From assembly GCF_000378045.1 (NCBI RefSeq), contig NZ_KB899121.1, positions 1 through 33,220 of the forward strand: a stretch of DNA of 33,220 bases. The letters run 5' to 3'. Below, in pieces: positions 1 to 33,220 of this stretch; the first letter of the stretch is position 1, and every line of letters begins with the position of its first letter. This DNA comes from Marinobacterium rhizophilum DSM 18822 (GTDB lineage: Bacteria > Pseudomonadota > Gammaproteobacteria > Pseudomonadales > Balneatricaceae). The position numbers were made by a program, and so were the translations under genes. The notes under the pieces were generated by a model. That model searched no databases. It had not been told where the DNA came from and was given only the letters and a program-made list of their open reading frames with translations.

Positions 1-428
1 AGCACACCGTGTTTGAAATCACCAAGAAGCTGCGCGAGAAGGGCGTCAAGGTACGTTTTGGCATCCATCCGGTGGCCGGGCGCATGCCGGGTCACATGAA
101 CGTGCTGCTGGCTGAAGCCAAGGTGCCGTACGATATCGTGTACGAAATGGATGAGATCAACGCGGACTTCCCCAATGTGGATGTCTCGATCGTGATCGGC
201 GCCAACGACATCGTTAACCCGGCGGCGCAGGAAGTGCCGGACAGCCCCATCGCCGGCATGCCGGTGCTGGAGCCCTGGAAAGGCAAGACCACTATCGTGC
301 TCAAGCGTGGTATGGCGACGGGTTACGCTGGCGTCGACAACCCGCTGTTCTACAAAGAGAACACGCGGATGCTGTTCGGCGATGCCAAGGACAGCGTTGA
401 TGCGCTGCTGAAGGCGCTTAGTCACTGA
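1..428 (+). CDS. pntB: NAD(P) transhydrogenase subunit beta, C-terminal part (5' end outside window)
   Basis: This is the NADP(H)-binding domain III of proton-translocating transhydrogenase, an inner-membrane enzyme that couples hydride transfer from NADH to NADP+ to proton entry. The reading frame is open from the left edge and ends in TGA at 426-428, so about 141 residues of a protein usually near 460-480 residues are present. Characteristic domain III sequence is seen: [20 protein letters not shown], then [40 protein letters not shown] and the C-terminal MLFGDAK. The membrane part and its partner pntA must lie to the left. A GTG at 9 is not a start; the frame simply enters from outside the window. 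A tandem repeat and a strong terminator follow, so this is the last gene of its operon. Confidence 0.96.
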
Positions 429-488
429 AGCAGAGGTCCTTAGCCGCTCATGCGGCACCTCGGGTTAGCCCATTGGGGTTAGCCCGAG

Positions 489-592
489 CAAACCCTGCTT
501 AAGCACATCCCTGTGCTTGCAGCATAAGCACATCCCTGTACAAACCCTGCTCCTGCACATCCTTGTGCTCGCAGGATAAGTACATCCCTGTA
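489..592. repeat. Two-copy 52-bp imperfect tandem repeat with hairpins
   Basis: Two abutting 52-bp units (489-540 and 541-592) match at about 45 of 52 positions. Both start CAAACCCTGC and end ACATCCCTGTA. Each unit can fold: unit 1 contains AAGCACA-TCCC-TGTGCTT inside a CTGC/GCAG outer stem, and unit 2 contains GCACA-TCCT-TGTGC inside CCTGC/GCAGG. Unit 2 also ends in GTACA-TCCC-TGTAC. The hairpin bases differ between units while pairing is kept. The repeat lies between the pntB stop and its terminator, so it would be transcribed as 3' UTR. Confidence 0.8.
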
Positions 593-595
593 CAA

Positions 596-630
596 AATGT
601 CAGTCGGTTATGCCGACTGGCATTTTTTTT
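596..630 (+). terminator. Rho-independent terminator after pntB
   Basis: A 12-bp stem (596-607 with 613-624, one G-U pair) with a 5-nt loop TTATG is followed by eight T residues. It closes the pntB transcript. Confidence 0.92.
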
Positions 631-845
631 GTCTGTTCGAAGCTAATTGCCATGGCGTTGATGATCAGTTCAGGGAACCACGAACAGGTTCCAATTGCTC
701 AGGCTATAGTAAATTGGATCCGTAGCGTGCCAGGGATTTATCGGTGATACACCGCTATGCCAAAAGAGGTTGGAGGTGGAGTGTTGCAGGCATCATAGGG
801 GGTTCATCGTTATGATGGGCGATAACGACAACGGTGGTGAAACTC
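631..845. other. Intergenic region upstream of the kinase gene
   Basis: No gene is seen. An inverted repeat TCGTTAT (807-813) / ATAACGA (822-828), with 8 bp between arms, lies 18 bp before the kinase start codon and could be an operator or 5' UTR hairpin. No convincing -35/-10 pair was found. Confidence 0.4.
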
Positions 846-1526
846 ATGACGAAAATCGACACTAGCAAGATCGTGGCACCAGAGTCGGTGAGGCGTTGCG
901 CGGCCGGGCTGGCGGATCGGATTGAAGCCCTGCCGGAATGCGAGACACGTCGCCTGGTCGCTATCGCCGGCCCGCCAGGCTCCGGTAAGTCCACACTGGC
1001 TGAAGCGGTGGTGGGGATTTTGACCGAGCGTGGGCACGGGGCCGTGTTGATGCCGATGGACGGTTTCCATCTGGACGACCGGTTGCTGGAACCTCGCGGA
1101 CTCCTGGCACGCAAAGGGGCACCGGAAACCTTCGATTTTGGCGGTTTCGCCTGCACGCTGAATCGGGTGCGCGACGAGTGCAGTGTCATTCTGCCTGTGT
1201 TCGACCGTGCCCGCGAAATTGCTGTCGCCGGGGCTGCCGAGATCAGCGCGCAAACCCGTATCGTTATCGTGGAGGGTAATTACCTCTGTTTTGATGAGGC
1301 GCCCTGGCGCTCGCTTGCAAACCTGTGGGATTTATCGGTGTTCCTGGATGTGCCTCTGGCAGAGCTTGAACAGCGCTTGATCGAGCGCTGGCGAGGTTAC
1401 GGTTTCGATCTGGACGCGGCCCGCACCAAAGCGCTCGGTAATGACATTCCCAATGCACGGCGTGTGGCAAGCGCTAGGGTGAAAGTGGATATTGTGCTGT
1501 CGGAGCGGGGAGCAGGGTACGAATAA
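846..1526 (+). CDS. P-loop nucleoside/sugar kinase-like protein (uridine kinase / FrcK-YggC type)
   Basis: A 226-residue soluble protein of the phosphoribulokinase/uridine kinase fold. The Walker A loop is GPPGSGKST at residues 42-50. The DGFHLDD segment after it is where this family binds metal and phosphoacceptor, and IVIVEGNYL is the Walker B-like strand seen in YggC/FrcK-type proteins. C-terminal RLIERWRGYGFD resembles the lid region. The ATG at 846 was chosen over in-frame GTG codons at 834/837 because GGTGGTGA then sits as a ribosome site and the protein starts at the usual length. The gene stands alone after a terminator, so context gives no substrate. FrcK homologues are annotated as fructose or nucleoside kinases; phosphorylation of a small molecule is as far as the sequence goes. 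Confidence 0.85.
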   Translation: MTKIDTSKIVAPESVRRCAAGLADRIEALPECETRRLVAIAGPPGSGKSTLAEAVVGILTERGHGAVLMPMDGFHLDDRLLEPRGLLARKGAPETFDFGGFACTLNRVRDECSVILPVFDRAREIAVAGAAEISAQTRIVIVEGNYLCFDEAPWRSLANLWDLSVFLDVPLAELEQRLIERWRGYGFDLDAARTKALGNDIPNARRVASARVKVDIVLSERGAGYE

Positions 1527-1630
1527 GGCACTCAGCGTATCTGATCGTCTGGCAGATACCAGAAAGCGCCGACACCGTGGTGCCGGAATACCGCTTTTGC
1601 TGAGTTTTGTTTTCCGTGACGGGTTCGGCT

Positions 1631-2320
1631 TCAGGCTCGGGCCTTTTGCCCAAACAGGAGTTTCTTGCCTTCTTCGGTAACCGCCGGGCGTTTGCTCCAG
1701 GGCCGGCCCTTTTCGTAGGCCCTTATGACCGCCGGGCGCTGCCGCATGCGTTCAAACCAGCGTTGCAGGTGGGGGAAGTCGGCGATGTTTTGTAGCTGGC
1801 GCTCATGGGGTGCGACCCAGGGATAGGCGGCCATGTCGGCAATGGAGTAATCACCGGCAATCCAGTCGCGGCCCTCCAGTTGCTTGTTGAGCACGCCGTA
1901 GAGCCGATTGGTTTCGTTGACATACCGATTCACGGCGTAGGGAACCTGCTCGGGGGCGTACTGTACAAAATGGTGATTCTGCCCGGCCATCGGCCCTAAG
2001 CCTCCCATCTGCCACATCAGCCATTCGAGCACCGTTTTGCGTGCCCGTAGCTCAGTGGGCAGGAAACGACCTGTTTTTTCCGCCAAATACATCAGAATGG
2101 CGCCGGATTCGAACACTGAAAGAGGCTCACCGCCGTCGCTGGGCGCATCGTCCACAATCGCAGGCATGCGGTTGTTGGGCGAAATGGCAAGAAAGTCGGG
2201 CTTGAACTGGTCTCCAGCGCTGATATCCACCGGAATGATATTGTACTCAAGCCCCGCCTCTTCCAGAAAAATGGTGATCTTGTGGCCATTGGGAGTGGGC
2301 CAGTAATAAAGGTCTAGCAT
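1631..2320 (-). CDS. yfcG: Glutathione S-transferase / GSH-dependent disulfide-bond oxidoreductase, YfcG-like
   Basis: A 229-residue cytosolic GST of the Nu class. The thioredoxin-like N-terminal domain (about residues 1-85) has PTPNGHKITIFLEEAGLEY, FLAISPNNRMPAIVD and FESGAILMYLAEKTG. Residues Thr9 and Asn11 match the GSH-contacting positions of E. coli YfcG, and no catalytic cysteine or tyrosine stands in their place. The all-alpha domain has the family signature WLMWQMGGLGPMAGQNHHF. YfcG homologues reduce disulfides such as hydroxyethyl disulfide and have peroxidase activity with GSH. The gene lies 9 bp after the second GST gene and is certainly cotranscribed with it from the TetR-controlled promoter. 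A weak hairpin (about 1569-1586) lies between its stop and the convergent kinase gene. Confidence 0.92.
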   Translation of the reverse strand: MLDLYYWPTPNGHKITIFLEEAGLEYNIIPVDISAGDQFKPDFLAISPNNRMPAIVDDAPSDGGEPLSVFESGAILMYLAEKTGRFLPTELRARKTVLEWLMWQMGGLGPMAGQNHHFVQYAPEQVPYAVNRYVNETNRLYGVLNKQLEGRDWIAGDYSIADMAAYPWVAPHERQLQNIADFPHLQRWFERMRQRPAVIRAYEKGRPWSKRPAVTEEGKKLLFGQKARA

Positions 2321-2330
2321 GGCTGTATCC

Positions 2331-3032
2331 TCAGGCCGGTGTGTCGAATGTGGTGGAATTCACCGGATAGTTCTGGGGAAACAGGGCACGTAACGCTGCT
2401 TCGTCACGCTCGGCCTTGAAGTCGATATCCTTGCCGACGTTTCGAGCCCGTGCAACGGCGGGGCGGCTGTTCACGTTGTCAAACCAGCGCTGCAGGTTCG
2501 GGTAGGGTGCCAGTGCTTCTTCACCCAGAACCACAGGGGCCTTGTCGAGCCAGCCCCATGCGGAGATATCGGCAATGCTGTAGCTGTTGCCAACAATATA
2601 CTGGCGATTCTCCAGATGTGCGTTCAGAACTTCATAATGGCGCTGTGCTTCACGATGATAGCGGTTGATGGCATAGGGCAGCTTTTCCGGTGCCATATGT
2701 TTGAAGTGGACCGCCTGGCCGGAATAGGGCCCGATACCGGTGGCCACGAACATCATCCACGAAAGAAGCTCAGCCCGGTCTTCGACGTCACCTGCCAAAT
2801 GTCCGGTTTTTTCGGACAGGTAAAGCAGGATCGCATTGGAGTCGAACACCCGCACGCCGTTGTCTTCAATCGCCGGTGTCTTGCCATTGGGGTTGATGGC
2901 TCGAAAGGCGGGGGCATGCTGTTCCCCCTTCAGGGTGTCCACGGGAACGACCTGGTAGGGCAGTCCGGTTTCTTCCAGGTAAAGTGCAACCTTCATCGGG
3001 TTGGGGGAGCGGTGAAAATAGAACTTGATCAT
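2331..3032 (-). CDS. Glutathione S-transferase, second YfcG-type paralogue
   Basis: A 233-residue GST that is clearly a paralogue of its downstream neighbour. It has RSPNPMKVALYLEETGLPY, AFRAINPNGKTPAIED and FDSNAILLYLSEKTG in the thioredoxin-like domain, and GIGPYSGQAVHF and YSIADISAWGW in the helical domain. Asn11 is kept, but Thr9 of YfcG is Ser here. The start at 3032 (ATGATCAAG) is preferred because GGAG lies 7-10 bases upstream; the longer frame to 3062 has no ribosome site and would run into the operators. First gene of a two-gene operon divergent from the TetR gene, with three operator copies upstream. Expression is probably induced by an electrophile or disulfide-forming compound sensed by that regulator. 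Confidence 0.9.
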   Translation of the reverse strand: MIKFYFHRSPNPMKVALYLEETGLPYQVVPVDTLKGEQHAPAFRAINPNGKTPAIEDNGVRVFDSNAILLYLSEKTGHLAGDVEDRAELLSWMMFVATGIGPYSGQAVHFKHMAPEKLPYAINRYHREAQRHYEVLNAHLENRQYIVGNSYSIADISAWGWLDKAPVVLGEEALAPYPNLQRWFDNVNSRPAVARARNVGKDIDFKAERDEAALRALFPQNYPVNSTTFDTPA

Positions 3033-3049
3033 GGATGTCTCCGGCTCAG

Positions 3050-3113
3050 CTTGAACAGTCATTCAAACATGGCTTGAATGACTGTTCAAGCTTAATTTGA
3101 ATGTTCATTCAAA
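3050..3113. promoter_or_regulatory. Three evenly spaced TetR-type operators in the gst/tetR divergent promoter
   Basis: Three 16-bp sites share the core TTGAA-N6-TTCAA: O1 TTGAACAGTCATTCAA (3051-3066), O2 TTGAATGACTGTTCAA (3074-3089) and O3 TTGAATGTTCATTCAA (3097-3112). They repeat every 23 bp exactly. O1 and O2 are mirror copies, so 3050-3066 and 3074-3090 form a perfect 17-bp inverted repeat; O3 extends to an 18-bp palindrome with a 2-bp centre. O3 covers the -35 hexamer of the tetR promoter. The regulator is assumed to be the adjacent TetR protein, acting as autorepressor and repressor of the gst genes. Confidence 0.85.
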
Positions 3114-3126
3114 CTGGCGCTATACT
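3097..3126 (+). promoter_or_regulatory. Promoter of the tetR gene
   Basis: A -35 TTGAAT (3097-3102), an 18-bp spacer and a -10 TATACT (3121-3126) lie about 30 bp before the regulator start codon. The -35 lies inside operator O3, which predicts autorepression. Confidence 0.7.
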
Positions 3127-3156
3127 GCAGCCTCGCAATGCACAGCGGTGGTGAAG

Positions 3157-3801
3157 ATGGCGCGGGCACAGTTTGATCGAGAGCAGGTGATTCGGGATTC
3201 CACCCGGCTATTCTGGCAACAGGGCTTTAGTGGTGCATCCATGGCACAGGTATTCAAGGCCACCGGGCTCAAGCCGGGCAGCCTTTACCTGGCCTTTGGC
3301 AGCAAGGAAGGCTTGTACCTGGCCGCGTTAGATCAGTATGCCCGCCAGTCTCAGGCAACGCTGCGCCAGGTGCTGGATGAGGCGCCATGCGTGGGCGTGG
3401 GTATATGCCGGCAATTGCTGCGCATGGTGGATGAATGCGGCAAAGCGGATTACTGCAGCTGTTTTCTCGTCAAGAGTCAGCTGGAGCTGGCCGCAGGTGG
3501 TGGCGACCTGCTGAGTCGTGTCAGCGGCTATCTGGGCGAGATGGAAGCCTTGTACGCCGACTACCTTGGCCGCGACTACCCGCAGGAACAGGCCCGACAA
3601 AAGGCTGCCAGCCTCATGCTGCACATTTTTGGTCTGCGTGTGTATGGCTACCTGGGACGCTCTCGGGATCAGATGGTGGCGGCCATGCAGGAAGGGCTCG
3701 CGTGGTTGCCCTGGGAGGCTGCCAGCGGGGACAACGATGGAGCTAATGAAGCGTCGATTATGTCGGCATCGCCCCTTTACGATGGCCGTGGGTGCGGCTA
3801 G
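3157..3801 (+). CDS. TetR/AcrR family transcriptional regulator
   Basis: A 214-residue DNA-binding repressor. The N-terminal helix-turn-helix (about residues 8-55) is typical: RDSTRLFWQQGFSGASMAQV followed by KATGLKPGSLYLAFGSKEGLY. The remainder is the ligand-binding helical domain, with a Cys-rich stretch ADYCSCFLVKSQLELA that could be a sensing element; this is a guess from composition. The ATG at 3157 was chosen over an in-frame codon at 3097, which lies inside the operator and upstream of the transcription start. It is divergent from two GST genes and is flanked by three matching operators, so it most likely represses the gst operon and itself and is released by an electrophile or aromatic ligand. 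Confidence 0.92.
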   Translation: MARAQFDREQVIRDSTRLFWQQGFSGASMAQVFKATGLKPGSLYLAFGSKEGLYLAALDQYARQSQATLRQVLDEAPCVGVGICRQLLRMVDECGKADYCSCFLVKSQLELAAGGGDLLSRVSGYLGEMEALYADYLGRDYPQEQARQKAASLMLHIFGLRVYGYLGRSRDQMVAAMQEGLAWLPWEAASGDNDGANEASIMSASPLYDGRGCG

Positions 3802-3842
3802 TCTGGCGTCTGGTTTTTTAATGCAACGGAGTTGTGTCGCTT

Positions 3843-4025
3843 ATGTTCAAATCACTCGCCACCCCACTGTTCGTTGGCGCCTTTGTCGGCAGTTTGCTGC
3901 TGGTGCAGGGTTGCAGCCCTAAAGTTGGATCGGATTCCTGGTGCAAGCAGATGGAAGAAAAGCCCAAGGGTGAATGGAGTGCCAATGATGCAGCTGAATA
4001 CGCCAGGTCCTGCATCCTGAAGTAA
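3843..4025 (+). CDS. DUF3012 family small lipoprotein
   Basis: A 60-residue exported lipoprotein. The signal peptide is MFKSLATPLFVGAFVGSLLL followed by the lipobox VQGC, so the mature protein is only about 38 residues starting at Cys. The mature part, CSPKVGSDSWCKQMEEKPKG and EWSANDAAEYARSCIL, matches the DUF3012 pattern of an invariant W-C and a C-terminal Cys, which could form one disulfide. ATG at 3843 is preferred to GTG at 3834 because GGAG at 3828-3831 is 11 bp from the ATG but only 2 bp from the GTG. The family's function is unknown. The gene is followed directly by a terminator. Confidence 0.85.
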   Translation: MFKSLATPLFVGAFVGSLLLVQGCSPKVGSDSWCKQMEEKPKGEWSANDAAEYARSCILK

Positions 4026-4042
4026 CCCGGTCGCAAGACGAG

Positions 4043-4075
4043 CAGCCGGCAGCTTAAGTGCGCCGGCCTGTTTTT
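4043..4075 (+). terminator. Rho-independent terminator after the DUF3012 gene
   Basis: CAGCCGGC (4043-4050) pairs with GCCGGCCTG (4062-4070) with one bulge, and five T residues follow. Confidence 0.75.
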
Positions 4076-4272
4076 AATCCAATATTTATACCGTTATCTT
4101 GGTTTCTGTAACAGTTGTCACTCCTAATTCCGGGCGATAGACCCTTGAAAAAGGGGGTTGTGATCCGGCGCCTGCTTCGCTACGTATTCAGTGCAAGACT
4201 GGCTTGCCACCAGGGGCCCCTAGCATCTAGCCCCTGGACAGCTCTAACATCCTGCGCCGCCGGAGTGTCGTT

Positions 4273-5265
4273 ATGTCCTGGTTCCTTGGTCTCTTAACCG
4301 TGCTGGCGCTCATTACTCATCTGGGCAATAGGCAAACGCAAATGCAGTTTCCGCCACTCGGTGACTTTCTGGAGGTGGACGGGGTACGGATGCATTATCG
4401 TGAGGCGGGTTCAGGGCCCGCACTGGTGTTGATTCATGGCTCAAGCGCCAACCTGCGGGACTTCAGCACAAGCCTGTTTACACCACTGAGTCAAAACTAC
4501 CGTGTGATTGCCATCGACCGGCCCGGTCACGGTTATAGTGAGCGTCCCAAGGGCGCCTGGCCAGACCCTGGACGTCAGGCTGAGCTGATTCATCAGTTAT
4601 TGCAGCAGCTGAAGGTTGAACGGCCCGTGTTGGTTGGGCACTCATGGGGCGGATCTGTGGTGCTGGCCTATATGCTGGCGTATCCGGACGAGACGGCTGC
4701 CGGCGTGTTACTGGCGGGCGCGACCCATCCGTGGACCGGCGGCGTGGCCTGGTACAACTCGCTGGCGGGCGTTCCGCTGCTGGGGCCAGTATTTGCCCAC
4801 ACGCTGGTTTATCCATTGGGCTCCTTTTTGTTGCATGATGCAGTCGCCGGCGTGTTCGCGCCCAATCCGGTACCGAAAGAATATTATGCATCCGCGGGTG
4901 TGGGCTTGTTCCTGCGTCCACAGACCTTTCTCGCTAATGCTCAGGACGCCCGCGGCTTAAGCGATTTTCTCGTTACGCAAAGCCTGCATTACGACGAAAT
5001 AAGTCAGCCACTGTTATTGCTGACCGGGCATGATGACATCCTGGTGCCGGCCTGGAATCACAGTGAGCGTCTGGCTCGTCAGGCTCCCAATGCAGAGCAG
5101 ATTGAATTTGAGGCCACCGGTCACGCATTACATAATGCCCACAGCGCCCGGGTTGCAGCCGTTATTGAGGCGTTCCTGGCTCGCCATAAAAGCGGGTCAG
5201 GCAGGGGGCAGTCCAGTGTTGATGAGCAGAATGCGTTAACAAGGGTTATGCAGTCGCCCGATTGA
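4273..5265 (+). CDS. Alpha/beta hydrolase, membrane-anchored or exported
   Basis: A 330-residue alpha/beta-hydrolase-fold protein. Residues 1-17 (MSWFLGLLTVLALITHL) form one hydrophobic helix, an N-terminal anchor or uncleaved signal. The oxyanion HG is at 55-56 (LVLIHGSSAN). The nucleophile is Ser124 in VGHSWGGS. The acid is probably Asp255 in LLTGHDDILVP, and the histidine is His284 in ATGHALH. IDRPGHGYSERP and the lid region WTGGVAWYNSLAGVPLLGPV are typical of epoxide hydrolase/haloalkane-dehalogenase-like or esterase members. Substrate cannot be told. It is followed after 40 bp by the EEP-family membrane gene in the same direction, so the two may be cotranscribed. Confidence 0.88.
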   Translation: MSWFLGLLTVLALITHLGNRQTQMQFPPLGDFLEVDGVRMHYREAGSGPALVLIHGSSANLRDFSTSLFTPLSQNYRVIAIDRPGHGYSERPKGAWPDPGRQAELIHQLLQQLKVERPVLVGHSWGGSVVLAYMLAYPDETAAGVLLAGATHPWTGGVAWYNSLAGVPLLGPVFAHTLVYPLGSFLLHDAVAGVFAPNPVPKEYYASAGVGLFLRPQTFLANAQDARGLSDFLVTQSLHYDEISQPLLLLTGHDDILVPAWNHSERLARQAPNAEQIEFEATGHALHNAHSARVAAVIEAFLARHKSGSGRGQSSVDEQNALTRVMQSPD

Positions 5266-5305
5266 ACGGCACAATAGCGCTTGTTGTTCCTACGAGACAG
5301 GCAGG

Positions 5306-6433
5306 ATGTTCGATCTGATATTTACTAGCTCTGCTGTACTGACAGTCTTATTGCTTGTCGCAACGTTATTGCCGCTCTCCCGGGCACCAGTTTGGTGGGT
5401 GCGTGGGTTTGACTTCCCGCGCATGCAGTTTGGTGTACTGGCAGCTGCACTTGCGCTGGTGCAAATACTGCAGTTGTTGCAGGGCGCGCAGGCCGATTTT
5501 TCTGTGGCGGGCGTTTATCTGATGCTGGTAGTTACGCTGTGCTGCCTGGGCGTTCAAGTCTGGTGGATCCTTCCCTTTACCCGATTACACCCCGTCGAGG
5601 TGCAGTGGAACGATACGCCGGATATACCCAACAGTATCGCCATCATGACGGCCAATGTGCTGACGCCTAACCGTAATGCGCAGGCACTGCTGGAGCTGGT
5701 GAGTCGGCATGATCCCGATATCGTGGTGACACTGGAGTCCGATGACTGGTGGCAGCAGAGGCTCGACAGTCTGGACGCCGATTACCCCTACAGTCTCAAG
5801 TGTCCGCTGGATAATCTTTACGGTATGCACCTGTATTCCAGGCTGCCGCTATCGGACAGTCATATCGAGTATCTGGTGGAGTCCGGCGTGCCTTCCATGC
5901 ACACCCTGGTGCAGTTGCGAAGCGGTCAGCAGGTACGTGCCCATTTCCTGCATCCTGCACCGCCAAGCCCCACAGAGAATGAAGAGTCCTCACCGCGTGA
6001 CGCGGAGCTCATCGTCGTGGCAAAAAGTATTGCCAAGGGTCTCGCAAAGGATGATCGGCCGGTGATTGTCAGCGGAGATCTGAATGACGTCGCCTGGTCA
6101 GACACCACCCGGCTGTTTCGCAAGATCAGCGGGCTGCTGGATCCGCGTGTTGGCCGTGGACTCTATAACACTTTTCATGCGGGCTACTGGTTCCTGCGCT
6201 GGCCGCTGGATCACCTGTTCCACAGTGCGGATTTTCGTGTGCACGACCTGCGCCGGCTGGCGGGGTTTGGCTCTGATCACTTCGCGCTGTTCAGCAGGCT
6301 CGTGTACCAGGGCAACCGGGTAGAGGAGCAGAATGGCCTTGACGCGGCGCCTGGCGATGAAGCCTGGGCAAATGAAAAAGTGCAGCAGCATGATCTCAGT
6401 GTGCAGGATGTGCCTAAGCCGGGTTCAAACTAA
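5306..6433 (+). CDS. Endonuclease/exonuclease/phosphatase (EEP) family protein with N-terminal membrane segments, YafD-like
   Basis: A 375-residue protein with about three N-terminal membrane helices (residues roughly 5-24, 40-60, 66-90) followed by an EEP catalytic domain. Seen motifs: TANVLTPN with Asn117, VVTLESDDWW with Glu144 as metal ligand, the RAHFLHPAPP His strand, VIVSGDLND, PLDHLFHS and the terminal GFGSDHFALF. These match the Mg2+-dependent DNase I/sphingomyelinase/phosphatase active site. The layout resembles E. coli YafD. The substrate may be a nucleic acid, lipid or phosphoester; context does not decide. Residues after about 345 form an acidic, low-complexity tail. Confidence 0.85.
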   Translation: MFDLIFTSSAVLTVLLLVATLLPLSRAPVWWVRGFDFPRMQFGVLAAALALVQILQLLQGAQADFSVAGVYLMLVVTLCCLGVQVWWILPFTRLHPVEVQWNDTPDIPNSIAIMTANVLTPNRNAQALLELVSRHDPDIVVTLESDDWWQQRLDSLDADYPYSLKCPLDNLYGMHLYSRLPLSDSHIEYLVESGVPSMHTLVQLRSGQQVRAHFLHPAPPSPTENEESSPRDAELIVVAKSIAKGLAKDDRPVIVSGDLNDVAWSDTTRLFRKISGLLDPRVGRGLYNTFHAGYWFLRWPLDHLFHSADFRVHDLRRLAGFGSDHFALFSRLVYQGNRVEEQNGLDAAPGDEAWANEKVQQHDLSVQDVPKPGSN

Positions 6434-6945
6434 TCTGCGCTGCCAAGCAGAGCCTGGATCGGCCGGGTGTGCCAGGGGTTTCACGACCGGTCCCGGTTCC
6501 GCCAATCCCGTTCGAGTAAAATTTCACTGTTCGGGGCGGGCAGTATTAAACCCCAAAGCGAGGTTCGCGGTGACTGACTGAGTTTTTTGTCTGCCTGGCG
6601 TTGGCTCGAGTCAGGATCAAGCGCAGTAGAGCGCAAACGCAAATATTCTTCTTCGGCAGCTGGCGATGTCCCTGTTCCTGAGCCAAGCTCTAATGCAGAT
6701 TAATGGTTAAATATTATCCGGTGGTTCCACAGGTCAGTCAGGGTTGACGCGGCGAATACCAAGGCAGGGACGTCGATAATAACAAGCCGATTGGGCAGGG
6801 CGAAGGATACACGCAGATCATGAATATCATTGCGGATCAGGGTTGGGGCGTATTTCTGGTATCGCTGGTGTTAACTATCTTTGTTTCATATCCCCAATAT
6901 TGAATTGTGCAGGACGCGAGGTCCTGCCCAAAGGGTTATTTGGGG
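6434..6945. other. Intergenic region between the EEP gene and the MITE-like element
   Basis: No well-supported gene. A hairpin GCAGGAC-GCGAG-GTCCTGC lies at 6909-6927 without a T run. A tiny frame at 6820-6903 is listed separately. Confidence 0.5.
6820..6903 (+). CDS. Possible 27-residue hydrophobic peptide or N-terminal gene remnant
   Basis: ATG at 6820 opens a frame reading MNIIADQGWGVFLVSLVLTI then FVSYPQY and stop. One hydrophobic helix (about residues 10-24) could span the membrane. GAAGGA at 6801-6806 is rather far (about 13 bp) to be a ribosome site. It may be a small membrane protein or the start of a transporter gene whose rest was lost; the MITE-like element begins 43 bp after its stop. 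I do not recognise it, and chance is quite possible. Confidence 0.25.
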   Translation: MNIIADQGWGVFLVSLVLTIFVSYPQY

Positions 6946-7115
6946 CTAGCAGTCTGTCGGACTTAACACTGATCTACTGCGGAAAAGCCGATTTTGGTCA
7001 TTTTGTGTGCTCTATTTTTGTTAAATAGAACCACTATTCGCCTCAAAAGAGCTCAAAAACTGCGTCAAAACGGACTTTCCCTCGCTACGACCGGCCAAGC
7101 CCGACAGGCTGCTAG
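6946..7115. mobile_element. MITE-like element, 170 bp, with CTAG-flanked terminal inverted repeats
   Basis: The left end reads CTAGCAGTCTGTCGGACTT and the right end, on the other strand, CTAGCAGCCTGTCGGGCTT, so 17 of 19 terminal bases match. If CTAG is the target duplication, the element proper is 6950-7111 with inverted repeats starting CAG(T/C)CTGTCGG. Inside are a hairpin TCTATTT-TTGTT-AAATAGA (7011-7029) and no coding frame. CTAG duplications are known for some IS5-group (IS427-like) elements, and similar ends occur near IS1182-type transposases; the parent family is not settled from this copy. Confidence 0.65.
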
Positions 7116-7391
7116 GCTGTTCATTTTTGATTGTGTTTCCGCTGCAAGTTCATGTAGCTAAAACAGGTCTGCCCAGGGTAACTACCTCAGGCTGTTTTCG
7201 TTCAATCGGATTCACAGCCTGAAGCCTTCCTCAGCGTTTAACAATCTGGCTTATGTTATACGGTCTGATCCGGGTTACCGGTTAAGCACCGCAAAAGTTG
7301 CAATCCTTAAAGGGGGCTGTGCAACAAATCCGCCGCTTCTGACAATAGAGTGCCAAAGTTGCTTCATGCATTTTCCAATCTGATTACCCCT
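7116..7391. other. Intergenic region downstream of the lysR gene
   Basis: Nothing recognisable; no clear terminator for the minus-strand lysR gene was seen. Confidence 0.4.
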
Positions 7392-8261
7392 TCAGGATAC
7401 AGCTGAAAGTCGGAACGTTTTGATCAGAAGGCTGTGCAGTTTGTCTACGGCTTTGGAGTCCTTTGAGGCACGACTTCGATAAACCGATACCTCCATGGGT
7501 TCGAGCGGCCCTAATCCTTGCTCGCTGCCCAGAATTTCCAGATGTGCCGGCACGCTGCACTGGGTTAACACGGCGACGGCAAGGCCGCTTTCAACTGCCG
7601 CTAACTGACCGGCAAGGCTGGAGCTGTTATAGACCAGCTTGTATCGGCGTCCTTGCAACGCCAGGGAATTGATGGCGGTGCGTCGTGCGAGGCTGGTGTC
7701 TTCATAAACTGCAATTGGGAGCGGGTCGCGTCTCCACACCTGGAATTGCGCACATCCTACCCATACCATCGGTTCATGAAACAGCAGGGTTCCGTGTCGC
7801 GGATCGTCACGTGAGACGAGTGCAAGATCCAGGTCACCGCACTCAACACGGGGGATCAAAGACGTTGACTGCTCACAGTAAAGTTCAATCTCTACGGCGT
7901 CATGATGCGGCGCGAAACGTTTGAGTGCGGGTGTAAGGTACTTGGCTGCATAGTCGTCCGGAACCCCAAGGCGAATGCGGCCGGTCAATTCCTCCCCATG
8001 AAACGCAGCCTGCGTCTCGGCATGCAGATCGAGCATCCGCCGGGCATAACCCAACAGTAATTGTCCTTCGGCTGTGAGCTGGTGTTGCCGGGGACCTCGC
8101 ACCAGCAGTTGGCAGTCCAGGGCCGCTTCAAGTTTCTTGAGTTGCATGCTCACCGCAGACTGGGAGCGATGAACCTCCGGGGCTGCGCCCGACAACGAGC
8201 CCGCATCCACCACTGCGACAAAGCATTTAAGCCAGTCAATCTGAAGGTCCTGGAAGGTCAT
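7392..8261 (-). CDS. LysR family transcriptional regulator
   Basis: A 289-residue LysR-type regulator. The winged HTH is at about residues 8-66 (LKCFVAVVDAGSLSGAAPEV then RSQSAVSMQLKKLEAALDCQ and LLGYARRML). The effector-binding domain starts near 92 (GRIRLGVPDDYAAKYLTPAL) and continues with GDLDLALVSRD and VESGLAVAVLTQCSVP. It is divergent from azlCD with a LysR-type palindrome just upstream of its own start, so it probably regulates azlCD, perhaps in response to an amino acid, and represses itself. A Pro replaces the residue usually found at position 28 of the HTH (GAAPEVHRSQS), which is slightly unusual. Confidence 0.93.
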   Translation of the reverse strand: MTFQDLQIDWLKCFVAVVDAGSLSGAAPEVHRSQSAVSMQLKKLEAALDCQLLVRGPRQHQLTAEGQLLLGYARRMLDLHAETQAAFHGEELTGRIRLGVPDDYAAKYLTPALKRFAPHHDAVEIELYCEQSTSLIPRVECGDLDLALVSRDDPRHGTLLFHEPMVWVGCAQFQVWRRDPLPIAVYEDTSLARRTAINSLALQGRRYKLVYNSSSLAGQLAAVESGLAVAVLTQCSVPAHLEILGSEQGLGPLEPMEVSVYRSRASKDSKAVDKLHSLLIKTFRLSAVS

Positions 8262-8276
8262 GCACTTAGCTCATTC

Positions 8277-8291
8277 ATTCGAATTTCGAAT
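8277..8291. promoter_or_regulatory. LysR-type operator in the lysR/azlC divergent region
   Basis: ATTCGAA-T-TTCGAAT is a perfect 7+1+7 palindrome that fits the T-N11-A LysR box. It lies 15 bp upstream of the lysR start codon, just downstream of the lysR promoter, which predicts autorepression. Confidence 0.65.
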
Positions 8292-8293
8292 AG

Positions 8294-8322
8294 TATATAG
8301 ATAAAATATGCGATTTTCTTAA
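8294..8322 (-). promoter_or_regulatory. Candidate lysR promoter
   Basis: On the minus strand a -35-like TTAAGA (8317-8322), a 17-bp spacer and a -10-like TATATA (8294-8299) lie just upstream of the palindrome. Hexamers match only moderately. Confidence 0.45.
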
Positions 8323-8466
8323 TCCAATATTGAGCGCATAGTTCTGACAAGCGTGCATCTCACCGCCTTCCATTGGGTGCCGGCTGGGCGTAAACAGCAT
8401 TTGCGCAAGGCAGCATCAACTCCATGCCGGGAGTGGACAGACGATGCGAATCAGAGGGATAGTGGC

Positions 8467-9183
8467 ATGTTAGACAGCGATGCGAAGCTGCATGAATTTA
8501 ATCGCCAAACCGTATGGGCGGGCTTCAAGCAGCTCGTCCCTATTTCTGTTTTTGTAATTGCGTTCGGGGCAGCCTTTGGGCTGGCGGCAACACAATCGGG
8601 TCTGGATGATGCTTCGATAGTTATCATGAGTACGCTGGTTTTCGCCGGTGCCTCACAGTTTGCCACTTTGGAGTTGTGGGGGCCTCAAGTACCGATAGCC
8701 ACACTGGTCATCACTGTATTTGCTATCAATGCTCGACATCTCCTGATGGGAGCAACTCTCTATCCCTGGCTGCGCCAGTTATCACCGGCAAAGCGCTATG
8801 GTGCGATGCTGTTTGCGTCCGATGCCAACTGGGCTATGTCCATGCAGGCATTTAGCCGTGGGCAGCCGGGTATGGGGCTTTTATTGGGGGGTGGTCTTGC
8901 TCTCTGGTCATTCTGGGTTCTGGGTACCTGGCTGGGTATTTATTTTGGCGGTGCCATTCATGATCCCAAAAGCTTGGGGCTCGATATGGTGATGGGCTGT
9001 TTCCTGCTGGCAATGGTCGTTGGCGGGAAAAAAAACCTGCGACTGTTAATCATCTGGATAATTGCTGCCTGCGCATCCCTGATGGCCTACTGGTACCTCC
9101 CAAGCAACAGCCATGTCGTTGTGGGGGCTCTGGCAGGCGGTGTAATGGGGACTTTATGGGGGGAGAAAAGCAATGAGCATTGA
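8467..9183 (+). CDS. azlC: AzlC family branched-chain amino acid exporter, large subunit
   Basis: A 238-residue inner-membrane protein with about six to eight helices. Seen AzlC signatures: KQLVPISVFVIAFGAAFGLA, MSTLVFAGASQFATLELW, VFAINARHLLMGATL, FASDANWAM and VMGCFLLAMVV. With AzlD it forms a two-subunit exporter of the LIV-E type that pumps out branched-chain amino acids or related compounds such as azaleucine. The ATG at 8467, with AGAGGG at 8453-8458, was chosen over an in-frame upstream codon at 8353 that has no ribosome site and an unlike N-terminal extension. The gene overlaps azlD by 11 bp, indicating translational coupling. Confidence 0.92.
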   Translation: MLDSDAKLHEFNRQTVWAGFKQLVPISVFVIAFGAAFGLAATQSGLDDASIVIMSTLVFAGASQFATLELWGPQVPIATLVITVFAINARHLLMGATLYPWLRQLSPAKRYGAMLFASDANWAMSMQAFSRGQPGMGLLLGGGLALWSFWVLGTWLGIYFGGAIHDPKSLGLDMVMGCFLLAMVVGGKKNLRLLIIWIIAACASLMAYWYLPSNSHVVVGALAGGVMGTLWGEKSNEH

Positions 9184-9481
9184 AACGGCCGGGTTTGGCG
9201 CGCTGGTCATTGTTTTGGTTATGTCAGTCGTGACCCTGGCCACCCGCTGGGGCGGTGTTTTCGTCATGTCATACGTGCCCATCAGCGACAGGGTCAAACA
9301 GTTCATTAACGCCATGTCGGGTTCCGTGTTGGTGGCACTGCTGGCACCCATGGCAATTAATGGTGATAACGGCGCCCGACTGGCCTTATTGGCCACGGCA
9401 ATCACCATGTTGTTAATAAAAAAGCCGCTGCCTGCGATCGCCGCCGGGATACTGACAGCGGCCTTGTTTAGGCAGTTTTGA
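9173..9481 (+). CDS. azlD: AzlD family branched-chain amino acid exporter, small subunit
   Basis: A 102-residue membrane protein with about four helices. Family features seen are LVMSVVTLATRWGGVFVMSY, the VKQFINAMSGSVLVALLAP segment, and the terminal helix LPAIAAGILTAALFRQF. It pairs with AzlC in the inner membrane. The start at 9173 lies inside the end of azlC, with GGGGAG upstream as ribosome site. Confidence 0.92.
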   Translation: MSIETAGFGALVIVLVMSVVTLATRWGGVFVMSYVPISDRVKQFINAMSGSVLVALLAPMAINGDNGARLALLATAITMLLIKKPLPAIAAGILTAALFRQF

Positions 9482-9963
9482 CGTACTATCAATCCGGCGC
9501 TTAATACTTGAAGCCGGGATGCTGAATCACTTGAGCTTTTCTTTCGAAAGAAAAGACCATAGTGATCGCCATCCCTTTCCTCGTAAAAGCCCAGCATGTC
9601 CGCCCACTTGCGCCCACGCTTTCGGGGTTAAAAAGCCGGTGGTGCGACTGCAAAGTAGGCATGGAGCCGATTTGTAGTCAGGATAATAATAGGCTTCTCT
9701 CGTTCGAGCGATTTGTTCGGTTCACATCCCGCCCAGCGCTCATTTCTGTAGCGCTATTCTGCTCCGTGTAAGCTTCCCTGGTTCTGTCTCTGGTGTTGTC
9801 GACTCCCGCCGAGGACTTGACAGTCGCTGTTATTATGAATTAATAATTACATAATTATGCATGCCAGCTAACCCCTTAGAATAATACCTGGCTGCATTAA
9901 CGCGGCTGTTGCCGCTGGCCGGGCACATGGGGGTGCCGTGTGCCGATGTATCGAGGCCATTGC
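9482..9963. other. Intergenic region between azlD and the FAH-family gene
   Basis: No gene is seen. It contains a 20-bp perfect palindrome at 9536-9555 (CTTTTCTTTCGAAAGAAAAG) that could form a hairpin or cruciform near the end of the azlCD transcript. Toward the right end the base composition turns AT-rich (9828-9860), where the promoter of the next gene is predicted. Confidence 0.5.
9817..9847 (+). promoter_or_regulatory. Candidate promoter and operator for the FAH-family gene
   Basis: A consensus -35 TTGACA (9817-9822) is followed after 19 bp by AATAAT (9842-9847). An inverted repeat TTATTA-TGAAT-TAATAA (9830-9846) covers the spacer and -10, as expected of a repressor site. The long spacer lowers confidence. 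Confidence 0.5.
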
Positions 9964-10962
9964 ATGAGACTTGTAACATTTCAGAACCCTGTGGGCGTAA
10001 AGCGTATTGGCGCGCTTTTTGTGCATGCGACGGGGGAGAAGGTGGTGGATCTGAACTATGCCTATGCCGCCTTTGCGCTTGATGCCCATAACGATCCGAG
10101 GCCACAGGCCATGGCTGATGCGCTGGTACCTGCGGATATGCGGGAACTGTTTGCCGGTGGCGATCGCAGCCTGGATGCGGCCCGTGCCGCCGAAGCCTAC
10201 GTCATTGAAAAAAATGATTCGACGCTGCGGGGTACCAACGGAGAAATGCTGCTGTTCAGGCGTGAAGATGTAAAGCTCCTTGCCCCCATACAGCCGACGA
10301 AACTCTGGCATACGGCGGGTAATTTTCTCGAACATATCGACGAAATGGGCGAGGCAGGCTTTGAATATGAAGCTGAAAAGCCCTGGATTGGCTTTTACCA
10401 GAATACTACTGCTTGCATCGGTCCGGACGCGCCCATTGTCTACCCGCAACAGTTAACCCAGGCACTCGATTACGAGCTGGAAATCTGTGCGGTCATCAAG
10501 GGCGTACGACACAAGAACCTGTCCGTCGCTGATGCACAGAGTGCCATTGGCGGTTATCTCATTTTCAATGATGTCACTGCACGGGATATTCAGGCGACGG
10601 AGTTTCCGAATCGCAGCTATGGCTACAGCAAGGCGCTCGATACCTTCTGTCCGATAGGTCCCTGTATCGTAACCACAGATGAAATTGGCGATGCATCAAA
10701 CCTGGCGATGCAACTCATGGTTAATGGTGAGATACGCCAGCAATCGTCGACCAGCCGAATGTGTCGAAGCATGGCGGAGATCGTCAGCTATTACTCCGGC
10801 CAGGGTTTTGTTGGCGGCGATCTTGTCAGCTCCGGTACGCCCAGTGGCTGTGCGGTGTTTCATGCAGATCCGGCTGCATGGTATCTACAGCCCGGCGATG
10901 TGGTGGAATGCGAGGTCGAGAAGCTCGGAATACTGCGTAACGCGGTGGTTGCCGGCGAATAG
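9964..10962 (+). CDS. Fumarylacetoacetate hydrolase (FAH) family protein
   Basis: A 332-residue cytosolic enzyme of the FAH superfamily, Mg2+-dependent hydrolases, decarboxylases or isomerases of beta-diketo and 2-oxo-enoic acids. Seen landmarks: the N-terminal MRLVTFQNPVGVKRIGAL, then WHTAGNFLEHIDEMGE, the metal-ligand strand DYELEICAVIKG, IGGYLIFNDVTARDIQ, GYSKALDTFCPIGPCIV and the C-terminal SGTPSGCAVF and LQPGDVVECEVEKLG. The long N-terminal domain (residues 1-110) sets it apart from short FAHD1-type acylpyruvases; it resembles members in aromatic or sugar-acid catabolism, such as homoprotocatechuate isomerase/decarboxylase or 2-keto-3-deoxy acid hydratase types. The ATG at 9964 is preferred to 9940. 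It stands alone with its own promoter and terminator, so the pathway is unknown. Confidence 0.88.
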   Translation: MRLVTFQNPVGVKRIGALFVHATGEKVVDLNYAYAAFALDAHNDPRPQAMADALVPADMRELFAGGDRSLDAARAAEAYVIEKNDSTLRGTNGEMLLFRREDVKLLAPIQPTKLWHTAGNFLEHIDEMGEAGFEYEAEKPWIGFYQNTTACIGPDAPIVYPQQLTQALDYELEICAVIKGVRHKNLSVADAQSAIGGYLIFNDVTARDIQATEFPNRSYGYSKALDTFCPIGPCIVTTDEIGDASNLAMQLMVNGEIRQQSSTSRMCRSMAEIVSYYSGQGFVGGDLVSSGTPSGCAVFHADPAAWYLQPGDVVECEVEKLGILRNAVVAGE

Positions 10963-10990
10963 ACTCGCCAGCGGGTTTGTTCGCTGTTAA

Positions 10991-11015
10991 GGGGAGCTGT
11001 GGGCTCCCTTTTTTT
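10991..11015 (+). terminator. Rho-independent terminator after the FAH-family gene
   Basis: GGGAGC (10992-10997), loop TGTGG and GCTCCC (11003-11008) are followed by seven T residues. Confidence 0.9.
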
Positions 11016-11429
11016 GAATGTTACTGCAAAGCGGCGGTCGCATAGAGGCTCCTTCTGCAGAAGCAATACGCTGTTCATCTGTGGGTGTCATGATTCTCGG
11101 GGATAGTGGGAGCCCTGGGATTGCAGAAGCAAAAGTGAGCGAAAGTACGTTCTATAGATGACGGTCAAGCCGGTCGACAGGCTAGTTCTCAACCAAGTTG
11201 AGTAAGTCGGCAGGTTTGGCTAATTAGTAGTCGATAAACCATGGTGGCTGCGTTATGGTGGGCGCCCGCCAGACGGCAGAGCGTATTTCTCGGTTACTTT
11301 TGTGCTGATTGTCTCGAACCCGTCGCCGGTTATAGTGCGACTTTATAGTACAGAGTACGTACTAAACGATACCGGTGGGCAACACTGGATTGTTGGCCCA
11401 CAAACTGCGCAAACAAGTGAGACACAGGC
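11016..11429. other. Intergenic region and 5' leader of the SHOCT gene
   Basis: No gene is seen. Near the right end GTGGGC (11375-11380) and GCCCAC (11396-11401) pair, with inner CAAC/GTTG, giving a leader hairpin that ends 28 bp before the SHOCT gene start codon. A GTACGTAC palindrome lies at 11355-11362. No convincing promoter hexamers were found. Confidence 0.45.
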
Positions 11430-12296
11430 ATGCAAAAACTTACACCCGCTGGACAAAACCTCGTTAACGACCTGGCTTATCGTTACCAAATAAGTCCCGA
11501 AGCCGTTATGCATATGTTGGTCGCTGTCAACAACGGGGGTGGCAGCATGGCACAATTCAACTGTCCGGAACTGGGTGGGTCCGGCCAGTGGATGCGCGGC
11601 GGCATGACGATGGTAGGCGATATGTTTAACCATGGTCTGAAAATGACGGTCGATAACCTCTGCAATGAACTTTCGGCCGGGCTGGCAAACTTGCAGGTTT
11701 TTCCGGTGATTCAACCCGGAACCCCGGGCAGTGATCAGTGGTGGCCTGCCGGGCTTGGCGTACCGTTCAGCAGAGGCAGCCAGAACAATATCCGCTATGC
11801 GGTATTTCCTGGCCGGCTTGCGATTCAGCTGAATGGCCAAGTAACGGTGTACGACACCCTGAACCACAATATCGGGGGTGTGAGTCAGCAGCAGGGAGGC
11901 GATATGTCGCTCACCTTCAGCAGCCAGTTCGGTACCATTGCTGTTAGCAGCCTGCCGATCGTTTCCGGTCCTGGCATGACGCCAGCCCCCGACACTAATT
12001 TTGCCAATCAGCAGATGTCTGGAAATACATCGAAAAATATCACTAATAATCATGGTGGTAGAGGCGATATGTCGAATTCAAATGACAATTCAAACGCCGG
12101 CAGCTCCACTGCATCGACGACTGCCGGTGGTTTTTCTGCGCCTACGCCGCCGGGCGTGACAAGCTCTGTTTCGGGGAACGCGTCCGTGAATGACCTGCTG
12201 CAAATGATTGAAAAGCTTGCTGCTCTGCGTGATGCCGGAGCGATCACGGATGAAGAGTACAACGTTAAGAAAACCGAGTTGCTAAGTCGGATTTGA
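11430..12296 (+). CDS. SHOCT domain-containing protein of unknown function
   Basis: A 288-residue protein without signal peptide or membrane helix. Residues 1-30 (MQKLTPAGQNLVNDLAYRYQ) resemble a short helical dimer/DNA-interaction segment, and the middle (about 80-190) is beta-rich with Gly, Asn and Gln. Residues 195-245 are a low-complexity Ser/Asn/Thr/Gly linker. The C-terminal 35 residues are a clear SHOCT (short C-terminal) domain: LLQMIEKLAALRDAGAITDE then EYNVKKTELLSRI. SHOCT domains are oligomerisation tails attached to many unrelated proteins, so they do not show function. It lies alone between a leader hairpin and a GC-rich hairpin. I do not recognise the N-terminal family. Confidence 0.8.
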   Translation: MQKLTPAGQNLVNDLAYRYQISPEAVMHMLVAVNNGGGSMAQFNCPELGGSGQWMRGGMTMVGDMFNHGLKMTVDNLCNELSAGLANLQVFPVIQPGTPGSDQWWPAGLGVPFSRGSQNNIRYAVFPGRLAIQLNGQVTVYDTLNHNIGGVSQQQGGDMSLTFSSQFGTIAVSSLPIVSGPGMTPAPDTNFANQQMSGNTSKNITNNHGGRGDMSNSNDNSNAGSSTASTTAGGFSAPTPPGVTSSVSGNASVNDLLQMIEKLAALRDAGAITDEEYNVKKTELLSRI

Positions 12297-12791
12297 TCGC
12301 CCGGCGGCTGAACAACTGACGCGGCCCTGGCGCGCCCGACGGGGCGGTCCAGGGTTAGCGGTTATAAATCTGTATAACCCGTTTCTCGCTGCAAAATGCG
12401 GCTGACCTGTCTGCTGCTCTAACTCCTCACTGGCACTAATCAAGGCTGGCCGTCATGCAGCGGCATAATCATGCCTGCTTTTCGTGGCCTAAAGTCCGCT
12501 CGGAGTCGATCTTCGGTGACCGCGTCGAAGGCTGGAGCCTGGTGTTCAGGCATGGCTTCTGAATAGCAATACCGTCGTTGCGGGTCGCCTGATCCGGTCT
12601 TCTCGCAGTCCGGCTTTCCAGCCTGAGAGCCCTCTCTAACCACCCTGTCTACTACCTATTCAGGCGGGTTTTAGTCCCAAAGTACCATTCTGTCTGCTGG
12701 GCTGGGTTCCTATCATCGGTACGTAGCGGATACGTCTCCGCCCGAAGGCTTCATAACAACTTTGCTCGATAACAAAAAAGAGGAACGCATT
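12297..12791. other. Intergenic region upstream of pqqA
   Basis: No gene is seen. A strong GC hairpin follows the SHOCT gene: CCCTGG (12325-12330) with CCAGGG (12349-12354), inner CGCCC/GGGCG, and no T run. Near pqqA lie two interleaved inverted repeats, ACGTA-GCGGA-TACGT (12721-12735) and GCGGA-TACGTC-TCCGC (12726-12741), which could be a regulator site or a leader switch. No clear sigma-70 promoter was found. Confidence 0.45.
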
Positions 12792-12863
12792 ATGTGGACT
12801 AAACCGGCATACACCGACCTGCGCATCGGCTTCGAAGTCACCATGTACTTCGCAAACCGCTAA
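12792..12863 (+). CDS. pqqA: PQQ precursor peptide PqqA
   Basis: A 23-residue ribosomally made precursor of pyrroloquinoline quinone: [20 protein letters not shown] then ANR. Glu15 and Tyr19 are the two residues that PqqE crosslinks and that become the cofactor; the E-V-T-x-Y spacing is exact and the length equals the Klebsiella peptide. GAGGA lies 8-12 bp upstream. The gene is too short for normal ORF cut-offs. A hairpin terminator follows immediately, so pqqA should be made in excess over the downstream enzymes. Confidence 0.97.
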
Positions 12864-12869
12864 GGGTTC

Positions 12870-12896
12870 CGGCCTCGCGGTGCGGGGCCGTTTTTT
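12870..12896 (+). terminator. Attenuator/partial terminator between pqqA and pqqB
   Basis: A 9-bp stem CGGCCTCGC (12870-12878) / GCGGGGCCG (12882-12890), one G-T pair, loop GGT, then six T residues. As no new promoter is obvious before pqqB, read-through probably sets the ratio of peptide to enzymes. Confidence 0.88.
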
Positions 12897-12949
12897 CGGC
12901 GGGTAGGCGGATGTTCTCCCGTTAAGGTCAGAGAGCGGACATTATAATA

Positions 12950-13870
12950 ATGAAAATTCAAATACTGGGTTCGGCAGCAGGGGGTGGCTTCCCACAGTGG
13001 AACTGCAATTGCCATAATTGCAGCGGCCTGCGTAACGGCACCCTGAATGCCAAGGCGCGCACTCAATCTTCTATCGCGGTCAGCGCCAATGGCACCGACT
13101 GGATTCTGTTCAACACCTCTCCGGATATTCGCGCTCAGCTCGAATCCTTCGCCCCCATGCAGCCGGCACGCGCCCTGCGTGATACGGGTATTGCAGCCAT
13201 TGTCTTCATGGACAGCCAGATCGACCATACCACCGGCCTGCTGATGTTGCGCGAAGGTTGTCCGCACCAGGTCTGGTGCACCGACCGAGTGCAGGATGAT
13301 TTAAGCCAGAGTTTTCCTCTGTTCAACATGCTCAAGCACTGGAACGGTGGAATCGACTGGCACCGTATCGGTGTTGAACCCGGCAACAGCAGCTTCGTTA
13401 TCGACCGGGTGCCGGAATTGACCCTCACCGCCGTGCCCCTGACAAGCAGTGCACCGCCTTATTCGCCGCACCGCAGCGATCCGCACCCCGGCGACAATAT
13501 CGGCATGCTGATTACCGACAGTCGCAGCGGCAAGTCGCTGTTCTATGCCCCGGGCCTGGGCGTGATTGAGCCGCACCTGCTGCCGTTCATGCAGGAGGCC
13601 GACTGCCTGCTGGTGGACGGCACGCTCTGGAACGACGATGAAATGATTCGTGCAGGCGTGGGTACCAAGCTCGGCCGCGATATGGGTCACCTGGCCATGT
13701 CCGGCGAGAGCGGCATGGTTGCGTTCCTGGATACTTTAGAAAAGCCGCGCAAGGTATTGATTCATATAAACAATACCAACCCGATTCTGGATGAAGACTC
13801 CGCCGAGCGGGCGGAACTTGAGCGCCATGGCATCGAGGTATCCGAGGACGGCATGTCCATCGAGCTGTAG
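12950..13870 (+). CDS. pqqB: PQQ biosynthesis protein PqqB
   Basis: A 306-residue metallo-beta-lactamase-fold enzyme of PQQ synthesis, thought to hydroxylate the Glu-Tyr intermediate before PqqC. The N-terminus [20 protein letters not shown] followed by CHNC, a zinc-binding Cys pair set, is diagnostic. [17 protein letters not shown] replaces the classical HxHxDH and is normal for Pqq[34 protein letters not shown] and [11 protein letters not shown] follow, and the usual length of about 304 is met. Second gene of the pqq operon. Confidence 0.97.
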
Positions 13871-13926
13871 TCAGCGGGTTCTCACCCGGCAAGCCTTTAC
13901 CATAAAAACAACGCGGAGGCGGTGCG

Positions 13927-14703
13927 ATGAACAGTTCCGTACAGCAGCTAGCAGACCAGACACCCCTGACGCCTGAAGCCTTTGAGGCGGCATTACGGGC
14001 CAAGGGCGATTACTACCATATCCACCACCCCTTCCACCGTGCCATGCACGAGGGCACCTGTACGCCTGAACAGATTCGCGGCTGGGTGGCGAACCGTTTC
14101 TACTACCAGATCAGCATCCCGGTGAAGGATGCCGCGATCATGGCTAATTGCCCGGATCGCGAAACCCGCAGGCTCTGGGTCCAGCGTGTGCTGGACCATG
14201 ACGGCTACGACGGCGGCGAGGGAGGTATCGAAGCCTGGCTGCGCCTGGGTGAGGCTGTGGGTCTTACCCGCGCAGAAATTCTGTCCCAGGAACATGTGTT
14301 GCCGGGCGTGCGCTTTGCAGTCGATGCCTACGTGAACTTTGCGCGCAGGGCCAGCTGGCAAGAAGCCGCCAGCTCGTCTCTGACCGAGCTGTTTGCGCCG
14401 ACCATCCACCAGTCGCGCCTGTCCAGCTGGCCCCAAAACTACCCGTGGATCGATGCCGATGGCTACCAGTATTTCCGCAACCGCCTGACCGAAGCGCGGC
14501 GCGATGTCGAGCATGGCCTGGTGATCACACTGGCGCACTACAAGACCCGGGCAGAGCAGGAACGCATGCTGGAGATTCTGCAGTTTAAGCTCGACGTGCT
14601 CTGGAGCATGCTCGATGCCATGACCATGGCCTATCAGCTCGACCGCGCGCCGTACCATACGGTGACGGACAAGCGGGTTTACCACCGGGGGCTTTTCTCA
14701 TGA
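13927..14703 (+). CDS. pqqC: Pyrroloquinoline-quinone synthase PqqC
   Basis: A 258-residue cofactor-less oxidase that carries out the final ring closure and eight-electron oxidation giving PQQ. Typical PqqC sequence is seen throughout: [79 protein letters not shown] and [25 protein letters not shown] lies just before the ATG at 13927. It overlaps pqqD by 4 bp (ATGA), indicating translational coupling. Confidence 0.97.
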
Positions 14704-14969
14704 GTGTTCAACGCATACCGGGGTTTAATCCCATGTTTCGCCTGCAGTGGGAAAAGGCGCAGGACAGCTACGTGCTGCTCTATCCCGAGGGCATGATCAA
14801 GCTCAACCCGAGCGCCGGCGAGATTCTGGCGCGGGTGGACGGCCAGCGCAGTGAAGCCGAGATAACCGCGGCGTTGCAGCAGGCCTTTCCCGATGCCGAC
14901 TCCCTGGCGGGTGATGTGCGCGAATTTATGGAGGTGGCCCGTGAACAGAACTGGATCCGTTTCCTCTAG
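14700..14969 (+). CDS. pqqD: PQQ biosynthesis peptide chaperone PqqD
   Basis: An 89-residue RiPP recognition element protein that binds PqqA and presents it to PqqE. Family features: the initial [40 protein letters not shown] and the helical [15 protein letters not shown]. The C-terminus [15 protein letters not shown] ends inside the pqqE gene, with a 29-bp overlap. Confidence 0.96.
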
Positions 14970-16125
14970 CCTGTCGCCAGTGTCCGGCTGCCTGCCGGAT
15001 GTTGAGCCCAAGCCCGCCGGCCAGCCGCTCTGGCTGCTGGCGGAATTGACCTACAAATGTCCGCTGCAGTGCCCGTACTGCTCCAATCCGCTGGATTTTT
15101 CCGCCAGTGGCCAGGAATTGAGCACCGAACAATGGGTGCAGGTACTGCGCCAGGCCAGGGAGATGGGCGCAGCGCAGCTGGGCTTCTCCGGCGGTGAACC
15201 GCTGACCCGGCCGGACCTGAACGAACTGATTCAGGAAGCCCGTCATCTGGGGTATTACAGTAACCTGATCACCTCGGGACTGGGGCTCAATGAGCGCAAG
15301 CTGGAACAGTTTCGTGCCTCGGGGCTGGACCATATCCAGGTCAGCTTCCAGGCCAGCGACGCCGAGGTCAACAACATGCTGGCCGGCTCCGCCAAGGCGT
15401 TTGAGCAGAAGCTGAAGATGGCACGCGAGGTCAAGGCCAACGGCTATCCCATGGTGCTGAACTTCGTCACGCACAGGCACAACATTGATCGTATCGACCG
15501 CATTATCGAGCTTTGTGTGGAGCTCGGGGCTGACTACGTGGAGCTGGCGACCTGCCAGTACTACGGCTGGGCGTTCGAAAATCGTGAGCAGCTGATGCCC
15601 AGTCGAGCCCAGCTGGAGCGGGCCGAGCGCATCACGAATGAGTACCGCGCCAGGCTTGAAGCCGCCGGCAATCCGATCAAGCTGATCTTCGTAACGCCTG
15701 ACTACTACGAAGAGCGTCCCAAGGGCTGCATGAACGGCTGGGGGCAGATTTTCCTCACCGTGACACCCGATGGTACGGCGTTACCCTGTCACAGTGCGCG
15801 CCAGCTACCGGTTCAATTCCCCAACGTGAAAGACCGCAGCCTGGAGGATATCTGGTACCGCTCCTTTGGTTTCAACAAATACCGTGGCGACGACTGGATG
15901 AAGGAACCGTGCCGTTCCTGCGATGAAAAGGGCAAAGACTTTGGCGGCTGCCGTTGCCAGGCCTACATGCTGACGGGGGATGCCGCCAATGCGGACCCGG
16001 TGTGCAGCAAATCGGCGCATCACGGCAAGATCCTGCAGGCACGCAGTGAAGCGGAAGTACCCACCGATACGCCCATGACCTTTCGTAACGAGCGCAACAG
16101 CCGTGTCTTCTGTCGCAGCGACTGA
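14941..16125 (+). CDS. pqqE: PqqA peptide cyclase PqqE (radical SAM)
   Basis: A 394-residue radical SAM/SPASM enzyme that joins Glu15 and Tyr19 of PqqA by a C-C bond. The SAM-cluster motif C-x3-C-x2-C is Cys40, Cys44 and Cys47 in [28 protein letters not shown] is the GGE motif. The C-terminal SPASM cysteines are visible in [45 protein letters not shown] and PVCSKSAHH. The start is GTG at 14941, with GGAGGT at 14930-14935; the upstream in-frame ATG at 14893 lies deep inside pqqD and is unlikely. No iron-sulfur ligand is missing. Confidence 0.95.
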
Positions 16126-16159
16126 ACTCGGTGGGCCAGCGGAGGCGAAGCGAGGCTCC

Positions 16160-18073
16160 ATGAGCCCTGCACTCAGCGCCCGTGACGCCTGCGCGGCGCA
16201 ACACGACTATGCCGCTCTGGTGGCCTGTCGCTATGGCCTGATCTGGCTTGAATATCAGCCGAAGGATGGCTGCAACCGGCTGGTGCGTCTGTTCCGGGGC
16301 AGACGCCAGGTACTCACGCCACCGGGCTTTAGCGTGCGCAGCCGCGTACACGAATATGGCGGTGGTGCCTTTTGCGTGGCCGGGGATCGCGTAGTGTTCG
16401 TCAATGCTGCCGACCAGCAGATCTGGCTGCAACCGCTCGGTGACATCGATACGGTGCCAGGCTCGTTAAATTGCCTGCAGCTTACCCATACCCCCGATAC
16501 CCGCTATGGCGATCTGCTCTATGACCCCGGTCGGCGGCGACTGATTGCCGTTGCCGAAACGCATTATTCTGAGCGCAGCCAGCGTGCACCGCAGAATACT
16601 CTGGTGTCGCTGGGCTTAAGCAGCAAGGGGTCGCAGGGCCGTGGTTTCAGCGCAGCAGGCCCCCATACGCTGGCCAGCGGGCACGATTTCTACAGCTCGC
16701 CCTGCTTGAGTCCCGACGGCGGGGAGCTCGCTTGGCTGGCGTGGGATCACCCTCATCAGCCCTGGGTCTGCACGCGCCTGTTTCACGCGCGACTGGATAC
16801 GGAGGGCTACCCTGTGCAGCAGCGGGAACTCTCGGTGGGCGAGGGGCCTGAAGCGCTGTTTCAGCCGGGGTTTGATGCCGCAGGCCGGCTGCATGTTGTG
16901 AGTGACAGCAGCGGCTGGTGGAACCTGTACCGGCGGGACCGGTCCGGGTGCTGGGAGAATGTCTGTCCGCTGGCGGCGGAATTCGGCGTGGCACAGTGGC
17001 AGTTGGGTCTAAAGACATGGACGCGCGCCGAAAATGGCGACTACGTCTGTGCCCTGGTGGATCAGGGGTGTGGGCGTCTGCTGCATATCCAGGCGAGCAA
17101 ACCCGTGCGGGATATGGCGCCGGACTATGGCCTGATCCGGTCGGTCTGTGCGTTCGAGGGCCATATCTACTGTATCGGCCAGAGCAGCGATGCTGGCGTG
17201 GCCGTGCTTGCATTTGATAGCCACAGCGGCGAACCCCGCGTGCTGGCTGGTGGCGAGCCCGCGACGCATCGGGTTGCAGCGCCGGAGCCGTTTAGCTGCA
17301 CGGTGGCAGACACTGAGCAGGTGCATGGATTTATGTATTATCCAACCGGCCACTGCCCGGCACACCGCAGTGAGCCTGATGCCCGGCCCCCCCTGCTGAT
17401 CATGACCCACGGCGGCCCAACGGCCACCAGCTATCCGGAATACCGTCCTGCGCTGCAGTACTGGTGCAGCCAGGGGTTTGCCGTACTGGATCTGAACTAC
17501 CGTGGCAGCGCAGGTTTTGGTCGCGCCTACCGTCACCGTCTGGCCGGCAACTGGGGGCGCACCGATGTGGAGGATGTCGCCGCCGCGATAGACGCGCTGG
17601 GCAAAACCGGGCGTGTCGATACAGGGCGTGTTTTCATTCGCGGCAACAGCGCTGGTGGCTACACCACCCTGAGTGCGCTGGTCGGGCTGGAGGGGTTGAG
17701 GGCCGGCGCCAGCCTCTATGGCGTCAGCGATCCGCTATCGCTTGCACGTGTAACCCACAAGTTCGAATCCCGTTACCTTGACTGGCTTCTGCTCGAACCA
17801 GAGCGCGAGTCGAAGGCCGATGAAGCGCGTTTTAAAGCGCGTTCACCGCTGGCGAATGCCGGGCGTATCAGCGCGCCGGTGATTTTTTTCCAGGGCATGC
17901 AGGACAAGGTGGTCCTGCCGGATCAGACGCTGCGCATGGCCGCTACGCTGCGGACGCGCGGGATCGAGACCGAGGTGCAGCTGTTCGAGGACGAAGGTCA
18001 CGGCTTTCGACAGCTCGATAACCAGGTTCAGGTGCTGGAGCAGGAGCTGGCGTTCTATCGGCGCTATCTTTGA
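16160..18073 (+). CDS. pqqH: S9 family (prolyl-oligopeptidase-like) peptidase of the pqq operon
   Basis: A 637-residue protein with an N-terminal beta-propeller (about 1-390) and a C-terminal alpha/beta-hydrolase domain. The catalytic triad reads Ser497 in RGNSAGGYTTL, Asp582 in GMQDKVVLPDQ and His614 in FEDEGHGF; MTHGGPTATSYPEYRP supplies the oxyanion part. It lacks a signal peptide and should be cytosolic. It follows pqqE directly. In Pseudomonas aeruginosa an S9 peptidase at this place in pqqABCDE is named pqqH, and a role in PqqA or cofactor processing is suspected rather than shown. ATG 16160 is assumed; a GTG at 16103 would overlap pqqE by 23 bp and is possible. No M16-type PqqF/PqqG is present in the window. 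Confidence 0.88.
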   Translation: MSPALSARDACAAQHDYAALVACRYGLIWLEYQPKDGCNRLVRLFRGRRQVLTPPGFSVRSRVHEYGGGAFCVAGDRVVFVNAADQQIWLQPLGDIDTVPGSLNCLQLTHTPDTRYGDLLYDPGRRRLIAVAETHYSERSQRAPQNTLVSLGLSSKGSQGRGFSAAGPHTLASGHDFYSSPCLSPDGGELAWLAWDHPHQPWVCTRLFHARLDTEGYPVQQRELSVGEGPEALFQPGFDAAGRLHVVSDSSGWWNLYRRDRSGCWENVCPLAAEFGVAQWQLGLKTWTRAENGDYVCALVDQGCGRLLHIQASKPVRDMAPDYGLIRSVCAFEGHIYCIGQSSDAGVAVLAFDSHSGEPRVLAGGEPATHRVAAPEPFSCTVADTEQVHGFMYYPTGHCPAHRSEPDARPPLLIMTHGGPTATSYPEYRPALQYWCSQGFAVLDLNYRGSAGFGRAYRHRLAGNWGRTDVEDVAAAIDALGKTGRVDTGRVFIRGNSAGGYTTLSALVGLEGLRAGASLYGVSDPLSLARVTHKFESRYLDWLLLEPERESKADEARFKARSPLANAGRISAPVIFFQGMQDKVVLPDQTLRMAATLRTRGIETEVQLFEDEGHGFRQLDNQVQVLEQELAFYRRYL

Positions 18074-18122
18074 GGCTAGCGGATACTTTCGTTCAAGCGC
18101 CAGTGGAACAGAGCCACTGCCT

Positions 18123-18190
18123 GTGGGAGCCCGCTGCGCGGGCGATTAGCCCAGGTGTGCTTCCGATTCGCCCGCAGACCGGGCTCCCAC
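18123..18190. repeat. REP-like palindromic element
   Basis: An 11-bp perfect outer inverted repeat GTGGGAGCCCG (18123-18133) / CGGGCTCCCAC (18180-18190) encloses a second pair GCGGGCGA / TCGCCCGC. The GTGGGAGC-type head and nested arms resemble the extragenic palindromes of Pseudomonas-type genomes. It sits in the 3' region of the pqq operon. Confidence 0.75.
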
Positions 18191-18223
18191 GGTCTATCGC
18201 CATCTCTCTGTCTGCCAGTTAAC

Positions 18224-18257
18224 AGCAAAAAGCCACGCTGATGCGTGGCTTTTTGCT
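18224..18257. terminator. Bidirectional terminator between the pqq and TRAP operons
   Basis: A perfect 15-bp stem (18224-18238 with 18243-18257), loop TGAT, has an A run at its left foot and a T run at its right foot, so it can end both the pqq transcript and the convergent TRAP transcript. Confidence 0.93.
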
Positions 18258-18341
18258 TTCGTACCGCGGGCCGCCCTTTGCGACGGACAGGGACTGCGAA
18301 TAAGCGCGCCAGACGGCGTACTACCAGGCCTGTGATGGCTG

Positions 18342-19412
18342 CTAGTTAAGGTCGCTGGCGTAGCTTTTCTCGATGGTCTGTTCCGCCGCGGCGGATTCAC
18401 TGGCCAGCAGATCGAACCACTTTTCACCGTCCTTCACGTTGCCCTTGAACCAGTTGTAGACGGGTTCGGCCGCTTTTTTGAACGCGTCCTTCTGCTCGGG
18501 TGTGGGCACATAGACTTCGCCACCGGCGGCGCTGAATTCCTGGTAGGCCTTGATGGACTTGCGCTTGGGCGAGGCAAAGGTGGCCTGCTGCAGCGCCGAG
18601 AAGCCGTCTACGATCACGCGGCGCATGTCTTCCGGCATGTTCAGAAAGCTCTCGTTGTTCATGAACCAGTAGGCGGACATGTAGGCATGGCCATCCAGGG
18701 TGATGTACTTGAGCCCGGCTTCGGGGAACTTCATGCTCATGATGTCGGTAATGCCGTTCTTGGAACCTTCCACCACGCCGGTCTGGAACGAGGTGAAGAG
18801 TTCCGGCCAGGGGATCGGCGTCGGGCTGGCGCCCAGCGACTTCACCAGTTCCTGGGGCAGGTCCGATACCACGGTACGGATCTTCAGGCCCTCGATATCC
18901 TTGGGTGTCTTGATGGTGTGTTTGGTGTTGGCAAAGTTGCGCCAGCCGCCGGTGTTGCCAATGGTCATCAGGCGTACCTGATTGTCGGAGTCTTCAAGAA
19001 TGGACTTGCGCAGTTCGCGGGTGAAGTTGCCGGACAGCACGGTTTCGGCGACGCGGTCATCGCGCAGCAGGTAGGGCAGGTCCAGCACCTGGACATAGGG
19101 GAACATGTTGCCCACGCCGCTGGCGGTGGAGATGAACACGTCCACGGAGCCGTCTTCCAGCGCCTGCATGCACTCGGTGCCGTTGGCGCACAGCTGGGTA
19201 CCGATATACAGCTCCACGCCGATCTTGCCGTTGGAGTGGGCCTCGACGAAGTCCTTGAACACCACCAGGCCGTCGTAGTCTTCGTCGTTTTCGTTGGAGT
19301 TGGCCACTGCCCGCAGGTTGAACTCGGCGGCGGAACTGAGCGCGCCGAACAGCAGGGTGGCGCCCGCCAGAGTGCCCACCAGGGCAGACTTCAGGGTTTT
19401 GTTGATCACCAT
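18342..19412 (-). CDS. TRAP transporter substrate-binding protein (DctP family)
   Basis: A 356-residue periplasmic binding protein. Residues 1-28 form a signal peptide (VGTLAGATLLFGALSSAA), with cleavage likely before Glu30. The DctP fold is clear: FNLRAVANSNENDEDYDGLV, MQALEDGSVDVFISTASGVG, GGWRNF, and GLKIRTV with Arg179, the position that normally forms the salt bridge with an organic acid ligand. Then come WPELFTSFQTGVVEGSKNGI and the AYWFMNNESFLNMPEDMRRV tail. Cys75 and Cys81 may form a disulfide. Start at 19412 has GAGGAT upstream. Last gene of a Q-M-P operon. From the neighbours its ligand is probably an anionic sugar, with sulfoquinovose or its glycerol glycoside as best guess; this is inference. 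Confidence 0.93.
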   Translation of the reverse strand: MVINKTLKSALVGTLAGATLLFGALSSAAEFNLRAVANSNENDEDYDGLVVFKDFVEAHSNGKIGVELYIGTQLCANGTECMQALEDGSVDVFISTASGVGNMFPYVQVLDLPYLLRDDRVAETVLSGNFTRELRKSILEDSDNQVRLMTIGNTGGWRNFANTKHTIKTPKDIEGLKIRTVVSDLPQELVKSLGASPTPIPWPELFTSFQTGVVEGSKNGITDIMSMKFPEAGLKYITLDGHAYMSAYWFMNNESFLNMPEDMRRVIVDGFSALQQATFASPKRKSIKAYQEFSAAGGEVYVPTPEQKDAFKKAAEPVYNWFKGNVKDGEKWFDLLASESAAAEQTIEKSYASDLN

Positions 19413-19453
19413 GTGTAGATCCTCTTGCTTCTTCTTGTGGGTGGGGGGCTGCA

Positions 19454-20740
19454 TCAGGCGAGCCCGAGCCATCGGGGGATGGTCATGGACAGCGCCGGGA
19501 AGAACGTAATCAGGAAAATGACCACGATCTCGATGAACAGGAACGGCAGTATGGATTTGGCAATGGCTTCGACCTTTTCGCCCGACACGCTGGAGGCGAC
19601 AAAGAGCACCAGGCCCATGGGCGGCGTTGCCAGCCCCACGGTCAGGTTGACGCTCATGATGATGGCGAAGTGAATCGGGTCCACACCGATGCCGATAAAG
19701 ACCGGTGCCAGGATAGGCCCCAGAATGATGATCGCGGGGCCGGCATCCAGGAACATGCCCACCACGAACAGCAGTATGTTGATCATGAACAGCAGTATCA
19801 GCGGGTTGTCGCTGATGGTCAGTACCCAGCTGGCCAGCTGTTCGGCGGTATGGGACAGGCTGACCACGGTCTTGAACGCAATGGCCGCACCCACCAGCAA
19901 CAGCACCACGGCGGACGACTGGGCGCTGCGGGTGAAGATTCCCGGCAGTTCCTTGATCTTTACCGTCTTCATGACCCAGATGCTCAGCACCAGGGCATAG
20001 CCCACCGCAATGGCCGAGGCTTCGGTTGGGGTAAAGATGCCGCCCAGGATACCGCCCAGAATGATAACGGGCGTCAGCAGCGGCAGGAACGCACTCTTGG
20101 TGGCGGTGGCCCGCTGTGGCCAGCTCTGTTTGGGGCCGGCCACCGGGAAATCATATTTCTTGGCCATCAGGGCAATGACCGCCATCAGGCCGAGCCCCAC
20201 CAGGATGCCGGGCACCACACCGGCGGCGAAGAGTGCCGCCACCGACACTTCCATGGTGTAGGCGTAGATAATCATGATGCCTGAGGGCGGAATGATCGGC
20301 CCGATCACCGACGAGGCGGCGGTGATGGCGGCCGAGAAACGCCGGGTGTAGCCGTTTTTCTCCATGGCTGGAATCATCATGGAGCCGATGGCCGAGGTAT
20401 CCGCCACGGCCGACCCCGAGAGTCCGGCGAAGAGCATGCTCGACAGCACGTTGACGTGGGCCAGGCCACCGCGTACATGGCCGATAAAGGCCTGCGAGAA
20501 GTTGACCAGGCTGAGGGTGATGCCACCGCGGTTCATCAGTTCGCCCGCCAGCATGAAGAACGGAATGGCCATCAGCGGGAACGAATCGATGCCGTTATAG
20601 ATATTGCGAAACAGCATGGGGATATCCCGCTCCATGCCCTGGGTCATGAGCAGAATACCGGGGGCCGACAGCATGGCGAAAAACACCGGCATGCCGATCA
20701 GCAGGAAAATCAGGAACAGCGGCAGGAATAATACGAGCAT
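19454..20740 (-). CDS. TRAP transporter large permease (DctM family)
   Basis: A 428-residue inner-membrane protein with about 12 hydrophobic segments, the sodium-driven translocation subunit. Family signatures: LLIGMPVFFAMLSAPGILLM at the N-terminus, PFFMLAGELMNRGGIT, HVRGGLAHVNVLSSMLFAGL SGSAVADTSAIG, MIPAMEKNGYTRRFSAAITA and SSVIGPIIPPSGIMIIYAY, then ILLFVVGMFLDAGPAIIILG and VGLATPPMGL. Length is standard. It lies between the Q and P genes with short gaps on both sides (14 bp to the Q gene and 41 bp to the P gene). Confidence 0.95.
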   Translation of the reverse strand: MLVLFLPLFLIFLLIGMPVFFAMLSAPGILLMTQGMERDIPMLFRNIYNGIDSFPLMAIPFFMLAGELMNRGGITLSLVNFSQAFIGHVRGGLAHVNVLSSMLFAGLSGSAVADTSAIGSMMIPAMEKNGYTRRFSAAITAASSVIGPIIPPSGIMIIYAYTMEVSVAALFAAGVVPGILVGLGLMAVIALMAKKYDFPVAGPKQSWPQRATATKSAFLPLLTPVIILGGILGGIFTPTEASAIAVGYALVLSIWVMKTVKIKELPGIFTRSAQSSAVVLLLVGAAIAFKTVVSLSHTAEQLASWVLTISDNPLILLFMINILLFVVGMFLDAGPAIIILGPILAPVFIGIGVDPIHFAIIMSVNLTVGLATPPMGLVLFVASSVSGEKVEAIAKSILPFLFIEIVVIFLITFFPALSMTIPRWLGLA

Positions 20741-20754
20741 GATGCGTGATCCTT

Positions 20755-21312
20755 TTATTCGGCTTCCGGGAGGGACGAGGCGTCGAGCTCAGGCGCCGGG
20801 AACTCGTCTTTGCGCCCAAACAGGCGCCCGACTTCCCGTAACAGCAGTTCGGCATTGACCAGCAGCATGCTGCCAAAGCACACCGGCATGGCCAGATAGA
20901 TCCAGGCCCGGGACAGGTTGAAGGAGGCGGCTCGGGTGCGAAAACCACGCTGAAAAAATTCCAGCCCCAGGCTGAACAGCTGTATCAGTACCAGCGCCGA
21001 TATCAGCAGCAGGAAAAACTTGAGTACGGCCGTTGCCCGGGGGGGCAGGAAGCCATGCAGCATGTCGATGGCGACAAAGGACCCCTGGCGATAGGCATTG
21101 GCTGCCACCAGCGCCATCATCCAGATCATCAGTGCGCGGGCTGCTTCCTCGGGCCAGGGCAGGGCGTTGTTGAGTACGTAGCGGCAGAAGACCTGTAGCA
21201 GAATGCAAAGCACCATGGCGGCGACACAGATCCAGGCCACTGACTTGCCAATGCGAATCATCACCGCATTGATGAGTTCCAGCCAGCCAAGACAGAACTT
21301 GAGTATTTTCAT
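20755..21312 (-). CDS. TRAP transporter small permease (DctQ family)
   Basis: A 185-residue protein with four membrane helices. The DctQ signature is VFCRYVLNNALPWPEEAARA then LMIWMMALVAANAYRQGSFV and AIDML. The ATG at 21312 was preferred to a GTG at 21366 because family members start just before the first helix. The C-terminal tail FGRKDEFPAPELDASSLPEA is charged. First of the three TRAP genes, 105 bp downstream of the aldo/keto reductase gene and probably cotranscribed with it. The gap holds a hairpin GGGCACC-GCAAG-GGTGCCC (21361-21379) without a T run. Confidence 0.9.
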   Translation of the reverse strand: MKILKFCLGWLELINAVMIRIGKSVAWICVAAMVLCILLQVFCRYVLNNALPWPEEAARALMIWMMALVAANAYRQGSFVAIDMLHGFLPPRATAVLKFFLLLISALVLIQLFSLGLEFFQRGFRTRAASFNLSRAWIYLAMPVCFGSMLLVNAELLLREVGRLFGRKDEFPAPELDASSLPEAE

Positions 21313-21417
21313 GAGCTGCCACACCCTTTTATTAAAATTATTCAGGGGTTCAGTTTTAGAGGGCACCGCAAGGGTGCCCCGGAATCTCTGACAGAGTCGG
21401 ACGTTAAGGGTACTGGC

Positions 21418-22320
21418 TCAGGGAACTTCCTGGCCGGATGCCGCGCTCCAGAGTTCGAACCAGGTTTCCCGGTCAATGCGGATATCGCAGGCGCCGGACA
21501 GCGCGCGCACGCGTTCGATATTGTTGGTGCCCACCACTGGCATGATGCCGGCCGGATGGCTCATCAGCCAGGCCAGGGCCACGAGGTCCGGGCTGCTGTT
21601 ATTCTGCTCGGCGAGCCGGCGCAGCAGCGGGCGCAGCCGCTGCGCAGCGGGGGAGTCGCCAAACAGGGCTCCACCTGCCAGCGGCGACCAGGCCATGGCG
21701 GCCAGACCGTCCAGTTGCATGCTCGCCAGGGTGCCGTCGGTAAAGGCCTCGCGCTGCAGCAGGTTCATTTCAATCTGGTTCACGACCAGACGGTGTTTCA
21801 TGTGCTGCTGCAGCAGGCGCCAGTCCCAGTGCATGAAGTTGGATACGCCAAGCGCCCGGACCTTGCCGCTATCGACCAGGGCATCCAGTGCCGCGCCGGT
21901 TTCTGCCGCATCCATAAAGGGATCCGGGCGGTGAATCAGCAGCAGGTCGAGCTGTTCGCTGTGCAGGTTGGCCAGGCTGGTATCGACGCTGTTGCGGATA
22001 TAGGCGGCGCTGGTGTCGTAATACTTTACGCGCCGGCCGGGAAAGGTATCGGACACCAGGGCGATATCGCATTTGCTGACCAGCTGCATTTGCTGGCGCA
22101 GTGTGGGATCGGCGGCCAGTGCCTGCCCGAACAGGGCTTCGCAGCGGTAGTCGCCGTAGATATCGGCATGATCAAACGTGGTGATGCCCTGTTCCAGGCA
22201 GGTATCGATCTTGGCGCGCACGTTTGCCACCGAGGTATCGGCATCGTCCGCCAGACGCCAGACGCCGTAGACCAGTCGGCTGAATTCAACACCGGTATTG
22301 CCAAGCTGCACTTTTTCCAA
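21418..22320 (-). CDS. Aldo/keto reductase (YdhF/SmoB-like), candidate 6-oxo-glucose reductase
   Basis: A 300-residue NAD(P)H-dependent (beta/alpha)8 reductase. The tetrad is seen as Asp50 and Tyr55 (TTFDHADIYGDY), Lys83 (VSKCDI) and His130 (LLLIHRPDP). The sequence runs close to E. coli YdhF: GKVRALGVSNF, VVNQIEMNLLQ, LAAMAWSPLAGGALF and GIMPVVGTNNIERVRAL. The start is taken as TTG 22320, giving MEKVQLGNTGVEFSRLVYG with TGGAG upstream; GTG at 22347 is the alternative. It leads the TRAP operon and is divergent from the GntR gene. In sulfoquinovose monooxygenase clusters an AKR (SmoB) reduces 6-oxo-glucose to glucose; the same job fits here with the dioxygenase nearby, but that substrate is inferred from context only. 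Confidence 0.88.
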   Translation of the reverse strand: MEKVQLGNTGVEFSRLVYGVWRLADDADTSVANVRAKIDTCLEQGITTFDHADIYGDYRCEALFGQALAADPTLRQQMQLVSKCDIALVSDTFPGRRVKYYDTSAAYIRNSVDTSLANLHSEQLDLLLIHRPDPFMDAAETGAALDALVDSGKVRALGVSNFMHWDWRLLQQHMKHRLVVNQIEMNLLQREAFTDGTLASMQLDGLAAMAWSPLAGGALFGDSPAAQRLRPLLRRLAEQNNSSPDLVALAWLMSHPAGIMPVVGTNNIERVRALSGACDIRIDRETWFELWSAASGQEVP

Positions 22321-22462
22321 GGGATTCGGTCTCCACGTTTTTTGCACTTGCCGGCGCTACCGGCGAGGCAGGAAAATTCTTGTTGTCCGGTACCCCCGAC
22401 TGCGCAACGGGTTGCAGCCAGGTTGGTAGCCGATGTTGCACTCACCCTATCAGCGTATTCTA

Positions 22463-22476
22463 TTGATGTAAATCAA
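22463..22476. promoter_or_regulatory. FNR/Anr box
   Basis: TTGAT-GTAA-ATCAA matches the FNR/Anr consensus TTGAT-N4-ATCAA at all ten defined positions. It lies in the divergent promoter, about 104 bp before the GntR start and 143 bp before the AKR start, touching the GntR operator. It predicts oxygen control of one or both transcripts. Confidence 0.65.
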
Positions 22477-22489
22477 TCATGCATGAATT
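22475..22489. promoter_or_regulatory. Putative GntR operator, copy 1 (AKR-TRAP / gntR divergent promoter)
   Basis: AATCATGCATGAATT is the exact reverse complement of the site at 24788-24802 before the dioxygenase gene. Its core TCATGCATGA is a perfect palindrome. It overlaps the FNR box by two bases. Confidence 0.7.
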
Positions 22490-22490
22490 G

Positions 22491-22520
22491 TTGTGCTTTA
22501 TCGGTCAGGACCGGTATATT
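22491..22520 (+). promoter_or_regulatory. Candidate gntR promoter
   Basis: A -35-like TTGTGC (22491-22496), an 18-bp spacer and a -10 TATATT (22515-22520). An inverted repeat CGGTC-AG-GACCG (22502-22513) fills the spacer and may be another operator. Confidence 0.45.
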
Positions 22521-22579
22521 GCAATTGTCCCCTGATAGTTCATTGGGCCATTACGTGTACGGACACTGAGGAATCACGG

Positions 22580-23299
22580 GTGTTAACAAACCAAAAATCC
22601 AAAAAACTGCCCCTGTATATCCAGATCGGCGAGCTGCTGCACCGCGAGATCGCCGCCGGTCACTGGCAGCCGGGCGAGCGCCTGCCGGTCGAGTCGGAGC
22701 TGGCCGCCAGCCTCAGCGTTGCCGTGGGAACGCTGCGCAAGGCACTGGCCAAACTGGAAGGCGATGGCCTGCTGGAACGCCGGCAGGGCTCGGGTACCTA
22801 CGTCAAGCGCGCGCCGACCGGCACCGCCATCTATCAGTTTTTCCACCTGGAGCTGCTCGGCGGCGGCGGCGTGCCCCGCGCCGATACGCTGGCCGTTTCG
22901 ATGGTGCAGTCAGCGGAGGTGGCGCAGCAACTGGAAATGGACTATCTCGAAGCCAAGCTTTGGTCAATCCGGCGTCGACGCTACCTCAACAATCTGCCGG
23001 TGGCGGTGGAGGAAATCTGGATTGATCATCGCCACAGCGACAGCCTGAGCGCCGACGATCTGCACGAGTCGCTGTACATGCACTACCGCGAGGTCTTTGA
23101 TTTCTGGATCGGCCGGGTTGAAGACCGGATCGACTGTGCCATCGCGCCGGACTGGGTTACCGAACAGCTGGGCCTGCCAGCAGGCACCATTCTGGCGCGG
23201 GTCGAGCGCAAGGGCTGGTCCAACAGTAACCAGGTGGAGGAGTTTTCGCGCACCTGGTTTGATCCGCACAAGTGCCGCTATTTCGCCCGCTGGTCCTGA
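22580..23299 (+). CDS. GntR family transcriptional regulator (HutC/UTRA type)
   Basis: A 239-residue regulator. The winged HTH occupies about residues 10-75: LPLYIQIGELLHREIAAGHW, QPGERLPVESELAASLSVAV and LEGDGLLERRQGSGTYV. A UTRA effector domain follows (about 90-235), ending RVERKGWSNSNQVEEFSRTW FDPHKCRYFARW; UTRA domains usually bind sugars, amino acids or sugar phosphates. The GTG start at 22580 has GAGGAA at 22568-22573. It stands in the middle of the gene cluster, and a related palindrome is found before all three cluster transcripts, so it most likely represses the AKR-TRAP operon, itself with the Gfo/Idh gene, and the dioxygenase. Sulfoquinovose clusters in other bacteria also carry GntR/HutC-type regulators. 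Confidence 0.92.
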   Translation: MLTNQKSKKLPLYIQIGELLHREIAAGHWQPGERLPVESELAASLSVAVGTLRKALAKLEGDGLLERRQGSGTYVKRAPTGTAIYQFFHLELLGGGGVPRADTLAVSMVQSAEVAQQLEMDYLEAKLWSIRRRRYLNNLPVAVEEIWIDHRHSDSLSADDLHESLYMHYREVFDFWIGRVEDRIDCAIAPDWVTEQLGLPAGTILARVERKGWSNSNQVEEFSRTWFDPHKCRYFARWS

Positions 23300-23329
23300 G
23301 GTCGGCAGGGGGGGAATTCATATATCAAT

Positions 23330-23346
23330 GATTCATGTCATGAATC
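23330..23346. promoter_or_regulatory. Putative GntR operator, copy 2 (before the Gfo/Idh gene)
   Basis: GATTCATG-T-CATGAATC is a perfect 8+1+8 palindrome, 141 bp before the oxidoreductase start. The half-site matches the sites at 22475 and 24788/24803. Confidence 0.75.
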
Positions 23347-23487
23347 CTTGGAGCACCATACCGGCGCCGCTTCCTGCTAGTGGCGGCGTGGCCAGGTCCG
23401 GCCTGCAGGCCGGTGATTGAGGAGGCGACCAGCGGTGGCCTCACTGATGTTGTCTACAGCAATAATAAAAGTGGAGAGCGATTACTT

Positions 23488-24612
23488 ATGAGCAAGGTTG
23501 TCAGATACGGTCTTTTGGGCTGCGGCATGATGGGGCAGGAGCACCTGCGTAACCTGGCGCTGATCGAGGGGGCACAGGTGGTGGCCATTGCTGAACCCGA
23601 TGCACAGATGAAGCAGCAGGCCGCGAGGCTGGCACCTGATGCCATCATGCTGGATTCCATCGACGAGCTGTTGCAGGTGCCGGGGCTGGATGCTCTGGTG
23701 GTGGTTACCCCCAACTACCAGCATGCGGAACAGCTGCTGGCCATTCTGGCCAACACTCAGCTTGCCGTGCTGATTGAAAAGCCAGTCATTACCCAGCTGG
23801 AGCAGGTCGCGGCGATCAGGCAGGCGGCCGAACGCCACTCGGCGCCGCTCTGGGTCGCCATGGAATATCGCTACATGCCGCCGATCACGGCGCTGCGCAA
23901 GCATCTGCAACAGGGCGATGTCGGCGAACTGAAGATGCTCAGCGTGCGGGAGCACCGCTTCCCGTTCCTCGAAAAGGTCAACGACTGGAACCGTTTCAAC
24001 CGCAACACCGGCGGCACCCTGGTGGAGAAGTGCTGCCATTTCTTCGACCTGATGCGTCTGCTGGCGAATGACGAGGTGGTACGCGTCTACGCCTCGGCCG
24101 GTCAGGACAATAACCATCTTGATGAAGCCTACAGCGGCGAGCGTCCCGACATTCTGGACAATGCCTATGTAGTGCTGGATTTTGCCAGCGGCAAAAGGGC
24201 CATGCTGGAGCTGAACATGTTTGCCGAAGGTTCACGCTATCAGGAAGAGATCTGTGCCATCGGACCGCTTGGCAAGCTCGAGTGCTTCGTGCCGGGTCCC
24301 GGGCGCTTCTGGCCCGAGGAAACCCTGGGGGCGGCGCCGGTGGCGCGGGTGGTGCTGAGTCCGCGTGAACCCAAGGGGCCGATCGAGGCCGAGATTCCGG
24401 TGGACCCCAACATACTGGCGGCCGGGGACCACAATGGATCGACCTACTACCAGCACCTGGGGTTCTATCGCGCCCTGACCGAGGGCACGGCGGTGGATGT
24501 CACGGTTGATGACGGGCTCAAGGCCGTAGTGATCGGCCTGGCGGCCCAGCATTCGGCGGCCACCGGCAAGGCGGTAACCCTGACGGATGCCGGCTTCTCA
24601 TTCGAGCGCTGA
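23488..24612 (+). CDS. Gfo/Idh/MocA family NAD-dependent enzyme (oxidoreductase or GH188-type glycosidase)
   Basis: A 374-residue protein with an N-terminal Rossmann domain (YGLLGCGMMGQEHLRNL, glycine motif G-x-G-x2-G at about residues 8-14) and the family's EKP motif (LIEKPVITQLEQ). The catalytic-region helix reads GGTLVEKCCHFFDLMRLLAN, with the conserved His/Asp after a Lys-Cys-Cys not usual in sugar dehydrogenases. The C-terminal part is the mixed beta-sheet substrate domain. ATG 23488 with GGAGAG upstream was chosen over the longer frame from 23380. Besides sugar dehydrogenases, this fold includes NAD-dependent glycosidases, among them the GH188 sulfoquinovosidases. With the dioxygenase and AKR next door, a sulfoquinovosidase role (freeing sulfoquinovose from its glycosides) is the best hypothesis; a plain inositol- or glucose-type dehydrogenase remains possible. 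Confidence 0.87.
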   Translation: MSKVVRYGLLGCGMMGQEHLRNLALIEGAQVVAIAEPDAQMKQQAARLAPDAIMLDSIDELLQVPGLDALVVVTPNYQHAEQLLAILANTQLAVLIEKPVITQLEQVAAIRQAAERHSAPLWVAMEYRYMPPITALRKHLQQGDVGELKMLSVREHRFPFLEKVNDWNRFNRNTGGTLVEKCCHFFDLMRLLANDEVVRVYASAGQDNNHLDEAYSGERPDILDNAYVVLDFASGKRAMLELNMFAEGSRYQEEICAIGPLGKLECFVPGPGRFWPEETLGAAPVARVVLSPREPKGPIEAEIPVDPNILAAGDHNGSTYYQHLGFYRALTEGTAVDVTVDDGLKAVVIGLAAQHSAATGKAVTLTDAGFSFER

Positions 24613-24623
24613 TACCGGCGTGG

Positions 24624-24649
24624 GGCCCGGACAGATGCCGGGCCTTTAT
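24624..24649 (+). terminator. Probable terminator after the Gfo/Idh gene
   Basis: GGCCCGG (24624-24630), loop ACAGATG and CCGGGCC (24638-24644) are followed by a short TTTAT. Confidence 0.65.
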
Positions 24650-24870
24650 AAACCTGATGATGCAATACTTGTAGATAAAAAATACTTATATTTCAGTTGG
24701 ATAGAGTTTTCTTATGATCTTGGGTTAATAAATTCATTTACAATTGATTTACTTTTAATTTGTCCGTTGCTAAGGTTGGTCTTACTAAATTCATGCATGA
24801 TTGATTCATGCTTGGTCGAACCCTGCTCGACATCTTCAAACCCTGCCTGCTAACAACAAGAGTCGTAATC
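24650..24870 (+). promoter_or_regulatory. AT-rich promoter region of the dioxygenase gene
   Basis: From about 24650 to 24800 the sequence is strongly AT-rich against a GC-rich background. A weak -35/-10 pair TTGTCC (24760-24765) and TACTAA (24783-24788), 17 bp apart, lies directly before the operator. No gene is seen here. Confidence 0.4.
24788..24810. promoter_or_regulatory. Putative GntR operator, copy 3 (before the dioxygenase gene)
   Basis: AATTCATGCATGATT (24788-24802) is the exact reverse complement of copy 1, and an extra half-site GATTCATG follows at 24803-24810. It lies 60-80 bp before the dioxygenase start. Confidence 0.7.
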
Positions 24871-25851
24871 ATGAGCATCAGTTTTTCCAGCGTAGACGGT
24901 CAGAAACAGGTCAACGGACTCGACTTTCCCCTGGTGGTCGTTCCCCAAGATGATGCAACGGCATACCGCAGCCAGGCGGTGAATGCCTGGGTGCACGAGA
25001 ACCGGGTGCAGCTCAAGGATCTGCTGATCCGCCATGGGGCAGTGCTGTTTCGCGGTTTTGCGGTGCCCGACGTGCAGGCGTTTGAAGACATGCTCAACGC
25101 GACCGACTTTCAGAACATGCCCTACATCGGCGGCGCGGCGCCGCGCAGCCAGGTGACGACCTCGCGCATCGTCACCGCCAATGAATCCCCGGCCTCGGAA
25201 AAAATTCCGTTCCACCATGAAATGGCCCAGGTGCCGACGCCGCCGGGTTATATTTTCTTTTACTGCGATGTGGCATCCGAGGAAGGCGGGGCCACCTCGA
25301 TTCTGCATTCCGGTGAGATCTTCAGCAGGATCGAGCAGTTTGCACCTGCGTTTGCCCACAAGATCGAACAGCAGGGCGTGCGTTATGTGCGCGTGATGCC
25401 GGCGGTAACCGACACGGAATCCGCCATCGGGCGTTCCTGGAAGGAAACCTTCAATGTCACCACGGTAGCCGAGGCCGAGCAGAAAATGACCGAGGCTGGC
25501 ATGAACTGGGAATGGCTGCCCGATGGCAGTGTGCGTACGCAGACAGCGGTGCTGGATGCGGTACGTTTCGATGAGGAAACCGGCCAGAAGGTGTTTTTTA
25601 ATTCCATCGTGGCGGTCTATACCGGCTGGAACGATGCCCGCAATGAGGGCAAGACCGCCGTCGTGACCGCGGATGGCGAACCGATGGATGAGGCAGTGAT
25701 CGATGAAGTGGTACGCCAGATGGACAAGGAATGTGTCAACTTCAAATGGCAGCACGGTGATGTGCTCTGGATCAACAACCACACCGTGCTGCATGCACGC
25801 CAGCCCTTCAAGGGCGAGCGCAACATCCTGGCGTCTATCTCATTTAAGTAA
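24871..25851 (+). CDS. TauD/TfdA family Fe(II)/2-oxoglutarate-dependent dioxygenase, candidate alkanesulfonate (sulfoquinovose) dioxygenase
   Basis: A 326-residue cytosolic dioxygenase. The facial triad appears as His115-x-Glu117 (KIPFHHEMAQVP) with distal His308 (NNHTVLHARQPF), so a Glu replaces the Asp of TauD. Arg317 (GERNILASISFK) is positioned to bind 2-oxoglutarate. Other segments are LLIRHGAVLFRGFAVPDVQA, YIFFYCDVASEEGGATSILH and VNFKWQHGDVLWINN. HxE subgroups exist, for example SyrP-like members, so it should be active. The ATG at 24871 was chosen; codons upstream run into the operator region. By context it would oxygenate sulfoquinovose at the sulfonated carbon, giving sulfite and 6-oxo-glucose, with the AKR completing the route. 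Substrate is inferred; taurine, betaines or other sulfonates are alternatives. No sulfite exporter or oxidase is in the window. Confidence 0.88.
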   Translation: MSISFSSVDGQKQVNGLDFPLVVVPQDDATAYRSQAVNAWVHENRVQLKDLLIRHGAVLFRGFAVPDVQAFEDMLNATDFQNMPYIGGAAPRSQVTTSRIVTANESPASEKIPFHHEMAQVPTPPGYIFFYCDVASEEGGATSILHSGEIFSRIEQFAPAFAHKIEQQGVRYVRVMPAVTDTESAIGRSWKETFNVTTVAEAEQKMTEAGMNWEWLPDGSVRTQTAVLDAVRFDEETGQKVFFNSIVAVYTGWNDARNEGKTAVVTADGEPMDEAVIDEVVRQMDKECVNFKWQHGDVLWINNHTVLHARQPFKGERNILASISFK

Positions 25852-26369
25852 TGCCTGGCGGCCCCAGTTAGATCGACGTCGTTACAGGCCTACAGACCTA
25901 CGGGCTGGTCATGCCGGCGGCTGTAAGCCAGGCGTCAGAATGTTTCAGGCCGGTTGTGCGGCTAAAGTCGTAGTTAAAACCCACTTAAGGCCGAGAGCCG
26001 GCAGCGGTATCGTTCGGCATACTGACATTGTTTGCCACTGGGACCCCATCTCCCTTCGGCTGGCAGCGATGGTTAGAATGCCGGCAGACTTTGTTAGGCC
26101 GCATTCCAGACAGCCCCGCCGCGCTGCTTTTTTTCACTTTGCTCTGACCGTTGTTTTCCCCCGCCGGGCATCGCCTGGCGGGGGCTTTTTATGTCCTGTC
26201 CGTTACGGCGCAGCTGGATCCCCCAAAAATGCCTCATACAGGCTGAGTGAACGGCCAACGGGCCTCGCCCTGAATAACGTCTCTCACAGATGTCGCCACC
26301 CGGCAAACAGCTTAAGATAGTGTTAATTTCTGGCCGCTAGATAGCGGGGTTTTCCAAGAATTCTGGTTG
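25852..26369. other. Intergenic region after the dioxygenase gene
   Basis: No gene is supported. It holds a strong terminator at 26158-26190, more than 300 bp after the dioxygenase stop, so a long 3' UTR or an untranslated RNA is possible. A small hairpin CCGCTA-GA-TAGCGG followed by GGG and TTTT lies at 26334-26353 and may be a second, weak terminator. Confidence 0.45.
26158..26190 (+). terminator. Rho-independent terminator in non-coding sequence
   Basis: CCCCCGCC (26158-26165) pairs with GGCGGGGG (26177-26184), then CTTTTT. It is the only clear terminator downstream of the dioxygenase gene. Confidence 0.85.
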
Positions 26370-26537
26370 ATGGATCTGCTACTGATCGAAGATGACGACT
26401 TGCTGGCTCGGGCCCGTCAACCTGGTACGTACCAGGCTGACGGGTCGCAGGAACTGATACGCGAAGCTCCCTTGCGCGTCGAGCGATTGCGCGTCCAGCG
26501 CCGCGCCTGCCCGTCAGTTTGCCTCGAACGGGCGTGA
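26370..26537 (+). pseudogene. N-terminal remnant of a two-component response regulator
   Basis: The frame opens MDLLLIEDDDLLARA, the classic first strand and acidic pocket (Glu-Asp-Asp) of a CheY-like receiver domain, normally followed by about 105 further receiver residues. Here the similarity ends after 15 residues at a large palindrome (26413-26444) and the frame stops at 26535-26537 with unrelated Arg-rich sequence. It is a truncated or internally deleted gene, 55 codons in all, and no partner kinase is seen. The phosphoacceptor Asp region is missing, so it cannot work as a regulator. Confidence 0.55.
26413..26444. repeat. 32-bp near-perfect palindrome at the response-regulator break
   Basis: The core CCTGGTACGTACCAGG (26421-26436) is perfect; the flanks CCCGTCA (26413-26419) and TGACGGG (26438-26444) pair as well, with one mismatched pair between. 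It lies exactly where receiver similarity ends. Confidence 0.8.
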
Positions 26538-26580
26538 AAAATCCCGGCAAGCGCTGCGCGGGCTCGTGGCCAGCGTGGTT

Positions 26581-26922
26581 TCAGCCCAGTTGGTCGATGA
26601 CGATGGCGTTGGAATACACCAGCGCATTGTCGCTGACCCGATGCCCGACCAGGAAAAAGTGGGCGCGAGGGTCGTTCTTGTGGTGGTAGACGTGGAATTT
26701 GCAGTCTTTTAATGCACCGCACTCCGGCGGTGTTTCCAGTTCCAGGCCAGCCTGTTCTATATCGATGTCAAGCTCCAGCTTGTCGCTGTCATTGAGCTGG
26801 TCCTCGGCGTCGGACAGTTTCAGGTGCATGTCGGGGGTGACTCTGAACCTGATCAGGCCCAGGGGCGCCGATTTGTCAGCACCTTCGGGTTTGTACCATG
26901 CCTCTATGCCAAATCTGTTCAT
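26581..26922 (-). CDS. Hypothetical protein, 113 residues
   Basis: I do not recognise this protein. It has no signal peptide or membrane segment and is acidic in the middle (LSDAEDQLNDSDKLELDIDI). It begins MNRFGIEAWYKPEGADKSAP and ends FFLVGHRVSDNALVYSNAIV IDQLG. The pattern of alternating hydrophobic strands suggests a small all-beta fold. A start at 26922 is plausible: GGAGCCACG lies upstream on the minus strand (about 26923-26934). A degenerate copy of its last 13 or so codons lies at 30943-30978 in the same orientation, which supports this being a real gene family in the genome. It lies downstream of ehuA in the same direction, 256 bp away. Confidence 0.6.
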   Translation of the reverse strand: MNRFGIEAWYKPEGADKSAPLGLIRFRVTPDMHLKLSDAEDQLNDSDKLELDIDIEQAGLELETPPECGALKDCKFHVYHHKNDPRAHFFLVGHRVSDNALVYSNAIVIDQLG

Positions 26923-27178
26923 GTGCGTGGCTCCATAACGGGTTGTGGTACCTGAAAAAACCGCTAGCTGAACCCCCGGTGTCTAAAACGGCATCGGCCT
27001 GCACCGGTGCCGGGCAGGACTGAATCCGGGCATCCATGATTAGCGCTACTTATTATGAATGTATAGGCGTTGTTGCGCGCGGGCTCAAGTTCATGCTCTG
27101 GGCGCCGGTGTAAGCAGAGGTGCAGCGACAGCGTCGCGACAAACGACGCTGACCGATGTCCATCGAAACATTTAACGG
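26923..27178. other. Intergenic region between ehuA and the hypothetical gene
   Basis: No gene or clear terminator is seen. Confidence 0.4.
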
Positions 27179-27963
<785 letters not shown>

Positions 27964-27967
<4 letters not shown>

Positions 27968-28641
27968 GAGAGGGTAAATCCTTCTTTCGGGAAACGACGT
28001 TCGGCCTGTCGAACCGCGGTGCTGGCGACGAGGCTCAGGGCCAGATAAATCAGGCCGACCAGCGTAAAGGGTTCCAGGTACCGGAAATTTTCGGAGCCCA
28101 TTATTTTGGCCAGTTGCAGCATTTCCAGCAGCGTGATGGCCGATAATTGCGGCGTTTCCTTGAACATGGCAATGATGTAATTGCCGCTGGCCGGTATCAT
28201 TGAGCGCAATGCCTGGGGCAGTATCACATCACGGTAGGTTCGATAGGGTGACAGGTTAAGCGCTATCGAGGCTTCCCACTGACCCTTGCCGACACCATCA
28301 ATGCCACTGCGAAACACCTCCGACAGGTAGGCGCCGTAGTGCAGTCCCAGCGCGATCACACCGGTCACCATCGGCGACATGTTCAGACCCCATTCCGGGG
28401 CCACGTAATAAAGAAAATAGATTTGCACCAGCAGCGGCGTGCTGCGGATAAATTCCATCCACCAGTAGGCGCTGTAGGCCACGGCTTTCGACTGGCTGCG
28501 GCGAAGCAGTGCCAGTATCAGGCCAGTGACAACGGCCAGGATGCTGCCGAACAGGGTTGCCTGCAGGGTGACAAGGCAGGCGTCCAGCAGCAGTGGCAGA
28601 ACTTCCCAGGCAAAGGCCCAGTCCCAGTTGAACTCGATCAC
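27964..28641 (-). CDS. ehuD: Ectoine/hydroxyectoine ABC transporter permease EhuD
   Basis: A 225-residue permease of the polar amino acid (HisMQ) type with about five helices. EhuD-like sequence: ALLRRSQSKAVAYSAYWWME, FIRSTPLLVQIYFLYYVAPE and the EAA loop GQWEASIALNLSPYRTYRDV ILPQALRSMIPASGNYIIAM. GTG start at 28641 with GGAGGAG upstream. Third gene of the ehuBCDA operon, 91 bp after ehuC. Confidence 0.88.
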
Positions 28642-28732
28642 GACGACTCCTCCATGCGCTTGCGGCTAACCGTATGGGTGAGCATTGTCTTGAGCCCGCA
28701 CGGGCCGTTCAGGTGGTGCTTGCAGGTCTGCC

Positions 28733-29392
28733 TCATGACAATCCCCCGCGCTGCATGCCTTTTCCCAGGCGTTTTTCCAGGGCGCGAATACCCAGTGTCA
28801 GTGCCTGGGCCATGAGGAAGTAGAACACCAGTACCAGGCCGAATATTTGCTCAACCTGCAGGGTCATGTCGGCCAGTGACTTGGCGCGATAGGTCAGGTC
28901 GGCAATGGTGATCAGACTGACCAGAGAGGTTGCCTTGACCAGTTCAATAGCCAGGTTGCCAAAAGGCGGCATCATGCCGACCAGTGCCTGGGGCAAAATG
29001 ATGCGCCACAGGCGCTGACGGGGCGTAAAGTTCAGCGCAATCGCCGCTTCAGTCTGTCCCTTGTCGACCGACAGCAGGCCGCCGCGGACCACTTCCGAAC
29101 CATAGGCACCGATGTTGAGCCCGAGTGCAGCGACACCGGCGGTAACGGCATCAATGCTGAGGCCAAACAGGGGCAGTACGAAGTAGATCCAGTAGAGCTG
29201 GATCAGGGCGGAGGTGCCGCGGAAAAATTCTACATAGATGACGGCGAGCCAGCGCAGCGAGCGGTGTTCGCTGATCCGCATCAGGCCGGCGGTAAATGCC
29301 ATCAGAGTCGCCAGTGGCAGCGCCATGACCACGATCTTCATCGTGATGACAGCGCCGCCCACCAAGGCGGTCAGTATTTCGGTAACAGGCAT
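28733..29392 (-). CDS. ehuC: Ectoine/hydroxyectoine ABC transporter permease EhuC
   Basis: A 219-residue permease paralogous to EhuD. Motifs: YVEFFRGTSALIQLYWIYFV, LGLNIGAYGSEVVRGGLLSV and the EAA loop DKGQTEAAIALNFTPRQRLW RIILPQALVGMMPPFGNLAI. The ATG at 29392, MPVTEILTALVGGAVITMKI, is preferred to an upstream codon at 29443 because the extra residues are not membrane-like. It lies 247 bp after ehuB; that gap holds a strong hairpin but no gene. Confidence 0.88.
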   Translation of the reverse strand: MPVTEILTALVGGAVITMKIVVMALPLATLMAFTAGLMRISEHRSLRWLAVIYVEFFRGTSALIQLYWIYFVLPLFGLSIDAVTAGVAALGLNIGAYGSEVVRGGLLSVDKGQTEAAIALNFTPRQRLWRIILPQALVGMMPPFGNLAIELVKATSLVSLITIADLTYRAKSLADMTLQVEQIFGLVLVFYFLMAQALTLGIRALEKRLGKGMQRGGLS

Positions 29393-29639
29393 CTGTCGTG
29401 TTCCTTGCCAGGCATGGCATGGCTTTGTGTGCCGCAAAACCATCTTATGTATGGCGGTGAAGCGCGGTAACGGAGGACTGTTGGCGTTTCAGCCGTGGGC
29501 CGGTCAGTGTCAGTGCGCCGACGCTAGCGGCCCCCTTAGCGGGGGCGCCATGTGTGCGCGCGGGTCCTGACGGGATCCGCCGTTATCGGGTCTGCCGGCC
29601 AGCTGCCGTTAGCTGCACGGCGGTCCGGTGGCGGGCCAT
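29393..29639. other. ehuB-ehuC gap with strong hairpin
   Basis: GCCCCC (29530-29535), loop TTAGC and GGGGGC (29541-29546) form a stable hairpin without T run. Such hairpins between a binding-protein gene and its permeases commonly protect the 3' end of the binding-protein message and raise its yield. No coding sequence is seen. Confidence 0.55.
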
Positions 29640-30473
29640 TCAGGGCTGGCACAGTTGTGCAGTGGTGACATCACCCGGCAGCGTATGGACGCCAAATCCG
29701 TAGGGTTCCACCAGGGCCAGATGCTCGTCAGTGCCGATAAAGTCGGCCAGTTGCGTGTTGAAGGCATCACGCAGGCCCTCGTCACCGGGGCGGAAACCGA
29801 AGCCGCCGTAGCCGTTAACCTTTTTGCCGTCGATGACCAGATCTTCGAAAGGCTGGGCCAGTTCTACGTCGTCACTTTTTTTGCCAAGCTCGGCCATGGT
29901 GAGCACGGTACCGGCCAGTGCGTCGATGCGGCCCGCCTTAAGGGCTGCGACACCGCTGGGGTAGTCCGGCAGGGTGACAATCTGGTCGAGGGCGATGCCA
30001 AAGTCCTTGGCATAACCGAACTCAACCGCACCGGCCATAACGCCCAGCTTGAGATCCGGTTGGGTCTTGATGTCGTCGTAGCTTTTGAGTGCCAGGGGGT
30101 TGCCGGTTTTTACCAGAAAGCCTTCGCCGATGGTGTAGGTGGGGTTGGAAAACAGGATCTGTTCACAGCGTTTGGGGTTGATATACATGCCGGCGGCGAT
30201 GACATCAAATCGACCAGCCTTGAGACCGGGAATCAGGGAGCCAAATTCAGTGACCAGCACTTCGACATCATCAATGCCCAACGCCTTGAGTGTATGCAAT
30301 GCTATTTCAGGCGCCTCGCCCTTGGCTTCTCCGTCCGAGGACAGGTATCCGTAAGGGATTTCGTTGGCCACCGCCAGTGTCAGCTTTCCCGATGCCTTGG
30401 CGTCATCCAGGGTATCGGCCAAGCCCAATGTGCTGACTAAGCCCAGTAGCAGCGCGGTCAATGTGCGTTTCAT
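29640..30473 (-). CDS. ehuB: Ectoine/hydroxyectoine ABC transporter substrate-binding protein EhuB
   Basis: A 277-residue periplasmic binding protein. Signal peptide MKRTLTALLLGLVSTLGLA, cleaved before Asp20. EhuB family sequence is strong: LAVANEIPYGYLSSDGEAKG EAPEIALHTLKALGIDDVEV, TEFGSLIPGLKAGRFDVIAA GMYINPKRCEQILFSNPTY, IGEGFLVKTGNPL and GYGGFGFRPGDEGLRDAFN. It delivers ectoine or hydroxyectoine to the EhuCDA complex. GGAGAG lies directly upstream. First gene of the operon, with an AT-rich promoter. The ectoine breakdown genes (eutABCDE) that often adjoin ehu are not in the window. Confidence 0.92.
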   Translation of the reverse strand: MKRTLTALLLGLVSTLGLADTLDDAKASGKLTLAVANEIPYGYLSSDGEAKGEAPEIALHTLKALGIDDVEVLVTEFGSLIPGLKAGRFDVIAAGMYINPKRCEQILFSNPTYTIGEGFLVKTGNPLALKSYDDIKTQPDLKLGVMAGAVEFGYAKDFGIALDQIVTLPDYPSGVAALKAGRIDALAGTVLTMAELGKKSDDVELAQPFEDLVIDGKKVNGYGGFGFRPGDEGLRDAFNTQLADFIGTDEHLALVEPYGFGVHTLPGDVTTAQLCQP

Positions 30474-30541
30474 TCAACTCTCCATAGCATTTCTGACTGA
30501 GCTTTCTATCTTAGGGAAGGTGAATTTATTTCGCAAACCGA

Positions 30542-30570
30542 TATATAAATAATGTTTTTATGTCAGTAAA
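30542..30570 (-). promoter_or_regulatory. Candidate ehu operon promoter
   Basis: On the minus strand TTTACT (30565-30570), a 17-bp spacer and TATATA (30542-30547) lie about 70 bp before the ehuB start in an AT-rich stretch. Confidence 0.5.
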
Positions 30571-30599
30571 TTAGGTGTTTTTTGTCATGTTTGTTGTTT

Positions 30600-31193
30600 G
30601 ATCAGGTGATATTGCTTTGTATTGCTATGAAAATGCTGACTGCATGCTGGGCGTAAAGCCAGGCAACTTCCAGGGGCTTTTACGCACACGGCGGCCCGCA
30701 ATCAGTTGGGGAGTCGGGGCGTTGGTCAGTGGGATGGGACGGCGTGGAACGCTCGGGGGAATAGCAGCGAGTCTTGTCGGCATGGGCAAAGCGCGGCTTC
30801 TGGCGAAGGCCTCGGGTTCAGTCTGGTCACCAACGCGCTTTGGTGTGCCTGTAACCGGCCGTTGAACGGTGCTGGCGCTAAAACAGCTGGTTAGCAGAGT
30901 GCGCCCCGGGAAATGGAATGGAGGGGGAGTTCTCTGGTCCGGCTGATCAATCACGATGGCATTGGAATAGACCAGGGCTATGCCCGGCCTGGCAAAATCC
31001 GCCAGCTGGAAATGGTGCTCAAGACAGCGGTGGCGTTACTGGACCCCGGCGAATGCAGCATTACCACAGAACCTCTGAGTGACGACTTTCTGGACGATCT
31101 GCTGACGCCGCGCAGTGCCGGCGCCGGTTTGTGCAAAGCGCCGCGTAACGACTGGAGGATCGCGGACCGCATCACAGGCTGCCTAGCGGGTCC
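30600..31193. other. Region of decayed sequence between ehuB and the sugar-binding gene
   Basis: Open frames exist (30617-30865, 30625-30954 and 30913-31197), but none has a ribosome site and a recognisable product. The last contains RQLEMVLKTAVALLDPGECS with normal-looking codon use and might be a fragment of a lost gene. The scrap at 30943-30978 is listed separately. Overall it looks like a gene graveyard. Confidence 0.4.
30943..30978 (-). pseudogene. 3'-end fragment of a paralogue of the 113-residue hypothetical gene
   Basis: On the minus strand this reads ALVYSNAIVIDQ, identical to the end of the intact protein at 26581-26922 (NALVYSNAIVIDQLG). At DNA level about 29 of 36 bases match 26587-26622. 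Similarity is lost on both sides, and the frame runs on past the stop of the intact copy. Confidence 0.65.
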
Positions 31194-32177
31194 TTAGTTC
31201 GGCACCATGTTTTCACCGGGGGCGTTCCAGCTCTGGTATTCCCCGACGTTGTCGCGGGTGATCAGTTCCGGGGCAATCAGGATGCGCCGGGGGTCGACGG
31301 GCTCGCCGTGCATCAGTTGCAGGCCGGTTTCGACCGCCCGTTCCGCGATGCGTCCCGGGAACTGCGCGGCGCTGGCCTCAAGCAGACTGTCCTGTTCCCT
31401 GAGCTGCTCGAAGGCCGCCGGTGATCCATCGATACTGACGATGAAAAAGTTGTTGCGCCCGGCCTGGTGAGCCGCCTGTTCGGCGCCGAGCGCCGAGGGA
31501 TCGTTGATGGTAAAGACACCCTGGATATCAGGGTAGGCGGTCATCAGGGCAGTCATTTTTTCAAGCCCGCCTTCGCGGGCGCCACCGCCGTTCGCCGTAT
31601 CGGACAGCAGTTCGATACCGGCAAAGCCGGCCAGTGCCTCGTGACAGCCTTCCACCCGTTCTATCACCGAGGACACCGCCGGGCCATTGATGATGACCAC
31701 TTTGCCATGACCGTCCATGCGCCGGGCCAGGTAATCGCAGGCCAGGGTGCCGGCGGCGCGGTTGTCCGTGGTGATGGTGACATCGGCACCAGCGGCTTCG
31801 ACATCCACAGCGATGACCGGAATACCGGCCTTGCGGGCCCGGGCGACGGCGGGGGCGATGCCTTCGCGATCGGCGGCCGACAGCAGGATCATCTGTACGC
31901 CTGCTTCAATAAAGTGGTCGATCTGGCGAATCTGGCGCGCCAGGTCATAGGCGCTGGACACCACCTGAACCCGTACCCCATCACCGCCAAGCTCACGGGC
32001 ACGGCGTTCGGCGCCGCGGGCGATTTCGACGAAATAGGGATTGCCAAGGTCCGATACCGAGATGCCGATGGAGGTCAGCGGCGTTTTTGCGGGCAGGGGG
32101 GCGGACGGGCTTTGAGCCTGTGTCAGGGGGCACAGCAGCAGGGCTGCAAGCGCCGCCAGATGTTTGACTGTGGGCAT
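31194..32177 (-). CDS. Sugar ABC transporter substrate-binding protein (ribose/fructose RbsB-like)
   Basis: A 327-residue periplasmic binding protein of type I. Signal peptide MPTVKHLAALAALLLCPLTQ AQ. Fold markers: IGISVSDLGNPYFVEIARGA, IDHFIEAGVQMILLSAADRE, IPVIAVDVEAAGADVTITTD NRAAGTLA, GVFTINDPSALGAEQAAHQA and VSIDGSPAAFEQLREQDSLL EASAAQFPGRIAE. These fit the ribose/xylose/fructose cluster; the sugar is not determined. The ATG at 32177 has AGGAG upstream. It lies downstream of the ATPase gene but behind a terminator, so it may have its own promoter in 32178-32480. Confidence 0.9.
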   Translation of the reverse strand: MPTVKHLAALAALLLCPLTQAQSPSAPLPAKTPLTSIGISVSDLGNPYFVEIARGAERRARELGGDGVRVQVVSSAYDLARQIRQIDHFIEAGVQMILLSAADREGIAPAVARARKAGIPVIAVDVEAAGADVTITTDNRAAGTLACDYLARRMDGHGKVVIINGPAVSSVIERVEGCHEALAGFAGIELLSDTANGGGAREGGLEKMTALMTAYPDIQGVFTINDPSALGAEQAAHQAGRNNFFIVSIDGSPAAFEQLREQDSLLEASAAQFPGRIAERAVETGLQLMHGEPVDPRRILIAPELITRDNVGEYQSWNAPGENMVPN

Positions 32178-32478
32178 GGCAAGCTCCTGTGGCCGATTGC
32201 AGTCATTGGGGCTGGTTCTGGAGCGACATTCAATCACGCCAGGCGGGCAAAGCGTAGTAGTGGAATGACCACCCGTTGATGTTTTTAATCCGTCGCCCTT
32301 CGGGACGCTAGCTTATCAGCGTCGTCGTGGTTCCAGTGGCATCGGAATGGATTGCCATAGGAAAGTCAGGCTCCATCCTGCATGCCAACCGCGTCTGGTA
32401 AGGCGAACTTGAAGGTCCGTCACCGACACAGACAGGAGCAACTGCCTGGCAGTGATCGATGGGCGGGAGTGTAACAAG
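32178..32478. other. Intergenic region between the sugar ATPase and binding-protein genes
   Basis: No gene is seen. It must hold the promoter of the binding-protein gene if the upstream terminator is efficient, but no convincing hexamers were identified. Confidence 0.4.
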
Positions 32479-32517
32479 GAAAAAGGTGCGGCAGGCCAAC
32501 GAGCAGCCCGCCGCACC
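32479..32517 (-). terminator. Rho-independent terminator after the sugar ATPase gene (minus strand)
   Basis: Read on the minus strand, GGTGCGGC (32510-32517) pairs with GCCGCACC (32485-32492), with an extra GGC/GCC inside, and is followed by a run of T residues. It lies 10 bp after the ATPase stop. Confidence 0.88.
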
Positions 32518-32526
32518 AAAACCGAT

Positions 32527-33220
32527 TCAGGCCGCGAACGCGCCGGCCGGATGATCATTGGGGTCCAGAGCGCCGGTCATGATGGCGACGGCCTCGGACA
32601 TGGTATGGGTATCGGGTTTGACAATCGCGATGCGTTTGCCCAGACGATGGATATGAATCCGGTCGGCCACCTCGAATACATGCGGCATGTTATGGCTGAT
32701 CAGGATGACGGGCAGCCCCTTGGCGCGTACGTCGTTGATCAGGTTCAGTACACGGCGGGACTCCTTCACGCCCAGTGCTGCCGTCGGCTCGTCCATGATG
32801 ACCACATGGCGGGCAAAGGCGGCTGCACGGGCCACGGCAACGCCCTGGCGCTGCCCGCCGGACAGGGTTTCCACGGCCTGGTTCATATTCTGAATGGTCA
32901 GAAGGCCGAGTTCCGCCAATTTGGCCTTGGCGTCATCATGCATGCCTTTTTTGTCGAGCATGCGAAATACCGAGCCCAGGATGCCGGGGCGGCGACGTTC
33001 GCGCCCCAGGTACATGTTATCTGCGATATCCAGTGACGGCGATACCGCCAGATTCTGGTACACGGTTTCGATACCCATTGCCCGCGCATCCATCGGGCTC
33101 TTGAAGTTGATCGGCTGGCCGTCCAGGGTGATTTCGCCGGCATCCGGTATCAGGGCACCGGACAGTGCCTTGATCAGCGAGGATTTGCCTGCACCGTTGT
33201 CGCCGATCACGGCCAGTACT
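32527..33220 (-). CDS. Sugar ABC transporter ATP-binding protein (FrcA/RbsA-like), 5' end outside window
   Basis: About 231 residues of an ABC ATPase, open to the right edge. Walker A GDNGAGKSSLIKALSG, signature LSGGQRQGVAVARAAAF, Walker B VVIMDEPTAALGVKESRRVL and the H-loop LISHNMPHVFEVADRIHIHR are all present. ESLRR/KESRRVL and GKRIAIVKP are typical of the sugar CUT2 group. It ends after a single nucleotide-binding domain, as in FrcA (about 260 residues), and not with two as in RbsA. A permease gene is expected upstream, beyond the window. It ends just before a terminator. Confidence 0.93.
   Translation of the reverse strand, partial: VLAVIGDNGAGKSSLIKALSGALIPDAGEITLDGQPINFKSPMDARAMGIETVYQNLAVSPSLDIADNMYLGRERRRPGILGSVFRMLDKKGMHDDAKAKLAELGLLTIQNMNQAVETLSGGQRQGVAVARAAAFARHVVIMDEPTAALGVKESRRVLNLINDVRAKGLPVILISHNMPHVFEVADRIHIHRLGKRIAIVKPDTHTMSEAVAIMTGALDPNDHPAGAFAA

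Follow-up and report, generated by a model that had tools for sequence, protein, structure and literature searches.

The window analysed here is a stretch of 33,220 nucleotides, assigned to the genus Marinobacterium as judged by its nearest relatives. Seven genes lie together at 18342-25851 and were given to families by Pfam domain matches: the P, M, and Q subunits of a TRAP transporter, an aldo-keto reductase (AKR), a GntR/UTRA regulator, a Gfo/Idh/MocA protein (GH188 below), and a TauD-fold dioxygenase (SqoD below). These are the families that an earlier note, made by reading the sequence, had listed, and all seven were recovered in place. NCBIfam returned no equivalog above cut-off for any of the seven proteins. 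Three mechanical ORF starts (GntR, GH188, and SqoD) are probably too early and were reset from relatives and from the alignment with the solved chain 9yut. A set of 28 related loci served for comparison; it came from a scan of close relatives using patterns from the window's own protein and is not independent, and it includes two loci from one genome (L020 and L028) and two from one species (L024 and L027). All seven genes were present within the fetched stretch in 17 of these 28 loci, while SqoD was accompanied by at least GH188 or the AKR in 26.

The transporter genes are all on the minus strand and encode a solute-binding protein of the DctP family (18342..19472; PF03480, 3.6e-57), whose translation probably starts near 19412 as read from a signal peptide beginning MVINK, a DctM large permease (19454..20740; PF06808, 2.5e-117), and a DctQ small permease (20755..21366; PF04290, 3.3e-28), so that the three subunits a TRAP transporter needs are present together. 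Where related loci have this transporter, their P and M subunits were 69-94% and 81-97% identical to those of the window. Two arginines of the binding protein match TRAP binding-protein arginines in the aligned stretches, a pair that presumably has a role in holding the ligand. The binding protein occurred at at least 69% identity in 7 of 244 same-order genomes, the window's included, and six of these seven also carried SqoD at at least 64%; in the seventh (G572), an 8 kb contig opens with the TRAP M and P genes. The transporter would import sulfoquinovose (SQ) or its glycerol glycoside.

The AKR (21418..22347, minus strand; Aldo_ket_red, E 1.1e-55) is a SmoB/SquF-like protein and a proposed 6-oxo-glucose reductase. 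Its nearest solved chains were 7bbz and 7bby at about 1e-97; the next score was 1.5e-66, YdhF chains coming after this gap, and 154 of 289 residues (53%) were identical to 7bbz. I take 7bbz and 7bby to be SmoB, and the SmoB-like assignment made earlier thus held among solved AKRs. The known sulfo-SDO pathway for SQ calls for a SquF/SmoB-type AKR near SqoD, and, judged by sequence, one is probably in place here. Four of the 28 related loci, all from Vibrio, count against this, as they had no close AKR within the fetched stretch, and the best AKR was only 39-42% identical in three of the four Vibrio genomes, those that were searched. With the AKR absent or distant, Vibrio may carry out this reduction by other means.

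The Gfo/Idh/MocA protein (23488..24612, plus strand; mechanical ORF 23380-24612) has both the N and C GFO_IDH_MocA domains of Pfam and is a predicted GH188 NAD-dependent sulfoquinovosidase. Its best solved relatives were 8zn9, 8qc2, and 8qc3, the latter two being GH188 SqgA structures (PMC10755693), and 184 of 361 aligned residues were identical to FlSqgA. The catalytic and sulfonate-binding residues are named in the available text of PMC10755693, and the sulfonate triad also in that of PMC11465081. When these were placed on 8qc2 by shifting the numbering uniformly by 13, which puts the paper's Glu163 at 164, nine of nine residues were kept (equivalents of K107, Y136, E163/164, R166, L170, K172, E189, H193, and H321), with the triad R166, L170, and K172 intact. 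The GH188 assignment proposed in the note therefore stands on its nearest solved relatives and on an intact active site. These residues also bear on a reading in which the same chemistry serves another sulfosugar (e.g. sulfofucose or another 6-deoxy-6-sulfohexose) and SQ is a minor substrate. A sulfofucose pathway with sulfite release has been reported (PMC12421959) and sequence does not reveal the TRAP substrate, but no part of the SQ site is missing from the GH188 protein, which also keeps the Glu189 equivalent that contacts the C4-OH, and a characterised SQ dioxygenase comes from the same genus (PMC12890257), which makes this reading unlikely.

The dioxygenase (24871..25851, plus strand; mechanical ORF 24808-25851; TauD family, E 1.6e-31 by Pfam) is predicted to be SqoD, an Fe(II)/2-oxoglutarate SQ dioxygenase. 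It was identical to the solved chain 9yut_A at 287 of 326 residues (88%); 9yut is 94% identical to a Marinobacterium profundum protein and is probably itself SqoD. In a tree, the protein grouped with its 28 cluster relatives, set apart from four NRPS-linked hydroxylases by a branch with 100/99 support, and no taurine model of NCBIfam reached E 0.001 for it. The assignment put forward earlier was borne out on these grounds, and the SQ dioxygenase expected of sulfo-SDO appears to be present. A fold search with the SqoD model placed the plant protein At3g21360 first and TauD sixth among the matches listed, which also included the alkylsulfatase AtsK (1oii, 1oij), while 9yut was absent from the best 50 Foldseek matches listed. 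The confidence of the model was low over residues 86-98 and 105-122, where two proposed iron ligands sit, and it was consequently used for the fold alone. The proposed ligands, H115-x-E117...H308 in the 326-residue numbering, were assigned by position and were invariant in 29 of 29 aligned proteins. They were also kept in the plant protein, in all 14 rows of a second cluster type described below, and in the four NRPS rows, and this 2-His-1-carboxylate site consequently marks the superfamily rather than SqoD alone.

The GntR/UTRA regulator (22580..23299, plus strand; mechanical ORF 22493-23299; PF00392 and PF07702; start set by relatives) is divergent from the AKR. A 19-base block in the gap between the two (22471-22489) returns as its reverse complement before SqoD (24788-24806), and its core, ATTCATGCATGATT, gives two putative operator copies, at 22475..22488 (minus strand) and 24789..24802 (plus strand). 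Two further operator-like sites lie on the plus strand: a one-mismatch member of the core class before SqoD (ATTCATTTACAATT, 24732..24745), and a perfect palindrome about 150 bp before GH188 (ATTCATGTCATGAAT, 23331..23345), which was unmatched at its place in relatives. The class ATTCATDCAYDATT had two exact matches in the own genome (5,364,574 bases), both inside the cluster, and at up to one mismatch there were 12 matches, three of them here, versus 6 for the reversed control. In the 537,085 bases that the window and the 28 related loci make up, the class had 51 exact matches, every one of them no more than 300 bp from where GntR, GH188, SqoD, AKR, or TRAP Q starts, and the reversed class had none. 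The operator is conserved across the family, and the common motif that the note had seen is real. In Saccharospirillum salsuginis and a Saccharospirillum MAG, GH188, GntR, and AKR are sited away from SqoD, and a later test found one exact ATTCATTCACTATT between GntR and AKR at both places. The window form GCATG, however, differs from the commoner TCACT form, and a scan of 22300-24900 gave no sigma-70-like promoter, both of which count against the reading of a regulated SQ cluster; a terminator scan gave two matches, which is chance level. That the operator links the genes argues against an unrelated sugar or inositol operon that happens to have a taurine- or betaine-type dioxygenase alongside. 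The family names are generic enough for such an operon (Gfo/Idh/MocA, TauD, AKR), and NCBIfam scored the Gfo/Idh protein highest as inositol 2-dehydrogenase, although far under the cut-off. The nearest solved relatives of the enzymes nevertheless lie in or near SQ metabolism (for 7bbz and 9yut by their presumed identities), and the GH188 relatives and residues together with the identity to 9yut contradict it, leaving it barely credible. The grouping with taurine or betaine dioxygenases and plain sugar dehydrogenases, named in the earlier note as counter-evidence, did not occur.

No sulfite-handling family was found by Pfam within the seven-gene cluster, as had been noted before; outside the cluster, just part of the window's ORFs were given to Pfam. 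YeiH-family genes lay near 11 of the 28 related loci, and since yeiH confers sulfite resistance in Salmonella (PMC12880088), sulfite as a product fits. NCBIfam names the YeiH family a putative sulfate exporter. Counting against this link, YeiH was found neither in the window's cluster nor in the fetched stretches of the nearest relatives, L002 and L003, that of L003 stopping 72 bp past TRAP P. Elsewhere in the own genome there is a YeiE/YeiH-like pair on contig C24, another YeiH-like protein on C7, and a protein with a sulfite-oxidase dimer domain on C5. TauE/SafE (PF01925) was tried as a sulfite-exporter marker and had 16 own-genome matches, 15 of them over the cut-off; it was discarded as uninformative because matches occurred in 14 of 14 controls as well. 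If a sugar 6-sulfate ester were desulfated oxygenolytically, as by AtsK, the products would be a 6-aldehyde and sulfate, and the aldehyde would need the same AKR step. AtsK does belong to the SqoD fold family, but the sulfonate triad of GH188, the 88% identity to 9yut, and YeiH near the related loci, which points to sulfite in spite of its NCBIfam name, make this reading very improbable.

Taken together, the cluster most probably encodes the known sulfo-SDO (sulfo-ASDO) pathway for SQ, and probably also for its glycerol glycoside, at a probability of about 0.92. This rests on gene families, active-site residues, a conserved neighbourhood, and the conserved operator-like motif, and it supports the SQ reading of the note after comparison of the dioxygenase, AKR, and Gfo/Idh proteins with solved relatives. 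I infer the substrate, the TRAP cargo, the binding of GntR to the motif, its ligand, and the fate of sulfite as follows. The TRAP transporter would take up the sulfosugar, and the cytosolic GH188 enzyme would free SQ from the glycoside by hydrolysis that depends on bound NAD+. Oxidation of C6 by SqoD, at the expense of 2-oxoglutarate and O2 and with Fe(II) in the enzyme, would give sulfite and 6-oxo-glucose, and the SmoB/SquF-like AKR would reduce the latter to glucose. The GntR protein may repress both divergent units and the dioxygenase via the common operator until a pathway sugar occupies its UTRA domain, and export or oxidation of sulfite may depend on genes at other places in the genome. 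The locus would be a clean example of a recently described route in marine bacteria, which leads from an abundant sulfosugar to glucose plus sulfite, now joined by a conserved operator-like motif and a testable transporter.

A second bacterial branch of SqoD-like proteins was 34-42% identical and lay in different gene sets. Their AKR is a different one, of the aldose-reductase type, and it is accompanied either by a GH31 enzyme or by a GH188 in which the sulfonate triad is kept. The GH188 residues were kept in 10 of 10 GH188 proteins of this divergent type. With up to one mismatch allowed, none of 14 such loci showed the operator class; L058 has one one-mismatch site, which falls inside a neighbouring gene. 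A reading of the GH31 enzyme of L060 as a classical SQase was not adopted: alpha-xylosidase was best in NCBIfam at 389.6 bits versus 175.9 for PRK10426, both under cut-off. At3g21360 of Arabidopsis (1y0z), a plant protein with no assigned substrate in the literature consulted, was the sole solved sequence besides 9yut matched by SqoD at E 0.001, and in the tree it joined the SqoD group, not the NRPS hydroxylases. The best tree put it just outside both bacterial branches (86/70), placing it inside either gave p-AU 0.217 and 0.264, so that neither placement was rejected, and it was flagged as a long branch together with several NRPS rows. Its mean identity to the core SqoD group was 42%, with 78 of 113 core-invariant residues kept and 35 changed. 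This suggests by sequence that At3g21360 may be a plant SQ dioxygenase. A tentative proposal, held at somewhat under even odds, is that there is a larger SQ dioxygenase family in which SqoD forms one branch and the second bacterial branch another, and which extends into plants with At3g21360. GH188 homologues have already been reported in plants other than Arabidopsis, and the plant reading was weighed lower because Arabidopsis is not named among GH188 holders in the available literature text. If true, plants would possess a route of their own by which the head groups of sulfolipids are recycled, with glucose and sulfite as the products.

Ye 2023 is the primary paper on the Marinobacterium aestuarii pathway. 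As described in the available review text, that sulfo-SDO system comprises SqoD and SquF (PMC12890257), and the window likewise has SqoD, a SmoB/SquF-like AKR, and the logic of aerobic C-S cleavage, a likeness drawn from the review's description and within one genus; no difference emerged from that description. The cluster is probably a further instance of a pathway already described in this genus, and the suspicion of a recently described system was right. Like the GH188 SqgA clusters of Kaur 2023 (PMC10755693), it has a GH188 with the full residue set; sulfo-SDO clusters with GH188 are reported there, a Marinomonas ushuaiensis protein among the examples, while the main text of that paper does not contain the word 'trap' and the window's cluster has a TRAP transporter. 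The sulfo-SMO (smo) pathway of Agrobacterium shares the same products and a SmoB-type AKR (PMC12890257). Its oxidative step uses a flavin monooxygenase and a reductase, in contrast to the Fe/2OG dioxygenase of the window. Uptake differs as well, with a TRAP transporter in the window and an ABC importer in the Agrobacterium smo cluster.

All seven genes that the earlier note had placed at 18342-25851 were recovered there by ORF coordinates and Pfam. AKR, TRAP Q, TRAP M and TRAP P lie on the minus strand, outward from a divergent gap, and GntR, GH188 and SqoD (the TauD-fold Fe/2OG dioxygenase, assigned by sequence) follow in that order on the plus strand, their starts shifted by comparison with relatives to 22580, 23488 and 24871. 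The flanking genes look functionally unrelated: to the left, PQQ-type genes (12950-14703, Pfam) with a radical-SAM gene (14893, by reading), followed by an S9 peptidase; to the right, ectoine/hydroxyectoine ABC transporter genes (27179-30473), with EhuA and EhuB above the NCBIfam cut-off. Two ORFs between EhuA and EhuB read as putative permeases, and ehuA and ehuB also adjoin the cluster in Marinobacterium sedimentorum.

Solved relatives were found for all three enzymes. The AKR matched 7bbz and 7bby best (about 1e-97), with a gap to 4r9o (1.5e-66) and YdhF (6e-66); it is identical at 154/289 positions to 7bbz, which the PDB labels an aryl-alcohol dehydrogenase and which I take to be SmoB. Only two solved sequences matched the dioxygenase at E 0.001, 9yut (1e-196; 287/326 identical) and the Arabidopsis protein At3g21360 (6e-80), and 9yut comes from Marinobacterium or near it, because it shares 94.2% identity with the M. 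profundum protein. The Gfo/Idh/MocA protein matched 8zn9 (7e-142), 8qc2 (5e-116) and 8qc3 (2e-115), the next relative being at 9e-22; 8qc2 and 8qc3 are GH188 SqgA structures according to the available text of PMC10755693. Nine GH188 residues taken from that text were located in 8qc2 by applying an offset of 13, and in the alignment the window protein and all 25 aligned GH188 proteins from related loci retain 9/9.

A scan of named genomes for close SqoD relatives yielded 28 loci (two of them, L020 and L028, from one genome) that span Marinobacterium, Marinomonas, Maribrevibacterium, Saccharospirillum, Reinekea, Alginatibacterium, Vibrio, an Osedax symbiont and other Oceanospirillaceae. All seven genes were present in 17 of the 28 (L002-L014, L017, L018, L022, L029). 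GntR is missing from L019 and L020, GH188 from L026, and AKR from L021 and four Vibrio loci, and L028 begins at a contig end. L015 carries SqoD only, with GH188-GntR-AKR-TRAP elsewhere on the same contig, and L016 pairs SqoD with a different TRAP (41%), with GH188-GntR-AKR on another contig. The genome of L021 has an AKR at 62% elsewhere; for Vibrio (L023, L024, L025, L027), no close AKR was seen within the fetched stretch, and the best AKR in the three genomes searched reached only 39-42%, so the 6-oxo-glucose step may be met there by another enzyme. Among 244 same-order genomes, SqoD at at least 64% and the TRAP binding protein at at least 69% each occurred in 7, the window's genome included, and together in 6, a sample not fully separate from the 28 loci, since several genomes seem identical by coordinates. 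The remaining SqoD matches, of 17 in total, were nine at 36-40% and one fragment, perhaps a truncated copy, in a single genome (G557:C4:222648-223028; a 138-residue frame, 71% identical to SqoD residues 200-326).

The operator-like motif that the cluster genes had been said to share proved real and conserved. Exact matches to the class ATTCATDCAYDATT numbered 51 across the 28 loci and the window (537,085 bases); every one fell no more than 300 bp from the start of GntR, GH188, SqoD, AKR or TRAP Q, and 26/29 loci had at least one, although this is partly by construction because the class was derived from these loci. The reversed class gave no exact match in the same sequences and a block-shuffled control 0.15 per set; at up to 1 mismatch, 72/76 matches were in place and 29/29 loci covered, against 4 matches, none in place, for the reversed class. 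Two checks are less circular: the window's own genome held no exact match outside the cluster, and two Saccharospirillum loci with GH188-GntR-AKR away from SqoD (L089 and L090; one in S. salsuginis, the other in a MAG), fetched afterwards, each had a single exact copy, placed between the GntR and AKR genes, with no further copy in the stretch at up to 1 mismatch. A palindrome before GH188 had no counterpart in relatives.

Weaker dioxygenase matches were read in context in 369 same-class genomes (7 matches at 1e-40, the window's included) and in the 244 same-order genomes, and revealed a divergent, second type of cluster in which the motif class was not found. All nine order matches at 36-40% (L067-L075) show the order SSF symporter, GH188-like, other AKR, SqoD-like, and L059 (42%) has GH188, other AKR and SqoD-like, with no symporter seen beside it. 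These ten GH188-like proteins are 33-45% identical to the window's, and all ten keep 9/9 of the GH188 residues, including the sulfonate triad; the AKR, as tested for L059, is akin to xylose and aldose reductases. I take these GH188-bearing clusters to be a putative variant of sulfo-SDO, the known sulfoquinovose dioxygenase pathway, with a different reductase. Four others (L060-L063, 34-36%; called by Pfam on examples and otherwise by BLAST) comprise SqoD-like, other AKR, GntR, GH31 and SSF symporter, with YeiH in 3/4 and a TonB receptor in 3/4; the L060 GH31 scored best against an alpha-xylosidase model, below cut-off. A minimal set in a 2.1 Mb genome (L058:7902-11445) holds an AKR 41% and a SqoD 57% identical to the window's and a GPH sugar symporter, with no GH188 or TRAP match within the fetched 19 kb.

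The window cluster contains no sulfite-handling gene, as had been noted earlier. A YeiH-family membrane protein (PF03601; named a putative sulfate exporter by NCBIfam) lies within the fetched stretch of 11 of the 28 related loci, some of which end at contig ends (Pfam or NCBIfam calls for L004 and L016, BLAST for the other nine), accompanied in three by a YeiE-like regulator. YeiH/YeiE-like pairs, of a family associated with resistance to sulfite and with its sensing, were seen near sqoD or its partner genes in L016, L021, L022 and L089. YeiH is described as the main driver of Salmonella sulfite resistance in the accessible part of PMC12880088. In the window's genome, contig 24 carries a YeiE/YeiH-like pair (60% and 68% to that of L016) and contig 7 a further YeiH-like protein; a third, weak match on contig 15 has an internal stop, and contig 5 encodes a protein with a sulfite-oxidase dimer domain (PF03404, 6e-12; PF03404 also matched in 2/14 controls). 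Sulfite export or oxidation is therefore possible in this genome, with no gene tied to the cluster.

At3g21360 (structure 1y0z) was placed in a tree of 49 rows: 29 core (window SqoD and its 28 cluster relatives), 1 GPH-type, 14 second-type, 1 plant and 4 NRPS-linked hydroxylases whose gene contexts were read. Core, GPH-type, second-type and plant rows grouped together and split from the four hydroxylases at 100/99; At3g21360 sits on a long branch, as do several of the NRPS rows, and topology tests neither supported nor rejected a position for it within either bacterial branch. Against the core profile, At3g21360 (residues 11-328) scored 330.5 bits, second-type members 264.7-291.1 (3/14 scored) and two NRPS rows 131.2 and 146.8; against the second-type profile it scored 283.1, below the window's 311.1, and against the NRPS profile 197.3, close to the window's 203.5. 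It keeps 78 of the 113 core-invariant residues (L058, 97; second-type mean, 67.9; NRPS mean, 53.5), and also the GGAAPR stretch that is absent from the second type. A 2013 study suggested it as a possible TauD (PMC3765361, in the text available). The consulted text of PMC10755693 names GH188 homologues in rice, maize, barley, cacao and tobacco and does not name Arabidopsis, which makes a complete sulfoquinovose route there less likely. Titles and abstracts of literature mentioning At3g21360 showed no tie to sulfoquinovose breakdown, and PMC8759178, as far as its text was available, contains At3g21360 and sulfoquinovose in separate tables; Ye 2023, the primary SqoD paper, might name plant homologues.

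A literature search for sulfoquinovose with TRAP transporters returned, in the literature covered, only a paper on a taurine-respiring gut bacterium; Ye 2023 may show TRAP genes. Sulfo-SDO is termed characteristic of Oceanospirillaceae and Alteromonadaceae in the portion of PMC13372026 consulted. Since published work already covers the pathway as well as the dioxygenase and its connection with GH188 (PMC12890257, PMC10755693 and PMC13372026, from the parts available), the window cluster is, by sequence, a further example of the known sulfo-SDO pathway and not a new pathway.
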